This document shows positions 1 to 64,000 of a DNA stretch of 64,000 bases, one piece after another; positions within the stretch are counted from its first letter, which is position 1; each line of letters starts with the position of its first letter. Source of the stretch: Bordetella sp. FB-8. GTDB taxonomy: Bacteria > Pseudomonadota > Gammaproteobacteria > Burkholderiales > Burkholderiaceae_B. The stretch is from contig NZ_KB907784.1 of assembly GCF_000382185.1 (NCBI RefSeq), positions 2,381,633 through 2,445,632 on the forward strand, given 5' to 3'. The translations under genes were made by a program, and so were the position numbers. The notes below the pieces were generated by a model. That model did not search any database and had not been told where the DNA came from. It saw nothing but the letters and a program-made list of their open reading frames with translations.

Positions 1-1
1 G

Positions 2-400
2 ACCCCCATCATCATCGGTTGGGACTACAACCTGCTGGCCTGGCGCGACGGTCTGAAGGGCAATCCCCCGGTGGATGTGGTCGTGCCGAAAACGGGCGCG
101 CTGGCGGGCGTCTACGTGCAGGCGATCAGCGCCTATGCGCCGCATCCGAACGCGGCCAAGCTCTGGGAGGAGTTCCTGTATTCCGACCAGGGGCAGATCG
201 GCTGGCTGCAGGGCTATTGCCACCCGGCGCGGTTCAACGCCATGTCGGCGGCCCACAAGTTCTCGCAGGCCATGCTCGACAGGCTGCCGCCCGCGGCAGA
301 CTATAAAAATGCCGTGTTTCCGACCATCGAGGAACAAAGCGCCAACAAGGACGTGATCGTCGCCGGCTGGGACAAGGTTGTCGGCGCCAACGTCAAGTAA
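2..400 (+). CDS. ABC transporter substrate-binding protein, C-terminal part
   Basis: The frame is already open at the window edge and runs 132 codons to a TAA at 398-400, so only the C-terminus is present. The residues resemble the second lobe of PotD/iron-type (family 1) periplasmic solute-binding proteins, including the phrase about occupying a site with LWEEFLYSDQGQ, typical of the helix near the C-terminus. It is followed by two permeases and an ATPase on the same strand, so it is the periplasmic receptor of that importer. The substrate cannot be read from the fragment; polyamines, opines or phosphonates are all possible for this family. Confidence 0.85.
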   Translation, partial: TPIIIGWDYNLLAWRDGLKGNPPVDVVVPKTGALAGVYVQAISAYAPHPNAAKLWEEFLYSDQGQIGWLQGYCHPARFNAMSAAHKFSQAMLDRLPPAADYKNAVFPTIEEQSANKDVIVAGWDKVVGANVK

Positions 401-421
401 ACCCGGCCGTACCGCATGACA

Positions 422-451
422 GGCTCCGCCCGCCGCGGCGGAGTCTTTTTT
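422..451 (+). terminator. Hairpin with T-run between binding-protein and permease genes
   Basis: The arms CTCCGCC (424-430) and GGCGGAG (437-443), extended by a G-U and a G-C pair, enclose a 6-nt loop and are followed by six T (446-451). This is a classical intrinsic terminator, 21 nt after the binding-protein stop codon. Because the permease genes follow on the same strand, it probably acts as a partial terminator that leaves more transcript for the receptor than for the membrane parts. Confidence 0.7.
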
Positions 452-553
452 CAGCCGGGCCGCGCCCTGGCGCAAGCACCCTTGGCGGGTGCAAGCCCCA
501 GGGGGGAGCGGTGCGGCGGTTCTCCTTGTGTCTGTGATCGGAGCCGGAAAGGC

Positions 554-1441
554 ATGGCGACACGCACTTCTACGATTTTCCTGCCCGCCGCGCGTTCGCG
601 GCAGGTGGGCAACTGGCTGGCGGTCGCGCCGTTTTTTCTCTTCGCGCTGCTCTTTCTGATCCTGCCGACCTTGAACATCGTGGTCGGCGCGTTCCGCGAC
701 GTCGACGGTCACCTGACGCTGGGCAATCTGGTCAAGCTCTTTACGCCCTCGATACGCGATGCATTCTGGCTCTCGATACAGCTGAGCGTGCTGACGGCCG
801 TGCTCGGCTGCCTGTTCGGCTTCACGATCGCCGCCGTGCTCACCTTCGGCAGGCTGCCCGGCGGGCTGCGCAGCGCAATCATCACGTTTTGCGGCGTGGC
901 CGCAAATTTTGCCGGCGTGCCCCTTGCCTTTGCCTTCATCGCTACATTGGGGCGCCTGGGCTTTGTCACGCTGCTCCTGCGCGACTGGTTCGGCGTCTAT
1001 CTCTACGCGACCGGCTTTGATCTCATTTCCTTCAGTGGCCTGGCCATTACCTATCTTTATTTTCAGATTCCCCTCATGGTGCTGATCATCCTGCCGGCCC
1101 TGGAAGGACTGCGCCAGGAATGGAGCGAGGCGGCCGCGAGCCTGGGCGCGAGCGGTATCCAATACTGGCGCATGGTCGCCCTGCCGGTGCTCTGGCCATC
1201 GCTGCTGGGTACGCTGGCCTTGCTGTTCGCCAATTCCTTCGGCGCGGTCGCCACCGCCATCGCGCTCACCGGTTCTTCGCTTTCCATCGCGCCGATCATG
1301 CTCTTCGCGCAGATCCGCGGCGATGTGCTGAACGATCCGCATCTGGGCTATGCCATCGCGTTCGCCATGATTGCGCTGACCGGCGTCGCCAACGGCATCT
1401 ACATCTGCCTGCGCATGCGCGCCGAAAGGTGGGTCAAATGA
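554..1441 (+). CDS. ABC transporter permease, PotB type
   Basis: A 295-aa inner-membrane permease of the binding-protein-dependent transport family (MetI-like fold). Long hydrophobic segments follow one another from LAVAPFFLFALLFLILP near residue 25 to the C-terminus, and the EAA loop (EGLRQEWSEAAASLGASG) that docks on the ATPase is clear. The frame is open further upstream to 416, but the ATG at 554 has a GGAAAGG-like ribosome site and gives the usual N-terminus. Its TGA overlaps the ATG of the next permease (ATGA), indicating translational coupling. It forms the heterodimeric channel with that protein. Confidence 0.88.
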   Translation: MATRTSTIFLPAARSRQVGNWLAVAPFFLFALLFLILPTLNIVVGAFRDVDGHLTLGNLVKLFTPSIRDAFWLSIQLSVLTAVLGCLFGFTIAAVLTFGRLPGGLRSAIITFCGVAANFAGVPLAFAFIATLGRLGFVTLLLRDWFGVYLYATGFDLISFSGLAITYLYFQIPLMVLIILPALEGLRQEWSEAAASLGASGIQYWRMVALPVLWPSLLGTLALLFANSFGAVATAIALTGSSLSIAPIMLFAQIRGDVLNDPHLGYAIAFAMIALTGVANGIYICLRMRAERWVK

Positions 1442-2226
1442 AGGGCAAAAGGCTCTGGTCCTGGATTGCCGTCGCGCTGGGAACCGCGTATTTCCTGCTG
1501 CCGCTTGTCGGCATGTTCGACTTTTCCCTGAAGATGGAGCGCGGAAAATACAGTTTCGAGGCTTACCGCGTCGTGCTGTCCGATCCGCAGTTCCAGCAGA
1601 CCTTCGGCTATTCCGTCGCGCTGGCGCTGCTGACCATCGTGCTGGGCGTGCTGATCGTCGTGCCCACGGCGTATATCGTGCGGCTGCGATTTCCGGCGGT
1701 GCGTCCGGTGATCGAGTTCATCACGCTCATGCCGCTGGTGATCCCGCCCATCGTCATCGTGTTCGGCTACATACGCATCTACAACACCTCGTCCGTCCTG
1801 CCATTTACCGGCAGTTGGCTGGGCACCAACGTCCTGCTGCTGTTTGGCTACGCAATGCTGGCGCTGCCGTACATGTACCGATCCATCGACACGGGCATGC
1901 GCGCCATCGACATCGCAAGCCTGACCGAGGCGGCGCAGAGCCTGGGAGCCGGATGGGGCAGGATCCTGGCGACCGTGATCCTGCCCAACGTCTTCGTCTC
2001 CGTCCTGTCCGGCGCGTTTCTCACTTTCGCGATCGTGATCGGCGAGTACGTTTTTGCCGCCCTGTTGAATCTGAACACCTTCGGACCGTACATGGTCTGG
2101 ATGGGCGGCAACCGGGCTTATGAACCCTCGGCGCTGGCGGTGGTGGCTTTCCTGATCACCTGGGCCTGCATGGGCCTGATGCAACGGGTCACCCGTTTTT
2201 CCAAATCCTCCTTAGCAAAGCGATAG
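1438..2226 (+). CDS. ABC transporter permease, PotC type
   Basis: A 262-aa second permease subunit, starting in the ATGA overlap with the preceding gene. It has about six hydrophobic segments, and the EAA loop reads LTEAAQSLGAGWGRILATVILPN. The frame is open much farther upstream, but that part is the other-frame shadow of the first permease. Together with its partner and the ATPase that follows after 2 nt it completes an importer of the PotABCD/AfuB class. No feature of the sequence fixes the transported compound. Confidence 0.88.
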   Translation: MKGKRLWSWIAVALGTAYFLLPLVGMFDFSLKMERGKYSFEAYRVVLSDPQFQQTFGYSVALALLTIVLGVLIVVPTAYIVRLRFPAVRPVIEFITLMPLVIPPIVIVFGYIRIYNTSSVLPFTGSWLGTNVLLLFGYAMLALPYMYRSIDTGMRAIDIASLTEAAQSLGAGWGRILATVILPNVFVSVLSGAFLTFAIVIGEYVFAALLNLNTFGPYMVWMGGNRAYEPSALAVVAFLITWACMGLMQRVTRFSKSSLAKR

Positions 2227-2228
2227 TC

Positions 2229-3284
2229 ATGGCTTTTCTCGAACTGGCGCATCTCGAAAAAACCTTTGGCGGCACCCATGTCGTCAAGGACTTCAATCTT
2301 GCCATTGAAAAGGGCGAATTCGTTTCTTTCCTCGGACCTTCGGGCTGCGGCAAGACGACCGTGCTGCGTATGGTCGCGGGGTTCGAGGCGCCGAGCTCGG
2401 GGGTCATCCGCATTGACGGGCAGGACGTCACGCCGATGCGCCCGAACCAGCGTCGCATCGGCATGGTGTTCCAGGCTTATGCGCTGTTTCCGAACCTGAC
2501 GGTCGAGCAGAACGTCGGTTTTGGCCTGCGCGTACAGGGCAAGAGCAAGACCGAAATCCGCTCGCGCGTCGGGCAGATGCTCGAACTGATCGGCCTATCC
2601 AAGCTGGGCGAACGCTATCCCTTCCAGTTGTCGGGCGGGCAGCAGCAGCGCGTGGCGCTTGCCAGGGCGCTGGCCATTTCACCGCGCGTATTGCTGCTGG
2701 ACGAACCCTTGTCGGCGCTCGATGCGAAGATCCGCATCAGCCTGCGCGAAGAGATCCGCCGCATCCAGCGCGAACTCGGCATCACGACCATCTTCGTGAC
2801 GCACGACCAGGAAGAGGCGCTTTCCATGTCGGATCGGGTCGCGGTGATGCACGAAGGCGTGGCGGATCAGATCGGAACCCCGTTCGAGATCTACAACCGT
2901 CCCGCCACGCGCTTTGTGGCGCAGTTTGTCGGTACGCTCAGCCTGCTCGATGCGGCTGTCCTGGAAGCCGGTGCCGGCAGGCTCAGGATAGGCGATGTGC
3001 CGGTGACGCTGAACCGGGCGGTCGAGGGCGGCTGCGACAAGGTCAGTCTGGCGCTGCGTCCCGAGACGGTTGCGCTGGGCCGGCGCCAAGGTCGCGATGT
3101 CGTGCTTGCTGGCCGTATCGCCGACGTGCATTTCCTGGGTTCGGTAATTCGTATCCGTGTGACGATCGCCGACCAGTCCGTCTTGCTCGATACCTTCAAT
3201 CAACCCGACGCGCCGCCGCCCGCGGTGGGTTCGCAGGTTGAGATCAGCGTTTGCGAGAACGATCTGCTGGTGCTGGCCGCATAA
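2229..3284 (+). CDS. ABC transporter ATP-binding protein, PotA/FbpC type
   Basis: A 351-aa ATPase subunit. Walker A is GPSGCGKTT near residue 36, the signature is LSGGQQQRVALARAL near 135, Walker B is LLLDEPLSALDA, and the switch histidine lies in VTHDQEEAL. The region after about residue 240 is the TOBE-type regulatory domain found in PotA, FbpC and PhnT. The start lies 2 nt after the permease stop, so it is part of the same operon. It powers uptake at the cytoplasmic face of the membrane. Confidence 0.93.
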   Translation: MAFLELAHLEKTFGGTHVVKDFNLAIEKGEFVSFLGPSGCGKTTVLRMVAGFEAPSSGVIRIDGQDVTPMRPNQRRIGMVFQAYALFPNLTVEQNVGFGLRVQGKSKTEIRSRVGQMLELIGLSKLGERYPFQLSGGQQQRVALARALAISPRVLLLDEPLSALDAKIRISLREEIRRIQRELGITTIFVTHDQEEALSMSDRVAVMHEGVADQIGTPFEIYNRPATRFVAQFVGTLSLLDAAVLEAGAGRLRIGDVPVTLNRAVEGGCDKVSLALRPETVALGRRQGRDVVLAGRIADVHFLGSVIRIRVTIADQSVLLDTFNQPDAPPPAVGSQVEISVCENDLLVLAA

Positions 3285-3507
3285 CGGCCGATGGTCTTTT
3301 TCCTTCGAAGCGCAGGGCGCGGCGCCCCCGGCCCGTGAGCGCTTTCGTTACGAAATTCAGACGGGCTCCTCGTGCGCCGGATACACGGTTTTTCACAGTG
3401 TCTTCTTGAGCAACCGAATATTTTGAAAGCGCGGCGCGAGCCCTGTACGACGATATCCTGCGTGATTACACGGCAAGACCGTAGTCCAGCAAGGATGGAT
3501 CGAAGAC

Positions 3508-4233
3508 ATGGGGATATTCGGAAGTTCGCGGGAAAATGTATTCAAATCGTCACCCTATGCGTCCAGGCGCCGCGCGCGCCGCATGCCGCGCTGGCTGATG
3601 CTTCTGCTTGTCGGCGTCGCGCTGGGTGTGAGCGGCGTGCTCTTTTTGCAGCACAACTACGGTCCTCGGCAATTGACGGTCGAGGAATCCAACAAGCTGC
3701 TCAGCGATCTGCAGGCGATCACGCTGGAACGCCAGAGTCTGCAGACTCAGCTCAGCCATGTCCGGAGCGAGCGCGACCGGATCCAGTCGTCGCAGAAAAA
3801 GGCGTCTGCCGATCTGGCCCAGGCCAACGGGCGCATCGCCACGCTGACGCAGACGCTGCAGATCCTGCAGGACGCGGTGCCGGCCGATCCGCGCGGCGGC
3901 AATATCGGCGTGCGCTGGGGCGAGATCACGGCGGGCAATGGCGTGGTGAACTACCGCGTCCTCGTCATGCGGGAGCAGGCCGGCAATGCGCCGGCCTTCC
4001 AGGGGCAGCTCGCGGTCGAGCTTTCGGGAACCCGCAATGGACGGGCCGACACGTTCGCCTCGCCGCCCCTTGCGTTCACGCTGGACCGCCTTGCTCCCTT
4101 GCAGGGCAGCATCTCGCTGCCTGACGGCTTTGTGCCCCAGAAGGCGACACTGCGCGTGAGCGATGCCCAAGGCCATGCCCAGGCCATGCGCATTTATTTC
4201 GTACGCAGCGCCCCCGTCAGGCCGGGGGGATGA
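3508..4233 (+). CDS. Single-pass membrane protein with coiled coil (DUF6776-like)
   Basis: A 241-aa protein with an Arg-rich N-terminus, one membrane span (WLMLLLVGVALGVSGVLFLQ, about 34-53) and then a heptad-rich stretch (about 66-125) that should form a coiled coil. The rest is a beta-rich C-terminal domain that would face the periplasm. The layout matches proteins annotated DUF6776 in Burkholderiales; that name is from memory and the function is unknown. It stands alone, 223 nt after the ABC operon and 95 nt before a cyclic-di-GMP gene. The 3285-3507 gap has no gene I can support. Confidence 0.7.
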   Translation: MGIFGSSRENVFKSSPYASRRRARRMPRWLMLLLVGVALGVSGVLFLQHNYGPRQLTVEESNKLLSDLQAITLERQSLQTQLSHVRSERDRIQSSQKKASADLAQANGRIATLTQTLQILQDAVPADPRGGNIGVRWGEITAGNGVVNYRVLVMREQAGNAPAFQGQLAVELSGTRNGRADTFASPPLAFTLDRLAPLQGSISLPDGFVPQKATLRVSDAQGHAQAMRIYFVRSAPVRPGG

Positions 4234-4328
4234 ATTGTCGTGGGTTACACGAACGAAAGATTCACTATGTTTCAGTGGTGTAACATCAAGGGCATCTATA
4301 GCTGTCCCGTGGTGATGAGGGAATCGTG

Positions 4329-5771
4329 ATGCTAGGCAGCGACAACATAATCTTGGTGCTGTCGGCGCTCCTCTTGGCGTTTCTAGTGCTGTTCATCGTG
4401 TCCGATCGGCAATCGCGGTCGCGTATGGGGCTGACCGTGCGCTCGCTGGACAAGGCCAAGCGGGAAATCGACCGGCTGGTTCAACACGATTCGCTCACTC
4501 AATTGCCCAACCGCCGGATGTTCAATGAGTTGCTCGATCAGACTCTGGCCGGCGAGCAGCGCCGCAGGCCTGAGCGGTTTGGCCTGCTGGTCATGGACTG
4601 CGACGGCCTGGAGGCCATCAACGAGGCGTACGGATATACGATCGGCGATCAGTTGCTGGTCGAAATCGCGCACCGTGTGCGGGAGATCGTGCCGATGCAG
4701 GTAGTCGTGGCGCGGACCCGGGGCGACGAGTTCATCATGATGGCCGGCGCGGATGGCGTCGACGAAGTTTTCAAGCTGGCATCGCAGCTGGTGTCGGGCC
4801 TGCGCCAGCCTTTTCGGCTGGCGGGCTACCAGTTGCAGATCACCTCCAGCATTGGCATTGCGATGTATCCCGAGCACGGTAAGACCCGCGAGGCGCTGGT
4901 GACCAACGCCAATGCGGCGCTTTATCACGCCAAGGGGCAGGGGCGCGACACCTACAGCCTGTTCCAGGAATCGATGAGCACCGTCGTGCAGGAGCAGACG
5001 CAACTGCTGGCGGATTTGCGCCAGGCGTTCGATCGCGGGGAGTTCACGCTTTACTATCAACCGAAGTTCGACGCACCGAGCGGACCGGTCAGCGGCGTCG
5101 AGGCTTTGATGCGCTGGGTGCATCCGGAGTTGGGCGTCGTGCCACCCGACAAGTTCATTCCCTTGATGGAGAGGCTGGGGCTGATCGTGTCCATAGGCAA
5201 TTGGGCGCTGGACGAAGCCTGTCGGCAGATGGCGCTATGGCACAGCATGGGGCATGCCAACTGGACCGTGGCCGTCAATATATCGGCTCAGCAGTTCAGT
5301 CACGCGGACCTGATCCACTCGGTGCGCGAGGCATTGAGCCGCCATGCGCTGCCGCCGCAGTCCCTGGTGCTGGAAATCACCGAGACGACGGCCATGCGCG
5401 ATACCCAGGCAAGTGTGCGCGTGCTGCAGCAGTTGGACGAGATGGGGGTGGGAATCTCGATCGATGACTTCGGGACGGGGTATTCCAGCCTGTTGTACCT
5501 GAAGCGGCTGCCGGCCAGCGAACTGAAGATCGACAAGGGTTTCATTCAGGACCTGAATGCAGACGCGCAGGACTCGGAAGACGCGGCCATCGTGTCGGCC
5601 ATCATCGCGCTGGGCCGCGCCCTGGGCCTGAAGGTCGTGGCCGAAGGCGTGGAGACCCGGGCGCAGCAGGAGTTCCTGACCCGCATTGGCTGCAATTCGC
5701 TGCAGGGCTTTCTATTGGCCCGCCCCATGCCCGCGGATCAATTGCTCGAAACGCTGACGGCATCGGCGTAG
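4329..5771 (+). CDS. GGDEF/EAL protein, probable c-di-GMP phosphodiesterase
   Basis: A 480-aa protein with an N-terminal membrane segment (about 7-24), a GGDEF domain (about 50-210) and an EAL domain (about 228-475). The cyclase signature reads RGDEF (131-135) instead of GGDEF, so the cyclase half is probably inactive or regulatory. The phosphodiesterase half looks complete: EAL at 257-259, the NISAQQFS and EITET motifs, DDFGTGYSS at 378-386 and AEGVET near the end. A GTG directly before the ATG (4326) is an alternative start; a GAGGG ribosome site 8 nt upstream suits the ATG. It likely lowers c-di-GMP. Confidence 0.9.
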   Translation: MLGSDNIILVLSALLLAFLVLFIVSDRQSRSRMGLTVRSLDKAKREIDRLVQHDSLTQLPNRRMFNELLDQTLAGEQRRRPERFGLLVMDCDGLEAINEAYGYTIGDQLLVEIAHRVREIVPMQVVVARTRGDEFIMMAGADGVDEVFKLASQLVSGLRQPFRLAGYQLQITSSIGIAMYPEHGKTREALVTNANAALYHAKGQGRDTYSLFQESMSTVVQEQTQLLADLRQAFDRGEFTLYYQPKFDAPSGPVSGVEALMRWVHPELGVVPPDKFIPLMERLGLIVSIGNWALDEACRQMALWHSMGHANWTVAVNISAQQFSHADLIHSVREALSRHALPPQSLVLEITETTAMRDTQASVRVLQQLDEMGVGISIDDFGTGYSSLLYLKRLPASELKIDKGFIQDLNADAQDSEDAAIVSAIIALGRALGLKVVAEGVETRAQQEFLTRIGCNSLQGFLLARPMPADQLLETLTASA

Positions 5772-5777
5772 CGCCGC

Positions 5778-6752
5778 TCAACCCCAGAGTTCGGGGTTGA
5801 CCATGGCTGTGGGGCGTATGCCGCTCAAGGCGTCGATGAGGTTGTGCACGGCCAGCTCCATCATGGCGCGCCGCGTTTCGTGGGTGGCGCTGCCGACATG
5901 GGCCTGCAAGACGACGTTGGGCAGGCTGCACAGCGGGCTGTCGGCTGGCAAAGGCTCGGTTTCCATCACGTCCAGGCCGGCACCGGCGATCTTGCCGCTG
6001 CGCAAAGCCTCAATCAGCGCAGCCTCGTCCAGCACAGCGCCACGCGCGGTGTTGATGAGATAGGCCGTGGGTTTCATCATGGCGAACTCGCGCGCGCCGA
6101 CGCTGTGCCGGGTCTCGGCGGTAAGCGGCACCAGCACGCAAAGCACGTCGGCGTCGCGAAACAGTGTGTCGCGATCGACATAGGAGGCCAGTCCCAGGGC
6201 TTCGGTTTCCTCGTCGAGGCGGCGATTGTGGTAGATGACCTTCATGTCGAAGGCTTGCGCGCCGCGGGCCACCACACGGCCGATGCGCCCCATGCCAAGC
6301 AGGCCGAAAGTCTTGCCGCGGATGTCGTGCGTCAAAGGGAAGGGGCCGCGGGTCCAGGCACCGCTGCGCACGAAGGCATCGCCGGCGACAAGATTGCGCG
6401 CCAGGCAAAGCATCAGGCCCAACGTGACGTCGGCCACCGCGTTGTTGAGCACATTGGGCGTATTGCAGATCAGCACCTTGCGCCGATTGGCTGCCGGCAA
6501 GTCGACGTTGTCGTAGCCGACGGCGAAATTCGAGCTTACCCGCAGCCTGGGCAGGGATTGCATCAGGTCGTCGTCGACGCGGGTGCGCGGCGTGATGAGC
6601 TGGCCCTGGATGTCGGCGCGCACTTGGGCGGACAGGACTTCGGCGGGGCGTTCGCCCACGGGCACATCGACGATGTCGAAACGGCCGGCCAATTCGGCGC
6701 GCAAGTCTTCGGGAACGGGGACGGAAACGATGACGCGAGGGCGGGTGGTCAT
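5778..6752 (-). CDS. D-isomer-specific 2-hydroxyacid dehydrogenase
   Basis: A 324-aa NAD(P)-dependent dehydrogenase of the glyoxylate/hydroxypyruvate reductase group. The Rossmann motif is GLLGMGRIG near residue 150, and the catalytic Arg lies in NTARGAVLDE, the Glu in METEPLP and the His in QAHVGSAT. The length is typical. It converges on the EAL gene with 6 nt between stop codons, and a perfect 8-bp inverted repeat (5778-5800) straddles its own stop codon. Upstream on the same strand are a small protein and a diguanylate cyclase with short gaps, so they may share a transcript. Reduction of glyoxylate, hydroxypyruvate or 2-ketogluconate is possible. Confidence 0.88.
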   Translation of the reverse strand: MTTRPRVIVSVPVPEDLRAELAGRFDIVDVPVGERPAEVLSAQVRADIQGQLITPRTRVDDDLMQSLPRLRVSSNFAVGYDNVDLPAANRRKVLICNTPNVLNNAVADVTLGLMLCLARNLVAGDAFVRSGAWTRGPFPLTHDIRGKTFGLLGMGRIGRVVARGAQAFDMKVIYHNRRLDEETEALGLASYVDRDTLFRDADVLCVLVPLTAETRHSVGAREFAMMKPTAYLINTARGAVLDEAALIEALRSGKIAGAGLDVMETEPLPADSPLCSLPNVVLQAHVGSATHETRRAMMELAVHNLIDALSGIRPTAMVNPELWG

Positions 6753-6790
6753 GTCGAAGCGGGGCGGGGGACCGGTCGGGGGCGCAGCGG

Positions 6791-7264
6791 TCAGCGGTAG
6801 ACCCGCTGGACTTTCGGCCTGCTGTCGCCGTTGAAAACCGGGCTTTGTCGGATAATGGACGATTGCAGCGTGGACAGATTCGAACCCATGGCGGTCGCGG
6901 CGGTCTTGGCCAGGCTCAGCTTGGCTTCGAAAATGGCGCGCGCGGCGTCCAGCGCTTGCTTCTCGCTGTCGTCGAGCTGGTAGTCGCGGAAGGCCTTGCG
7001 GTCATAGGAAACCACGAAAAGATCGGGTATGGCGATAGCCAGCATGCGCACGTAAGCGCCCAGGGTCTGGTGGATCTCGTTCTCTATGCCGAGCAACTCG
7101 TTGCTCCAGCGCAGGTAGCCATTGGCCACGGCGCGGACCATGCCCGTTATTTCGTATTCCCTGCGTGCCTCGGCCAGGACATTGTTCAGGATTTCCTTGA
7201 GCAGTATGTTCAAAGGTCCCGACAGGCGTATCGGCAGCAGGATGATGCGCTCGAGTTCATTCAT
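6791..7264 (-). CDS. Hypothetical protein, mostly helical
   Basis: A 157-aa protein that I do not recognise. It has no signal peptide and no clear membrane span; the sequence predicts long amphipathic helices (LNILLKEILNNVLAEARREYEITGMV and others). The gap to the dehydrogenase downstream is 38 nt and to the diguanylate cyclase upstream 44 nt, all on the same strand, which suggests one operon. Codon use matches the neighbours. A role next to c-di-GMP signalling is only suggested by position. Confidence 0.6.
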   Translation of the reverse strand: MNELERIILLPIRLSGPLNILLKEILNNVLAEARREYEITGMVRAVANGYLRWSNELLGIENEIHQTLGAYVRMLAIAIPDLFVVSYDRKAFRDYQLDDSEKQALDAARAIFEAKLSLAKTAATAMGSNLSTLQSSIIRQSPVFNGDSRPKVQRVYR

Positions 7265-7308
7265 TGCGTCGGCTAGCAGCGGGCAGACTGATTTAAGTTG
7301 TTATTGTG

Positions 7309-8283
7309 TCACAGTAATTCGCGGGTACAAACGCGATTTCGCCCTTGCTCCTTGGCTTGATAGAGTGCCGCGTCGGCTGTTTTCAATATGTCGTTCATCG
7401 AGGTGCAGGGGCCAGGCAGAAGCGTGACTAGGCCGACCGACACGGTTACATACGGCGAGACGCCCGAATCGAGATGTTCGATCCCCAGGCCGCAAACCCG
7501 TTGGTGCATGAGTGCCGCGATCCGCGCCGCCGCCGCCGAATCCGCGTTCGGGAGCAGCGCGAAGAATTCTTCCCCGCCATAGCGTCCTATCAAGTCGCGG
7601 GGGTCATGGGCGCACTGCTGCACCGTCTTGGCAATGCGTCGCAAGCAGTCGTCGCCCGCAAGATGCCCATATCGATCGTTGAATTTCTTGAAGTAGTCGA
7701 CATCGATCATGGCAAACGAAAGCGGTAGATTTTCGCTGGCGCAGCGATGCACTTCCCGCGGGAGGTAATCGTCAAGCTTGCGGCGGTTGGCGACCTCCGT
7801 CAGTCCGTCGATATTGGTTAACGTTTCCAGCTTTGCCTGGGCCGCACGCAATGCGGTCACGTCGCGATGATGCCAGACGCGGGCCATTCTTCCGGGACTA
7901 AGTTCGATCGGTATGAAATCGCGCAATAGCGTGCGCCCGGAACTCATTGCGATCTCTTCACCCAGGCATGGCTCGTTCTGATCGACGAGAAAACGGATTC
8001 TTTCGATTGCCGATTTCGTGTCTTTGTAGCTCGCGGCAATGATAGCGATCAACGCGCCGCTGGTCATGCCTGTCAGCGAGTTTGGCGAAGCATCAATGGA
8101 GAATTGCTCGCAAAAGGTCTCGTTCGCATATTCGATTTTTCCATCGTGTCCGACGAGCAATATGCCATCACGCATCACGGTGAGTAGCGTCTTGAGATGC
8201 GAATATCGGACATGCCGCCGATAGCAAATGCGAGAGGCGATTGATTTGAAAAAATTCACGATATGGCTATATTCAACTGCCAT
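7309..8283 (-). CDS. PAS-GGDEF diguanylate cyclase
   Basis: A 324-aa protein with an N-terminal PAS-type sensor (about 30-145, containing DGILLVGHDGKIEYANETFCEQF) and a C-terminal GGDEF domain (about 155-318). The active site is RYGGEEF (GGEEF at 236-240), with the metal-binding MIDVDYFKKFND upstream, so cyclase activity is expected. No RxxD inhibitory site is seen five residues before it. No membrane span is evident. It would make c-di-GMP in response to an unknown cytoplasmic signal, opposite in effect to the EAL protein nearby. Confidence 0.88.
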   Translation of the reverse strand: MAVEYSHIVNFFKSIASRICYRRHVRYSHLKTLLTVMRDGILLVGHDGKIEYANETFCEQFSIDASPNSLTGMTSGALIAIIAASYKDTKSAIERIRFLVDQNEPCLGEEIAMSSGRTLLRDFIPIELSPGRMARVWHHRDVTALRAAQAKLETLTNIDGLTEVANRRKLDDYLPREVHRCASENLPLSFAMIDVDYFKKFNDRYGHLAGDDCLRRIAKTVQQCAHDPRDLIGRYGGEEFFALLPNADSAAAARIAALMHQRVCGLGIEHLDSGVSPYVTVSVGLVTLLPGPCTSMNDILKTADAALYQAKEQGRNRVCTRELL

Positions 8284-8454
8284 AAGTATGCCAGCCCGCC
8301 GTGTTCGATACCGCTTAATTGTTTTTCCTGCAATTTTTTGATTTGCAGGTAATTTTGTGCGGGTAACGTTGCTGAAGCCGAAACGAGTTCATACGCCTGC
8401 GCAGCAGGCTATATGACAAGCTTTAAAACGCCTATTACAGAAAAGTGCCTAATT

Positions 8455-8484
8455 CTTGAGGAATTCAAGCGCTTGAGCAATTCA
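8455..8484. repeat. Two 13-bp direct repeats, 17-bp period
   Basis: CTTGAGGAATTCA (8455-8467) is repeated as CTTGAGCAATTCA (8472-8484), with one mismatch and a 17-bp start-to-start distance. It lies in the 228-bp gap between the diguanylate cyclase start and tRNA-His. The same gap also has a hairpin (CCTGCAA at 8327-8333 with TTGCAGG at 8343-8349). A regulatory role is possible but unproven. Confidence 0.4.
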
Positions 8485-8511
8485 GACGTTTAACTTTTTT
8501 GTAGATAACTT

Positions 8512-8588
8512 TGGGGTGGCCGATGGGACTCGAACCCACGACAGCCGGAATCACAATCCGGGACTCTACCAACTGAGCTACGGCCACC
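8512..8588 (-). tRNA. tRNA-His (GTG)
   Basis: Read on the minus strand, the gene starts with the extra G-1 characteristic of tRNA-His, followed by GTGGCCG, which pairs with CGGCCAC at the 3' end. The anticodon loop carries GTG, the T-arm contains GGGTTCGAGTCCC, and CCA is encoded (8512-8514). The D-arm AGCTCAGTTGGTAGAGT is intact. All four stems can be formed by eye. Confidence 0.96.
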
Positions 8589-8768
8589 ATAGCGTAACGG
8601 CTATTATGTGGCAGCCGTCACGGTAAAGAAGCGAGATTCTAGCACGATATTCCGGCGCATTTTGGGTTCTCGGGGCCACAATTGCCGGGTTTGCCCCTGT
8701 CGCGGCAAGGCCACAGTCGTGCGTAAACCGTCATCAAGCCACGGTATGCTGGGTTCAAGGAGTATCGC

Positions 8769-9044
8769 GTGATTCAAAACAATTGTGTCTACAAAGGTTA
8801 TCGCCTGACCGCCAAGGTGCTGCGGGGCACCGCGCAGGAGGTGATGGCGGCCAATGCCAGCAGTCCGATCTTTACCGCCACAGTGCAGGTCGTCGCCGCC
8901 AATTCGATTCAGGATCCAGGTCACGAATATCAGGTGCCTTTTTTCGAGCAGGGCAGCGTCGTGTTCAGCCCTCGCGAGGCCGTGCAGGCGGCGGTTTCCC
9001 ATGGGCAGTCCATCGTCGACGGCCTGATGGGCGTTCAGGGCTGA
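8769..9044 (+). CDS. Small conserved hypothetical protein
   Basis: A 91-aa protein with a GTG start, supported by an AAGGAG ribosome site 6 nt upstream. It has no signal peptide, membrane span or motif that I recognise; the sequence is mixed alpha/beta (KGYRLTAKVLRGTAQEVMAAN, then a beta-rich middle). It lies 48 nt before the YciO/Sua5-type gene on the same strand and may be co-transcribed with it. Function unknown. Confidence 0.6.
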   Translation: MIQNNCVYKGYRLTAKVLRGTAQEVMAANASSPIFTATVQVVAANSIQDPGHEYQVPFFEQGSVVFSPREAVQAAVSHGQSIVDGLMGVQG

Positions 9045-9092
9045 GCCTGGCCGTCTCCCAGGGAGGCGACGCGGCAATGCTAGGATAGTCGT

Positions 9093-9719
9093 ATGGCTTT
9101 GCTCCTGACCCTGCATCCCGAGAACCCCCAACCCCGCCTGCTGCGCCAGGCGGCGCAATGGCTGCGCGACGGGGGGCTGCTGGCCGTTCCGACCGATTCC
9201 AGCTATGCCGTGGTGGCCCGGCTCGACGACAAGGAAGCCGCCGACGCCATGCGGCGCCTGCGCGGCCTGGACGAGCGCCACCATCTGACGCTGCTGTGCC
9301 GCGACCTGGCCGAGATCGGCCTGATGGCGAAAGTCGACAACCGCCAGTACCGGCTGATCAAGGCGGCCACGCCGGGGCCGTGGACCTTCATTCTGGAGGC
9401 CACGCGCGAGGTGCCGCGGCGGGTGTCGCACCCGTCGCGCAAGACCATAGGCATCCGTGTGCCCGAACACAAGGTCGCCCTGGCCCTGCTCGAGGAAAAC
9501 GGCGAACCTCTGCTGTCGACCACGCTTATCCCCAAGGACGAAAAGGATGCCCTGAACGACCCCGAAGAAATCGTCGGGCGCTATGCGCACGAGCTGGCGG
9601 CGGTGCTGGACGCGGGGGCCTGCGCCCAGTCGCCCACCACGGTGCTGGACCTGACCGGCTCGGAACCGGTGGTACTGCGCCGGGGGCGCGGCGATCCAGC
9701 GCTGCTGGGCCTGGCATGA
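9093..9719 (+). CDS. YciO/Sua5/YrdC family protein
   Basis: A 208-aa protein of the threonylcarbamoyl-AMP synthase fold. The N-terminal PTDSSYAVVARLDD corresponds to the conserved PTDTVYG region, and LTLLCRDL and PGPWTFILEATREVPRR match the YrdC core. The length and the variant motifs fit the YciO branch better than TsaC, so a direct role in t6A tRNA modification is uncertain. It precedes an M50 protease gene by 34 nt on the same strand. Confidence 0.85.
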   Translation: MALLLTLHPENPQPRLLRQAAQWLRDGGLLAVPTDSSYAVVARLDDKEAADAMRRLRGLDERHHLTLLCRDLAEIGLMAKVDNRQYRLIKAATPGPWTFILEATREVPRRVSHPSRKTIGIRVPEHKVALALLEENGEPLLSTTLIPKDEKDALNDPEEIVGRYAHELAAVLDAGACAQSPTTVLDLTGSEPVVLRRGRGDPALLGLA

Positions 9720-9753
9720 ACACGCCGCAACCGCGCGCATCTACAATTTCCCC

Positions 9754-10401
9754 ATGAACGAAATCATCCAGACCATTGCGGTCTATGCCTTGCCGCTGAT
9801 CTTCGCGATCACGTTGCATGAAGCGGCCCACGGCTATGTGGCACGCATTTTCGGCGATCCGACGGCTTATCAGGCCGGCCGGGTAAGCCTCAATCCTGCC
9901 CGGCACATCGATCCGGTCGGCACCCTGCTGGTGCCGCTGGTGATGCTCCTGGGTGCCAAGCTGCTGGGGGGCACCGGCATGCTGTTCGGCTGGGCCAAAC
10001 CCGTGCCGGTGGATTTCGGCCGCCTGCGCCGTCCCAAGAAGGACATGTTGTGGGTGGCGCTGGCGGGGCCTGCGGCCAATCTGGCCATGGCGCTGATCTG
10101 GACGCTGCTGCTGCGCGTCTACGCGGGCAGCGGCATGCATGAATATTTCTGGTTCGACATGGCGGTGGCCGGGGTGAATGTGAACCTGGTGCTCATGGCC
10201 ATGAACCTGCTGCCTGTCCTGCCGCTGGACGGCGGGCGCATCCTTTTCAGCCTGTTGCCCAACCGCGCAGCCTGGCATTACGCCCGCATCGAACCTTATG
10301 GCCTGATCATCGTGCTGCTTTTGCTGGTCACAGGCGCGCTCGGACTGTTTCTGGAGCCGTTTCTGAGTTTTGGGCACATGGTCGTAAGCTGGTTCTTGTA
10401 A
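9754..10401 (+). CDS. Site-2 protease family (M50) membrane metalloprotease
   Basis: A 215-aa membrane protein. The zinc motif HEAAH lies in the first span (ITLHEAAHGYVARIFGD), and the third ligand region LPVLPLDGGRIL lies in a later span; both are hallmarks of the compact S2P/YwhC-type peptidases. Four to six hydrophobic segments are visible. It lacks a PDZ domain, unlike RseP. It probably cleaves membrane proteins within the bilayer; its substrate is unknown. It follows the YciO-type gene and precedes dapA. Confidence 0.88.
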   Translation: MNEIIQTIAVYALPLIFAITLHEAAHGYVARIFGDPTAYQAGRVSLNPARHIDPVGTLLVPLVMLLGAKLLGGTGMLFGWAKPVPVDFGRLRRPKKDMLWVALAGPAANLAMALIWTLLLRVYAGSGMHEYFWFDMAVAGVNVNLVLMAMNLLPVLPLDGGRILFSLLPNRAAWHYARIEPYGLIIVLLLLVTGALGLFLEPFLSFGHMVVSWFL

Positions 10402-10495
10402 TGGGAATTTGTATGGCGTTGCGGGCGTTATCCAGTAAACTCGTGGGTTTAATCCGCTTTCAACCGGCCTGGCGAATCCAGGTCTGGAGTTTTCG

Positions 10496-11386
10496 ATGAC
10501 AACGACCCCTGTCTTCCAAGGCAGCCTGGTTGCCCTGGTGACCCCTATGCATCCCGATGGCAGTCTCGATCTGGACGCCTACCGCGCGCTGATCGACTGG
10601 CACGTGTCCGAAGGCACGGACGCTCTGGTCGTCGTCGGTACCTCGGGCGAGTCGCCCACCGTTTCCATCGACGAGCACGCCGAGCTGATCCGCGTCGCGG
10701 TCGAGCATGCGGCCGGCCGCATTCCTGTCATAGCCGGAGTGGGTGCCAACTCCACCGCCGAAGCCATCCACCTGTCGCGTCATGCCCTTAAGGTCGGCGC
10801 GCAGGCGGGCCTGTCGGTCGTGCCCTACTACAACAAGCCCAGCCAGGAAGGGATGTACCGCCATTTTCGCGCCGTGGCGGAAGCCGTGGCCTTGCCTACG
10901 CTTCTCTACAACGTGCCGGGCCGGACGGTGGCGGACCTGTCGAACGAGACCGTGCTGCGCCTGGCCCAGGTGCCCGGCATCATCGGCATCAAGGATGCCA
11001 CGGGCGACATAGGCCGCGCCGCGCTGCTGCTGCGCGGCGCGCCGGCCGGTTTCCAGATTCTGAGCGGCGACGACGCCACTGCGGCGGCACTCATCCTGCT
11101 GGGCGGGCGAGGCAATATCTCGGTTACCGCCAACGTGGCGCCGCGCCTGATGCATGAACTTTGCATGGCGGCGGCGGCGGGTGACCTACCCAAGGTGCGC
11201 GAGCTCAATGCACGCCTGGCCCTGCTTAACAAGGTCTTGTTCGTCGAGGCCAATCCCATTCCGGTCAAGTGGGCGCTAGCCCAGATGGGCCGTACCAAAC
11301 TGGGCTATCGCCTGCCCCTGTGCGAACTGGGTGCGGCACACCATGCTGCGGTGCGCCAGGCCTTGAGCGAAACTGGTCTTCTTTGA
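10496..11386 (+). CDS. dapA: 4-hydroxy-tetrahydrodipicolinate synthase
   Basis: A 296-aa TIM-barrel aldolase that condenses pyruvate with aspartate semialdehyde in lysine and diaminopimelate synthesis. The Schiff-base lysine is K166 in IKDATG, the catalytic tyrosine Y138 in LLYNV, and the pyruvate-binding GTSGES lies at 49-54. The length is normal. BamC follows 17 nt downstream, the dapA-bamC arrangement known from other proteobacteria. lysC, for an earlier step of the pathway, is elsewhere in the window. Confidence 0.97.
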
Positions 11387-11403
11387 ATATCGCGAGGATA
11401 CGT

Positions 11404-12576
11404 ATGAAAAAGCGTCATGCCGGGCGTTGGGTTAAGCCCGCGGCATCGATTGCATTGGCCCTGAGCCTGGCTCAGCTGGCCGGCTGCGACAGCATCAACA
11501 ATGCCATGGGCACCAACGAGCCTATCGATTACAAGAGCGCTCATTCCAGCGAGCCCTTGAGCATCCCGCCCGACCTGACCCAGGCGGCTTCTGATCCTCG
11601 CTATCGGGCACCGGACATGGGCGGCGCCACGTCATATAACCAATATCAGCAGCAGAGCAAGACGGCTGCCGCGGCGGTCGCCTCAGGTGAATCGGGCGGC
11701 AGCGTGCTGCCCCAGCGCAGCGACATGCGCATCGAGCGCGACGGCGACCTGCGCTGGCTGGTGATCGACCATCCGCCAAACCAAGTCTTCCCCAAGCTGG
11801 TGGATTTCTGGACGAGCGTGGGCTTTACGCTGACCACCAACGATCCGCAGGCCGGCTTGCTGCAGACCGATTGGGCCGAAAACCGTGCCAAGGTCGACGA
11901 CAGCCTGATGTACAAATTGCTGGGTTCGTTCATGAGCAGCGCCTTCGACAGCGGCGAGCGCGAGCGCTTTCGCACGCGCATCGAACGGGTGAACGGTCAC
12001 ACCGAGGTCTACATCACCCATGAGCAGATGATCCAGAAGATGGAGAACAACAGTCCGAGCGCCCTGGCGGTCTGGACGAACGGCAAGCCGGACCCCGGTC
12101 TGGATGCCGCCATGATGGCGCGCCTGATGGTCTATCTGGGTACGAGCACCGACCGCGCCCGTCAGTTGCTGGCGCAGTCGCAGGCCGTCTCCAATGGCCC
12201 CGCCACCAAGCTGACCGCCCAGGACGGTGTGTCCGAGCTCACCATTGGCGAGCCGTTCGATCGTGCCTGGCGTCGCGTGGGCGTGACGCTGGACTCCGGC
12301 GGCTTCACGGTGAAGGATCGCAACCGCACCGCGGGCGACTACTACATCAGCTATCTGGACACCGATACGGGTGTGCGCCCCCAGGATCCCAATATCTTCA
12401 GCCGCTACCTGTTCGGCGCCAAGTCCGCCACGGCGCCGGAATACCGCCTGCACTTGAGTAACGACGGCGGGGCGCAAACGCAAGTGACCGTGCTCGATCA
12501 GAATGGCGCGCGCGACACCACGGTGACCGCCCAGCGCATCTTGAGCGTGCTCAAGAGCAAGATGCAGCAGATGTAA
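11404..12576 (+). CDS. bamC: Outer membrane assembly lipoprotein BamC
   Basis: A 390-aa lipoprotein subunit of the BAM complex that inserts beta-barrels in the outer membrane. The lipobox is LAGC with Cys28, after a Lys/Arg start and a hydrophobic core. The unstructured N-terminal segment (PIDYKSAHSSEPLSIPPDLT) that binds BamD is recognisable, followed by two helix-grip domains. The frame is open upstream into dapA, but the ATG at 11404 gives the signal peptide. The gene is terminated by a strong hairpin at 12614. Confidence 0.93.
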   Translation: MKKRHAGRWVKPAASIALALSLAQLAGCDSINNAMGTNEPIDYKSAHSSEPLSIPPDLTQAASDPRYRAPDMGGATSYNQYQQQSKTAAAAVASGESGGSVLPQRSDMRIERDGDLRWLVIDHPPNQVFPKLVDFWTSVGFTLTTNDPQAGLLQTDWAENRAKVDDSLMYKLLGSFMSSAFDSGERERFRTRIERVNGHTEVYITHEQMIQKMENNSPSALAVWTNGKPDPGLDAAMMARLMVYLGTSTDRARQLLAQSQAVSNGPATKLTAQDGVSELTIGEPFDRAWRRVGVTLDSGGFTVKDRNRTAGDYYISYLDTDTGVRPQDPNIFSRYLFGAKSATAPEYRLHLSNDGGAQTQVTVLDQNGARDTTVTAQRILSVLKSKMQQM

Positions 12577-12613
12577 ACATGCAGGCCGGGCTCATGGGCC
12601 CGGCGTTTGCAAG

Positions 12614-12651
12614 ACAGGCCCGGGTTCGAGGAGATCCCGGGCCTGTTTTTT
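12614..12651 (+). terminator. Intrinsic terminator after bamC
   Basis: A perfect 11-bp stem, ACAGGCCCGGG (12614-12624) with CCCGGGCCTGT (12636-12646), closes an 11-nt loop and runs into a T-tract (12646-12651). It ends the dapA-bamC operon and lies 25 bp before the convergent oxygenase gene. Confidence 0.92.
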
Positions 12652-12675
12652 CCTGGCCGCGGCAGTGCGGGAGGG

Positions 12676-13872
12676 TCACGCTGCGACGTAATGCAGCCAG
12701 CCTGCCGACAACCAGTCGGCCAGGCAGGCTCGGGTGTCCTCGGTCAGCCTGAGGCAGCGCACATCGCTGCAAGCCAGGCGACGATCATCGGCCAGCGCAC
12801 GCAGGGCGGGCGTAGGGAGAACAGGCGCGGTTTCGCCGTTGATGAATACCTGGCGGTCGCGGTAGAGCATGCGGCTGCGGCGATCGAGCACCAGCGCACC
12901 GTGCCGGGGCCACAGAGTTTGCAGATCAGGCGTGTCGTCAGAGGGCGTGAACACGCTCAGCGCGTTGGGTTCGGTGAACCAGCAGCCCAGGAAACGCGCC
13001 GCAAGCGCAGCGTCGAATCGCAGTTTGTTCAGCGTACCCAGCGTGGCTTGAATCAGCGCCTCGGGAAGTTCGGCTGGGTGCATCGAGGCGGGTTGGCCCG
13101 GATCGCGGTAGAGGCCGTCCAGTCGCGGACCTGGCAGCGGCGGGTCGCCATAAGGGCCAGCGGACTGGCCCAGCCGTGCCGAGGTCTGGTCGGCCGCGGC
13201 CTCGAGCAGGCCGCGGGCCAGCGTGGCCAGGCTGGGCGCGCGAAAGCCGATGGAAATCGTCATGCAGTCATCGTCCATCGCGATACCGTCGTGCGCGGCC
13301 TGCGGAGGCAGGTACAGCATGTCGCCGGGTTCGAGCACGACGTCTTCTTCGGGCTGAAAGTTGCTCAGTATCTTGAGCGGCAGGCCGGGCTCGATAGATA
13401 GGTCCTTCTGCATGCCGTAGCGCCAGCGCCGCCGGCCAGCGGCCTGCAGCAGGAAGACGTCATAGCTGTCGAAATGGGGTCCTACGCCGCCGCCCGTGGT
13501 GGCGATGCTGATCATGGCATCGTCCAGTCGCGCATCGGGCACGAAGCGGAACTGCTGCATCAGCGTGCACACGGCATCATCGTGCAGGTCCATGCTCTGC
13601 ACCAGCAGCGTCCAGTCCGGCTCGCGCGCCTTGGGCAGGTGCGCGAAAGGTCCGCGCTCCATCTGCCAATGGCCTTGCTCGCGCCAGATCAGGCGCGATT
13701 CGACGTGATCCTGCCTGGCCAATTTCTTGAGCGCCGCAGCCGGGACGGGAGGTTTGAAGTCCGGGATGGCCTGACGGATGAGCAGCGGCTTGCGCTGCCA
13801 GTGTCGGCGCATGAAGCCCGAAGGCGAGAGTCCACCCAGCAGCGGCAGGGCAGTGTGGGGATCAATGGGCAT
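12676..13872 (-). CDS. roxA: JmjC-type cupin, ribosomal protein L16 arginine hydroxylase type
   Basis: A 398-aa 2-oxoglutarate/Fe(II) oxygenase of the YcfD/RoxA group. The iron triad is H133-x-D135 (GPHFDSYDVF) and H194 (PPQAAHDG), within the JmjC barrel; the N-terminal PLLIRQAIPDF matches the family. The C-terminal region (about 220-398) corresponds to the dimerisation and winged-helix parts. By homology it hydroxylates an arginine of L16. It lies 12 nt downstream of mutS on the same strand. Confidence 0.85.
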   Translation of the reverse strand: MPIDPHTALPLLGGLSPSGFMRRHWQRKPLLIRQAIPDFKPPVPAAALKKLARQDHVESRLIWREQGHWQMERGPFAHLPKAREPDWTLLVQSMDLHDDAVCTLMQQFRFVPDARLDDAMISIATTGGGVGPHFDSYDVFLLQAAGRRRWRYGMQKDLSIEPGLPLKILSNFQPEEDVVLEPGDMLYLPPQAAHDGIAMDDDCMTISIGFRAPSLATLARGLLEAAADQTSARLGQSAGPYGDPPLPGPRLDGLYRDPGQPASMHPAELPEALIQATLGTLNKLRFDAALAARFLGCWFTEPNALSVFTPSDDTPDLQTLWPRHGALVLDRRSRMLYRDRQVFINGETAPVLPTPALRALADDRRLACSDVRCLRLTEDTRACLADWLSAGWLHYVAA

Positions 13873-13884
13873 TTCGGGTCAGCC

Positions 13885-16542
13885 TTACAGCAGCGACTTC
13901 AATTGATACAGCGCGTCCAGCGCTTCGCGCGGGGTGAGGCTGTCGGGATCCAGGTCGTTCAGTCTTTCGTGCAGCGCCTGCCGTGTCAGCAGCGTCTGTT
14001 CTTGCTCGGCTTGAGCCTGGCTTCGCGCCTGGGCATCGGCTGCGGCGGCGAAAAGGCCCAGTTGAGGTGTGGGCGCACCCTGCGATTCCAGGCGCTCCAG
14101 TTCGCGCGTGGCCTGGCGGATCACGGCCTGGGGAATGCCGGCGCGCTGCGCCACCTGGATGCCGTAGCTGCGGCTGGCCGGACCGTCCCGCACCTCGTGC
14201 AGGAACACGATGCCGCCAGCCGACTCGGCTGCGGCCAGGTGCACGTTGGCCGCGGTGTTCTGCTCCGCGGGCAGACGCGTAAGCTCGAAATAGTGCGTGG
14301 CAAAGAGCGTGAGGGCGCGATTGTGTGTCAGCAGCCTGTGGGCGATGGCCCAGGCCAGGGCCAGGCCATCGTAGGTGGACGTGCCGCGTCCTATTTCGTC
14401 CATCAACACCAGGCTGTGGGTCGTGCTGGCCGACAGGATGGCGGCGGCCTCGGTCATTTCCATCATGAAGGTCGAACGGCCGCCGGCCAGATCGTCGGCC
14501 GCGCCGATGCGGGTGAAGATGCGGTCGATGCTGCCTATGCGCGCGCGCGAGGCAGGCACGAAACTGCCTATGCGCGCGAGCAGCGCGATCAGCGCCGTCT
14601 GCCGCATATAGGTCGATTTGCCCCCCATGTTCGGGCCGGTGATGAGCAGCAGGCGGCGCATGGCGCCGAGCCGGCAGCCATTGGGCGTGAAGCGCTCGAT
14701 GGTCTTTTCGACGACTGGGTGGCGGCCGGCCTCGATCTCGATCTCGGCCTCTTCGCTCAGCTCCGGCGCGGTCCAGTCGTTGCTGCGCGCATGTTCGGCC
14801 AGCGCGGCGGTCGCATCCAGCTCGGCCAGGGCGCCCGCGCAGGCCGACAGCGCCGTTACATGCGCAGCCAGTGTGTCGAGCAGGCTTTCATACAGCCATT
14901 TCTCGCGGGCGAGCGAGCGGTCCTGAGCCGACAGCACACGGTCTTCCCAGGTCTTGAGTTCGGGCGTTATATAGCGCTCGACGTTCTTGAGGGTCTGGCG
15001 GCGGCGGTAGTCCTCGGGCACCTTGTCAGTCTGCCCTTTGGTGACTTCGATGTAGAAGCCGTGCACGCGGTTGAATTCGACGCGCAGATTGGCAATGCCG
15101 GTACGTTCGCGTTCGCGTGATTCGAGCTGCAGCAGGAAATCGCCGCCGTCGGTGGCCAGGGCACGCAGTTCATCCAGTTCGGTGTCAAAACCCGCGGCGA
15201 TTACGCCGCCGTCGCGCAAGGCCGCGGCGGGCTCGCCGGCGACGGCCTGTTGCAGCAGTTCGGCGATGCCAGCGTCAGGCGAAAGGTGCGCGGCGAGTTC
15301 GACCAGCCTCGGGCTGCCTTGCAGATCGTCCAGCAGCGCGCGCAGCGCAGGCAGAGCGGCCAGGGCATCGCGCAGGCTCGCCAACTCGCGCGGACGCACC
15401 GAGCGCAGTGCCAGGCGCGCGGCGATGCGTTCCATGTCGGGATAAGCGTTCAGAGCGCGGCGCAGTCCGTCGAGCAGGCTGCTCGATTCGAAGGGCTGGT
15501 CGGCGTCTGCGCGCGCGGCCATGAGCGCGGCGACGGCTTGCTGGCGGGCCCGCGCCGGCGCATTGTCGCGCAGCGGATGGTGCAGCCAGCGACGCAGCAA
15601 GCGGCTGCCCATGGGGGTGCGGCAGGTGTCCAGCAAAGAGAACAGGGTGGGCGCCTCTTCGCCCGACAGGGTCTGGGTAAGTTCGAGGTTGCGGCGCGTG
15701 ACCGGGTCCAGCACCACGAACAGGCCGGGACGCTCGGCCTGCAGCTGCTGCACATGTGCCAGCGCCTGCGATTGCGTGCGCGTCGCGTAGCGCAGCAGCG
15801 CGCCGGCAGCGCAGATGCCGGCCGGCATGTCTTGCGCGTCGAAGCTTGCCAGCGAGTCGATCTTGAAATGCGCCAGCAGGTGGGCGCGGGCAGCGTCGTG
15901 CTCGAAATGCCAGTCGGGCACGCGCGAATTGGCGCCGTCGAAGGAGAAGGGCAGTTCGGCGCTCTCTGCGCAGACCAGTTCGGCCGGGGCGACGCGATGC
16001 AGTTCGGATTCGAGTTGAGCCGTCGCGCACTCGGTGACGCGGAATTCACCGCTGGCCAGGTTGAGCCAGGCCAGGCCGGCGCGCGATTCGGTTCTGCCAG
16101 GCTTGCCGCCTAAGAACACGGCGGCCAATGCGCGGTCGGCTTTGGCCGGCAGCAGGGCCTCGTCGGTCAACGTGCCTGGCGTGACGATGCGCACGATCTG
16201 GCGTTCCACCGGACCCTTGGATGCGGCCGGATCGCCGATCTGCTCGCAAATGGCCACGGACTCGCCCATGGCCACCAGACGCGCCAGATACTGTTCCATG
16301 GCGTGGACCGGAACGCCGGCCATGGGAATGGGCACGCCATTGGACGTGCCGCGTTTGGTGAGCGTCAGGCTCAGCAGGCGCGCGCCGCGTTCGGCGTCTT
16401 CGTAGAACATCTCGTAGAAATCGCCCATGCGGTAAAAGAGCAGCAGGGGACCGGCTTGCGCCTTCAGGCGCAGGTACTGGGCCATCATGGGCGTGTGGCC
16501 GGCGTAGGCGTCTGCTGTGGCCTGATCGGTGCGCGAAGTCAT
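13885..16542 (-). CDS. mutS: DNA mismatch repair protein MutS
   Basis: An 885-aa mismatch-recognition ATPase. The N-terminal mismatch-binding motif GDFYEMF is intact, Walker A is GPNMGGKST near residue 637, and Walker B is [15 protein letters not shown]. The C-terminal helix-turn-helix region needed for dimerisation is present. The frame is open 57 codons farther upstream, but the ATG at 16542 gives the standard N-terminus ([12 protein letters not shown]). It is divergent from the mechanosensitive channel gene. No break is seen, so mismatch repair should be functional. Confidence 0.97.
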
Positions 16543-16770
16543 GGGCGAGATTGTATCGGGCCGGCAGGATAAAATTTGCGCAACGTTAACAAGGCATTGA
16601 TTTATTTGGCGAAAAGCGAATTGCCACGAAGTTGTCCTTAGCCTTGTCCACACTGGGAGTGGATAAATCCCCGGCGCCGGCCGTTTATGCAGTGCAGGAA
16701 TCTGGGCGCGCATCGTCTGTTAGAGTTGCTGAATTTGCCGCGCGACGGATGCGCGATGCCTGGAGGAAAT

Positions 16771-17598
16771 ATGGAATCTGCATGGAACAACGCGGTCGCC
16801 CTGATGCCACGCCTGGTGGATATGGGGTTCAATCTGGTGGTGGCCATTGCGATACTGGTCATAGGCTGGTGGGTATCGGCCCTGCTGGGCAAATGGGTGC
16901 ATCACGTGGCCGAGCATTCCGGTCGGGTCGATCGCACCGTCATTCCCATGTTCAAGACCACCGTGGCCTGGGCCATACGGGTCTTTACGCTGATCGCGGT
17001 ACTGGCGCGCTTCGGCGTGCAGACCGCCAGCCTCATCGCGGTATTGGGCGCCGCCGGCCTGGCGGTAGGTCTGGCCTTGCAGGGTACGCTGCAGAACATC
17101 GCCGCCGGTATCATGCTGCTGCTGTTGCGGCCGATCCGCGCAGGCGAGGCGATCGCGCTCAGCTCCGGCGCGTCGGGGACGGTGGACGAGATCGGCCTGT
17201 TCATCACGCGCATCGAGCAGTTCGACGGCATTGTCGTCTTGCTGCCCAATAGCACGGTATGGACGGCTACCATTACCAATTACAGCCGCAATACCCAGCG
17301 TCGTCTCGACTTGCCCGTCATCGTCAATTACGGCGACGACCTGGACGCGGCGATCGCGCTGGTGAACAAGGTTGTCGGCGCGCACCCCATGACCGAAGCC
17401 GACCCCGCGCCTATCGTCAAGGTCAACGATTACAAGGACACCGGCACGGAAATCAATGTGCGGGTCTGGAGCAAGGCCTCCGATTACTGGGACCTGCGCT
17501 GGGACCTGTTCCACCAGATCCGCGTGGTCATGGCGCGCGAAGGCTTTCGTCCGCCGGCCCAGGGGCGCGACCTGCGCAAGGCCATGCCTCGCGCTTAG
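16771..17598 (+). CDS. Small-conductance mechanosensitive channel, MscS family
   Basis: A 275-aa inner-membrane channel. There are three hydrophobic segments, and the pore-lining third helix is Gly/Ala-rich (LGAAGLAVGLALQGTLQNIAAG), followed by the cytoplasmic beta domain. The ATG at 16771 has a TGGAGGA ribosome site; the open frame upstream is not coding. It releases solutes on osmotic downshock. It is monocistronic, divergent from mutS. Confidence 0.93.
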   Translation: MESAWNNAVALMPRLVDMGFNLVVAIAILVIGWWVSALLGKWVHHVAEHSGRVDRTVIPMFKTTVAWAIRVFTLIAVLARFGVQTASLIAVLGAAGLAVGLALQGTLQNIAAGIMLLLLRPIRAGEAIALSSGASGTVDEIGLFITRIEQFDGIVVLLPNSTVWTATITNYSRNTQRRLDLPVIVNYGDDLDAAIALVNKVVGAHPMTEADPAPIVKVNDYKDTGTEINVRVWSKASDYWDLRWDLFHQIRVVMAREGFRPPAQGRDLRKAMPRA

Positions 17599-17746
17599 CG
17601 CCGACAGGCCCTCGGGCGTCCCCGCAGTTCGGCGGCGGGGCGTCCGGGTATAGCATCTGTCCGGGAACATTCCATTCTTATAAAAGTCCGCGCAAGCTCT
17701 CGGTCTCGCCCTGTTCGCGCGCGGACGCCATACCGGAGACTCGTTC

Positions 17747-18754
17747 ATGACTTCTTCTGTTCTGCCGCGGCGCCGTTCATTCATCCGCAAGGCGGCCGTG
17801 CTGGCCGCTGGTCTGGCGGGCGCTTTCACCCTGTCCGCCGCGCAGGCCGCCTATCCCGACCAGCCCGTGCGGATGCTGGTCGGCTTCTCGGCCGGCGGCA
17901 CGACCGACATCGTGGCGCGTACTCTGTGCAAGGAACTCACCACCACGTTCAACCAGGCCTTCGTCGTGGAAAACCGGCCCGGCGCGGGCAGCAACTTGGC
18001 CGCTGGCGAAGTGGCGCGCGCCAAGCCCGACGGCTACACCCTGCTGATGGTGGCCGTCACCAGCGCCATCAACCAGACCCTGTACAAAAGCCTGCCCTTC
18101 AATCTGGAAACGAGCTTCAAGCCGGTGGCTCTGGGCGCCAAGGTGCCTAATATCCTGGTGGTCAATCCCCAACTGCCAGTCCATTCCGTGCAGGAACTTA
18201 TCGCCTACGGCAAGGCCCACCCGGGCATGCTGGCCTTTGCTTCATCGGGCAGCGGCACCTCCATCCACATGGCCGGCGAGCTCTTCAAGCTCAAGACCGG
18301 CCTCGACATGACGCACGTACCCTACAAGGGTTCGGGTCCGGCCATCAGCGATCTGGTCGGTGGCCATGTGCAACTGATGTTCGACAACATGCCCTCGTCG
18401 TGGCCTCAGGCCAAGGCCGGAAAGCTGCGCGCGCTGGCGATCACCACCAGGCAGCGCTCCGCGGCCGCTCCCGATCTGCCCACGATCGAAGAGCTGCATC
18501 TCCCGGGATTGGATCATTTCGATGTGTCATCGTGGTTCGGCGTGATCGCGCCGGCCGGTACGCCCGATGAGGTCGTCGACAAGCTCAACGCCGCCATCGA
18601 AGCGGCCTTGAACAAGCCCGAAGTCCAGGCCCGTTTTGCCAACCTGGGCGCGCAGATCGAGTACACCACGCCCCAACAATTCGGAGCCTTCATCAAGAGC
18701 CAGGTCGATACGTGGCGGCCGGTTGTCAAGGCATCGGGCGCGACAGTCGATTGA
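17747..18754 (+). CDS. Tripartite tricarboxylate transporter binding protein (Bug family)
   Basis: A 335-aa periplasmic binding protein. The N-terminus has a twin-arginine-like signal (RRRSFIRK, then a hydrophobic core, cleaving after AQA near residue 34). The mature part begins YPDQPVRMLVGFSAGGTTDIVAR, the hallmark of the Bug family, which is greatly expanded in Bordetella and relatives. No TctA/TctB membrane genes are next to it, so it is an orphan receptor. The ligand is unknown. Confidence 0.94.
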   Translation: MTSSVLPRRRSFIRKAAVLAAGLAGAFTLSAAQAAYPDQPVRMLVGFSAGGTTDIVARTLCKELTTTFNQAFVVENRPGAGSNLAAGEVARAKPDGYTLLMVAVTSAINQTLYKSLPFNLETSFKPVALGAKVPNILVVNPQLPVHSVQELIAYGKAHPGMLAFASSGSGTSIHMAGELFKLKTGLDMTHVPYKGSGPAISDLVGGHVQLMFDNMPSSWPQAKAGKLRALAITTRQRSAAAPDLPTIEELHLPGLDHFDVSSWFGVIAPAGTPDEVVDKLNAAIEAALNKPEVQARFANLGAQIEYTTPQQFGAFIKSQVDTWRPVVKASGATVD

Positions 18755-18800
18755 GCCCGGCGCGACGCCCCAAGGGCGAGCAGGCCGCATTGTGACTCAG

Positions 18801-18829
18801 GCCCGCAGCCGAATCTGCGGGCCTATTTC
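18801..18829. terminator. Hairpin between convergent Bug and trmJ genes
   Basis: GCCCGCAG (18801-18808) pairs with CTGCGGGC (18815-18822) around a 6-nt loop, followed on the plus strand by CTATTTCTT. The hairpin abuts the trmJ stop codon. It can serve both genes; the T-tract is imperfect. Confidence 0.55.
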
Positions 18830-19620
18830 TTGCCGCCCGATTCGGCGCGCCGCGCCGTGGCCAGCACGGCCGTGCATACGCCGCGCAGCATGTCGATCTC
18901 GTCGCGGGTCGGCGTCTGGCGGTTGAAGAGGTGCCGCATGCGCGGCATGAGCTTCTTGGGATGCGCCGGGTCGAGGAACTGCACCGCGATCAGCGCGTCT
19001 TGCCAGTGGGACAGAAAGGCCTGCACGGCGGCGCCGTCGGCGGGCACCGCGCCCGGATCGGGCTGCTGCGCCGTCGAGACGGGCAGCATGGCCGCGCCGC
19101 TGGCATGCAAGAGGGCATAACGCACCTCCCAGGCGGCCAGCTGCAGCGCCTGCGCGACGTTGAGCGAACTGTATTCCGGGTTGGCCGGAATGTGGCAGAT
19201 GCGATGGCACAGGGCGATCTGGGCATTGGTCAAGCCCGAACGCTCGGTGCCCAGCACGATGGCGACGCAGCCCTGTCCGTTTTCAGCCAGATGCGCGCCA
19301 GCCAGTTCGGCCGCCTGGCGGATGTCGCAAGGCGGCGGCCCCAGGTCGCGCACGCGGGCTGTCAAGGCGAATGCCAGCGTGACGGGCGCCAGCGCCTCTT
19401 CCAGCGTGGCGTATACCTGGGCGTGTTCCAGCACGTCGGCGGCGCCGCTGGCCAGGGCCACGGCTTCGGGCTGGGCGGCCAGGTCTGGCAGCCGGGGTTC
19501 GACCAGCGCCAACTCGGAGAACCCCATGGTCTTGATGGCCCGCGCGGCCGAGCCGACGTTGCCGGGGTGACTGGGCTGCGTCATGATGAAACGCACCCGC
19601 GAAAATGCCTGCTGGGTCAT
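18823..19620 (-). CDS. trmJ: tRNA (cytidine/uridine-2'-O-)-methyltransferase TrmJ
   Basis: A 265-aa SPOUT methyltransferase. The N-terminus RVRFIMTQPSHPGNVGSAARAIKTMGF and the C-terminal knot motifs (IVLGTERSGLTN, then NPEYSSLNVAQALQL) identify the TrmJ group, which methylates position 32 in the tRNA anticodon loop. The C-terminal extension (about 165-260) is also typical. It is divergent from suhB with about 90 bp between starts. Confidence 0.92.
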   Translation of the reverse strand: MTQQAFSRVRFIMTQPSHPGNVGSAARAIKTMGFSELALVEPRLPDLAAQPEAVALASGAADVLEHAQVYATLEEALAPVTLAFALTARVRDLGPPPCDIRQAAELAGAHLAENGQGCVAIVLGTERSGLTNAQIALCHRICHIPANPEYSSLNVAQALQLAAWEVRYALLHASGAAMLPVSTAQQPDPGAVPADGAAVQAFLSHWQDALIAVQFLDPAHPKKLMPRMRHLFNRQTPTRDEIDMLRGVCTAVLATARRAESGGKK

Positions 19621-19712
19621 TTAAATTAAAATAGGTGGTTTTGGCCTATCCGGCTGCCGCGTATTGGCGGCGGCACGGCCGCGATCCTGCTCTTGACTCG
19701 TACGGAACCCTA

Positions 19713-20498
19713 ATGCATCCGATGCTCAACACCGCCATCAAGGCGGCCCGGCGTGCCGGCACCATCATCAATCGCGCCAGCCTCGACCTGGAGCGCCTCA
19801 GCGTGGCGCGCAAGGGTCCTCGCGATTATGTCACGGAAGTCGACCGTGCCTCGGAAGAAGCCATCGTCGAGGCGCTCCTGGCCGCCTATCCCGACCACGC
19901 CGTGCTGGGCGAGGAATTCGGCCTGCGCGGACCCGAGAACGCCGAGTTCCAATGGATTGTCGATCCGCTGGACGGCACCACCAATTTCATCCACGGCCTG
20001 CCCAACTACGTGGTGTCGATCGCCTTGCAGCATCGCGGGCATCTCACCCAGGCCGTGGTGTACGATCCTTCGCGCAACGAACTTTTCACCGCCAGCCGCG
20101 GCGGCGGTACGTTCCTGAACGACCGCCGCGTGCGCGTGTCGGGCCGCACGCGTTTCGCCGAGGCCCTGCTGGGCGCGCACTGGCCCGGCTCGACCGGTCC
20201 GACCATGGGCGCGGCGCGCTTTGCCGCGATGGCCGAAGGCTGCTCCAGCGTGCGCCGCCTGGGCGCCGCCGTGCTGGACCTGGCCTATGTGGCCAGCGGC
20301 CGGTTGGACGGCTTCTGCGGTGTGGGCCTCAAGCCCTGGGACCTGGCCGCGGGCAGCCTGCTGGTAACGGAGGCGGGCGGCCTGGTCGCCGATTTCGATG
20401 GCGAGCAAAGCTGGATGTCGACCGGCGATGTGCTGGCCGGCAGTCCGAAGATCTTCGCGCAGATGGTCGCGGGGCTGCAGCACAAGCCTGCAGTCTGA
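19713..20498 (+). CDS. suhB: Inositol-1-monophosphatase family protein SuhB
   Basis: A 261-aa Mg-dependent phosphatase. The metal sites are GEEFG, IVDPLDGTTNFIHG and the C-terminal WDLAAGSLLVTEAGG. The ATG at 19713 gives the family N-terminus MHPMLNTAIKAARRAG; the frame is open upstream without a better start. In E. coli SuhB also acts in rRNA antitermination and biogenesis. It lies next to trmJ, an arrangement common in betaproteobacteria. Gene length is standard. Confidence 0.94.
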   Translation: MHPMLNTAIKAARRAGTIINRASLDLERLSVARKGPRDYVTEVDRASEEAIVEALLAAYPDHAVLGEEFGLRGPENAEFQWIVDPLDGTTNFIHGLPNYVVSIALQHRGHLTQAVVYDPSRNELFTASRGGGTFLNDRRVRVSGRTRFAEALLGAHWPGSTGPTMGAARFAAMAEGCSSVRRLGAAVLDLAYVASGRLDGFCGVGLKPWDLAAGSLLVTEAGGLVADFDGEQSWMSTGDVLAGSPKIFAQMVAGLQHKPAV

Positions 20499-20537
20499 TG
20501 TCTGTACCATAGGACTATCTGAATTGCCGGAGAGCCC

Positions 20538-22139
20538 TTGATGGAATGGTTGTTCGATCCGACTGCGTGGGTGGGCCTGTTTACGCTGGTCATCCTCGAA
20601 ATCGTCCTGGGGATAGACAACCTCATCTTTATCGCCATCCTGGCGGACAAGCTGCCACCCAAGCAGCGCGATCGTGCACGCATCATGGGTCTGAGCCTGG
20701 CGCTCATCACGCGGCTGGTTCTGCTTTCGGTCATGTCCTGGCTGGTCACGCTGACCCGCCCGCTGTTCTCGCTGGGGCCGTTTTCCTTCTCGGGCCGCGA
20801 TCTCATCCTGTTGCTGGGCGGGCTGTTCCTGCTCTTCAAGGGCACGGTCGAGCTGCATGAGCGCCTGGAAGGCGGCGTCTATGCCGACGGCCTGGGCAAG
20901 CGCATTTATGCCAGCTTTTGGGTCATCGTGACGCAGATCGTGGTGCTCGATGCCGTGTTCTCGATCGATTCGGTCATCACCGCCATAGGCATGGTCGAAC
21001 ATCTGGTCGTCATGATGATGGCCGTGGCGATCGCCATCTGCATCATGCTGGTGGCTTCCAAACCGCTCACGCGCTTTGTCAATGCGCATCCCACCGTGGT
21101 GGTGCTGTGCCTGGGCTTTTTGCTGATGATCGGTTTTTCGCTGCTGGCCGAGAGCCTGGGCTTCAAGGTGCCCAAGGGCTATCTGTACGCGGCCATCGCC
21201 TTTTCCGCCGCCATCGAAGGACTCAACCAGCTGGCACGGCGCAATTTGCTGCGTCTGGACGGCACGCGCCCCATGCGCGAGCGCACGGCCGAAACGGTGC
21301 TGCGCATGCTGGGCCGTCGTCCGCTGGACATCGAACCCGACGACGATGTGCCGCCGTCCGCCCAGGCCGCGCAAAAGGCCTTCGGCGTGGAGGAGCGCAA
21401 TATGGTCAGCGGCGTGTTGACGCTGGCCGAGCGTAGCATCCACTCGATCATGACTCCGCGCACCGACGTAACCTGGATCGACATCGGCGACGACACGGCC
21501 GAGATACGCCGCCAATTGGATGAGGCCCCGCACAGCTTCTTTCCCGTTTGCCGCGGGGCGCTCGATGAGATCGTCGGCATAGGCCGGGCCAAGAACCTGG
21601 TGGCCGATCTGATCACCCAGGGCCGCATCGACAGCAGCCACCTGCGCGAGCCGATCATCGTGCACGAGTCCACCGACATCCTGCGCCTGATGGACATACT
21701 CAAGCGCTCGCGCGGGCAACTGGTGCTGGTGGCCGACGAGTTCGGCGCCATTGTCGGCCTGGTCACGCCCATCGACGTGTTCGAGGCGATTGCCGGTGAA
21801 TTTCCCGACGAGGACGAAATGCCGGATATCCTGGCCGAACGCGAGGATGTATGGCGCATCGACGGAGCGGCCGATCTGCACCATGTGGAGCAGGTGCTGG
21901 AAACCGATGGGCTGGTCGACGAGCCGCAGGACTACACAACGCTGGCGGGATATCTGCTGGCGCGATTCGGGCAATTGCCCAAGCCCGGCGATATGTGCGA
22001 ATACGAGGCGCACAACATGCGGTTCCGCTTCGAGGTCTTGCAGATCGAAGGGCGGCGCATTGCTTCGGTGCGGGTCGAGAAGTCGCACATCGAGCCTGAA
22101 GCGCCGGATGGCGAGTCGTACGAGAAACCTGCCGCTTAG
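20538..22139 (+). CDS. TerC-CBS-CorC_HlyC membrane protein (YoaE/YegH type)
   Basis: A 533-aa protein of three parts. Residues about 10-235 form a TerC-type membrane domain with acidic motifs inside helices ([20 protein letters not shown] and DAVFSIDSV). Two CBS repeats (about 300-425) follow, and a CorC_HlyC transporter-associated domain ends the protein (about 440-520). This layout is typical of YoaE, YegH and YtfL relatives, which are linked to metal ion export. It stands alone, 39 nt after suhB. Confidence 0.92.
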
Positions 22140-22238
22140 GTTCTTGAGACGTCGATCGCATCGATAGCATTGCTGCATCGAGGCCCAACCCCGGCACGGC
22201 AAACGCTTTAAGAGCCCAACAACAATCACGGCGGCGAT

Positions 22239-23033
22239 TCAGAGGTCCTGAAACCGCAGGCCGTCTTTGTCGATCACCAGCCAGCCGCCGCGCTTGGGTT
22301 CGGCATGATCCAGTTCCCAATCCGGCAGTACCCAGCGCTCGCAGCGGCGGCCGTCCACGGCGAACACATGATGCGCCGGGCGGTGTGTATGGCCGTGCAC
22401 CACGACGCTCGCGCCGCTCTCGCGCAAGGCGGCATCCACTGTATCGGGACTTACGTCCATGATCTGCAGCGGCGTGCCGCGCTTGACCTGCATGCTCTTG
22501 GCGCGTGCCTTGCGGGCAAAGTCCTGGCGCCAGGCTAGGCTGGACATGAGGAAGAGTTTTTGCAGCAGAGGATTGCGCGCCGCGGCGCGCCAGCGCTGGT
22601 AGGCGCGGTCGTCTGTGCAATATTCGTCGCCGTGCGAGAGCAGTACGGGGCCGCGCGGCGTTTGCAGCAGAACGACCTCGGGCAGCAGGTGCGCGCCCAG
22701 TTCGCGGGCCAGGCGTTGGCCGATGAGGAAATCGCGGTTGCCGCGTCCCAGATAGAGCGGCAGGCGCGAGGCCGCCGCCTTCATTGCGGCAAGTGCCTCG
22801 GCCAGCCAGTGGGGCGGGTCGGCGATTGTGTCGTCGCCTACCCAGACATTGAAAATGTCGCCCGGCAAAAGCACAGTGGCCGCCTCGTCGGCGGCCTTGT
22901 GCAGAAAGCCCAGGAAGGCCTGTTGCGTGGCTGGCGTGTCGGCACCCAGGTGCAGATCGGACGCCAGCCAGGCGGGGCCTTCCGGCAGCGCGAGCTTATT
23001 GAAGGATTTCGGCTTTCTTGATGACCACATCAT
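22239..23033 (-). CDS. lpxH: UDP-2,3-diacylglucosamine diphosphatase
   Basis: A 264-aa calcineurin-type phosphoesterase of lipid A synthesis, acting at the inner membrane to give lipid X. The metal-site motifs are all there: [27 protein letters not shown] and HGHTHRP. The start is the ATG at 23033 or 23030, which makes the gene overlap the end of the cyclophilin gene by about 38 nt in another frame. This indicates coupled translation. Confidence 0.92.
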
Positions 23034-23640
23034 CGACGGGTACGTTCTGGTGAAAACCGCTGTTGCTGGTCTTCACCGCGGCGATCTTGTCGACCGTGTC
23101 TTCGCCCTCGGTGACTTTGCCAAATACAGCATAGCCCCAGCCAGTGGGCGTGGGCGAGGTGAAGTTCAGGAAATCGTTGTTGGCCACGTTGATGAAGAAC
23201 TGCGCCGTGGCCGAGTGCGGATCGCTGGTGCGCGCCATGGCGATCGTGTACTTGTCGTTCTTCAGGCCGTTGTTGGCCTCGTTCTCGATAGGCGCGTGGG
23301 TGGGCTTTTGCTTGAGGCCCGGCTCGAAGCCGCCGCCCTGGATCATAAAGCCGGCGATCACGCGGTGGAAGATCGTGTCGTTGTAGAAGCCTTCCTTGAC
23401 GTAGGTCAGGAAGTTCTCGGTGGTCTTGGGGGCCTTCTCGGCGTCCAGCGTCAGGACGATGTCGCCCAGGTTGGTTTCCAGCTTGACGCGAGGGTGGGTG
23501 TTGCTCATTTGCTGAGTGCCTTTGTCTGTTTTGGTGGAAGAACCGGGGGCGGCGGTCTGAGCGCCCGCACCCAGGGGGAGCAGGGCGGCCAGCGCAAGGG
23601 CGCAGGCCGACAGGCGAATCGAATGCTTGAAATACATCAT
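22996..23640 (-). CDS. Peptidyl-prolyl cis-trans isomerase, cyclophilin type, with signal peptide
   Basis: A 214-aa protein: a signal peptide ([19 protein letters not shown]), a 16-residue linker, then a complete cyclophilin domain (from about residue 50) with [13 protein letters not shown] and [15 protein letters not shown]. The signal implies a periplasmic PpiA-like foldase. An internal ATG at 23508 ([11 protein letters not shown]) would give a cytoplasmic PpiB-like protein, so a dual start or an old fusion of two tandem genes is possible. Its ATGATG start overlaps the TGA of the TPR gene (23637-23639). Confidence 0.9.
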
Positions 23641-24293
23641 TGCGGAGGGGCTTCCTTCATTTGGAGGCGGGCCGCGCCGGGGTCGCGCGATGCCAGCTGC
23701 TTGAGGTTGGCTTGCGCGTCGGCGTAGCCGGGGTCGACCTGCAGCGCCGTGCGCAGCGCTGCGCCAGCCTGCTTCAGCTTGCCCTGCCGGACATAGAGCG
23801 CCGCCAGATTGTTCCACGGTTCGGGCAGTTCGGGAAAGCGAATGGTCATGTCCTTGTAGATCGCGACGGCCTGGTCGATGCGGCCCAGCCCGACCAGCAC
23901 GCGCGCATGCTGGAACATGAGCTGCACGTCGGTGCCGGGCTTGCCCTGGAGCTGGGCCTGGCGCCATTCGATCAGCTTCAGGGCGCCGGCGTAGTCGCCC
24001 CGGTCGATCAGGGTTGCGATGTGATCGGTGATTTGCGACGGCGTGGGCTTGAGCCGGGTGTCGACATCGGGACGCAGTTTGTCCATTTCCTTGGACAGCC
24101 ATTGCCAGCCCTGCTCCGGCGGGTAGGGGTCCAGCGTCGTAAGACGGGAATTGTCGACGAGGACGCCGCCGCCGCCCATGGACTGGGCCTGGGCGGCCTG
24201 CGGGCAGATTGCCAACGCGGCCAGCGTGGCGGCGATGGACATGGCCAGCGCGGCAAGTCGGAAACGCGGCATCGGGATCATGGCTATGGGCAT
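23637..24293 (-). CDS. Exported tetratricopeptide-repeat protein
   Basis: About 218 aa, with a signal peptide ([29 protein letters not shown]). At least two TPR units are visible near the C-terminus ([40 protein letters not shown]). The start is uncertain: ATG codons at 24293, 24281 and 24272 all lead into the signal. The stop overlaps the cyclophilin start, so both are translated together. TPRs mediate protein contacts; a scaffolding role in the periplasm is an inference. It is divergent from cysS. Confidence 0.82.
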
Positions 24294-24444
24294 GGCGGTG
24301 GCTTGAGGAAGCGGGCTGCCCGACCTCTCGGGGCAGGGCAGGCCGCTTGCTATACTTGTCGACCGCCATTTTAGCTCGGCATTTCGGCTCGCATGCCGCG
24401 ACTCGCGATCCACCGGGCAATTCGTTCGGGCAATCCGCCTTTTC

Positions 24445-25908
24445 ATGCTGCAGATCTATAACTCGCTTACGCGTAGCAAGACGCCATTCACGCCTGTCGA
24501 ACCCGGCAAGGTGCGCATGTATCTTTGCGGCATGACCGTGTACGACTTCTGCCACCTGGGCCACGCCCGCATGCTGGTGTCCTTCGATGTGGTGCAGCGC
24601 TGGCTGCGCGTCAGCGGCTACGCCGTCGATTATGTGCGCAATATCACCGATATCGACGACAAGATCATTCGGCGCGCCGTCCAGTCCAATCGCAGTATCC
24701 ATGAAGTCACCGAGTTCTACATCGCTGCCATGAACGCCGATGCGCAGGCTCTGGGCGTGGAAAAGCCCACGCACGAACCGCGCGCCACGCAGTATGTGGG
24801 CCAGATGCTGGGCATCATCGCCACGCTGCAGGAAAACGGTTTGGCATACGAGGCGGCTGATGGCGACGTGAACTACTCGGTCCGGGGCTTTCCCGGTTAC
24901 GGCAAGCTTTCGGGCCGCTCGCTCGACGATCTGCGGGCCGGAGAGCGCGTTGCCGTAGGCTCGGCCAAGCGCGATCCGCTGGATTTCGTGCTGTGGAAGG
25001 CTGCCAAGCCCGAAGAGCCCGCCGATACCAGGTGGAACCCCGCCGACTACGGTCATGCTTATGGCCTGGGCCGGCCCGGCTGGCACATTGAATGCTCGGC
25101 CATGAGTCGCGCCCTGCTGGGCCAGCCTCTGGACATTCACGGCGGCGGCCCCGACCTGAAGTTTCCGCATCACGAAAACGAAATCGCCCAGACCGAAGGC
25201 GCTTTCGGCGGCATCATGGCCAATACCTGGATGCATTGCGGTCCGCTGATGGTCGGCGCGGACAAGATGTCCAAGTCGCTGGGCAACTTTCTTACCATTC
25301 GCCAGGCGTTGGCCGAAGAAGCCAGCCTGTCGGATGATCGGGCTGCCTACGAGGTGCGCCCGCGCGAGGCTGAAATGGTGCGTTTCTTCATCGTGCGCAA
25401 CCACTACCGCAGCCCGCAGAGTTTTATTCCCGGCAACCTGATCGATGCACAGAGCGCGCTCGACAGCCTCTATCAGACTCTGCGCAACGTCGCGCCCGAC
25501 TGGCTGAACATCGACTGGAACGAGCCCCAGGCGCAGGCCTTCAAGGCCGCCATGGACGACGACTTCAATACTTCGGGCGCCGTGGCCGCGCTGTTCGAAC
25601 TGGCCTCCGAGGCCAACCGCACCCAGAGCGCGCGTGCGGCGGGTCAGCTCAAACAGTTGGGCGGCCTGCTCGGTCTGCTGCAGCAAGACCCGCAAGCCTA
25701 TTTCCAGAGTGCCACGCGCTATCGCGCCGGCGCGGCCGCTGCCGCCGCGCTCGATGCCGATGCCGTCCAGGCGCGCATCTCGGCCCGTGCCGCGGCCAAG
25801 CAGGCGCGCGACTTCGCCCTGGCCGACCGCATCCGCGACGAATTGCGCGCGGCCGGCATCGAGCTCGACGACAAGCCGGGCGGCCTCACCCAATGGCGTC
25901 GCGCCTGA
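24445..25908 (+). CDS. cysS: Cysteinyl-tRNA synthetase
   Basis: A 487-aa class I synthetase. The HIGH-type motif is HLGH (37-40), Cys28 and later Cys/His residues (such as the CS in GWHIECSAM and the HHENE region) bind zinc, and the second signature is [10 protein letters not shown] near residue 273. The C-terminal DALR-type and anticodon domains are complete. Length matches the family. It is essential for charging tRNA-Cys. Confidence 0.97.
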
Positions 25909-25938
25909 TCGGCCGTGCCTGACCGGAGCCACACCCGC

Positions 25939-26586
25939 ATGTCCAGTTCCGCCGATACTCCCATTGCAAAGCCCGACTATTGGGACGAGGCCGTCGCGCA
26001 TCTGATCAAGCGCGACCGCATACTCAAGAAAATCATTCCGCAGCATCCCGAGGTTTGGCTGACCTCGCGCGGCACGCCCTTCATCACGCTGGCGCGCGCC
26101 ATTGTGGGCCAGCAAATTTCCACCAAGGCCGCTGACGCGGTCTGGAATAAGTTCATCGCCGCGGTGGGCAAGCGTCCGTCACCCGCAGCAGTGGTCAAGA
26201 CGGGCGTGCAAGGCCTGCGCGCCGCCGGCCTGTCCCAACGCAAGGCCGAATATGTGCAGGATCTGGCTACGCACTTTGGCGAGCGCCGGGTGCATCCCGA
26301 AAAATGGGCCTCCATGCCCGACGAGAACGTCATCGATGAATTGGTCGCCATTAGGGGTATAGGCCGATGGACAGCGGAGATGTTTTTGATCTTCAATCTC
26401 CAACGGCCGAATATCCTGCCGCTGGACGACCTGGGGTTGCTCAGGGCGATCTCGTTACACTATTTCAGTGGTGAGCCGGTCTCGCGGTTCGAAGCCCGCG
26501 AAGTTTCGCTGGCATGGCAGCCCTGGCGCACGGTGGCGACCTGGTATCTCTGGCGCAGCCTGGACCCGATTCCGGTCCAGTACTGA
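25939..26586 (+). CDS. DNA-3-methyladenine glycosylase, AlkA-type HhH-GPD
   Basis: A 215-aa base-excision repair glycosylase. It has the helix-hairpin-helix ([18 protein letters not shown]) followed by the catalytic aspartate region ([10 protein letters not shown]). [15 protein letters not shown] marks the family's N-terminal domain. A GTG at 25915 could also serve, but the ATG at 25939 lies after a GGAG-like site. It lies 30 nt after cysS and 46 nt before accA, probably in one transcript. Confidence 0.9.
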
Positions 26587-26632
26587 AATCAGGCCATTGC
26601 AAATCAAGGCGCCTTTCAACGGAACCTTCTAC

Positions 26633-27598
26633 ATGCCTATTACATTCCTGGAATTCGAACAGCCCCTGGCCGAACTGGAAAACAAGATCGAGCAGTTGCG
26701 CTACGTGCAGGCTGACTCGGCGGTCGACATTTCCGACGAGATCAGCCGGCTGCAGCAAAAGAGCCAGGCGCTGGCCAAGGAAATCTACGGCAGGCTTACG
26801 TCCTGGCAGACCGCGCTGGTGGCGCGCCATCCTCAGCGGCCCTATACGCTGGACTACGTGCGTGAGATTTTCACCGATTTTCATGAGTTGCATGGCGATC
26901 GCATGTACGCCGACGATCAATCCATCATCGGCGGCATGGCGCGCTTTAATGGCGCGGCGTGCATGGTGATCGGTCATCAAAAAGGCCGCGACACCAAGGA
27001 GCGCGCCGCGCGCAACTTCGGCATGCCGCGTCCCGAGGGCTATCGCAAGGCCCTGCGCCTGATGCAGCTGGCCGAGAAATTCGGCCTGCCGATCTTCACC
27101 TTCGTCGATACGCCAGGCGCCTATCCCGGTATCGGCGCCGAAGAGCGCGGCCAGTCCGAGGCCATCGGCCGCAATCTGTACGTCATGGCCCAGCTCAAGG
27201 TGCCGGTCATCAGTACCATCATCGGCGAAGGCGGCTCGGGCGGTGCGCTGGCCATTGCCGTGGGCAATGCCGTGCTGATGCTGCAGTACTCGACCTATTC
27301 GGTGATTTCGCCCGAAGGCTGCGCGTCCATCCTGTGGCGCAGCGCCGACAAGGCGTCCGACGCGGCCGAGGCCCTGGCCATTACCGCGTCGCGCCTGAAG
27401 GACCTGGGCCTGGTCGATCGCGTGGTCAACGAGCCTGTGGGCGGCGCCCAGCGCGATCCGCGCGTCATGGCGCGCCTGCTGCGCCGCGCATTGGGCGATG
27501 CCTTGCGTCAATTCCAGGACATGAGTCCGGAAGAACTGGTCGAGCAGCGCTTGCAGCGCCTGCTGTCCTTCGGCCGCTACCAGGAAGTGAAGGCCTGA
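26633..27598 (+). CDS. accA: Acetyl-CoA carboxylase carboxyltransferase alpha subunit
   Basis: A 321-aa subunit of the first enzyme of fatty acid synthesis. The N-terminus [20 protein letters not shown] is diagnostic, as are the crotonase-fold motifs [22 protein letters not shown] and [15 protein letters not shown]. The open frame runs upstream into the glycosylase gene, but the ATG at 26633 gives the family start. tilS and lysC follow on the same strand. Confidence 0.97.
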
Positions 27599-27634
27599 AC
27601 CCGCAAAGGGTAGGCCTGCTGCGCGAGGCGATGC

Positions 27635-28693
27635 ATGCGTGACGCAGCGCCCGTGCCGGCTGGACAAGGTCCGGGCGGCTTGCCCGATTGCCCTGTCGAA
27701 CTGATCTCTCCCGTGCGCGCTGCGCTGCGGGGGCTGCCCAGGAACACGTCGCGAATCGCCGCCGCGGTCAGCGGCGGAGCCGATTCGGCCATGCTGGCGC
27801 TGGCTGCCGCGCATGCGGCGCGCGGCTTGGGTCTCGATCTTTTCCTGTTCCATGTCCATCACGGTCTGCAGGCCCAGGCCGATGACTGGGCCGCGCATGT
27901 TCGAGCCTTGGGCGCCTTGCTGGGGGTTCCGGTGCTGCAGGCCCGTGTGCGCGTGCCCGACGATACCGGCAAGGGCATCGAGGCCGCGGCCCGGCAGGCG
28001 CGCTACGAAGCCTTGGGCGGGTTGGCGCGCCAGTGCGGTGTTGCCGACGTGCTGCTGGCCCACCACCAGGACGACCAGGCCGAGACCGTACTGCTGCGGC
28101 TGCTGCGCGGGGCCGGCCTGCAGGGCATGGCCGCGATGGCGGCTCAGACCGAGCGCGATGGCGTGCGCTATCTGCGCCCCTGGCTGGCGGTGCCGCGCGC
28201 GGCGATCCGCGCCGCGGCCGCCGGTTTTGCCCAGGCCCAGGGTTGGCAGCCCGTGGAGGATCCGACCAATACCGATGCGCGCTATACCCGCGCGGCGGTT
28301 CGCACCCAGCTCAAACCTGCGCTGGATGCGCGCTGGCCGGCATGGCAGGCCATCGTCGCGCGCCATGCCCGCCACATGGCCGAAGCGGCCCAAGTGCTGG
28401 CCGAAGTGGCCCAGGCCGACTTGGTGGCGCTGGGTTTTTCATCGGCGGACGCCAGTTTTTCCCTGCTGGCCTGGCGCGATCTGTCGCCAGCGCGGCAACT
28501 GCAGGTGCTGCGCCACTGGCTGGCCGGCCTGGATCTACCCATGCCCAGCGACGCCCGATTGGCCGAACTGGCGCGCCAACTGCGGCAGCTGCATGCCATG
28601 GGCCACGACCGCCAACTGCGCTGGGAGCACGCGGGCAGGGTGGTGGGATGCGTGCGGGAACGGGTGGTTATTTCCTTATCGCCCAGGGTTTGA
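27635..28693 (+). CDS. tilS: tRNA(Ile)-lysidine synthase
   Basis: A 352-aa N-type ATP pyrophosphatase that makes lysidine at the wobble base of tRNA-Ile(CAU). The P-loop is SGGADS (46-51), followed by FHVHHGLQ and LLAHHQDDQAETVLLRLLRGAG. The C-terminal TilS substrate-binding domain is shorter than in E. coli, as is common in this group. It lies 36 nt after accA. Confidence 0.94.
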   Translation: MRDAAPVPAGQGPGGLPDCPVELISPVRAALRGLPRNTSRIAAAVSGGADSAMLALAAAHAARGLGLDLFLFHVHHGLQAQADDWAAHVRALGALLGVPVLQARVRVPDDTGKGIEAAARQARYEALGGLARQCGVADVLLAHHQDDQAETVLLRLLRGAGLQGMAAMAAQTERDGVRYLRPWLAVPRAAIRAAAAGFAQAQGWQPVEDPTNTDARYTRAAVRTQLKPALDARWPAWQAIVARHARHMAEAAQVLAEVAQADLVALGFSSADASFSLLAWRDLSPARQLQVLRHWLAGLDLPMPSDARLAELARQLRQLHAMGHDRQLRWEHAGRVVGCVRERVVISLSPRV

Positions 28694-28807
28694 AGCAGGA
28701 TTTCACCAGCGCGCTAAAATATTTGGCTTTGCCGGCCGCCTATCCCGAGTCGTGCGCATTGCGGTAGGCGGCGTTGTTTTTGTCCAGAGCACGAATTTCA
28801 GAGCACT

Positions 28808-30073
28808 ATGTCCCTGATCGTTCATAAATATGGCGGCACGTCGATGGGCTCGATCGAGCGCATCAAGAACGTCGCGCGCCGCGTTGCCAAGTGGCATGCC
28901 GCCGGCCATCAAGTCGTGGTCGTTCCTTCTGCGATGTCGGGCGAGACCAATCGCCTGCTGGGCCTGGCGCGCGAACTGTCGCCGCAGCCCGACGGCCGCG
29001 AACTCGATGCGATCGCCGCCACCGGCGAGCAGGTCAGCAGCGGCCTCTTGGCCATCGCCCTACAGGCCGAAGGCGTCCGGGCGCGCAGCTACGCCGGCTG
29101 GCAGGTGGCCGTCAAGACTGATTCGTCCTACACCAAGGCGCGCATCAACTCGATCGACGACACGCGAATTCGCGGCGACCTGGGCGCGGGCCGCGTGGTC
29201 ATCGTCACCGGCTTTCAGGGGGTAGATGACGACGGCCATATCACCACGCTGGGCCGCGGCGGCTCCGACACCTCGGCCGTGGCCGTGGCGGCCGCCATCG
29301 GTGCGGATGAATGCCTGATCTATACCGACGTCGACGGCGTCTACACCACCGACCCGCGCATGGTGCCCGAAGCGCGTCGCATGGCCGTCGTTTCCTTCGA
29401 GGAAATGCTGGAGATGGCCTCGCTGGGTTCCAAGGTCTTGCAGATCCGTTCGGTGGAGTTCGCCGGCAAGTACCGCGTGCCTACGCGCGTGCTGTCGTCG
29501 CTGACCGACCCGCTCATGCCGCTCGACGAGGAAATGCGCTCGGGCACGCTGATTACTTTTGAGGAAGACGAAAAAATGGAAGCCGCCGTTGTTTCGGGCA
29601 TCGCCTTCAGCCGCGACGAAGCCAAGATCACCCTGCTGGCCGTACCCGACAAGCCGGGCATCGCCTACTCCATCCTGGGTCCGGTTGCCGCGGCCAATAT
29701 CGATGTGGACATGATCGTGCAGAACGTGTCCGTGGCGGGTTCTACCGACTTCTCGTTCACGGTCAATCACAACGAATTCCTGCGCACCGTCGACGTGCTC
29801 AAGCGCGAAGTCATCCCCGCAGTGGGCGCGCGCGAACTGATCACCGACGAGAAGGTCGCCAAGGTCTCCATCGTCGGTATCGGCATGCGCTCGCATGTGG
29901 GCGTGGCCAGCCTGATGTTCCAGACCCTGTCGCAGGAAGGCATCAACATCCAGATGATCAGCACCAGCGAGATCAAGACCTCGGTGCTCATCGACGACAA
30001 GTACCTGGAACTGGCCGTGCGCGCCTTGCACAAGGCCTTCGACCTGGACAAGGAACCGGCGGCCAAGGGCTGA
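28808..30073 (+). CDS. lysC: Aspartate kinase
   Basis: A 421-aa enzyme for the first step to lysine, threonine and methionine. The N-terminal kinase domain has KYGGTS and TLGRGGSDTSAVA; two ACT domains follow (about 265-345 and 345-415; STSEIKTSVLID lies in the second), so lysine and/or threonine feedback is expected. This length is usual for a monofunctional kinase. A loose 8-bp hairpin (30093-30120) follows the gene, just before tRNA-Ser. Confidence 0.97.
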   Translation: MSLIVHKYGGTSMGSIERIKNVARRVAKWHAAGHQVVVVPSAMSGETNRLLGLARELSPQPDGRELDAIAATGEQVSSGLLAIALQAEGVRARSYAGWQVAVKTDSSYTKARINSIDDTRIRGDLGAGRVVIVTGFQGVDDDGHITTLGRGGSDTSAVAVAAAIGADECLIYTDVDGVYTTDPRMVPEARRMAVVSFEEMLEMASLGSKVLQIRSVEFAGKYRVPTRVLSSLTDPLMPLDEEMRSGTLITFEEDEKMEAAVVSGIAFSRDEAKITLLAVPDKPGIAYSILGPVAAANIDVDMIVQNVSVAGSTDFSFTVNHNEFLRTVDVLKREVIPAVGARELITDEKVAKVSIVGIGMRSHVGVASLMFQTLSQEGINIQMISTSEIKTSVLIDDKYLELAVRALHKAFDLDKEPAAKG

Positions 30074-30146
30074 CTCGGCACCGTGGCGGGGTTTTCCGCA
30101 ACGCAGTAACGATGCGGAAATTCTGCTAGAATCTTTTGCTCTTTCC

Positions 30147-30240
30147 GGAGACATGGCCGAGAGGTTGAAGGTACTCCCCTGCTAAGGGAGCATGTGAGCT
30201 AAAACTTGCATCGAGGGTTCGAATCCCTCTGTCTCCGCCA
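30147..30240 (+). tRNA. tRNA-Ser (GCT)
   Basis: The acceptor stem GGAGACA pairs with TGTCTCC, the anticodon GCT lies at 30181-30183, the long variable arm typical of tRNA-Ser is present, and CCA is encoded at 30238-30240. A TAGAAT -10-like box lies at 30127-30132. The 3' end is the apparent integration site of the island that follows, whose integrase gene begins 70 nt downstream. Confidence 0.96.
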
Positions 30241-30246
30241 GCTTTC

Positions 30247-30294
30247 TTTAAGGTCTTGATTTGTCAGGACTCCTAGGTAAATCAAGACCTTAAA
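30247..30294. repeat. 16-bp perfect inverted repeat at the island's left edge
   Basis: A 16-bp arm (30247-30262, core AAGGTCTTGATTT) is repeated inverted at 30279-30294 (core AAATCAAGACCTT) around a 16-nt spacer. It starts 7 nt after the tRNA CCA and ends 16 nt before the integrase start codon. It may be a recombinase/excisionase binding site in attL, a terminator for tRNA-Ser, or an operator for the integrase gene. Confidence 0.75.
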
Positions 30295-30310
30295 AGCGAA
30301 GTTGATACAC

Positions 30311-31765
30311 ATGAGTGCTACACAGACTCCCAAGGAGAACCCTGTGTGTACTCATCTCCACAAGCGGTCCAACGGCGTTTACTACTTCCGCCGTCGCGTC
30401 CCTCTCGATCTTGTCGAGTTCTTCGGCAAGTACGAATTCAATGAATCCCTGAGCACGAAAGACCGGCGCACTGCCGAGGTTGCCTGCCGCAAGAAATCCA
30501 TAGCGACAGATGCGATATTCGCCAAGGCTCGGGCGATGATGCTGGAAGAACAGGCAACGCCCGGCCCCAAGCCCCAGGTCAAGCCTCTGACGCCTGAGCA
30601 AGAGCGGGCGCAGTGGGAGGGCGAGCAGTGGGCTATTGAACAAGTCGCCACGGACAACGCATTCGTTGACGAGATACGCGAAGACAAGGCGAATCGTCGG
30701 GAGGCGTACAGGTCCGTTATGGCCTTCACGCAAGCTATGGGCCTTGATATGCCTGCGGCTGACAAAGAGGCCCTACAGTCGATCTTTGCGCGGCAGGAGG
30801 GGGAGGAGTCCAAGCCCGCCGATAAGCCCGCTGGCAAGGCGTCAGGCCCGACCCTCAATGACATCCTCGATAAGTGGGCCAGGGAGCGTAAGCCCGCTGC
30901 GAAGACCGTAGCCCGCGCCCAGCGTACCCTGGATGCACTCACAGCAGCGTCAGGCGTCATCCTTGCGGCCAAGGTCGAGCGGCGTCACGTCTTGCAGCTC
31001 AAAGACTCGCTCGTGTCCAAGGGGCAGACAGCCGCAAACATCAACGTCCAGCTTGCGACGATGGGCACGGTGTTCAATTACGCCGTGAACAACGACCTGG
31101 GCATGTCGGCCAATCCGGCCAAGGGCGTCAGTGTTACCGACAAGGTGCGGGCCAGGGACAAACGGGACGCCTTCGACTTAGCGGCCATGCAGGCGATCTT
31201 CGGTAGCCCGGTCTACACGCAGCACGAGCGACCCCGAGGCGGGGGAGGGGAGGCCGCGTACTGGCTTCCCGTGCTGGCTCTGTACACCGGGGCACGTATG
31301 GAGGAGTTGGCGCAGCTACGGCCCGAGGACGTATACGAGGAGCGTTACCAGGACATGCACGGCAAGGATTGCACGGCCTGGGTTATGCGCTTCGTGAACA
31401 ACGAGGCCGAGGGCCAGCGCGTCAAGAATGAGGGCAGCGAGAGGCGCATCCCCGTGCATGCCGAGTTGATCCGTCTAGGCTGGCTGGATGTTGTCCGGGC
31501 CGCGAAGAAGGCGGAGAGCAAGCGGATATTCCCTGAGCTGGTGCCCGACGTGGACGGTAAGGCGTCCGGCAATTTCTCCAAGTGGTTCGGTCGTTACCTG
31601 CGCAAGGTGTGCGGCGTGACAGATATCAGCACGTCAAGGCGCTGGTGTGCATGTTGCTGGGATGGTGATCGGGCAGGCTGCCCTCTCCCCGACGCTGCCG
31701 CGTTCTCGGGAGGGCCGCCACGGGGGAAAACCAGGGCGCGGCGCGGGCGCGAACCTCACGGATGA
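30311..31765 (+). pseudogene. Tyrosine integrase, C-terminus lost
   Basis: The protein resembles P4-type/DUF6538 integrases: an N-terminal domain (THLHKRSNGVYYFRRRVPLDLVEFFGKYEF), a SAM-like core-binding domain (about 175-260) and the start of the catalytic domain with the first arginine (YTGARMEELAQLRPEDV). After KVCGVTD (about 31622) homology stops. The expected HxxR, H/W and nucleophile Tyr boxes are absent and the last 45 or so codons are low-quality Arg/Gly-rich sequence running into an IS. It should be inactive, which would fix the island in place. Confidence 0.85.
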
Positions 31766-32598
31766 CTAGGGGCTGTCATCAATTGATGGCTTGAGATTTT
31801 AGGCCAGGCGTTCCAAACTTCGGCCGTATGTCGAGACGATATGCATTGCGAGATGATCAGTGGGAGCGGATTGAAGGTTTGCTGCCTGGGCGAGCGGGCC
31901 ATGCTGGCGTGACCGCGCGAGACAATCGCCTATTCGTAGAGGCGGTGCTGTATCGCTATCGCGCAGGTATACCCTGGCGGGATTTGCCGGAGCGCTTCGG
32001 GGATTTCCGCGTCGTGCATCTGAGGCACATGCGTTGGAGCCGTAGCGGCGTGTGGCGGCGCGTGTTTGAGGCGCTGGCACAGGATGCGGACAACGAGTAC
32101 GCGATGATAGATGCCACGATTGTGCGAGCCCACCAGCATGGCACAGGCGGAAAAGGGGGGCTCAGGCGCAAGCCATCGGACGCAGCCGGGGGGGGCTGAG
32201 CACAAAGATTCATGCCACGGTCGATGCGCTGGGCAACCCAACGCGTTTTCACCTGACGCCGGGGCAGGCCTCGGATTTGGAAGGGGCCGATGCCCTGTTG
32301 CCGCATACGCAAGGGGAAACAGTGATGGCCGACAAAGCCTATGACGCGCAGCAGCGCGTGATCGAACCCCTGTTACGCGCTGGAAAGTCCGTCGTCATCC
32401 CCTCTCTACGCACACGCAAGCACCAGCGAGACTATGACCGGCACTTGTACAAGGCGCGTCACCTGATCGAGAACTTCTTCGCCCGCCTCAAGCAGTACCG
32501 CGCCATCGCCACGCGCTACGATAAAACCCGCACCGCGTTCCTTGGCGCCATTCATCTCGCCGCTGCCGTCATTTGGCTCAATTGATGACAGACCCTAG
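31766..32598 (+). mobile_element. IS5 family (IS427 group) insertion sequence
   Basis: The element is bounded by inverted repeats: CTGTCATCAATTGA at 31772-31785 and its complement TCAATTGATGACAG at 32578-32591, with the outer three or four bases also matching except for one position. Both ends abut CTAG (31766-31769 and 32595-32598), which fits the YTAR target of this group (TA duplicated). It is about 830 bp and carries one frameshifted transposase. It lies directly against the decayed integrase gene. Confidence 0.88.
31828..32585 (+). CDS. IS427-type DDE transposase, made by -1 frameshift
   Basis: The first frame (31828-32199) encodes the N-terminal DUF4096 domain (YALRDDQWERIEGLLPG) and the first catalytic Asp (YAMIDATIVRAHQH). 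A run of eight G (32188-32195) then allows a -1 shift into the second frame, which continues GLSTKIHATVDALGNP, with the second Asp (MADKAYDAQ) and the Glu (HLIENFFARLKQYR). All three acidic residues are present, so the element may be active. Confidence 0.85.
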
Positions 32599-32630
32599 GC
32601 TGAATCGACATTCATTTTTAAAATGAAGGG

Positions 32631-32735
32631 ATGTCCAAGCAAATGCATCCCCGCCCCAGTCGTTACGAACTTAGCCAAGCCCAGTGGGAGCGCATCGAAT
32701 TGCTGCTGCCAGCGCCTTGCGCTCTTTCCAGTTAG
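32631..32735 (+). pseudogene. IS5-type transposase, N-terminal fragment
   Basis: About 27 codons (YELSQAQWERIELLLPA) match the start of another IS5-family transposase. Homology ends at about 32712, where the frame enters the remains of an IS256-type element on the opposite strand. It is a relic, different from the intact element next to it. Confidence 0.7.
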
Positions 32736-33564
32736 CGTAAGCCAGGCTGTTACGGATCAGGTGAACGATGCAGGTCTGCGGGGTGGTTGCCGGGAACACC
32801 GCCGCCAGCGCATCGGGCAGCCCCTTCAGGCCGTCAGTGACGGCAATCAGGATATCGTTAACGCCTCGGGTTTTCAGATCGTTGAAGACCTTCATCCAGA
32901 ACCTGGCACCTTCGGTATTTTCAATCCATAGACCCAGAATGTCCCGGGTGCCGTCGGCCAGAACGCCTAGCGCCAGGTAAACCGCTTTGTTGCGCACCAC
33001 GGCATCTTCACGGATCTTCACGCGCAGAGCGTCGAAGAACACGACCGGATACATCGGTTCGAGCGGCCGGGCCTGCCACGCCGTGACTTCGACCATGACT
33101 TCATCGGTGACCGTGCTGATGAAGTCCGGCGAAACTTCCGTGCCGTATTGCTCGAGCAAAAAACCCTGGATTTCTCGCACCGTCATGCCTCGGGCATACA
33201 TGGCGATAATCTTGTCATCGAACCCGGTAAACCGCCGTTCGTGCTTAGCGATCAGAATAGGATCAAAGCTGCCGTCACGGTCTCGCGGCACCTCGATGCG
33301 CAGCGGGCCGTCTTCGGTCAGCACCGTCTTGGCGCCTTTGCCATTGCGCTGGTTAGTCACCGATTCCGGTTTGGCCATGCCAGGCTTGTAGCCCAGGTGG
33401 TGACTCATCTCGCCTGACAGCGCCCTTTCAATCAGCGCCTTCTTCAGCGCCATGACTGTGGCGTTGATCTCGGCGGCCGTCTTCGGACCGTCGCCGAGCA
33501 GCTCAAGCAATTCGGCAGGTAGGGTCGGCAGTTCTGCCAACGGGGTCTTCGGCTTGCGGGGCAT
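32701..33564 (-). pseudogene. IS256 family (Mutator type) transposase, C-terminus lost
   Basis: About 285 codons of a Mutator-type transposase: the N-terminal MSHHLGYKPGM region, the first Asp in YPVVFFDALRVKIRED and the second in ILIAVTDGLKGLPDALAAVFP. The protein breaks at NWKERKALAAA, where the Glu-containing C-terminal 100 or more residues should follow; the junction lies in the shared sequence TGCTGCTGCCAG (32701-32712). The upstream element end is near 33620. It is non-functional. Confidence 0.88.
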
Positions 33565-33620
33565 ATCCTCTCCTTGGAGACATGTTATGCCCTGAACACG
33601 AAATTACTGATAGACCCCTT

Positions 33621-33640
33621 CCCGGAAGATAGCTTCCGGG
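33621..33640. repeat. 8-bp hairpin downstream of cREC gene
   Basis: CCCGGAAG (33621-33628) and CTTCCGGG (33633-33640) form a perfect stem around ATAG. It lies 32 bp past the stop codon of the cREC gene and just outside the IS256 end. It may end transcription of the three-gene operon, though no T-tract follows on the minus strand. Confidence 0.5.
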
Positions 33641-33672
33641 GTGCGCATCAGGTACGGCATGATGGTACGTTC

Positions 33673-33972
33673 CTATGATTGACGGCTTACATGCTTCATG
33701 ATGCTGTCGACCGCCGACAACATCTTTATTTGGGCTGGCGCATTGGCGGAATGAATAGTGATCGAGGATGGAGAAAATTTGCGCATGAAAACCGCGTCCT
33801 CGATCCAAAGGAGCATGTCGTAGCTGGTTCCACGTTCATCGTCACCCAGGTCATGATCCAAACTGATCTGCGTCACCGTACCGGTTTCGAACAGTGCGAT
33901 GGTTTCTTCCCGCCAGCGAGCAGATACCCATCCTTCTGGCGCCTGCCGCTCATCATCAAGAAAGACTTTCAC
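33673..33972 (-). CDS. Receiver-like protein, cREC (predicted cyclic-phosphate-processing) family
   Basis: A 99-aa single-domain protein. The N-terminal VFLDDERQAPEGW and the central ISLDHDLGDDE are the acidic motifs of the cREC family (Pfam 'cyclic-phosphate processing receiver', name from memory), a response-regulator-fold group often found in conflict-related gene sets. The GTG at 33972 has a GGGGAGG ribosome site 4-5 nt upstream, better than the ATG at 34014. It lies downstream of the AAA ATPase on the same strand (117-nt gap). The role in hydrolysing a cyclic nucleotide or RNA 2',3'-cyclic end is only a family-level prediction. Confidence 0.72.
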   Translation of the reverse strand: MKVFLDDERQAPEGWVSARWREETIALFETGTVTQISLDHDLGDDERGTSYDMLLWIEDAVFMRKFSPSSITIHSANAPAQIKMLSAVDSIMKHVSRQS

Positions 33973-34089
33973 TGCACCTCCCCTCGGAAAACCTTCCCCA
34001 TGGCGGGCATGCACAGCGTTAAAGCAGCGCTACTCACGACCGGTCGGACAAGGCTTAACGCGGATGTCGTATCTGCTATTTCTTGACTT

Positions 34090-36171
34090 TCAGATAAAGC
34101 CGATGCGTTGCCTGATGCCACTGACCTTCAGGGCACACTCTGCCAGCAGGGCAGCAGCGAAATCGTGTGCCGTATTGAGCCGGTGAAATCTGGACTGCCG
34201 GATGACGGCGGCGAAATCCCCCGGAGTCAAATTGCGCAAGGCTTGTACCGACGCCAGATCGCTCTCACTAGGCTGAATATCCATAGCCGCGCAATGCCTG
34301 GTAAACAGGGCTTGGGCCTGATCCGGGCGCAAGTGATCGAACTTCACTTTCAGGTCGAAACGCCTTAGCGAGGCTTCGTCCAAGTCATCCATTAGGTTGG
34401 TCGAGGCCACAAACACGCCGGGAAACTCCTCCATCTGGGTCAACATCTCGTTGACCTGCGTCACTTCCCAGCCATGCCGCGCGCCGCGCCGATTCTGCAG
34501 AAAGCTGTCGACCTCGTCGATCAGCAGTAGCGCCTTTTCCCGCTTCGCGTCGCGAAAGGCGCTGGCGATGTTTTTCTCGGTCATCCCAACCCAAGGCGAA
34601 ACCAGATCAGACACCTTGGTGGCGTGCAGCGGAACGCCGAGCCGATCGGCGAGATAACGGCCCAGTGCTGTTTTGCCTGTACCTGGTGGGCCATAGAAGC
34701 ACACGCGGCCGGAACGCGTCTGGATCAGCCCTTCGATTATTTGGTCGAGATTGACATTCGCATGGATGAAGGCTGGATCGTAAACCTCAGGCAAGCGCGC
34801 TGGATCGTGCCTGGCGACGAGACGCAGACCTTGCGCCTCCAGACTGTCCGCGATGAGCATGTTCATCGTGTCGCTAATTTCCTGTACGCTCAGCTCGCCT
34901 TCGATGCTGCGCACCACCGAAGCCGCCCGCGTTATCACCGCCGGGGAGAGATCCTGGGATTCGGCCAGGCGCAGCACTTCATGCTCGCTCAGCAGCCCGT
35001 CACAGGCCGCACGGATAATGTTCGTTCGCGTGGCCTTGGGCGGAACGGGCATTTCCTTGACCATGTCGAAGCGACGAAGAAAAGCCGGGTCCATGCAGTA
35101 CACCGCGTTCGACAACCATAGGGTGGGGATGGGGTTGCTTTCCAGCATGCGGTTCATCCAGGCCTTGCGCTTCTCGGCGGTACTGCGCTTGCCAAGCAGG
35201 CTGGCTCCGTCGTTGAATACATCCTCGACCTCGTCGAACAGTAGTATGGTGTTCTTCTGTTTGGCGAACAGACACTGCGCTGCCCGATACGAACGCAGAC
35301 GATCCTCTCCCTCTACGGGGTCGCCGTCGCTGTCCTCGCTCGATATCTCGAACAATTCGCAGCCCATATGGCGCGCGATCGCGCGGGCGAGTTCGGTCTT
35401 GCCCGTACCTGGCGAACCGTGCAGCAGGATGTTCACACCCTTGCGCCGCGCTTTTACCGCTTCATTCAAATACGCCGAAAGCACCCGAATGAATGAAGAG
35501 AGATGCTCATAACTAGCCAAGTCCAGCTTGGCCGGGTCGGATGGCATCACCACGTCGCGCAGCAGATTGTGCATGTCGATGGGAGCGCTGAAGACTCGGT
35601 CGGCAAAACCCCGCGACAGAAGATCGATCTTGGACTCGAAGCGATGCGAAGACGAACCGTCGACCGACATCAGGCCGGATTGCGCCAGCAGGCCTCGGGG
35701 GCTCAGCGCTTCGGCGACGTCCTGTTCAGACAGATTCAGCGTGCTTGACAGAAAGCTGATCAGGCGCGACGCATTCATTTCACCGAAGAGATTTGCGATG
35801 TTCATTAGCGATGCATCCTGATTCGCCATGATTGCGAATTCGAGTAAGCGGCAGTCGACCTCGGACAGTCCCACTACCTCGGTCAGTCTGGCGATGTTTG
35901 CATGCAGCGTATCGGGCACGCGCAAACCGGCGCTCGACTTTTCCGCGGTCTCGTATTGTCTTTCCAGCGCCTTGCGGACGGCGACTTCATTAATGCCGTC
36001 CTCGCTGTCCAGCCAGCGCTCCAGGCCGAGTTCGCGTGCGAGTCGATCATCGGAAAAGCCGCGCCGGCCGCGAACGAAGTCCTTGTAGAGGCCCACCGGA
36101 ACGAGAGCGCGCAAAATCCACAATTTTGTGATGGGTGCTATTTCGGATTTTTTCAAGCCACGTCCACGCAT
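34090..36171 (-). CDS. Tandem AAA ATPase
   Basis: A 693-aa protein with a helical N-terminal region (about 1-200) and two AAA modules. Module 1 has Walker A GSPGTGKT (252-259), Walker B ILLFDEVED (309-317) and FLRRFD (365-370). Module 2 has GPPGTGKT (494-501), LLLIDEVD (548-555) and SLRRFD. Both sites look competent, suggesting a hexameric remodelling machine of ClpB/p97-like layout but with an unrelated N-terminal part. I do not recognise a named family. It follows the beta-helix gene by 11 nt and precedes the cREC gene. Confidence 0.85.
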   Translation of the reverse strand: MRGRGLKKSEIAPITKLWILRALVPVGLYKDFVRGRRGFSDDRLARELGLERWLDSEDGINEVAVRKALERQYETAEKSSAGLRVPDTLHANIARLTEVVGLSEVDCRLLEFAIMANQDASLMNIANLFGEMNASRLISFLSSTLNLSEQDVAEALSPRGLLAQSGLMSVDGSSSHRFESKIDLLSRGFADRVFSAPIDMHNLLRDVVMPSDPAKLDLASYEHLSSFIRVLSAYLNEAVKARRKGVNILLHGSPGTGKTELARAIARHMGCELFEISSEDSDGDPVEGEDRLRSYRAAQCLFAKQKNTILLFDEVEDVFNDGASLLGKRSTAEKRKAWMNRMLESNPIPTLWLSNAVYCMDPAFLRRFDMVKEMPVPPKATRTNIIRAACDGLLSEHEVLRLAESQDLSPAVITRAASVVRSIEGELSVQEISDTMNMLIADSLEAQGLRLVARHDPARLPEVYDPAFIHANVNLDQIIEGLIQTRSGRVCFYGPPGTGKTALGRYLADRLGVPLHATKVSDLVSPWVGMTEKNIASAFRDAKREKALLLIDEVDSFLQNRRGARHGWEVTQVNEMLTQMEEFPGVFVASTNLMDDLDEASLRRFDLKVKFDHLRPDQAQALFTRHCAAMDIQPSESDLASVQALRNLTPGDFAAVIRQSRFHRLNTAHDFAAALLAECALKVSGIRQRIGFI

Positions 36172-36182
36172 GGTCGTGCTCC

Positions 36183-36860
36183 CTATTGCAAGATCGTAAA
36201 GCCGTTTCGCGAAATGGAAAGATCTCCTCCCAGGTCTGCCGTGCCTGAGAGAACGAAATTTCCGTAGATCTTCGTCCGGCCGTGTACGACAACGCTTTCG
36301 TACACCCGAGCGTTGTCGTAGATGTGAGCCGACTCGTGGATTTCAGCATCCCCGAATACACGAGCATTACCCGAAACCTTCGCCTTACCATGGATCCGTG
36401 CGTTACCTAGGATTTGAGCGTTGTCCATGACTTGAGCACTGCCATAGACCTCTGCTTGGCCATACACCTGGGCATTACCCGCAATTACTGCATGTCCATG
36501 AACTAAGGCGTCATCAAAGACCTGGGCGTTATCTTTGATTTGGGCGTTTCCATACACCTCGGCCAAGTCCACCGAGGCGTCACCCAAGATTTGCGCGTTA
36601 CCGTGTACCCGTGTATTGAAAGCGGCGCGGGCGTTTTCGCTGATCCTGGCCTCGCCGTAGACACGCGCATCGTCGTAAACCCACGCGAGGCCTTCGGGAT
36701 CAAGGTTGCGCTCGCTCTCCAGGTAGCCACCCAAATCGCCGGGAAATACTGACTGTCCCAACTGCATGAGCGCTCGGATCCACCGCAAAATCGTCCCGTC
36801 TTCGAACTCGATCGTGTCGGATTCGATGAGCTCGTATTTATTGTTCGTATGGGTGACCAT
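36183..36860 (-). CDS. Hexapeptide-like beta-helix repeat protein
   Basis: A 225-aa protein. After about 60 N-terminal residues (IESDTIEFEDGTILRWIRAL...GGYLESERNLDPEG) come about 20 short repeats of the type (V/I)xGNAxV(Y/F)GxA, with runs such as VYGNAQIKDNAQV and VSGNARVFGDA; these should fold as a left- or right-handed beta-helix. Related repeats occur in prophage and plasmid proteins. The ATG at 36860 has AAGGAG 6 nt upstream and is preferred to 36893. It is first in the operon with the tandem AAA and cREC genes. Confidence 0.8.
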   Translation of the reverse strand: MVTHTNNKYELIESDTIEFEDGTILRWIRALMQLGQSVFPGDLGGYLESERNLDPEGLAWVYDDARVYGEARISENARAAFNTRVHGNAQILGDASVDLAEVYGNAQIKDNAQVFDDALVHGHAVIAGNAQVYGQAEVYGSAQVMDNAQILGNARIHGKAKVSGNARVFGDAEIHESAHIYDNARVYESVVVHGRTKIYGNFVLSGTADLGGDLSISRNGFTILQ

Positions 36861-36942
36861 GTCATTCTCCTTATGCAGACGAAGATCAAGCATGCGAATG
36901 ATTTTTCACCGTATGCTGTAAAGACATTGTTGCTGCAAAATG

Positions 36943-36957
36943 AGACATTTAATGTCT
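36943..36957. promoter_or_regulatory. Palindromic operator site 1 (RGACA-N5-TGTCY)
   Basis: AGACA-TTTAA-TGTCT, a perfect 15-bp palindrome in the 203-bp region between the divergent beta-helix and 110-aa genes, 83 bp upstream of the beta-helix start. It shares its arms with three other sites in the island, and is the likely binding site of the WYL regulator. Confidence 0.72.
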
Positions 36958-37001
36958 TTGATTGGGGGGGGCAGCGACATGAGAGTGGGTGTGCTATTTA
37001 T

Positions 37002-37016
37002 GGACATAAATTGTCC
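37002..37016. promoter_or_regulatory. Palindromic operator site 2 (RGACA-N5-TGTCY)
   Basis: GGACA-TAAAT-TGTCC, in the same divergent promoter region as site 1, 45 bp apart, and 48 bp upstream of the 110-aa gene start. Two sites on one intergenic region could repress both directions at once. Confidence 0.75.
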
Positions 37017-37063
37017 TGATTAGAAGGTAAAACCAGACCTATTACCTTCGATTGGAAAAAATC

Positions 37064-37396
37064 ATGGAAACAATAATTCGGCAAGGGGATGTACTTCTTA
37101 TCGGCGCCACAGGCCTACCAACGGATGCTATTGACGTGACACCTGCGCAGGGACGCGTCGTTCTGGCACATGGTGAAGTCACGGGTCATGCTCACGCGAT
37201 TTACGACCGAGGCACGGAAGTCGAACCTACGGTTAGGTTGTGGGAGGCGGGAGCAGAGCGATTCCTGCAGGTATTGGTCTCGGTGCCGCTACAGCACGAA
37301 GAACACACGGAGCTTTCGCTGCCTGTTGGTGTCTACAAGTTGCCCCAACAGGTCGAATACGACGGTCCTGTCCTACTGCGTCGTGTTGAGGACTGA
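37064..37396 (+). CDS. Small conserved protein, partner of DUF6745 gene
   Basis: A 110-aa protein. It starts METIIRQGDVLLIG and has a central VVLAHGEVTGHAHAIYD, a small mainly-beta protein; I know this pattern only from uncharacterised proteins. The His-rich GEVTGHAHAI could bind a metal. The frame is open to a TTG at 37052, but the ATG at 37064 is the usual start. The stop is 4 nt before the DUF6745 start, so the two are certainly co-translated. Operator site 2 lies upstream. Confidence 0.72.
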   Translation: METIIRQGDVLLIGATGLPTDAIDVTPAQGRVVLAHGEVTGHAHAIYDRGTEVEPTVRLWEAGAERFLQVLVSVPLQHEEHTELSLPVGVYKLPQQVEYDGPVLLRRVED

Positions 37397-37400
37397 CATC

Positions 37401-38924
37401 ATGCGTCAACGCATTCGGAACAGATCCATTGCAACGGGTTCAGTCACGCGTGTGGAAAGAGACGCGTTGGAAAAGCTTGCCTCAAAATGGCGAGCTAATG
37501 CCTTATCTACGGTGTCGGTGGATGCTTCGGGCGCTATTACTCTGGTCAAAGCCAGGTATCGAGTGAGCGGTCTGGGAGAACCCAGTGTGGTTGTGGTTTC
37601 GTCTCCATTCGTCATGGCCATTGTGGCAGGGGCTATAACGGGAATTCTGTACGCTGAATGTACTGGTGTCAGATCGATGCATGACGCTCGACGGTTTGGT
37701 ATCGAGCCCGGTAGCCGGGTCTTGGCAAGGTCACAACGACAGGTGATGACTGTGCCACCCGTTGAAGCCAAAACTGAGCAGTCATCTCCTGAAGGGGCTT
37801 CCCCCCTGGGTTACGACGTGGCGGCTGCTATCAACATGGCTAGGCGAAGCATCCCTAGATTTGGCAATGAATCTTGGTTGCCACCGGGTGCGACGAGAAT
37901 GAATTCCTTCTGGAGTGAAGGCTGGCAACCGGCACAGGCGATGGTGAAGGACATGAGGCTTGCTGAAATTTCAGCATTGAATGATCCGAGTGTGCTCAAA
38001 GCGCTGCATGACGAAGCGGCAGACGCAATCTCCATGCTTGCTGAAAATATGCAGCTTTATCACGCCAATAGGCAAGTGAATCTCCAAATAGAAAGTCATA
38101 ATCTGGCTTTCTCCCAGCCCGTGGAGATGCTCAAAACCCTGTTCCAGAATCTAGGGGAAGTCTTCGATATTTCACCGCAATTGCTGAGGGCGTACTGGAT
38201 GCGCATTCCCTATCAGGTCAATTTCGGCAACTTTGTAAGCGATGAGGCATTTTTTTCAGAAGCAATGCACGAGGTATTCGGTATTGCGGATTCAAAGACC
38301 GAAGAACAAAAGGCATGGGAGGCCTATTGCTTGGGTGCCGGCATATGCCTGCCCTTCGAGCAGTTTTGTGTAGTGAGTGATCGTCCAGCGCGAATTAGCA
38401 TTGATGAGAGTGGACGGCTGCACGATGACGGCGATGCAGCTATCCAATGGAGGGATGGCCTGCGGATGCACTATTGGCACGGTACGTTCGTTCCAGGCCG
38501 TGTGGAGCATTTTGTAAGCGATCCTAAAAGCCTGACTACTCGGGATATCGAAGCCGAGCAGAATGCTGAGATGCGTCGGTTGATGCTGGAGATTTATGGC
38601 CTGAAGAGATATGTGCTTGATACCGGCGCACATGTAATCGACGTGATTCCAGAGGATCATTGCATAGTAGGACTGCGCACCGCATGCTTACTGAAGAAAA
38701 GCATGGGTCGCGGCGACAGCCCACTGTATTTTGTCAATCTGCTAAATAGCACACCTGAACCGGACGGCACGCGGCGACGATATCTGCTGCGTGTGGATCC
38801 TGATGCGTACGATGGCGAGGCCGCAAGAAATGTCCACGCCGCTGCAGCGTCTACTTGGCGTAACGCTGACGGGAGTTTGGTATTCGATAATTGGCTCGAC
38901 TACATGCCTACAATCGAGTCATGA
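37401..38924 (+). CDS. DUF6745-like protein
   Basis: A 507-aa protein. The C-terminal half carries the phrases I associate with DUF6745: AIQWRDGLRMHYWHGTFVPGR, AEQNAEMRRLMLEIYGLKRYVLD and LNSTPEPDG...YLLRVDPDAYDGEAA. The middle (about 180-340) is helical, the N-terminal third is not recognised and includes a hydrophobic stretch (VVVVSSPFVMAIVAGAITGIL). No catalytic motif is apparent. It ends 14 bp before the convergent WYL regulator gene. The family assignment is from memory; the function is unknown. Confidence 0.68.
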   Translation: MRQRIRNRSIATGSVTRVERDALEKLASKWRANALSTVSVDASGAITLVKARYRVSGLGEPSVVVVSSPFVMAIVAGAITGILYAECTGVRSMHDARRFGIEPGSRVLARSQRQVMTVPPVEAKTEQSSPEGASPLGYDVAAAINMARRSIPRFGNESWLPPGATRMNSFWSEGWQPAQAMVKDMRLAEISALNDPSVLKALHDEAADAISMLAENMQLYHANRQVNLQIESHNLAFSQPVEMLKTLFQNLGEVFDISPQLLRAYWMRIPYQVNFGNFVSDEAFFSEAMHEVFGIADSKTEEQKAWEAYCLGAGICLPFEQFCVVSDRPARISIDESGRLHDDGDAAIQWRDGLRMHYWHGTFVPGRVEHFVSDPKSLTTRDIEAEQNAEMRRLMLEIYGLKRYVLDTGAHVIDVIPEDHCIVGLRTACLLKKSMGRGDSPLYFVNLLNSTPEPDGTRRRYLLRVDPDAYDGEAARNVHAAAASTWRNADGSLVFDNWLDYMPTIES

Positions 38925-38938
38925 GTAGATCAAGAGGG

Positions 38939-39964
38939 TTAGTTGTAAAGCTTGTGCATCGCCTCAATCTTTTCTGCAAATTCCGTTCGCAAGCGCTTGG
39001 GTGATATCACCTCGATCTGTGCGTCATGCGACAGCACCCACCAACGAAAGCGCATGCTTGGTACAACCGTGGCATGAATGGTCACGCTGCCGTCCTTGTG
39101 TCGCTTAACCTGTTGATCCTTGGAAATCGGGGTTTCCTGTAGGAGTTGCGTCAGAAAGCCGCTAACTCGCAAAACGACAGTCGTTGCTTTCTCTTCGAAG
39201 AACTCCATCGCCCGATCTTTCTCTATGTATTCGGTCAAGTTGAAGTCAGGCGGATAGGAAAAACTTTCATCATCAACTTTTGCGCTGGCGATTCGATCCA
39301 CGCGATAACGTGCAGGGTTGGGCACAAAGCCGTCTTTATAAAAAGTCTTGGCTACGAGGTAAAGCAGACCTTCGGCGCTTTCGACTAAGCTCAGGGGCAT
39401 AAGCGTATAGGCTTGTGGCTTGTCGATGGATCCCGGTTTGCGATACGTAATCTTCAAGAGCCGTTCCGTGAACAAGGCGTTGGTAATCGGGTAGAAAACC
39501 TTGTCATCAAGATTGGGGCGAATAAGCTGGAATCCTCCCCCGACCATGGCGATCTTCAGTGGCCAATTGGCGTATTGCTTTTCGCGTGCATCGTTGGCGT
39601 GCTTGAGCCGAGTGGCAGCCATGTCAAATAGGCCTTTGAGCGTTTTCTGAGCCAACTCAGGTAACTGGTGAATTGAATAGCGCTGCAGAATTTGCAGGGC
39701 TAGTGCTTCGTCCAAGCCCATGGCCCCTTTGTTGATTCCGGTGGCGCCGGCTTTGCGTTGCCATTCAAGTGTGCGCCCAATTTCCTGGCCATCGACTAAA
39801 TTTTCTTCTTCCAGTGCTTGTAGTGCTCGCACGATTTTCTTGGAATAGGGGACCTCATGGCCCCGCTCTTTCAATTGCCGGATGAGTTCGGATGTAGGCA
39901 TCCAAGGAGGCGATGAGTTCTTGTCAGGCAGCAGCGACAGAATGAATTGATTGAGAGTCGACAT
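38939..39964 (-). CDS. WYL-domain transcriptional regulator
   Basis: A 341-aa regulator: an N-terminal winged helix (about 1-60, with PWMPTSELIRQLKERGHEVPYSKKIVRALQALEEENLV), a linker, a WYL sensor domain (about 155-235; ITYRKPG...TLMPLSLVESAEGLLYLVAKTF, then PARYRVDRIASAKV) and a WCX-type C-terminus (about 255-335). This is the layout of BrxR/CapW-type repressors, which bind inverted repeats near defence genes. Operator site 3 lies 24 bp upstream of its start, which suggests autoregulation. It is divergent from the SIR2 gene. Confidence 0.9.
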   Translation of the reverse strand: MSTLNQFILSLLPDKNSSPPWMPTSELIRQLKERGHEVPYSKKIVRALQALEEENLVDGQEIGRTLEWQRKAGATGINKGAMGLDEALALQILQRYSIHQLPELAQKTLKGLFDMAATRLKHANDAREKQYANWPLKIAMVGGGFQLIRPNLDDKVFYPITNALFTERLLKITYRKPGSIDKPQAYTLMPLSLVESAEGLLYLVAKTFYKDGFVPNPARYRVDRIASAKVDDESFSYPPDFNLTEYIEKDRAMEFFEEKATTVVLRVSGFLTQLLQETPISKDQQVKRHKDGSVTIHATVVPSMRFRWWVLSHDAQIEVISPKRLRTEFAEKIEAMHKLYN

Positions 39965-39987
39965 GAGGAAATTTTTATATTGATAAT

Positions 39988-40002
39988 GGACAACAAATGT
40001 CC
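39988..40002. promoter_or_regulatory. Palindromic operator site 3 (RGACA-N5-TGTCY)
   Basis: GGACA-ACAAA-TGTCC in the 86-bp gap between the divergent WYL regulator and SIR2 genes. It lies 24 bp from the regulator start and 48 bp from the SIR2 start, so it can control both. This gap is the natural place for an autoregulatory site. Confidence 0.78.
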
Positions 40003-40050
40003 GAGTCTTAATGAATAATAGCTGCCCTGTCTTGCGGTGGGAAGATCACC

Positions 40051-40890
40051 ATGTCAATTCAAGAAAAAGCCAAGCTTGCGGCACAGTGGATACAAGAGGC
40101 GTCTGTCATCATGATTGCTGCGGGTGCGGGAATGGGAGTGGATTCCGGGTTGCCAGATTTTCGGGGGGCACAGGGGTTGTGGACAAAATTTCCGGAATTG
40201 AAGGAACTCAACTGGGGGTTTCAGGATATCGCCTCACCTAAGGCGTTCAGGGAGCATCCATACCTGGCCTGGAATTTTTACGCCAAGCGGTTGGATTCCT
40301 ACCGTCGAACGACGCCGCACGCAGGGTTTGAGATTCTTTTGCGTTGGGTGGCCCTCACCACTCAGGGGCATCGTGTTTTCACGTCCAATATCGATGGTCA
40401 ATTTCAGAAAGCAGGCTTTGCCTCCCATCAGGTTTTAGAGGTTCATGGCAGCATACATAGGCTTCAGTGCCTCAGACCTTGCCGCGATGACATATGGGAT
40501 GCCGATGTGTATCAACCCAAATTCTGCGTTGAAGGAAATCTTCTCTGCCCGCCGCCTACTTGTCCGCATTGTGGCGGTCTGGCCAGACCTCATGTCCTGA
40601 TGTTTGATGATTGGGGATATATCGACGGACCAACGATGCAGGAGGTGTCGGCGTTTAATGTTTGGGGATTCAAGCACAAAAATGAATTGCTTGTCATCGA
40701 GTTGGGAGCTGGTAAAACGATCTCTACGGTCCGGAGGTATGGCGAGCGATTTGCGCATCGATTCATTCGGATTAATCCCAATGAATGGGGAGTGCCCAGC
40801 GGGAAGAGCCGCATGGGTATTCAAGGCGGTGCGCTGAGCGTGTTGCAACAAATCGATGCCGAGCTTATGGCTCTGAGAGATCAGAGATAA
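40051..40890 (+). CDS. SIR2 family NAD-dependent protein
   Basis: A 279-aa sirtuin-fold protein. The NAD site is GAGMGVDSGLPDFRG (25-39), followed by SNIDGQFQKAGF (N113, D115) and the catalytic His132 in EVHGS. Zinc ligands are C140, C144, C171 and C174 in order. This resembles a true deacylase more than the bare SIR2 NADases of Thoeris or DSR systems, so NAD depletion is not certain. The context (WYL regulator, nuclease genes) suggests a role in defence. The ATG at 40051 is the first in frame. Confidence 0.88.
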   Translation: MSIQEKAKLAAQWIQEASVIMIAAGAGMGVDSGLPDFRGAQGLWTKFPELKELNWGFQDIASPKAFREHPYLAWNFYAKRLDSYRRTTPHAGFEILLRWVALTTQGHRVFTSNIDGQFQKAGFASHQVLEVHGSIHRLQCLRPCRDDIWDADVYQPKFCVEGNLLCPPPTCPHCGGLARPHVLMFDDWGYIDGPTMQEVSAFNVWGFKHKNELLVIELGAGKTISTVRRYGERFAHRFIRINPNEWGVPSGKSRMGIQGGALSVLQQIDAELMALRDQR

Positions 40891-41035
40891 AGATTGTTAA
40901 ACGCTTGCCCGCTTCAGCGGCAATCGGGATGGCAGGAGTACTGTTGGTTCATTCAGCGGTTTTTCGGTAGACGGCAATACCGGGCATTGTGATAGCCTTT
41001 TCATCTACAGAAAGCGACATCATGACATCGGTAAG

Positions 41036-41050
41036 AGACAGATACTGTCC
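41036..41050. promoter_or_regulatory. Palindromic operator site 4 (RGACA-N5-TGTCY)
   Basis: AGACA-GATAC-TGTCC lies in the 209-bp gap between the SIR2 and DUF2779 genes, 49 bp upstream of the latter. Same arms as sites 1-3. Another GACATCATGACATC direct repeat lies just upstream (41018-41031) but is not the same pattern. Confidence 0.7.
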
Positions 41051-41099
41051 ATGATGGAACATACACTGCAATTCCTGTTAGTTAGCCACGGAACTACAC

Positions 41100-42584
41100 A
41101 TGAAGGCACTGTCTAAGTCCAAGATCATCGCCTACCGCCAATGCCCCAAACGGCTGTGGCTGGAAGTGCATCGCAAAAACTTGCTGGACAACTCCGCTAA
41201 CACGCAGAAAATCATGCAGGCCGGCCATGAGGTCGGCGCAATCGCCCAACGGCTATACGACCCCAAAGGGAAAGGGGTGCTGCTGACCGCACAGGAAGAT
41301 GGCTACCAATTTGTATACGACCGTACCCGCGAGTTCCTGCAATCAGATCAACCTATCTTTGAGGCAGGCTTTACCATCGGACGCGCTTTGGCTTTTGCGG
41401 ACATCATGCTGCCTACTGGTCGTGGTGCCAACCGCGGGTGGCGCATGGTGGAAGTCAAATCCTCCACTAGTGTCAAGAACTACCACCTAGATGATGCAGC
41501 CGTGCAAGCTTTCATCGCCTTGGAGTCGGGTGTCCCGCTGAAGGCAATCGCCCTGGCGCACATTGATAGTTCGTGGGTGCATCCCGGGGGTAACGACTAT
41601 GCTGGACTGCTGATTGAAGAGGACGTCAGTGAATCGGCTTTTTCCCGCAGCGATGAAGTGCGAACCTGGATAGGCGAGTCGCAGGAAATTGTCGCCTTGG
41701 ATGCGGAGCCTGAAATCAGAACTGGCAAGCATTGCTCAGACCCTTTTGATTGTGGTTTCCATAATTACTGCATCAGTCAAGAGGCACAGGCGGAATATCC
41801 GGTGCAATGGTTACCAGGCAGGTGGAGCCAAAAGCTGAACTCCCTGGTTGATGATGACGGCATCAAAGATATGCGAGATGTGCCAGATGATCTGCTTAAC
41901 ACCAAACAACTGCGTGTGAAGCAGGTGACGCTGTCTGGGAAGCCTTATTTCAGCAAAAAAGAAACCGTAGCGGCCTTGGTGGGCTACAAATTCCCCGCGT
42001 ACTTCCTGGACTTCGAGACGATAAATTTCGCCGTGCCGATCTGGAAAGGTGTGCGCCCCTATCAACAAGTACCTTTTCAATTCAGTGTGCACCGGCTTGA
42101 TCGAAAATGGGAGGCCACACATGATGGTTTCCTGGATTTGTCCGGGAATGATCCATCCCCTGCGTTTGTTGCTGCCTTGATTAACAGTTGTGGCAAGTCT
42201 GGTCCGATATTCGTCTACAACGCGGGTTTTGAAAGTGGTCGCATCAAGGAACTAGCGGAACGCTTTCCGAAACGCAGACAAGAACTGCTGGCATTGGTGG
42301 GCCGCATTGTTGACCTATTGCCCATCGTGCGGGATCACTACTATCACCCCAGCCAGCAAGGAAGCTGGAGCATCAAGGCCGTATTGCCCGCACTATGCCC
42401 TGAACTGAGCTACGAACAACTGGATGGTGTGCAAGATGGTGGCATGGCAATGGATGCCTATGCAGAGGCTATTCACCCGAATGTTTCGCCCGAGAAAAAG
42501 ACGGAGCTGGAATCGCAGCTTTGGAAGTATTGTGAACTGGACACGTGGGCGATGGTGAAGTTATGGGAAGCGTTCAACGGTTGA
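41100..42584 (+). CDS. DUF2779 protein: Cas4-like nuclease fused to DEDD-type exonuclease
   Basis: A 494-aa protein in two parts. The N-terminal half looks like a Cas4/RecB-type nuclease: a cysteine in YRQCPKRLW (C15), the D101...E118-V-K120 catalytic set (FADIMLP, MVEVKSS) and three more cysteines C212, C218 and C224 that could hold an Fe-S cluster. The C-terminal half (about 295-494, DUF2779) has DFETI (D304, E306), NAGFESGRIKEL and ELDTWAMVKLW (D481), an RNase H-like exonuclease pattern. Both active sites look complete. Operator site 4 lies upstream; the DUF262 gene follows after 58 nt. Confidence 0.82.
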   Translation: MKALSKSKIIAYRQCPKRLWLEVHRKNLLDNSANTQKIMQAGHEVGAIAQRLYDPKGKGVLLTAQEDGYQFVYDRTREFLQSDQPIFEAGFTIGRALAFADIMLPTGRGANRGWRMVEVKSSTSVKNYHLDDAAVQAFIALESGVPLKAIALAHIDSSWVHPGGNDYAGLLIEEDVSESAFSRSDEVRTWIGESQEIVALDAEPEIRTGKHCSDPFDCGFHNYCISQEAQAEYPVQWLPGRWSQKLNSLVDDDGIKDMRDVPDDLLNTKQLRVKQVTLSGKPYFSKKETVAALVGYKFPAYFLDFETINFAVPIWKGVRPYQQVPFQFSVHRLDRKWEATHDGFLDLSGNDPSPAFVAALINSCGKSGPIFVYNAGFESGRIKELAERFPKRRQELLALVGRIVDLLPIVRDHYYHPSQQGSWSIKAVLPALCPELSYEQLDGVQDGGMAMDAYAEAIHPNVSPEKKTELESQLWKYCELDTWAMVKLWEAFNG

Positions 42585-42642
42585 ACTCGATGCCTACCTT
42601 CGAACTGAGTTGGAATTATTTTTTATATTAATAGGAGTTGTC

Positions 42643-44625
42643 GTGGGTATCCAACAGGCATCATTAATAACAGTTAGAGACCTTCTTGAGCAGAAATACA
42701 AATTTATCATCCCCGAATATCAACGAGGCTTTGCCTGGGGTAAGGCTCAGTGGGAGGATTTATGGAATGATGCCCAGACCTTTGTTGATCGAAGCATCAC
42801 GGCAGATCACTTCTCGGGATCGTTGATGCTGCGATCCATAGATGAAAAGGTCGAAGTAGTGGATGGGCAGCAGCGGCTTACAAGTATTAGTCTGCTTCTT
42901 CGCGCACTGGGCGCGCCGGTGTTAGATATTGAATTCCAAAATAATGAACCATTGCAGACATATTTCAACTATTACGCGCGCGGCGACCAGTCTATTGATG
43001 CCCGATTGGGGCAACATCGGTCGTTCTATGCGCGTAATGTGCAAGATGCTGCAAAATTTTTCGAAGGTAAAGTGCAAAATTTACCATCTGATCAGCACAA
43101 AAAATTAGTTCAAGTATTGCTAGACCGATTCAAGATGTTCATGTTGACTCTATCGCCGGAGTTTAATGTTCATGTTACGTTTGAAACCATCAACAATCGA
43201 GGGCGAGATCTTTCAATTCTAGAAAAATTAAAAAATAGGCTGATCTACCTATGTTCTACCACTGCTGATCAGGCGGTTGGTTCTCGCGTTGCCGATCGGG
43301 TGCATAGCACATGGAAGACTATCTACTATTGGCTAGGAAAAGGAGATACTCTGCTTGATGACGATGAGTTCTTGAGAGCGCATGCGGATGGATGGTTCCG
43401 CAAGGAGAAGCGGGCGGAGTGGTTAACTACTCAATTATTCGATGAGGAATTTCACCTTTCTGCCAATATTTCCCCGGAAAAAATAGAAGAATATATTACG
43501 AATCTAGAGCAACTATCGGCATGGTGGTATTACCTCAATCATCCCGATGAATTGCCTTCTGAAATAGAACGGATGCTGAACGATTGGCAGCGTGCAAGTT
43601 CTTTCAGTACTCGTCCACTTTTGCTATGGGCATTATGGCGTGCGGCGCAAAATGCTCCTTCTCCGGATGTTATCAGCGATCCTAAGAAGTATGGCCATGC
43701 TTGGCTAGAGCCGTTTAAAGAACTGGTTTTACAGGCTGAGAGGTTCTCTGTGCTTGTGCTGCTTGGAAACGAACGCCAAGCTAACGTAGGCCAGAGTGCT
43801 TTCAATCGGCTTTCTTATCTGCTTGGACATCCTGATGAGACTGTAAATGACGGTTTTTCAGCTGATGCGCCCAAGACGCCAGGGGCTGCGGTAAGCTATG
43901 TCGCGGCTTATGTTAAAGCCTTGATAGATAGTCAACCAGATGAAGAAGGTCAGTTCCCAGATGCTAGGTTTCCTTGGGAAGGTTTTTTCACAACGGCAAA
44001 AATGATTACAGCGATTACCGAGCGACTGCAAAACAATGGGTTTTATAGCTGGCTTTTTGGCAAACTAATAATTAATGGCTGGGAAGAAAATTTGCGTGGA
44101 GAATCTGGGAGGCCCGTGAAAAAATCCTGGGAAAAATTCTCGTGGGATGATTCGGTCGAACACGTCTACCCCCAGACTCCAATTGATGGGTGGGAGAACA
44201 GTATTGCAATTGATGGACGTACTTCTCCTCGGGTCAAAAACGCGATGTTGGGTTCGATAGGGAATTTGTTGCTGTTGTCCTGTCCGTTAAATGCTCGGGC
44301 GAAAAACTATCTTTATACCAGAAATGATGATCCGCGCAAGGATAAAAGGGAGATTTATAAAAGTGGCAGTTATTCTGAGTGGCAGATTTCAGTAATTTGC
44401 CCTAGTTGGAATGCTGCAACGATCGCCGCGCGAGGTATCGCAATGATGCGCTACGCTCAGAGGCGTTGGCAATTCGAGTTGGTGAAGGAAGATGAAAAAT
44501 TGACCCGCTGGTTGCCAATTCTATTTGGTGATGCCGCTGAAAAGCTTGCTGGGATTCATGGGGGGGCAATTGATGGACGTGTGCTCAACCCGTTGGTTGA
44601 GCGGTTCGAGACCATACGGCCGTGA
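42643..44625 (+). CDS. DUF262/DUF1524 protein (GmrSD-like endonuclease)
   Basis: A 660-aa protein with an N-terminal DUF262 domain (IPEYQRGFAW at 23-32, VVDGQQRLTS near 73-81, FETINNRGRDLS) and a C-terminal DUF1524 HNH-like nuclease (VEHVYPQ, H507, then GNLLLLSCPLNARAKN). This is the fusion seen in type IV, modification-dependent restriction enzymes such as GmrSD, which may use nucleotide hydrolysis at the DGQQR motif. The GTG at 42643 follows AGGAG by 6 nt and is better than the TTG at 42610. The gene is A/T-rich against the backbone. Confidence 0.87.
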   Translation: MGIQQASLITVRDLLEQKYKFIIPEYQRGFAWGKAQWEDLWNDAQTFVDRSITADHFSGSLMLRSIDEKVEVVDGQQRLTSISLLLRALGAPVLDIEFQNNEPLQTYFNYYARGDQSIDARLGQHRSFYARNVQDAAKFFEGKVQNLPSDQHKKLVQVLLDRFKMFMLTLSPEFNVHVTFETINNRGRDLSILEKLKNRLIYLCSTTADQAVGSRVADRVHSTWKTIYYWLGKGDTLLDDDEFLRAHADGWFRKEKRAEWLTTQLFDEEFHLSANISPEKIEEYITNLEQLSAWWYYLNHPDELPSEIERMLNDWQRASSFSTRPLLLWALWRAAQNAPSPDVISDPKKYGHAWLEPFKELVLQAERFSVLVLLGNERQANVGQSAFNRLSYLLGHPDETVNDGFSADAPKTPGAAVSYVAAYVKALIDSQPDEEGQFPDARFPWEGFFTTAKMITAITERLQNNGFYSWLFGKLIINGWEENLRGESGRPVKKSWEKFSWDDSVEHVYPQTPIDGWENSIAIDGRTSPRVKNAMLGSIGNLLLLSCPLNARAKNYLYTRNDDPRKDKREIYKSGSYSEWQISVICPSWNAATIAARGIAMMRYAQRRWQFELVKEDEKLTRWLPILFGDAAEKLAGIHGGAIDGRVLNPLVERFETIRP

Positions 44626-44790
44626 GGTCGTCGCAATCCAGTCAGTTTACGCCGCGTGTCGGGCGCGCGCGGTCTGTTTAGCGGCGTACGGGTAGAAGGG
44701 CAAGTTCAACCGTAGTCTTCCTCTGTTACAGAACAGCCTCAAGCCCCTTCCTAACTATCAAATTCAATAGTTTTTGAGAAGGATCATTTA

Positions 44791-44967
44791 AACGGACGAT
44801 TCCGAGATGAATGCCTGAACAAGCATTGGTTCACCAGCTTGCGGCATGCCCGTGTTGTCGTGGAATCCTGGTGCCGGGAATACAACGAAGAGCGACACAA
44901 GATATCTCTCGGTGGTCTGACCCCAGCGGCCTATGCCAGGACACTGATCCCAAAGCAGTTAAATTAA
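44791..44967 (+). pseudogene. IS3 family transposase, C-terminal fragment
   Basis: The last 58 codons of an IS3-type OrfB: FRDECLNKHWF, then the REYNEERHKISLGGLTPAAYA ending. The rest is missing, so the DDE site is lost. The 412-bp stretch between the DUF262 and UPF0174 genes holds only this relic and an element end (to about 45010, ending in a G-run); nothing else in it can be supported. Confidence 0.78.
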
Positions 44968-45037
44968 CCCCCAGACTCTAAAGCCCAGTGCTACCGAAAA
45001 CGGGGGGGACGTCGAATATGTCACAACACAGAAGATT

Positions 45038-45928
45038 ATGACCGAGAAGACCGCGCGTACGATCAAATATTCAATGATCGGAGATATTCGAAAGGGTGAC
45101 CTTTACGCACTACTGTCGGTTTGTACAGATCATGATCTAGAGCCGCTCCTCTCGCTAATCAAAGACCGTGTTAGCAGCTCAATCGAATCATACGATCAGT
45201 ACAAGAAATCCCCCTCACAACCGTCTCGGTACTACCGGGCAATTGGTGACGAGATCCGAAGGTTTGGCGGTAATACGATGGCCAATGCGGTGCGTGGGGG
45301 CGGTCCTGACTACAGCGAGATCGTGAGTGACGTCTGCAAAAGATTTGGTGTTCCCTTTGACAAAGGCAATATTGTCAAGGCCGAATCGGCGTTGCTGAAT
45401 CTGTATCTTGACGTTGAATGGTCGATACTCCCTCATTCCGAGCGCGATGCCGCAGTGGAAAAGGCGCGAGCCAAGGTGCTAGCCGAAGCGACAAAATTTT
45501 CGAAACTGATCAAGGGCAACGCAGCCAAAGGACCGTTTGCGATATTCGGGCTTCCGGGAGTGCCCGTACTCACAACCCTTTCGCTTGCCGATCCCGCGTA
45601 CCGCGTTACGGCGCCCTGCGTGCTGCATATTGCGTACTTGCGTCGCCTAGTCCTGGAATCGATAGCGTCAAACTCCACCGCCGTGTTCGAAAACGCTTCG
45701 GCTGTACCGCGGTCTGTGACGCGCTCCGCAACATTGATCGTCAGCGAGACAGGCGCAGCCCCCCTAGTTTCACTTACGCGCATTTCCGATCCCAGCATCG
45801 AAGACTGGCCGCATGAGGGCAGTGACACGGGTATCAGCAGACTTAGTCTGCATTCGCGCACGCGCCGCGGTTTTGCAACTCGCCGTGACTCTGGGCCTAA
45901 GCGAACGCCTCAAAACTACGCGGCTTGA
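45038..45928 (+). CDS. UPF0174 (YaaW-like) protein
   Basis: A 296-aa protein. Residues about 60-215 match the E. coli YaaW family: RYYRAIGDEIRRFGGNTMANAVRGGGPDYSEIV..VCKRFGVPFDK and near the end AYRVTAPCVLHIAYLRRLV. The C-terminal 80 residues are beyond the usual family end and may be a specific extension, or a read-through after a frame change. The function of the family is unknown. It lies 28 bp after an IS3 relic and 164 bp before the IS3/IS66 element, so it is confined by mobile elements. Confidence 0.75.
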   Translation: MTEKTARTIKYSMIGDIRKGDLYALLSVCTDHDLEPLLSLIKDRVSSSIESYDQYKKSPSQPSRYYRAIGDEIRRFGGNTMANAVRGGGPDYSEIVSDVCKRFGVPFDKGNIVKAESALLNLYLDVEWSILPHSERDAAVEKARAKVLAEATKFSKLIKGNAAKGPFAIFGLPGVPVLTTLSLADPAYRVTAPCVLHIAYLRRLVLESIASNSTAVFENASAVPRSVTRSATLIVSETGAAPLVSLTRISDPSIEDWPHEGSDTGISRLSLHSRTRRGFATRRDSGPKRTPQNYAA

Positions 45929-46105
45929 ACGGAAACGAAGCCATCACCTATGTTCGTGAAAAGCAACTGCACTCCGAAATCGTAGAGGTAAATCACTTTT
46001 CGCGTGGGTGGAGTGAGAAATCCGCCACCGATTTAGGACATAGAGTTCGAAACTTCCTTGGACGCTAACTCGACATGACGACAGCTGCTTCCGTAAGCTT
46101 CCCCG

Positions 46106-46960
46106 TCAAGTAGACAGTTTGTTGTAGACATTCGAAGCCAGGGTTAACCGGGGCAGATATTGCACCGGCGGTACGCCGCCCAGCGATTCATGCGGACGGA
46201 ATGCGTTGTAATCGCGTAGCCACTCGTCGGCCAGGGCTTGCACCTGCTGAATGTTTTCAAAGATGTGGGCATTCAGGATTTCTGTGCGGAAAGTGCGATT
46301 GAATCGTTCCACAAAGGCATTTTGGTTGGGCTTGCCTGGCTCGATATAGAGCAGTTGAATGCCTTTGGCCTTGGCCCATTCATCAAACGCATGCGAAGTC
46401 ATCTCCGGCCCGTTGTCCATGCGGATGAACTCCGGCGTGCCGTAATAATCGGTCAAGCGACTCAGAACACGAATCAGCCTGGCCGCAGGAATCGAGAATC
46501 CTGCCTCGATGGTCAGCGCTTCGCGGTTGGCTTCATCAATGACATTGAGCGTGCGGAACCGCCTGCCGTTGTAGAGCGCATCACTCATGAAGTCCAGCGC
46601 CCAGCAACGATTGATCTCGGTCGCAAGGGTAAGCGGCTGACGCTCTCGTTCCCACACCCGTTTCTTGCCACGGCGCGGCAGGTTCAAGCCCATATCGCAG
46701 TACACGCGGTGAACCCTCTTGTGATTCCAGGCGCGGCCGTCGAGCCGAATCCGGTCAAAGCATTTCCAGAAACCCCAGCGGCCGTGACTGCTGACCAAAT
46801 CATTGAGCGCATCAATGACCGGCGCATCTCGCTCGGCTGCTGATACTGGCCTTTTGTAAAACGCCGCCCGCGACAGGCCAGCTAGTTTGCAGGCCCGATG
46901 AATGCGGAGCTTCTCTTGCACCAGATGCTCCGCCACCTCGCGCCTGGCTGATGGCGTCAA
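46106..46960 (-). CDS. IS3 family transposase OrfB
   Basis: A 284-aa rve-type integrase. The DDE residues are in CWALDFMSDAL, IRMDNGPEMTS and NAFVERFNRTFR, all intact. The N-terminal HTH_21-like region (KLRIHRACKLAGLSRAAFYKRP) is present. It is normally expressed through a frameshift from OrfA; here OrfA is broken, so the transposase would be made poorly or not at all. Start is not ATG (TTG at 46960). Confidence 0.88.
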   Translation of the reverse strand: MTPSARREVAEHLVQEKLRIHRACKLAGLSRAAFYKRPVSAAERDAPVIDALNDLVSSHGRWGFWKCFDRIRLDGRAWNHKRVHRVYCDMGLNLPRRGKKRVWERERQPLTLATEINRCWALDFMSDALYNGRRFRTLNVIDEANREALTIEAGFSIPAARLIRVLSRLTDYYGTPEFIRMDNGPEMTSHAFDEWAKAKGIQLLYIEPGKPNQNAFVERFNRTFRTEILNAHIFENIQQVQALADEWLRDYNAFRPHESLGGVPPVQYLPRLTLASNVYNKLST

Positions 46961-47071
46961 AACTTTCGTTCTAGGACCGACTTGATGGCGTTGTTCTCCA
47001 GCGCCAGGTCGGCATACATCCGCTTGAGCTTGGCGTTCTCCGCCTCCAACTCGCGTAAGCGCTGCAAGTCC
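46957..47071 (-). pseudogene. IS3 OrfA, C-terminal piece
   Basis: The leucine-zipper-like end of OrfA (LQRLRELEAENAKLKRMYADLALENNAIKSVLERK) up to the TGA at 46957. Its other half lies beyond the IS66 insert at 50057-50216. Removing the insert and one copy of the 8-bp duplication restores a continuous frame, GVQVSDL joined to QRLREL. Confidence 0.88.
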
Positions 47072-47099
47072 GTAAGCGTCCGGCCGAGGCCGTCTTGCA

Positions 47100-47711
47100 T
47101 TAGATCTGGATCTGACTCAGACGCTCATTGACCTCATCGAGGTCGAAGGCGGCGGGATCGAAGCGTTTGCCATGCCAGAGCAGCATGTCGTCGTATTCGG
47201 GATGGGTGCGGTCTGAGAGCACATGCAAGAAGTGTTCGTAGCCCGGCAGGCCGCCGACATCTTCGGGCGGACAGGCGTTGGCGCCGTCCAGGCACCAGGG
47301 CGAGGCCATCGGGCCGTTGAAGGTGGCTACCTCCATTAGACGGACCTTATGCTCCCAGTAGTCGCCGAAGTCGTATAGGTAGTCAAGACTTTGGGCATCG
47401 CCCAGCGCGGTGTCCAGCCGCACCCGCTTTTCGCTACGTAGGTTCAACTCTGGATAGTCGGGATCAGGCTCGCCATAGCGCACGCCGTTGATGGCGAACT
47501 CATGCAGATGCCCGCCCTGCCAGCCCATGGCACGCAGGATCGTGACGTGCAGCTTGGGCAGCGTGATGCGGCTGGGCACGACCACGGTGCGATGGATAAC
47601 CGGCGCGATGTGGCGCAACGCGATGCGCAGCACCAGCGCCGTGCCTTGCAAGGGAACAACTTTGGGGCGGCTTACGCTGCCTGTTCGTTGCAGGGTAAAG
47701 CCAGATTCCAT
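47100..47711 (-). CDS. Plasmid pRiA4b ORF-3 family protein (IS66 passenger)
   Basis: A 203-aa protein. ALRHIAPVIHRTVVVPSRITLPKLHVTILRAMGWQGGHLHEF and YDFGDYWEHKVRL are the hallmarks of the pRiA4b ORF-3-like fold, and GLPGYEHFLHVLSDRTHPEYDDML the C-terminal part. Some IS66 elements carry this gene after tnpC; its role in transposition is not known. The start (47711) overlaps the tnpC end by 40 bp. Confidence 0.88.
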   Translation of the reverse strand: MESGFTLQRTGSVSRPKVVPLQGTALVLRIALRHIAPVIHRTVVVPSRITLPKLHVTILRAMGWQGGHLHEFAINGVRYGEPDPDYPELNLRSEKRVRLDTALGDAQSLDYLYDFGDYWEHKVRLMEVATFNGPMASPWCLDGANACPPEDVGGLPGYEHFLHVLSDRTHPEYDDMLLWHGKRFDPAAFDLDEVNERLSQIQI

Positions 47712-49189
47712 GGCAGCAAATCCTGGATGCGGTTGATGGGATGATCGGCGATGCGGGCCAGTACCTCGCGCAGGTAGACCATAGGGTCGATGCCGTTCAT
47801 CGCCGCCGTACCGAGCAGGCTATAGATCGCCGCCGCGCGATGACCGCCCGCGTCAGAACCGGCGAACAAGTAGTTCTTGCGCCCGAGCGCCACCGCACGC
47901 AGCGCGCGCTCGGCCGGGTTGTTGTCGATCTCGATGCGGCCGTCGTCGACATAGCGCGTCAGTGCCGCCCACCGCGCCAAGGCGTAATGGATTCCCCCAG
48001 CCAGCGCCGATTTACGCGGCAAGGCGCGCATGGTGTCGTGCAGCCAGGCATGCAAGGCGGCCAACAAGGGGCCAGCCCGAGCCTGGCGAACACGCTGTCG
48101 CGTTTGCGCCGACTGGCCGCGCAACTGCGCCTCGATGCCGTAGAGCTGCCCGATCCGGGCGATCGCCTCGAGCGCCAGCGGGCTGGCCTGTTGCTCGGCG
48201 ATGTCGTAGAACTTGCGCCGCACATGCGCCCAGCAGGCGGCCTCGACGACCCGGCCCGTGGCATAGAGCTGATTGAAGCCCGCGTAGCCATCGGCCTGCA
48301 CGATGCCAGAGAAGTGCCTCAGGTGCCGCGCCGGGTGCTCGCCCTTGCGGTCGGGCGAGTAGCCGAACCAGACGGCGGCAGGTGCAGTGATTCCTGCTGC
48401 GCAGTCATCGCGTACATACGTCCACAAGCGCCCGGTCTTGGTCTTGCCTCGGCCTGGGGCCAACACGGGAACCGGCGTGTCATCGGCATGAACCTTGTCG
48501 CGGCCGGTCACATACTGCTGTAGCGCCGCGACCAAGGGACGCAGCAATTGGCTGCTGCCGGCCACCCAGTCGGACAAGGTCGAGCGAGACAGCGTGAGGC
48601 CATGGCGAGCATAGATGGCGCTTTGGCGATACAGGGGAAGGTGATCGCAGTACTTGGCGACCAGAACTTGCGCCAGCAAGCCAGGTCCGGCCAGGCCGCG
48701 TGCAATCGGGCGGCTCGGCGCAGGCGCTTGCACGATGGCATCACACCGGCCACAGGCCAGCTTGGGCCGCACGTGGCGCACCACCTTGAGGCTGGCCGGC
48801 ACATACTCCAGGACTTCGCTGACGTCTTCGCCCAGCAGCTTGAGTTGTCCGCCACAGGCCGGGCAGGCGCAAGCGTCGCTGGCAGGGTGAATGTGCTCTT
48901 CGCGCGGCAACGTGGCCGGCAGGCTCGGGCGAGACTGCCCAGTGCGGCGCGTAGGCTGATCCGCGCGCTTGGCCATGACTGCCTCGGCCATGGTGGCAGG
49001 CATCTCTTGCACAGGCTCGTCATAGAGCGCCAGCTGATCGAGCAGATCGCCCCGTTCGCTACTGCGCCCGAAGCGCTCGCGCCTGGCCTTGGCCAGTTGC
49101 CAGCGCAGATAGTCATTCTCTTGCTTGAGCGCATCGATCACCGCCTGCAAGGCAGCTTCGCGATCGGTGGTGACAACAGGCGTGGACAT
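47672..49189 (-). CDS. tnpC: IS66 family transposase TnpC
   Basis: A 505-aa DDE transposase. It has an N-terminal leucine-rich coiled coil (QAVIDALKQENDYLRWQLAKARRERFGRSSE), a zinc-finger region (CACPACGGQL), the catalytic core (DDTPVPVLAPGRGKTKTGRLWTY, then ADGYAGFNQLYA) and the IS66 C-terminal motif (IDNNPAERALRAVALGRKNYLFAGSDAGG). It is complete and ends inside the ORF-3 gene. Confidence 0.95.
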   Translation of the reverse strand: MSTPVVTTDREAALQAVIDALKQENDYLRWQLAKARRERFGRSSERGDLLDQLALYDEPVQEMPATMAEAVMAKRADQPTRRTGQSRPSLPATLPREEHIHPASDACACPACGGQLKLLGEDVSEVLEYVPASLKVVRHVRPKLACGRCDAIVQAPAPSRPIARGLAGPGLLAQVLVAKYCDHLPLYRQSAIYARHGLTLSRSTLSDWVAGSSQLLRPLVAALQQYVTGRDKVHADDTPVPVLAPGRGKTKTGRLWTYVRDDCAAGITAPAAVWFGYSPDRKGEHPARHLRHFSGIVQADGYAGFNQLYATGRVVEAACWAHVRRKFYDIAEQQASPLALEAIARIGQLYGIEAQLRGQSAQTRQRVRQARAGPLLAALHAWLHDTMRALPRKSALAGGIHYALARWAALTRYVDDGRIEIDNNPAERALRAVALGRKNYLFAGSDAGGHRAAAIYSLLGTAAMNGIDPMVYLREVLARIADHPINRIQDLLPWNLALPCNEQAA

Positions 49190-49259
49190 ACCGATATTTT
49201 ATCGGCGCAGTGCTCGCGTATAAAGCGTTATCGCGTGGACTCGATGGCCAGGAGACGTG

Positions 49260-49598
49260 TCATGCGGCAAGCGCCGGTGCAGTGCGGCGTGGCATACGCC
49301 AGTCGATGCCTTCGAGCAGCATCGAGAGCTGCGCCGTCGTCAACGCGACGCGCCCGTCCTGCGCCTGGGGCCACACGAAGCGGCCTGCTTCCAGACGTTT
49401 GCAGAACAGGCACATCCCATCGCCATCGAACCACAAGGCCTTGATCCGATCACCGCGCCGGCCTCGGAATACAAACACCTGGCCGCTGAAGGGATCTGCC
49501 TGCAAATGCACCTGTACCTTGGCTGCCAAGCCATCGAAGCCGCAGCGCATGTCGGTGATACCCGCCACGATCCAGATGCGTGTGTTGGTCGGCAGCAT
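49260..49598 (-). CDS. tnpB: IS66 family accessory protein TnpB
   Basis: A 112-aa protein. It has TRIWIVAGITDMRCGFDGLAAKVQ and VFVFRGRRGDRIKALWFDGDGMCLFCKRLE, which are the conserved IS66 Orf2 sequence. The ATG at 49598 overlaps the TGA of tnpA (49598-49600), so it is translationally coupled; the open frame upstream is not used. It is needed for IS66 transposition. Confidence 0.95.
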   Translation of the reverse strand: MLPTNTRIWIVAGITDMRCGFDGLAAKVQVHLQADPFSGQVFVFRGRRGDRIKALWFDGDGMCLFCKRLEAGRFVWPQAQDGRVALTTAQLSMLLEGIDWRMPRRTAPALAA

Positions 49599-49963
49599 CA
49601 GGCCAGTAGCGCCACGAGCGCCGTCCGTAGCAGTTCGGGGTCGATGGCGCCCGTGGCTCGTAGCCTGGCCTGACCCACCGTAATCTCCAGGCAACCGCCA
49701 TGCGATGCCGTGACGGGCTGTGTCGGCGCTTCCTCAATCACGTCAACCGCCAGCAGTGTCGATGCCGAGGACCCAGCCACGACCGGGCCATTATCCAGGC
49801 GACCTTCGCTGTAGAGCTTGCGCCAAGCCCATATCTGATTGGCGTTCACACCATACTCGCGCGCCACGACGGCCACTGACTCATCGCCGCGAAGCGACGC
49901 CTCGACGATCTCACGTTTGCGCGCGACAGAGTGGTGTTGGTATTTTCGCCCCGGGTTTGCCAT
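49598..49963 (-). CDS. tnpA: IS66 family accessory protein TnpA
   Basis: A 121-aa protein. The N-terminus has a transposase-8-like helix-turn-helix (ARKREIVEASLRGDESVAVVAREYGVNANQIWAWRKLY), and the C-terminus the IS66 Orf1 end (LRATGAIDPELLRTALVALL). The ATG at 49963 (MANPGRKYQHHS) is preferred to 50002. It is first in the tnpABC operon. Confidence 0.92.
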   Translation of the reverse strand: MANPGRKYQHHSVARKREIVEASLRGDESVAVVAREYGVNANQIWAWRKLYSEGRLDNGPVVAGSSASTLLAVDVIEEAPTQPVTASHGGCLEITVGQARLRATGAIDPELLRTALVALLA

Positions 49964-50056
49964 GACCGTCCGACATTCATGTCCAGAATTTTTTGTGGAC
50001 ACAATTTTGAGGGCTATTCAATGCTCACGGAAGAACGGTACTCACCGGACGCTTAC

Positions 50057-50216
50057 GCAAGTCCGATACCTGCACACCGGAATACTTGCTCTTCCAGTTG
50101 TAGTACGTCGCTGCGCTGATGCCGTGCTTGCGGCACAGCTCGGCCACCGGCACACCGGCTTCGCCTTCCTTCAGCGCGGCAACAATCTGGCTTTCGGTAA
50201 ATCTGGATTTCTTCAA
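50057..50216 (-). pseudogene. IS3 OrfA, N-terminal piece
   Basis: The first 53 or so codons of OrfA with its helix-turn-helix (SRFTESQIVAALKEGEAGVPVAELCRKHGISAATYYNWKSKYSGVQV). It appears to start at a TTG (50216) after a GGAG site. After SDL the frame runs into the IS66 end. See the C-terminal piece at 46957. Confidence 0.88.
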
Positions 50217-50453
50217 GGGAGACTCCTAACGGGGGAGGCTCCGAATATTCTACTGACGACTGTCTACCGCACGGGGAAGCTTACGAGTCCGCGCCGGTGT
50301 CGCATCGAGGGAGAAATTTCTTTGCGTTACTCCGCTCGGCCGGCGTGGCTTTGTGCAGCAGTTATTACAATGCCGAAATATATCCCCCATGGGCTTGCTC
50401 TATATTGAATTGAACAAAACCCGACTCAATAAAGCCAGTCAATAGGTGATCTC

Positions 50454-50801
50454 ATGAAAATCATTCGTGCCAACGCAGTGCTGGTCGGTGTTCTGGCCAT
50501 TGTCGCTTCGGCCAGCGCCTTGGCGGAAGTATCCATCGGAGTCAATATCGGCCCGCCCATAGTGGTTGCGCCCCCGCCGGTATATGTGGCGCCGCCCCCG
50601 CCCCCGCCGACCTACTACGTTCCCGCTCCCGGGCCGGCCGTCATCATAGGCTGGCACGGCGACCGCTATTGGGATGGCCGCCGCTACTGGGGACGCGAGG
50701 ATTGGTATCGCCATCATCCCCCGGGCCGCGATCACTGGGATCACGGCCGCGGTCCCGATCGCGATCACGGCCCCGATCGGGATCACGGCCACTGGCATTG
50801 A
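50454..50801 (+). CDS. Small exported Pro- and Asp/His-rich protein
   Basis: A 115-aa protein with a signal peptide (VLVGVLAIVASASALA, cleavage near residue 24), a beta-like VSIGVNIGPPIVV, a proline run (about 40-60), and a tail rich in Trp, Arg, Asp and His (RDHWDHGRGPDRDHGPDRDHGHWH) with a repeated PDRDHG unit. The tail could bind metal ions; it lies near copCD, though on the opposite strand. Similar proteins are common in Burkholderiales; function unknown. This is the first gene past the island. Confidence 0.75.
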   Translation: MKIIRANAVLVGVLAIVASASALAEVSIGVNIGPPIVVAPPPVYVAPPPPPPTYYVPAPGPAVIIGWHGDRYWDGRRYWGREDWYRHHPPGRDHWDHGRGPDRDHGPDRDHGHWH

Positions 50802-50843
50802 CTGTTGGATGATTTTCGCGCGCGCTGCGAGTGTTTGATCCGA

Positions 50844-50876
50844 CAAGAGCCCGGTCCGCAAAGGACCGGGCTCTTG
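50844..50876. terminator. 14-bp-stem hairpin between convergent genes
   Basis: CAAGAGCCCGGTCC (50844-50857) pairs perfectly with GGACCGGGCTCTTG (50863-50876) around a 5-nt loop. It separates the secreted-protein gene from the convergent copD, and probably ends transcription from both sides. Confidence 0.85.
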
Positions 50877-50893
50877 CTATAGGTGCGGCGTTT

Positions 50894-51766
50894 TCAAGCA
50901 GGCGGCAAGGTGCCGAACAAGGCCACGATCAACACGGCGATCGAGCCGGCTGCCACCGAATAGGCCGCCTGCCGGCGCAGAGCGTGCAAGGCATAGGGCT
51001 CGCCCGACAAGCGGGGGACCCAGTAATAACGATTGCTCAAGGCCAGAACGGCCATGCCCAGCACGACGGCGATTTTCAGGGCCAGCCATTGCTGGTAGCG
51101 CGAATGCGGGTTCAGGCCGCTGCCGCGCAGTATCAGCCAGGTATCCAGGACGCCGGTCAGGATGGATCCCGCGACGGCGATATGGCCCAGTGTTGAGAAA
51201 CGCACCATGATGGGTCCGGCGTCGTATTGCTCGTCCGGCCATGAGCACAGCAGCGGCAGCACGACCAGCAGGGCGCCGATCCAGAAGGCCGAGCACAGGA
51301 TGTGCGCGACGTTGTTGGCCATGTGCGCCAGCCCCAATAGTCCTTCGTCCATGGCGGCATGCCCGTTGATGCCGATCCCGGCGAGCACGCAGGCCGATAG
51401 GCAGGCCAGGAGTGCGGGCGGACGCTGGCCGGGCAGCCAGAGCGCCGTGCACAGCGCCAGGGCGGCGATGCCTTGCACCAGGCAGGCGTGGCCGTAGTCC
51501 GTGAGCAGTGCGACTTGTTGCAGCGTCGCCAGGTTATGCATTGCCGCGCGGCTGTCTGTGACGAGGGCTGCTTCCAGGCTCAGCAGCAGCCATGAGGCAG
51601 GCAGGCCAGCCGTGGCGAGTACACGCAGCAAGGGGCGCAGGCGAGCGTTGAGGCGTCGCGCCGCCTGGGCATTGCCGCTTGCCGCCAGCATCAGGCTCGC
51701 GCCGAAGACCAACATGGGTGCTAGCGTCGAGACGAAACGGCAAGCGACGTTGGCGGCGGCCAGCAT
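50894..51766 (-). CDS. copD: Copper resistance D family membrane protein
   Basis: A 290-aa inner-membrane protein with about eight hydrophobic spans. The CopD domain is recognisable by NNVAHILCSAFWIGALLVVLP and the ALKIAVVLGMAVLALSNRYYWVPRL stretch near the C-terminus. The ATG at 51766 follows the copC stop by 2 nt; the frame is open much farther upstream only because of GC-rich antisense sequence. With CopC it is thought to move copper into the cytoplasm or tune its periplasmic level. Confidence 0.88.
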   Translation of the reverse strand: MLAAANVACRFVSTLAPMLVFGASLMLAASGNAQAARRLNARLRPLLRVLATAGLPASWLLLSLEAALVTDSRAAMHNLATLQQVALLTDYGHACLVQGIAALALCTALWLPGQRPPALLACLSACVLAGIGINGHAAMDEGLLGLAHMANNVAHILCSAFWIGALLVVLPLLCSWPDEQYDAGPIMVRFSTLGHIAVAGSILTGVLDTWLILRGSGLNPHSRYQQWLALKIAVVLGMAVLALSNRYYWVPRLSGEPYALHALRRQAAYSVAAGSIAVLIVALFGTLPPA

Positions 51767-51768
51767 GG

Positions 51769-52122
51769 TTACTTGATCGTGAAATTCCAGGTGCCCTGGG
51801 TCTTGTGTCCGTCTTTGGACAGGGCATGCCAGGTGACGATGTAATGTCCTGAGGGCAGGGGGTGATTCACCGCCAGATCCATGGCTTTGTCGTCCCCCGC
51901 TACCAGAGCGGCCTTGCCCAGGTTCAGCATCTTGCCGTCGGCGCCGGCCAGCGTCATCGAGGAAAAGGCGATGTTCAACCCTTCGGTGTAATCGCCGCGT
52001 ATTTCCGGCGGCGAGGCCACGGTGCTGCCGTTTGCGGGCGAGGCCTGCTTCAGATGGGCGTGGGCCCAGGCCGGTTGGGGAAGCAGCAGCGCGGCAGCGC
52101 AGGCAAGAAGCACTTTTTTCAT
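51769..52122 (-). CDS. copC: Periplasmic copper-binding protein CopC
   Basis: About 117 aa: a signal peptide (KKVLLACAAALLLPQPAWA) with cleavage before HAHLKQASPANGS, so the mature protein begins with the copper-binding histidine. The CopC fold motifs SSMTLAGADGK and LPSGHYIVTWHALSKDGHKTQGTWNFTI are clear, with further His ligands. ATG codons at 52131 and 52137 are alternative starts. It is upstream of and coupled to copD. Confidence 0.9.
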   Translation of the reverse strand: MKKVLLACAAALLLPQPAWAHAHLKQASPANGSTVASPPEIRGDYTEGLNIAFSSMTLAGADGKMLNLGKAALVAGDDKAMDLAVNHPLPSGHYIVTWHALSKDGHKTQGTWNFTIK

Positions 52123-52222
52123 GATGGACATGCTCATATAGGGGAAGAGGCGGCGCAACCGCGGGGCGAGCCGACCATAGCACACTGTACGATCTCGGGC
52201 GCATACTGCATCTTTCAATTGA

Positions 52223-53491
52223 ATGCACTCGTGCATGAACGAAATGAATGAAGTGCTGGTCGTAGGCGGGGGAATCGTAGGCGTGTGCTGCGCGCTGGAA
52301 ATGCAGCGGCGCGGCGCGCGCGTCGTCCTGGTCGACAGGAAAGCCCCCGGCAGCGAAACCTCCTACGGCAATGCCGGCGTGTTTTCGACGAGTTCGCTGG
52401 TTCCTTTCAACAATCCCGCTCTTTTCGCCAGCCTGCCCGGCCTGCTCAAGAATCGAGGACAGAGTTTTCGTTATGACCTTGGCTATCTGATGCAGATGGC
52501 GGGATGGGGCGTGCGCTTCCTGCTGAACGCCCGGCGATCGAAATTCGAGGAAACCGCCGCGGCCCTGCACGCGCTGATTTCGCTCTCGACGGTCGAGCAC
52601 ATGCGGCTGCTGCGGGAAGCCCAGGCATTGCACAGGCTGCGGGACACCGGCTGGATGACCTTGTACCGCGACCAAGCCGCTTTCCAGGCCGGTTCGCTGG
52701 CGCGGCATACTTACGACCGTTTTGCTATCTCCTACAAGCTGCTCGACCAGGAACGGATCGCGGACCTCGAACCCAGCCTGGCGCGCGGGTTCCATTGCGG
52801 CCTGTGGTTCGACGGCGCCATGTCGGTGGACAGTCCCGGCGCGGTCACCCAGGCCTATGCGCGCGTTTTTGCAGACCGCGGCGGCGAGTTGATGCAGGCC
52901 GAGGCTGCCGCCCTGCAGGTGTTGGACGGCAAGCGCTGGCAGCTTACGACCTCCTGCGGCAAGCGGCTACTGGCGCAAAAAATCGTCGTTGCCCTGGGAC
53001 CCTGGACCAACGACCTGCTGCGCACGATAGGCCTGCGGCTGCCTATGGCCTTCGAACGGGGCTATCACATGCACTATGCCAGCGAGAACGGCGCGAAGCT
53101 GAACCGCCCGGTCTACGATGCCGCGGGCGGCTATGTGCTCAGCCCGATGGAGCAGGGCATACGCATGACGACCGGCGTGGAACTGAACCGGCGCGACGCG
53201 CCCCCGGACTTCGCGCAGCTGGAGCGCTGCGAGGCGGCCGCGCGCAGGGCCTTCCCCTTGGCCAGGCGCCTGGACGATGTGCCCTGGCTGGGCCGGCGGC
53301 CGACCTTGCCCGACAGCAGGCCGGCCATCGGCGAGGTGCCGCGACGCAGGGGCTTGTGGCTGGCCTGCGGCCATCAGCACATCGGCTTTTCCACCGGCAC
53401 CGGCACCGCGGCCTTGCTGGGAGCGATGATGCACGGCGAGTCGCCGCCGATTGATCCCCGGCCGTTTCTCGCTTCGCGATTCATACGATAG
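52223..53491 (+). CDS. FAD-dependent amino acid oxidoreductase (DadA-like)
   Basis: A 422-aa DAO-family flavoprotein. The dinucleotide fold is VLVVGGGIVGVCCALEMQRRGARVVLVDR, followed by GSETSYGNAGVFS; the C-terminal GLWLACGHQHIGFSTGTGTA closes the FAD site. Length and motifs fit D-amino acid dehydrogenase relatives, but substrate is not set by the sequence. ATG codons at 52223, 52235 and 52244 are all possible. It is divergent from copC (starts overlap-free by about 100 bp). Confidence 0.9.
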   Translation: MHSCMNEMNEVLVVGGGIVGVCCALEMQRRGARVVLVDRKAPGSETSYGNAGVFSTSSLVPFNNPALFASLPGLLKNRGQSFRYDLGYLMQMAGWGVRFLLNARRSKFEETAAALHALISLSTVEHMRLLREAQALHRLRDTGWMTLYRDQAAFQAGSLARHTYDRFAISYKLLDQERIADLEPSLARGFHCGLWFDGAMSVDSPGAVTQAYARVFADRGGELMQAEAAALQVLDGKRWQLTTSCGKRLLAQKIVVALGPWTNDLLRTIGLRLPMAFERGYHMHYASENGAKLNRPVYDAAGGYVLSPMEQGIRMTTGVELNRRDAPPDFAQLERCEAAARRAFPLARRLDDVPWLGRRPTLPDSRPAIGEVPRRRGLWLACGHQHIGFSTGTGTAALLGAMMHGESPPIDPRPFLASRFIR

Positions 53492-53504
53492 CAGGCCGTG
53501 AAAG

Positions 53505-53549
53505 AAACGGGCCGGGCGCGAACGACAGACGTTCGCGCCCGGCCCGTTT
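53505..53549. terminator. 19-bp-stem bidirectional terminator
   Basis: The arms at 53505-53523 and 53531-53549 (AAACGGGCCGGGCGCGAAC and its exact complement) enclose a 7-nt loop. The stem starts with AAA and ends in TTT, so short T-tracts exist on both strands. It divides the convergent DadA-like and DUF3300 genes. Confidence 0.92.
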
Positions 53550-53580
53550 GCATTGTGTATGCCAGGCAGCCGCAGCCCGG

Positions 53581-55161
53581 TTACTTGTGCTCATCCACAC
53601 GCCTGGGTTCTGTGTGCTGCGCAGGCGCCGGATGCGCAGCGGGGGCCGGGCGCGGCGCCGCTTGGGGATGCCGCTGTGGATGGAACTGAGGCCGTGGCTG
53701 CTGTGGATGAAACTGCGGCTGAGGCCTCTGCGGATGCGCCTCGGCGGGGCGCGGCGCATTGACGTGAGGCGGCTGGAAGCTCTGATGCGGCGTGGCTTCG
53801 CGCCGGGGCATTTGCGGATGCGCCGCCGGCGCCCGCTCCGGTCCGTTGTGCTGAAACTGCGGCGCTGGGTTGCGCGAGGGCGGATTCCCCGAGCGATGCA
53901 TTTCCATTGAACGATTGGGGGGGGACTGCGGAGCCGGCCTTGGGCCAGGATGCGAGTCGTTGGCATTGAATTGCGGCATGGTCATGGTGCGTCCGGGGCG
54001 CGCATCTGGAAACGCGCCAGGGTGCATGGCCGGCGCGGTTGCGGGATGCATCGCGGGGGCTGCGCCGGAACGTTGATGCATGCGCATCTGCTGTGCGTGC
54101 AACTGCCGCTCATTCATCTGCTGCATGCGTATCTGCTGCGGCGAAGGGCGCCTGTTGCCGTAGTTGTTGACCACGCGGTAGTGGTTGTATCGGTTGATGA
54201 TGGTGGTCGACGTTCGGGAGATGTACGTCGTGTGGTTGTAGACCACCGACGGGCGCCAGCCGCCGCCGGGACCGCTGGGACCGTAGCTGGGCGGCGGCGC
54301 CCAATGCATGCCCCAGTTGTGCCAGCCCCAGCCCACGTGACTGAACATGGCGGCGCCGACCACGATGCCCACGCCGAAGGAGATCAGGCCTACGGTGACG
54401 CCGACTCCCGGTGCAAAGACCGGCGGCTCGTAGGCATAGCCCGGATAGTAGGCAACCGGCGCGCCATAGACTACGGCCGGATTGTAGGCGGGTACGTAGA
54501 CCACCTCAGGCTGCGCGGGCTCGATCACGATGGTCTGCGGCGGGGGCGCGACGACGGGCGGGCCGTCGTAGATGAGCGGTGCGTCCGGCGCGGGCACGTA
54601 TTGCGGCGTCACCACAGGGGGCGAAGTCATGACCACTATCTGGCGGTTCGAACTTAGATGGCCGGCGGCCTTGGCGCGCTGGCGCATAACCTGCACGGCG
54701 TTCAGCACGTCGCTCGGATCGTTGTAGTAGGCCTGTCCGAGCGCGGTCGTCCAGGCCATGTTCGAAGACATTTGCGACAGCACGGCCGGGAATTCGGTCA
54801 AGGCTTTGACCGAGGGATCCCAGGGCTGCTGATCGGCGGCGCTGACGAGCGCCGCTCCTGTGAGATCGGGATTCTGCGTCACCAGATCGTTGGCGGCTGA
54901 TATCTGATCGGGATACGTGGCGCCCGCCAGCACCAGTGCGACCAGCTTGTCGGGGAATAGGGCGATGGGCGCAGTCATTTGATAGAGCTGGCCCGCGGAG
55001 GGCGGCGTGTAGGCCGCGGACGAGGCCGGCGCCGAAGCGGGCGGATAGGCAGGCGCCTGCTGCGCGAGCGCTTGTGTTCCGAACGTGGTCAGGCTCAGCA
55101 TCGATACCATCAGCGATGATGTGATCACGCGCTGTGTGGGGGTGTGTATCCTACTTTTCAT
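53581..55161 (-). CDS. DUF3300 exported protein
   Basis: A 526-aa protein with a signal peptide (MVSMLSLTTFGTQALAQ), then the DUF3300 domain (about 58-310; LYQMTAPIALFPDKLVALVLAGATYPDQISAANDLV). The C-terminal 200 residues are low complexity: rich in Met, His, Gln and Pro, with repeats such as RPQFHPQ. The ATG at 55161 has a GAAGGAA site. It is probably an envelope protein; the function is unknown. The repeated tail could bind metals. Confidence 0.87.
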   Translation of the reverse strand: MKSRIHTPTQRVITSSLMVSMLSLTTFGTQALAQQAPAYPPASAPASSAAYTPPSAGQLYQMTAPIALFPDKLVALVLAGATYPDQISAANDLVTQNPDLTGAALVSAADQQPWDPSVKALTEFPAVLSQMSSNMAWTTALGQAYYNDPSDVLNAVQVMRQRAKAAGHLSSNRQIVVMTSPPVVTPQYVPAPDAPLIYDGPPVVAPPPQTIVIEPAQPEVVYVPAYNPAVVYGAPVAYYPGYAYEPPVFAPGVGVTVGLISFGVGIVVGAAMFSHVGWGWHNWGMHWAPPPSYGPSGPGGGWRPSVVYNHTTYISRTSTTIINRYNHYRVVNNYGNRRPSPQQIRMQQMNERQLHAQQMRMHQRSGAAPAMHPATAPAMHPGAFPDARPGRTMTMPQFNANDSHPGPRPAPQSPPNRSMEMHRSGNPPSRNPAPQFQHNGPERAPAAHPQMPRREATPHQSFQPPHVNAPRPAEAHPQRPQPQFHPQQPRPQFHPQRHPQAAPRPAPAAHPAPAQHTEPRRVDEHK

Positions 55162-55213
55162 TGCCGTTCCTTCTTTTGGTCCATGGATTTGCGCGGAGGA
55201 TGGGAAGCATTTT

Positions 55214-56345
55214 CTAGGCACGCAGCACGGGCAGCGTGATGTAGCACCCGCCCAGAACCGGCCGCGAGTCGATGCCCCTCCAGTTTTCGAGAATCGTTGC
55301 GTAGACCGAGCGAAAGCCCACGCCGACCGGCGGATTGCCGTTCGCGTCCAGCCGGTCGAGCGCTGGCGGCACGCCGTAGAGGCCGCCGCGCACGGCGCCG
55401 ACCGAATTCCGAATAGCTCGCCACCAGCGTCCAGTCCCAGCGGTTCATTTCGACCAAGGCGCTGCGCATCGCGGCCATGCCTTGCGAAAACTGCCTGAGC
55501 AGGTTCTGGTGCCGGTCGGGCTGGTCGTGATGGGTGTCGAAACCGTTGAGCGTGAGCCGGATGGCCGCGACGCCCTTGCCGGACTCGCGCGGGTCCGAGC
55601 GCGTCTGCGAGTCGGCCACGATTTGCATCGCGGTCTTGACGAGGCTGCCGAAATTGCCGGGCGGGAAGGAAGTATGCAGCATGGCTTGTCCATCCGCGGA
55701 CCGCAGTCGATCTGCGGCGCGCTGGATTTCGTGTTCGACTTCCAATATATGGGCGAGTTCCGGGTTGCCGCCCGTCTTAGCGACGGAATGGACCCGTTTT
55801 GAATCACGTAGAAACTGTTGCGGGTTGACCAGGGCGATGGCATGGGCGCCGTTGGCGAGCGGCCCCATTTCCGCGCTGCCGATCACCACCGCGTCTGAGG
55901 CGAAGCTTTGCGGCACCCGGTTCTTCTGGAACGAGCGCGTGAGCCAGCGGGTATCCAGGTACTGGTTCGACGCCGAGGCAGTATTCCAGATCTCGATGGA
56001 GCGGAAATGCGAGAGATTGGGCATGGGGTAGCTCACAGCCTGCACAATGGGCAACTCGCGCTGCTGCCATAGCGGCATAAGCGCCTGCATAGCAGGGTGC
56101 AGGCCGGTCTGCCTGTCGAGCGCAATAACCTGGTCGCGCATGATGCCGATGGTGGGCCGCAGCTGCGCGTAGCGCGGCGAGGCATAGGGGATGACGGTGT
56201 TCAGGCCGTCGTTGCCGCCCTTGGGTTCGACCAGGATCAGCAGCCGGGCATAATCAGGCGGGCGCGCAGCGCCCCATGCAAGCCCGGGGTGGATGGCGGC
56301 GGCGAGCGAAGCGGTGCCGGCCCGAAGGAAATGGCGGCGATTCAT
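55214..56345 (-). pseudogene. DUF1501 protein, frameshifted with an internal deletion
   Basis: The gene starts MNRRHFLRAGTASLAAA, a Tat signal, and continues as a normal DUF1501 protein (LLILVEPKGGNDGLNTVIPY) as far as VASYSEFGRR (about 55410). The expected next block, about 20-25 residues around the conserved DHG, is missing, and the C-terminus continues in another frame as GAVRGGLYGVPPALDRLDANGN..VYATILENW to the TAG at 55214. So a small deletion has shifted the frame. The DUF1800 partner gene usually upstream is also absent. Read without the shift, translation ends instead at 55158. Confidence 0.85.
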
Positions 56346-56530
56346 TAGAGTCTGTCGTGGCAGACATCCAGCCCGACGGGTGAGCCCCCAAACGCACGCC
56401 TGGCCGCGTTGCGAATGCTCGCCGCAGCACACCCACTACGTCTGCGCTTCGCGCCTTGCCAGGCGCGCGGTTGGAGGCTCATGCGTGGCTCCTTTTAGTG
56501 TTAACAGGCCTTAGTCAGATGCCGATCGGG

Positions 56531-56827
56531 TCACGGCGCCCAGTGGCCCTCGACCCATACCCAGCCGCCGGCGCGTCCGGCCCAATGACCGGGCACCCAG
56601 TGATAGCCGACGCGCACGGCCCGCCAGTGGCCGGGTATCCAGACGTAGCGCCCCTTGCGCCAGACCCAGTGGCCGCCGTCCCAGGCATAGCCCGGATGCG
56701 GCGCAGGCACGACTTCGATCTGCGGCGGTGGCGGGGCCACGCGTATGACGGCCGGCCGCGCGGGTTCGACCACGCAAGCAGACAGGCTCAGGCAGAGCAG
56801 CGTGGCGGCCAGCGAGGTCGCGGCCAT
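56531..56827 (-). CDS. YXWGXW repeat lipoprotein
   Basis: A 98-aa putative lipoprotein (LCLSLSAC lipobox near residue 19). The mature part has Trp-rich repeats of the YxWxxGHW type (YAWDGGHWVW, YVWIPGHWRA, YHWVPGHWAG). The ATG at 56827 gives the compact signal; an earlier ATG at 56893 is possible. These proteins are common in Burkholderiales; their function is unknown. Confidence 0.8.
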   Translation of the reverse strand: MAATSLAATLLCLSLSACVVEPARPAVIRVAPPPPQIEVVPAPHPGYAWDGGHWVWRKGRYVWIPGHWRAVRVGYHWVPGHWAGRAGGWVWVEGHWAP

Positions 56828-57043
56828 GCGCCCGGCGTTGCGGTTCGGGTGTAAAGGTCGAGCACAAGCGCGCGGCGAAAGTTGTCGTGCCATATTTCCT
56901 TAGCCTTTGAATCGAAGACGGGTAGGCAGCCTAGGAGGGCCAGTCCATGCCGTTTGCTTGGATTGCCTACGTTTAACCGGTATTGCATGCTGCATCCGTC
57001 GCCGATCGGCGATCTTTTTTGTAACGGGAGTGCGTGCTGCCGC

Positions 57044-59455
57044 CTATCCGAACAGGTCCAGTTGCCGGCTCACCACGCCGTCGAAATCCTCACCCAGAAA
57101 AGGCAATATGGCATCGGCGATGGGCCGCAACTGCTTATCCACATAGTGCGCGTAGTCGATGGGAAAGCGCCGTACTTCCAGAGGTTGCGGGCCGGCCTCG
57201 GTGATCACGTAGCTGATCCAGCCGCCGTTCTGGTATTGCCTTGGCCTTCCCTGGCTCCGGTTGAAATCGTCTGCCATGCGTGCGGCGCGCACATGCGGGG
57301 GGACATTGTGTTGGTATTCGCTCAGCCGTCGACGCAGGCGTTTGCGATAGACCAGCAGATCGTCCATCTGGCCCAGCAGCGTGCGCCGCACGACATCTTG
57401 CACATAGTCCCGGTGGGGCTGACGGTCGAAGACGCGCCGATAGAGCTCCTGCTGGAACTGCTGCGCGAGCGCAGACCAGTCGGAGCGCACCGTTTCCATG
57501 CCCTTGAAGACCAGTTCGGTGCTGCCGTCGTCGCGCACTACCTGGCCGGCGTAGCGCTTTTTGCTGCCCAGTTCGGCGCCGCGCACGGTGGGCATGAGAA
57601 AGCGCCGGTAATGGGTGTCCAATTCCAATTCCAGCGCGCTTTCCAGGCCGTATGTTTGGTGTAAATGCTCGCGCCACCAGCGGTTGACATGATCGACCAG
57701 TCCCTGGCCTATGGCGGCCGCGCTCGCCTGATCATGGGCGCGCCCGAGCCAGACAAAGGTGGAGTCGGTGTCGCCGTAGATCACCTCAAAGCCGCGCTGC
57801 TCGATCAGGGCGCGGGTGCGGCGCATGATGTCGTGGCCGCGCAGGGTGATGGACGAGGCCAGGCGCGGGTCAAAGAAGCGGCAACCGCTGGAGCCGAGCA
57901 CGCCGTAGAAGGAGTTCATGATGATCTTGAGCGCTTGCGAGAGCGGCGCATTGTTTTCGCGCTTGGCTGCTTCGCGGCCCTGCCATACCTGGGCGACGAT
58001 GCCGGGCAGGCAATGCTTGTCACGCGAGAAGCGCGCGCCGCGATAACCGTCCACGGCGTCTGCCGGGCCGCCGGCGCGCAGGCCCTCGATCAGCCCCGCC
58101 GGATCGATGAGAAAAGTGCGGATAATGGCGGGATAGAGGCTTTTGTAGTCGAGCACCAGCACCGATTCGTACAGGCCGGGCCGCGAGTCCATGACAAACC
58201 CCCCGGGACTGGATTCGGGCCGGCGCTCGCCCAGGTTAGGCGCGACAAAGCCCAGCCTGTGCATGCGCGGCAGGTACAGGTGCGTGAAGGCCGCCACCGA
58301 ACCGCCGTTGCGATCGGCGGGCAGGCCGGTCACGCTCGCGCGTTCCAGCAGGAAATCGATCAGCCCGGTCTTCTCGAAGATGCGCGCGACCAGCACGCAG
58401 TCCTGCAGGTTGTAGCGGGCCAGCGCGGGCTTGTCCTGTGCGAACATGCGGTTGATCGCATCCATGCGGTCGTAGGGGTTGTCGATGGCTTTGCCTTCGC
58501 CCAGCAGGTTCCGCGCCACCGCTTCCAGACTGAAAGACGGGAAGCTCCAGGTGGCCGAGCGCAGGGCTTCGATGCCATCGATCACCAAGCGGCCGGGGAC
58601 CGTCGCGAAGTAGTGCTGCTGGCTTTCGCCGTGTTCGCGCCACTGTATTTCCCCGCCGGCGCGGCCCAGTCGCAGCGGCATGCCCAGGCGCTGTGCATGT
58701 TCCTGCAGGATGCGCAGATCGAACTGCACCAGGTTCCAGCCTATGATGGCGTCGGGGTCGTGGCGCGCCATCCAGCCGTTGAGAGCGTCGAGCAGTTCGG
58801 CGTGCGTCGCGCAGTATTCGAGCGCGAAATCGCATTCGCCTGCCTGGGCTGGCCCCGGCCCCAGCATGTAGACCTGTCTCTGGCCGCAGCCTTCGATGGC
58901 GATGCAGTACAGCTCGCCGTTCATGCTGGTCTCGATGTCGAGCGAGGCGAGCCTGAGCGTGGGCCGGTAGCCGGTTCGATCCGGTTTGATGCGAATCGAA
59001 TTCGTAGCGCCATCTCGCGGCTCGGTCGCATCGTCGAAGGCGACCGCGGCGGTGATGAAGCGCTCCATTAGGTAGCGTTCCGGCGGCCGGATGTCGGCCT
59101 CGTAGACATCCACGCCGGCTTGCCGCAACTGCTTTTCCAGCTTGAGTAGATGGCGGTGATGTGTGCAATAGAGGCCCAACACGGGTCGATGATGGAAGTC
59201 ACGCAGTCCCAGCGGACGCAGTTCGGCGCCATGCTCGCCGCGCAGCAGGGATTGGGCCGTTTCGCGCTGTTCGGCGGGGATGAAGGCCACCGAAACCTGG
59301 TCAGGAACGCGCAGCAGGCGCGGTCCGGCGTCGGTGGCCAGCCAGAGTTCGATCTCGGTGCCGGCGGCCGTATCGCGCCAGTGCCGGGTGAGGATGAAGC
59401 CTCGCTGAGTGTTCACGCGGGGTGCCTGGGAAACGCATATATCGATCAGCGCCAT
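57044..59455 (-). CDS. polB: DNA polymerase II
   Basis: An 803-aa family B polymerase. The exonuclease site begins with SLDIETSM; polymerase motif A is LDYKSLYPAIIRTF, motif B is IIMNSFYGVLGSSGCRF and motif C is YGDTDSTFVWL. The length is close to E. coli Pol II (783 aa). It acts in replication restart and lesion bypass, and is SOS-controlled in E. coli; I saw no clear LexA box upstream. The gene seems complete. It is divergent from the epimerase gene. Confidence 0.96.
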   Translation of the reverse strand: MALIDICVSQAPRVNTQRGFILTRHWRDTAAGTEIELWLATDAGPRLLRVPDQVSVAFIPAEQRETAQSLLRGEHGAELRPLGLRDFHHRPVLGLYCTHHRHLLKLEKQLRQAGVDVYEADIRPPERYLMERFITAAVAFDDATEPRDGATNSIRIKPDRTGYRPTLRLASLDIETSMNGELYCIAIEGCGQRQVYMLGPGPAQAGECDFALEYCATHAELLDALNGWMARHDPDAIIGWNLVQFDLRILQEHAQRLGMPLRLGRAGGEIQWREHGESQQHYFATVPGRLVIDGIEALRSATWSFPSFSLEAVARNLLGEGKAIDNPYDRMDAINRMFAQDKPALARYNLQDCVLVARIFEKTGLIDFLLERASVTGLPADRNGGSVAAFTHLYLPRMHRLGFVAPNLGERRPESSPGGFVMDSRPGLYESVLVLDYKSLYPAIIRTFLIDPAGLIEGLRAGGPADAVDGYRGARFSRDKHCLPGIVAQVWQGREAAKRENNAPLSQALKIIMNSFYGVLGSSGCRFFDPRLASSITLRGHDIMRRTRALIEQRGFEVIYGDTDSTFVWLGRAHDQASAAAIGQGLVDHVNRWWREHLHQTYGLESALELELDTHYRRFLMPTVRGAELGSKKRYAGQVVRDDGSTELVFKGMETVRSDWSALAQQFQQELYRRVFDRQPHRDYVQDVVRRTLLGQMDDLLVYRKRLRRRLSEYQHNVPPHVRAARMADDFNRSQGRPRQYQNGGWISYVITEAGPQPLEVRRFPIDYAHYVDKQLRPIADAILPFLGEDFDGVVSRQLDLFG

Positions 59456-59514
59456 TTTACCGGGCAGGGTGGGGGCGGCGTGCTTAAATTCCGGGCTGGT
59501 CGATCTAGGTCTTT

Positions 59515-60426
59515 ATGGTGAACCCTATGCCCGCACTTTCGCAGCAGATCCTCGAAATCACCGAAGAGGGTTCGCGGCTGCGCTTGGCCCCGCACTATGG
59601 CGGGCGTCTGTTGTCCTGGGACGTCGACGGGGAGCCGGTGATTCATTGGCCCGAAAAGGCCGACTGGAGCCGGCTCGGGGGCGTGCGCGGCGGCAATCCC
59701 CTTCTGTTTCCCTTTCTGGGCCGGCACCGCGTCGACGGCCAGATCGGCCGCTGGCGGGATGCGCGGGGCGTGGTGCGCGAGGTGCCCATGCATGGTTTCG
59801 CGCGCGATTTGCCGTTTATCGCGCAGATCGAACCGCACGGCAAGGGCGTGCGCATGACGCTGCAGGACAGCAAAGCCACGCGCGCCGGCTATCCCTTCGG
59901 CTTTCGCTTGGAGGCCGCCTACCGGCTGATCGACGCCCGCACGCTCGAGGTCGAGCTGAGCGTGTTCAACACGGGCGATGCGCCCTTGCCGCATTATGCG
60001 GGCCACCATTTCTATTTCACGCTGCCGCACATCCAGCGCGGCGCGGCCTCCATGGAGCTGCCGCCCACTCAGCGGCGCTACCATCGGGCCGACGGCGCCA
60101 TCGCGGCGGCTGTGCCGGGCCAGGCGCGCTACACGCTGGACGACCCGGTCATTCACGACTGCATGCATTGCCTGCAAGGCTTACCGGACCGACCTGTGCG
60201 CCTGCGCATGCCGGGCCTGGACCGCCGCATCGAGATCGATCTGCGGCGCCCGGGTTCGGTGCCCTGGTATTGCGTTACCACCTGGACCGAGGCGGCAGAG
60301 TCCGATTTCTATTGCGTCGAACCCTGGCTGGGTATGCCGGACGCGATTCACAACGGCCTGGGGCTGCGCTGGGTGCGGCCGGGGCAGGCCGAATCGGCAG
60401 TGCTGCGGATCACGGTGGGTCGCTGA
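59515..60426 (+). CDS. Aldose 1-epimerase-like protein
   Basis: A 303-aa galactose mutarotase-fold protein. The histidines of the family are in VPMHGFARDLPF and HYAGHHFYFTLP, and the late acidic residue in the DFYCVEPWLGMPDAIHNGLG segment, which resembles the YeaD/hexose-6-phosphate epimerase branch. The start may be 59515 or the ATG at 59527. Sugar specificity is not visible. Confidence 0.87.
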   Translation: MVNPMPALSQQILEITEEGSRLRLAPHYGGRLLSWDVDGEPVIHWPEKADWSRLGGVRGGNPLLFPFLGRHRVDGQIGRWRDARGVVREVPMHGFARDLPFIAQIEPHGKGVRMTLQDSKATRAGYPFGFRLEAAYRLIDARTLEVELSVFNTGDAPLPHYAGHHFYFTLPHIQRGAASMELPPTQRRYHRADGAIAAAVPGQARYTLDDPVIHDCMHCLQGLPDRPVRLRMPGLDRRIEIDLRRPGSVPWYCVTTWTEAAESDFYCVEPWLGMPDAIHNGLGLRWVRPGQAESAVLRITVGR

Positions 60427-60534
60427 TGCCGACAGGCGTCTTGGTGCCGCGGTGGGCTTCATCATGTTGTCACGCCGATAGGGTAAATAGCGAAAGGACT
60501 TTTTCTCCTCAATTTTTCATCCGACGGCGACAAC

Positions 60535-61449
60535 GTGAGCGACTCCGACCTACTCTCCTTACACACCCGCCGGCTCTATGCCGAAATGATCGACAGCCTC
60601 GACGAAGAGCTGGAGATGGAACTGGACGACGAGCGCCTGGACGCCATGCTGGAGGGCGACCATGCGGGCGATTCCGACATGGATCGCCGCCAGTACTTTC
60701 GCGAGCTGCTGCGCCTGCAGGGCGAACTGGTCAAGCTGCAGGACTGGGTGGTCGACAAGAAGCTCAAGATCGTCGTGCTCTTCGAGGGGCGCGACGCGGC
60801 AGGCAAGGGCGGCGCCATCAAGCGCATCACCCAGCGCCTGAACCCGCGCGTGTGCCGGGTGGCGGCGCTGCCCGCACCCAATGACCGCGAGCGCACGCAG
60901 TGGTACTTCCAGCGCTATGTATCCCATTTGCCGGCGGGCGGCGAAATCGTGTTGTTCGATCGCAGCTGGTACAACCGCGCCGGGGTGGAGCGCGTCATGG
61001 AATTCTGTACCGACGAGGAATACGAAGAATTCTTCCGCAGCGTGTCCGAGTTCGAGAAGATGTTGGTGCGCTCGGGCATCGTGCTCATCAAGTACTGGTT
61101 CTCGATCAGCGACGAGGAGCAGCATCGGCGCTTCCTGGCCCGCGTGCATGATCCGCTCAAGCAATGGAAGCTATCGCCCATGGATCTGGAGTCGCGCCGC
61201 CTATGGGAGGCCTATACCAAGGCCAAGGAAGAGATGATGGAGCGCTCGCACATTCCCGAAGCGCGCTGGTGGATTGTCGAGGGCGTGGACAAGAAGCGCG
61301 CCCGCCTCAATTGCATACGGCATCTGCTCGATCAGGTGCCCTACGGCGAGGTGGGCCATCCCGATGTCGTGCTGCCCCAGCGCGTGCATCATCCGGACTA
61401 CAGCCGCAATCCGCAGCCGCAGGATATGTACGTGCCGTCCGTTTATTGA
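60535..61449 (+). CDS. ppk2: Polyphosphate kinase 2
   Basis: A 304-aa single-domain PPK2 protein. Walker A is EGRDAAGKGG (84-93), Walker B and lid region are VLFDRSWYNRAGVERVMEF and ISDEEQHRRFLARVHDPLKQWK. One domain of this length fits class I PPK2, which uses polyphosphate to phosphorylate ADP or GDP. An acidic N-terminal extension (about 20-50) is not part of the core. The GTG start at 60535 has a weak ribosome site. A clean terminator follows. Confidence 0.93.
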   Translation: MSDSDLLSLHTRRLYAEMIDSLDEELEMELDDERLDAMLEGDHAGDSDMDRRQYFRELLRLQGELVKLQDWVVDKKLKIVVLFEGRDAAGKGGAIKRITQRLNPRVCRVAALPAPNDRERTQWYFQRYVSHLPAGGEIVLFDRSWYNRAGVERVMEFCTDEEYEEFFRSVSEFEKMLVRSGIVLIKYWFSISDEEQHRRFLARVHDPLKQWKLSPMDLESRRLWEAYTKAKEEMMERSHIPEARWWIVEGVDKKRARLNCIRHLLDQVPYGEVGHPDVVLPQRVHHPDYSRNPQPQDMYVPSVY

Positions 61450-61451
61450 TG

Positions 61452-61482
61452 AATAAAGCCACGCGTGCGTGGCTTTATTTGC
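61452..61482 (+). terminator. Terminator after ppk2
   Basis: AATAAAGCCACGC (61452-61464) pairs with GCGTGGCTTTATT (61467-61479) with a very tight 2-nt loop (4 nt if the closing pair opens). The stem carries A- and T-tracts on either side, so it serves both ppk2 and the convergent reductase gene. Confidence 0.85.
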
Positions 61483-61493
61483 GTTTCAGGCGT

Positions 61494-62543
61494 TCAGGGC
61501 GCCGGGTTCGGATGCCTGACGTGGATGGCTTCGATGCCGGCGAGCACATCCGCGTTCAATTCCACCTCGACGCTATCGATGTTTTCCTTGAGCTGATCCA
61601 GCGTCGTGGCGCCAACCAGGTTGCTGGCGACGAACTTGCGCGCGTTCACCCAGGCCAGGGCCAGGGCCACCGGCGACAGGCCATGCTGCTTGGCCAGCGC
61701 CACGTATTCGGCCGCGGCCGCGTCGGTTTCCGGATTGCTGTAGCGGGTAAAGCGCTCGAACAGCGTCAGGCGCGCCTTGGCCGGGTGCGCACCGTTCAGG
61801 TACTTGCCCGACAGCACGCCCATGGCCAGCGGCGAATAGGCCAGCAGGCTCACGCCTTCGTGATGGGTGAATTCCGACAGACCGATCTCGTAGACGCGGT
61901 TGACCAGGCTGTACGGATTCTGGATGGACGCCGGGCGCGGTAGGTTCTTCATTTCCGCATGCTTGAGGAACTGCGCCATGCCCCAGGGTGTTTCGTTGGA
62001 CAGGCCGAAGTGGCGGATCTTGCCGGCCTTCTGCAGGTCGCTGAGCACCTGCAGCGTTTCTTCGACGGGCACGGTGTAGTCGTCTTCGACCCAGGGGTAG
62101 TTGAGCTTGCCGAAGGTGCTGGTGGTGCGGTCGGGCCAGTGCAACTGGTAGAGGTCGAGGTAGTCGGTCTGCAGGCGCTTGAGGCTGGCGTCCAGCGCTG
62201 CGGTGATGTTCTTGCGGTCCAGAAAAGTCTTGCCGTCACGGATGTGCCCGGGGCGCTTGGCGTCGCGCACGGGTCCGGCCACCTTGCTGGCAAGGTAGAA
62301 ATCGTCGCGTTTGCCGCGCCGGGCGATCCAGGTGCCGATATAGGCTTCGGTGCGGCCCTGGGTTTCGGGCTTGGGCGGTACGGGATACATCTCGGCGGCA
62401 TCGATCAGATTGACGCCGCGCGACAGCGCATAGTCGAGCTGCTGGTGGGCCTGGGCTTCGGTATTTTGCTCGCCCCAGGTCATGGTACCCAGGCCGATCA
62501 GGCTGACTTCCAGGCCGGTGCGGCCAAGCTGGCGGTATTTCAC
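61494..62543 (-). CDS. Aldo/keto reductase, Tas-like
   Basis: A 349-aa NADP(H)-dependent reductase. The start MKYRQLGRTGLEVSLIGLGTMTWGEQNT and the family motif NLIDAAEMYPVP (catalytic Asp and Tyr), the Lys in LASKVAG and the His in YQLHWPDR give the full catalytic tetrad. Residues TWGEQNTEAQAHQQLDYAL are typical for the Tas/YghZ branch. It is divergent from the old yellow enzyme gene, 121 bp apart. Confidence 0.92.
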   Translation of the reverse strand: MKYRQLGRTGLEVSLIGLGTMTWGEQNTEAQAHQQLDYALSRGVNLIDAAEMYPVPPKPETQGRTEAYIGTWIARRGKRDDFYLASKVAGPVRDAKRPGHIRDGKTFLDRKNITAALDASLKRLQTDYLDLYQLHWPDRTTSTFGKLNYPWVEDDYTVPVEETLQVLSDLQKAGKIRHFGLSNETPWGMAQFLKHAEMKNLPRPASIQNPYSLVNRVYEIGLSEFTHHEGVSLLAYSPLAMGVLSGKYLNGAHPAKARLTLFERFTRYSNPETDAAAAEYVALAKQHGLSPVALALAWVNARKFVASNLVGATTLDQLKENIDSVEVELNADVLAGIEAIHVRHPNPAP

Positions 62544-62664
62544 TGCAATACTCCGGGTTGTTGAAAGGGCTTTTGGCCCTTAGGGTTTTGGGCAATGGTA
62601 CTCCCGCTCCAGAGGTATAGTGCAACGCACCAATTTCCCTTCCCTCGACAGGCAGGAGTTTTAA

Positions 62665-63777
62665 ATGCCCTCATTATTCGATCCCCTGGTTGCCGGCGAA
62701 CTCAAGCTGGCCAACCGTGTCGTCATGGCGCCGCTGACCCGCAACCGTTCACCCAAGGCCGTGCCGCAGCCCATCGCCGCGACCTATTACGCTCAGCGCG
62801 CCACGGCCGGCCTGCTCATTACCGAGGCCACGGCCATCTCGCACCAGGGCCAGGGCTACGCCGACGTGCCCGGCCTGTACGGCGCCGACCAGATCGAGGG
62901 CTGGAAACGAGTGACCGGCGCCGTGCACGAGGCGGGCGGGTGCATCGTGGTGCAGCTCTGGCATGTGGGCCGCATCTCGCACACCTCGCTGCAGCCCAAT
63001 GGCGGCGCGCCGGTGGCGCCCTCGGCCATTACGGCCAAGTCCAAGACCTACGTCATCGACGCCGAGGGCAAGGGCGAATTTACGCCGACCTCCGCGCCGC
63101 GCGCGCTGAACATCGAAGAACTGCCGGGCATCGTGTCCGACTATCGCAAGGCGGCCCGGGCGGCCATCGAGGCGGCCTTTGACGGCGTGGAACTGCACGC
63201 CGCCAACGGCTATCTCATCGACCAGTTCCTGCGCTCGGACAGCAATCAGCGTACCGATGCCTACGGCGGTTCGATCGAAAACCGTGCGCGCTTGCTGTTC
63301 GAGGTGCTCGATGCCATCACCGCCGAGATCGGCGCGGGGCGGGTCGGCATCCGTATTTCGCCGGTGACGCCGGCCAACGATGTCAGCGATCCGAATCCGC
63401 AGCCGCTCTTTAACTACGTGGTAGAAGGCCTGGCGCGCTACGGCCTGGCTTATGTGCATGTGATCGAGGGCGCCACGGGCGGGGCGCGCGACTTCCAGCA
63501 GGGCGACGCGCCCTTTGACTATGCGGCGCTCAAATCGGCCTACCGTGAGGCCGGCGGCAAGGGGGCCTGGATGGCCAACAACGGCTACGACGGGGCGCAG
63601 GCGCAGCAGGCCGTGGCAAGCGGGCAGGCCGACCTGGTGGCATTCGGCAAGGCATTTATCTCCAACCCGGATCTGGTGCGCCGCTTGCGCGAGCAGGCCC
63701 CCTTGAATGATTGGGACCAGTCCACGTTCTACGGCGGCGGCGAGAGGGGCTACGTGGACTATCCGGTGCTAACCTAA
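62665..63777 (+). CDS. nemA: Alkene reductase, old yellow enzyme family
   Basis: A 370-aa FMN-dependent flavoprotein of the N-ethylmaleimide reductase type. MAPLTRNRSPKAVPQPIAATYYAQRA, the QLWHVGRISH motif (His-Val-Gly; His side chains bind substrate), and FDGVELHAANGYLIDQFLRSDSNQRTDAYGGS are conserved. It reduces activated C=C bonds and nitro compounds. It may share a regulatory region with the divergent aldo/keto reductase. Symbol by similarity only. Confidence 0.93.
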   Translation: MPSLFDPLVAGELKLANRVVMAPLTRNRSPKAVPQPIAATYYAQRATAGLLITEATAISHQGQGYADVPGLYGADQIEGWKRVTGAVHEAGGCIVVQLWHVGRISHTSLQPNGGAPVAPSAITAKSKTYVIDAEGKGEFTPTSAPRALNIEELPGIVSDYRKAARAAIEAAFDGVELHAANGYLIDQFLRSDSNQRTDAYGGSIENRARLLFEVLDAITAEIGAGRVGIRISPVTPANDVSDPNPQPLFNYVVEGLARYGLAYVHVIEGATGGARDFQQGDAPFDYAALKSAYREAGGKGAWMANNGYDGAQAQQAVASGQADLVAFGKAFISNPDLVRRLREQAPLNDWDQSTFYGGGERGYVDYPVLT

Positions 63778-63788
63778 AATAATTCAGC

Positions 63789-63794
63789 TATAAT
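63789..63794 (+). promoter_or_regulatory. -10 box of tRNA-Arg
   Basis: A perfect TATAAT lies 12 bp before the first base of tRNA-Arg. No good -35 box is seen at the expected distance, which falls inside the end of the upstream reductase gene. Confidence 0.6.
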
Positions 63795-63806
63795 CTTGTC
63801 TCTTTA

Positions 63807-63883
63807 GCGCCCGTAGCTCAGTTGGATAGAGTACTTGGCTACGAACCAAGGGGTCGTGGGTTCGAATCCTGCCGGGCGCACCA
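63807..63883 (+). tRNA. tRNA-Arg (ACG)
   Basis: The acceptor stem GCGCCCG pairs with CGGGCGC, the anticodon ACG is at 63841-63843 (A34 read as inosine after TadA action), the T-arm is GGGTTCGAATCC and CCA is encoded at 63881-63883. It is followed by a strong terminator. Confidence 0.97.
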
Positions 63884-63891
63884 AGATGAAA

Positions 63892-63930
63892 AAAAGGCCG
63901 GGTGCTTGCGTACCCGGCCTTTTCTTTTTT
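63892..63930 (+). terminator. Terminator after tRNA-Arg
   Basis: AAAAGGCCGGGT (63892-63903) pairs with ACCCGGCCTTTT (63912-63923) around an 8-nt loop, then a CTTTTTT tract (63924-63930). A textbook intrinsic terminator. Confidence 0.95.
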
Positions 63931-63945
63931 CGGGGGTGGCCAGGC

Positions 63946-64000
63946 ATGACTGCAGAAAAAGTGGCGATCGTGACCGCCGGCGGCAGCGGCATGGGGGCGG
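63946..64000 (+). CDS. Short-chain dehydrogenase/reductase, N-terminal start
   Basis: The first 18 codons of a gene that leaves the window: EKVAIVTAGGSGMGA is the nucleotide-binding start of an SDR (TGxxxGxG type, here TAGGSGMG). A weak GG-rich site precedes the ATG. The substrate cannot be judged from this fragment. Confidence 0.75.
   Translation, partial: MTAEKVAIVTAGGSGMGA

Follow-up and report, generated by a model that had tools for sequence, protein, structure and literature searches.

WYL regulators described in defence and DNA damage responses

WYL regulators of defence systems such as BrxR and CapW have been described as repressors that bind palindromes beside defence genes and control one or a few operons (PMC9122601, PMC9122588). 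The BrxR operators of Acinetobacter and E. fergusonii are palindromic sites in defence islands with half-sites 5 nt apart, and the Acinetobacter site, extending from -51 to -27, overlaps the -35 box of a promoter with canonical -35 and -10 boxes (PMC9122589). CapW, which regulates a CBASS defence operon, is reported to repress from sites that overlap the -10 element. Other members of the family are described as activators. DriD of Caulobacter crescentus, which responds to ssDNA and serves an SOS-independent DNA damage response, has the consensus ATACGAC-N7-GTCGTAT, and its sites have their centre at -35 and keep a constant distance to the -10 element of promoters with poor -35 boxes (PMC12340889, preprint). 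SiwR of Mycobacterium smegmatis is reported to bind ssDNA as well as a palindromic site flanked by the -35 and -10 regions, and mycobacterial PafBC is a heterodimer whose binding to its DNA site depends on polymerase. In PafB and SiwR, the binding of ssDNA reportedly requires an R-x-x-R pair.

The WYL regulator of the Bordetella sp. FB-8 island analysed here has the same order of wHTH, three-helix bundle, WYL and WCX domains as DriD. Both share the operator core GAC-N7-GTC, several controlled promoters, poor -35 boxes and a site centred on -35 at a fixed distance to the -10 element, the likeness being one of constancy and not of the value in base pairs (PMC12340889). The outer operator letters differ (ATACGAC in DriD, GGGAC here), and the DriD regulon consists of scattered repair and division genes, whereas the genes here are probable defence genes clustered in an island. 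With PafBC the regulator shares sequence kinship over WYL and WCX and the R-x-x-R pair, which was matched by motif only; unlike PafBC it is encoded by one gene and is associated with a palindromic site. The island resembles that of E. fergusonii BrxR, which is described with two boxes and a GmrSD enzyme, and the operators lie over the -35 position as in Acinetobacter, but no BREX genes are among the genes identified, the sequence kinship to BrxR is weak and the -35 boxes are poor, unlike in the Acinetobacter promoter with its canonical boxes. Likewise, no CBASS genes were identified among them, and SiwR differs in its described control of a single adjacent operon of DinB-like genes. A literature search, with subscription journals largely outside its scope, returned no paper on this operator or regulon.

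Genes of the island

The window, which denotes the whole stretch of 64,000 nucleotides that was analysed, contains an island that is probably an anti-phage defence island, as judged by its gene families. On the minus strand, a YdcK-like beta-solenoid protein of 236 aa (36183-36893) is the first gene of an operon with an AAA+ ATPase of 693 aa that resembles IetA and CDC48 (34090-36171). In the opposite direction, a 110-aa protein without a family match (37064-37396, plus strand) is followed after 4 bp by a DUF6745 protein of 507 aa without an NCBIfam match (37401-38924, plus strand). The start of the latter was set by eye, as the coding-score caller wrongly gave 37899 and the domain scan used the longer start 37170. 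The WYL regulator of 341 aa (38939-39964, minus strand) diverges from a SIR2-family protein of 279 aa (40051-40890, plus strand), and a DUF2779 protein of 494 aa with a Cas4-like N-terminal part (41100-42584, plus strand) precedes a protein of the GmrSD family of type IV restriction enzymes in the same direction (42610-44625, plus strand), whose start may be a GTG at 42643. PADLOC matched the AAA (IetA), DUF2779 (Cas4) and WYL proteins and a JukA-like gene, and reported HEC-06, Orf5, SspE and mREase_IV for the GmrSD-family protein; it gave no match for the solenoid, 110-aa, DUF6745 and SIR2 proteins. A search of the window for a duplicate of the tRNA-Ser end found none.

Palindromes and predicted promoter elements in the intergenic gaps

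The pattern RGACA-N5-TGTCY occurs at exactly four places in the window (36943-36957, 37002-37016, 39988-40002 and 41036-41050), as the sequence-only reading had listed. All of them lie in three intergenic gaps, 36894-37063 with two sites, 39965-40050 and 40891-41099, which together measure 465 bp and agree with the roughly 500 bp given before. Dinucleotide shuffles of the window contained the pattern 0.16 times on average and at most once, and four or more copies were seen in 0 of 100 shuffles. The 4.08-Mb genome holds eight copies, of which four are outside the island, compared with two copies of a reversed control pattern; according to a partial check of the off-island sites, three fall within long open reading frames and one overlaps the start of such a frame. 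A weight matrix built from sites outside the window placed the four palindromes on ranks 1 to 4 (23.0, 18.9, 17.2 and 14.6), with operator 2 at the top. The fourth falls short of the 16.0 that marks the 5% point of the training sites and barely exceeds the next window scores, which are 14.5 at 33575 and 13.6 at 24067. Since the site at 33575 carries one core mismatch and is located 11 bp before a transposase open reading frame starting at 33564, the small difference is what speaks for chance or for a dispersed repeat such as an insertion-sequence end. Given the shuffles and the conservation detailed below, where unrelated flanks of related loci share only the operator letters and a -10-like element, the probability of such an origin is practically nil. 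With one mismatch allowed, 21 matches were found in the window against 17.9 expected, and therefore only the exact core is informative.

Each operator is accompanied by -10-like hexamers. Operator 1 (AGACATTTAATGTCT, 36943-36957, minus strand) is the predicted driver of the beta-solenoid/AAA operon, with the hexamer AACAAT (4/6) at +19 from the operator centre (36926-36931, minus strand) and no such hexamer on its plus side. Operator 2 (GGACATAAATTGTCC, 37002-37016, plus strand) is predicted to drive the 110-aa/DUF6745 operon through TAAAAC (4/6; 37028-37033, plus strand), which lacks the final T and fails the strict test. In this gap, each of the two divergent promoters appears to have a site of its own. 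Operator 3 (GGACAACAAATGTCC, 39988-40002), between the WYL and SIR2 genes, has AATAAT (5/6) at +19 towards SIR2 (40014-40019, plus strand), and its centre precedes the start codon of WYL by 31 bp. On the WYL strand, a promoter scan placed TATTAT upstream of the operator (40015-40020, minus strand); if this hexamer is used, operator 3 would cover the WYL transcript start, an arrangement seen in the window and in the related locus L032. The alternative is AAAAAT (4/6) at +19 (39971-39976, minus strand), which, if used, would place the transcript start of WYL close to its start codon. The consensus promoter scan did no better than chance, with 3 found against 4.2 expected. Operator 4 (AGACAGATACTGTCC, 41036-41050, plus strand) stands before DUF2779 with TACACT (4/6) at +19 (41062-41067, plus strand), and its side facing away from DUF2779 also has a -10-like hexamer, CATGAT. 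The five units of the window at +19 have 4, 4, 5, 4 and 4 of 6 matches, and four of them passed the strict test.

Conservation of the operator with the WYL gene

Conservation of the palindromes in related islands, which had been suggested as a check, was clearly observed. GACA-N5-TGTC occurs 101 times across 47 loci of related WYL proteins, compared with 2-17 occurrences for control spacers from 0 to 12 and 1-45 for 11 other orders of the half-site letters. With the window included, 94 of 105 sites are intergenic by the coding-score gene caller, even though intergenic DNA makes up 14.9%; another caller gave only 38 of 105 because it took the longest open reading frame. Of 48 loci, window included, 38 have intergenic sites and 24 have them in more than one gap. 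The density per 10 kb was 2.96 within 1 kb of the WYL gene, 0.12 at 6-9 kb and 0.39 beyond 9 kb. Four Cupriavidus loci had no site, and in these the recognition-helix residues K42 and R46 are changed to E/D and Q/H, respectively; for three of the four, the changes were seen in a second analysis as well. This comparison of sequences upholds the proposal of one set of WYL operators over the island core, and a single WYL regulon over eight genes is well supported. As no site stands in front of the gene at 45038, the supported regulon comprises eight and not nine genes, so that the nine-gene switchable unit proposed earlier is supported as a single unit but not in its extent.

The palindrome and the -10 element could instead be read by a different factor or by an alternative sigma factor, with the WYL gene as a passenger. 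Such a factor would fit the wide occurrence of single sites in the family, in which 181 of 268 genomes contain the stricter variant GGGACA-N5-TGTCY. In nine genomes the full pattern gave 8-23 places each, against 6-12 for the control. Single-site genome counts are not specific, and the weight of the evidence therefore lies with the concentration of sites around WYL and with the composite unit. The centring of site density on the WYL gene, the missing sites in the clade with the altered recognition helix and the finding that WYL is the only gene family common to all 48 loci, though WYL was the bait, make a WYL-independent factor very improbable. The search of plasmids gave 29 matches, all below 60% identity, and no relative was found in the viral contigs searched.

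Fixed distance between operator and -10-like element

At gene-facing sites the operator occupies the place of the -35 box. With the window left out, 48 of 112 such sites have a -10-like hexamer that begins at a distance of exactly 19 bp from the centre of the operator. At the remaining offsets between 12 and 45, hexamers at the same sites numbered 0.58 on average and at most 2, and shuffled flanks gave 1.16 on average at +19, with a maximum of 7 in 1000 shuffles. Of the 38 downstream sequence clusters, 29 contained at least one unit with this spacing. The position over -35 is not decisive by itself because the Acinetobacter BrxR site has it as well, but activation is favoured because the spacing is fixed and the -35 box is missing. 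The fixed letters of the operator leave a poor -35 box, and weak unbound promoters are therefore expected.

Kinship of the WYL protein

The regulator has Pfam WYL and WCX domains and is the only match to a WCX-domain search of the genome. Its AlphaFold2 model (mean pLDDT 83.3) shows helices at 3-53 with strands at 57-70, helices at 84-137 and then WYL and WCX. When the family profile was compared with solved structures, DriD was best (2e-21 for 7tzv, to 7e-21), in a match that spans WYL and WCX and not the HTH, followed by PafBC (2.5e-18) and BrxR (0.0094), while no CapW chain was found at E 0.01. Comparison of the structural model listed CapW and BrxR chains among the best matches. Among the WYL-pocket residues, Y202 and R224 show no variation, and 43 of 46 sequences retain R221; conservation of these residues does not separate activators from repressors.

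Activation, repression or both

The sequence evidence suggests that the protein is probably a DriD-like WYL activator of unrelated cargo that may also limit its own gene, with the eight genes of the regulon arranged in five transcription units. A homodimer would bind TYGGGAC-N7-GTCCCRA, the symmetrised consensus, centred some 31 bp ahead of the transcript start, at the place of the -35 box. As in DriD, the bound dimer would bring RNA polymerase to promoters whose -10 element is paired with only a poor -35 box, and unrelated cargo operons would be turned on jointly. Bound to operator 3, the dimer would activate SIR2 and would probably also cover the start of the WYL gene, so that its own synthesis would be limited. 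The likely trigger would be ssDNA bound by the WYL domain. Sequence comparison established the sites, their conservation with this WYL family, their loss in a clade with an altered recognition helix and the fixed distance to a -10-like element, whereas the dimer, its binding, activation, autoregulation, the ligand and a role in phage defence are inferred.

The sequence-only reading had assumed that the WYL protein represses all operons. Under this explanation the protein binds the same sites in the manner of BrxR and CapW, operators over -35 block RNA polymerase, and ssDNA or a nucleotide ligand releases the block. It would fit a WYL-WCX regulator with a palindromic site beside defence genes, the BrxR-like half-site spacing and -35 overlap, the structural matches and the placement of operator 3 where the WYL transcript start would be covered. 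However, repression should by reasoning not need a base-exact -10 spacing across many downstream clusters, the unbound promoters should be weak in any case, and the sequence kinship is with DriD and PafBC rather than BrxR or CapW. Repression of all operons is therefore unlikely, and the sites at the -35 position with a fixed 19 bp to the -10-like hexamer, as in DriD, indicate that the sign of control is probably opposite to the one first assumed.

A mixed mode, in which the unliganded protein represses and the ligand-bound form activates, would make control both tight and inducible and overlaps with the activating and the repressing explanation. Operator position and autoregulatory placement fit both states, and DriD and SiwR are reported to bind their target DNA without ligand. 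Nevertheless, the poor -35 box should keep basal activity low in any case, and mixed control is considered rather unlikely.

A possible promoter cassette for defence islands

A broader possibility, put forward tentatively and with somewhat less than even confidence, is a mobile master switch for Burkholderiales defence islands that combines an ssDNA-sensing, DriD-like WYL activator with a plug-in promoter cassette. The cassette would consist of the operator over -35 followed by a -10 element at exactly +19 and would be acquired by unrelated cargo, including RecBCD- or AddAB-type nucleases, SIR2, AAA+ and dynamin-like proteins and GmrSD enzymes. The whole island would then be induced together on ssDNA during infection or damage. 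A DriD-type activator over many unrelated defence operons would tie defence islands directly to DNA-damage sensing, and a shared sequence-defined promoter would explain the common control of newly gained cargo. The operator with a -10 element at +19 could also serve as a motif for predicting regulon members in other islands; in this genome, the composite pattern was found at four places, all of them within the island.

Distribution of the palindrome in the island and in related loci

The 64-kb window contains the palindrome RGACA-N5-TGTCY at four places (operators 1 to 4, at 36943-36957, at 37002-37016, at 39988-40002 between the WYL and SIR2 genes, and at 41036-41050 before the DUF2779 gene), against 0.16 expected, and none of 100 shuffles reached four. 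The sequence-only reading had located these palindromes correctly, and its estimate that their eight bases recur by chance once per 65 kb was right. The scan of window and genome that it had proposed placed the pattern at eight positions in the whole genome, four of which lie in the island, within 4.1 kb. One-mismatch matches in the window (21) hardly exceeded expectation (17.9), so that only the exact core is informative. An operator-like sequence with one mismatch, at 33575-33595, lies 11 bp ahead of the start of a Mutator-family transposase ORF.

A protein search returned 11 relatives of the WYL protein (38939-39964, minus strand, 341 aa), and scanning a single genome from each of 84,980 species for a pattern yielded 47 loci comprising 899 kb. 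Most of their hosts are Paraburkholderia, Caballeronia, Burkholderia, Pandoraea, Achromobacter and Cupriavidus; one is a Gallionellaceae, and there are a few others. GACA-N5-TGTC occurred 101 times in these loci, 63 times at -1500 to +2600 from the start of the WYL match; alternative spacers of 0 to 12 gave 2-17 occurrences each. Near WYL, GACA ranked first among 256 half-sites (63), followed by GCGC (58), TCGA (44) and CGCG (37), and the 11 other letter orders of GACA gave 0-11. With improved gene calls and the window included, 94 of 105 sites were intergenic, as against 14.9% of the DNA. Per 10 kb, site density fell from 2.96 at less than 1 kb from the WYL gene to 0.46-0.72 between 3 and 6 kb and 0.12 between 6 and 9 kb; beyond 9 kb it was 0.39. 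Conservation in related islands, named earlier as a check, was thus observed: 38 of 48 loci (window included) carry an intergenic site and 24 carry sites in at least two gaps, near-copy loci such as L054-L056 being non-independent. No such site was present in ten of the 47 loci (L041, L060, L062, L067, L068, L069, L071, L073, L077 and L078), among which L067 has one-mismatch versions, L062 is on a contig of 4.8 kb and L077 contains a fragment of the WYL gene. The 88 distinct intergenic sites gave the symmetrised motif TYGGGACA-N5-TGTCCCRA.

Association of the WYL protein with the site

The four site-less Cupriavidus loci (L068, L069, L071 and L078) encode WYL proteins that are tree neighbours of that of site-bearing L072 (support 95/78). 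In their recognition helix K42 is replaced by E or D and R46 by Q or H (a second alignment covers three of the four); site-bearing rows have K or R at position 42 and R at position 46. Ligand-pocket residues are retained in the three Cupriavidus proteins examined. Counting against a tie between helix and site, both helix residues are unchanged in five of the nine rows that lack sites. On the tree, the site label requires six changes (shuffled mean 8.5; as low in 6 of 500 shuffles). The one WCX-domain match in the window's genome is the WYL protein itself. The Cupriavidus WYL genes, without operators and with the altered helix, lie in near-constant surroundings, and their products may have a different target.

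Operator spacing and mode of control

Sites were oriented toward the gene and aligned by operator centre, and hexamers matching TATAAT in at least four of six positions, with A2 and T6 required, were scored as -10-like. Such a hexamer begins 19 bp from the operator centre (+19) in 52 of 119 gene-facing sites, window included; the next commonest offsets were -25 (15), mostly explained by divergent genes seen in mirror image, and three that fall within the operator, -6, -4 and -2 (14, 10 and 9). With the window excluded, 48 of 112 sites have the +19 hexamer, against an average of 0.58 and a maximum of 2 at the other offsets from 12 to 45, and 1000 flank shuffles gave a mean of 1.16 and a maximum of 7 at +19. 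Sides facing no gene have it in 12 of 61 cases, and 29 of 38 downstream sequence clusters include at least one. The window's five transcription units present AACAAT, TAAAAC (below the strict test), AATAAT, AAAAAT and TACACT at +19; nothing is found there on two of its seven gene-facing sides, and CATGAT lies on the away side of operator 4. The composite pattern of operator and -10 occurs four times in the window's genome, always in the island, and in 51 of 268 genomes of the family, at their own WYL genes in G001, G033, G035 and G102; the same scan did not find it in G188 and G028 despite their WYL relatives.

A 17-bp spacer would put the -35 position at the operator's CANNNN, where 0, 1, 2 or 3 matches to TTGACA occur in 15, 23, 9 and 1 of 48 cases; a 16-bp spacer gives 3-4 matches in 11 of 48. 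DriD, the Caulobacter crescentus WYL activator, is described as binding at a constant distance from the -10, with its site centred on the -35 position and with poor -35 boxes (PMC12340889). Since the present layout agrees with this, activation is the simpler reading and a probable one. The earlier claim that the WYL protein represses all operons was therefore not favoured, and pure repression appears rather unlikely. An operator over the -35 is not decisive by itself, because an Acinetobacter BrxR site, described at -51 to -27, overlaps a -35 box too (PMC9122589). Mixed control would overlap both readings. The centre of operator 3 is 31 bp ahead of the WYL start, likewise 31 bp in L032, L033 and L045 and 30 bp in L072, and in both the window and L032 the WYL strand carries a TATTAT upstream of the operator. 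As the operator there would cover the WYL transcript start, the arrangement points to repression of the WYL gene by its own product, combined with activation of the divergent gene.

Relation to known WYL regulators and possible signal

The DriD consensus, given as ATACGAC-N7-GTCGTAT in a preprint (PMC12340889), shares the GAC-N7-GTC core and spacing with the present motif, which in like form reads GGGAC-N7-GTCCC; the variant TGCGACA-N5-TGTCGCA of distant relatives L023, L024 and L076 resembles its CGAC-N7-GTCG more. Searched against structures, the WYL profile matched DriD first (2e-21), PafBC next and BrxR at 0.0094. The predicted model (mean pLDDT 83.3, pTM 0.57) has the domain order of DriD; in VIA-align the DriD C-domain scored highest (13.8), while full DriD (12.4), CapW (12.4), PafBC (12.2) and BrxR (11.5) tie, with alignments of 257-280 residues for DriD and PafBC and about 160 for CapW and BrxR. 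Structural similarity is thus not decisive by itself. For BrxR, a WYL regulator with two boxes in one island and a wide association with defence islands were already reported (PMC9122601). Three points are new among the literature searched: many unrelated cargo operons share one operator, its distance to the -10 is fixed, and the regulator is read as a DriD-like activator.

The signal could be single-stranded DNA, since the ligand pocket is conserved (Y202 and R224 in every protein compared, R221 in 43 of 46) and since R-x-x-R pairs, whose counterpart here is matched by motif only, are described as needed for single-stranded DNA binding in PafBC and SiwR. Such binding does not separate activators from repressors, because the PDB list of structure matches includes ssDNA-bound CapW.

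Island layout and cargo

The island is bordered by tRNA-Ser and the integrase gene (30147-31765) on one side and insertion-sequence genes on the other; no second copy of the tRNA-Ser end was found within the window. The integrase gene itself (30302-31765; Pfam: DUF6538 and N-terminal domain only) adjoins tRNA-Ser and is followed by insertion-sequence genes. Between 36 and 46 kb the G+C content is 47-53%, whereas most of the remaining DNA has 60-68%. The core encodes a YdcK-like beta-solenoid protein and an AAA+ ATPase (minus strand), a 110-aa protein and a DUF6745 protein (plus), the WYL regulator (minus), and SIR2 followed by DUF2779 and GmrSD-family proteins (plus). The JukA-like gene at the island end (45038-45928) has no exact operator before it and follows a gap with an apparent insertion-sequence remnant, judged by eye, so the unit of nine genes proposed previously was reduced to eight.

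WYL, which served as bait, was predictably the sole family in all 48 loci; 18 of them have SIR2 and 8 have the AAA family. The SIR2-family gene is the commonest companion of the WYL regulator and often adjoins it (e.g. L035, L044, L050, L054 and window 40051-40890). Further cargo elsewhere, identified from scans of one or two members per cluster, includes RecC-, RecB- and RecD-like proteins, a NERD helicase, serine recombinases and dynamin-like Leo proteins. It also includes a PD-(D/E)XK protein that adjoins a smaller member of the RecB-like cluster, a pair that we read as AddAB-like. RecBCD-like genes (RecC, RecB and RecD clusters) are part of the WYL/SIR2 group or adjoin it in L035, L037-L042, L073, L079 and L082, with operators upstream of them in L040 and L042. 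One genome has an extra site 5' of a small gene, SIR2 and recC, beyond the locus initially retrieved. Operators also face serine recombinase cluster genes in L036-L039 (one member scanned), so the WYL regulator might control a recombinase there. A PAS-GGDEF cluster gene (one member scanned) faces an operator near WYL in L048, L051, L057 and L058.
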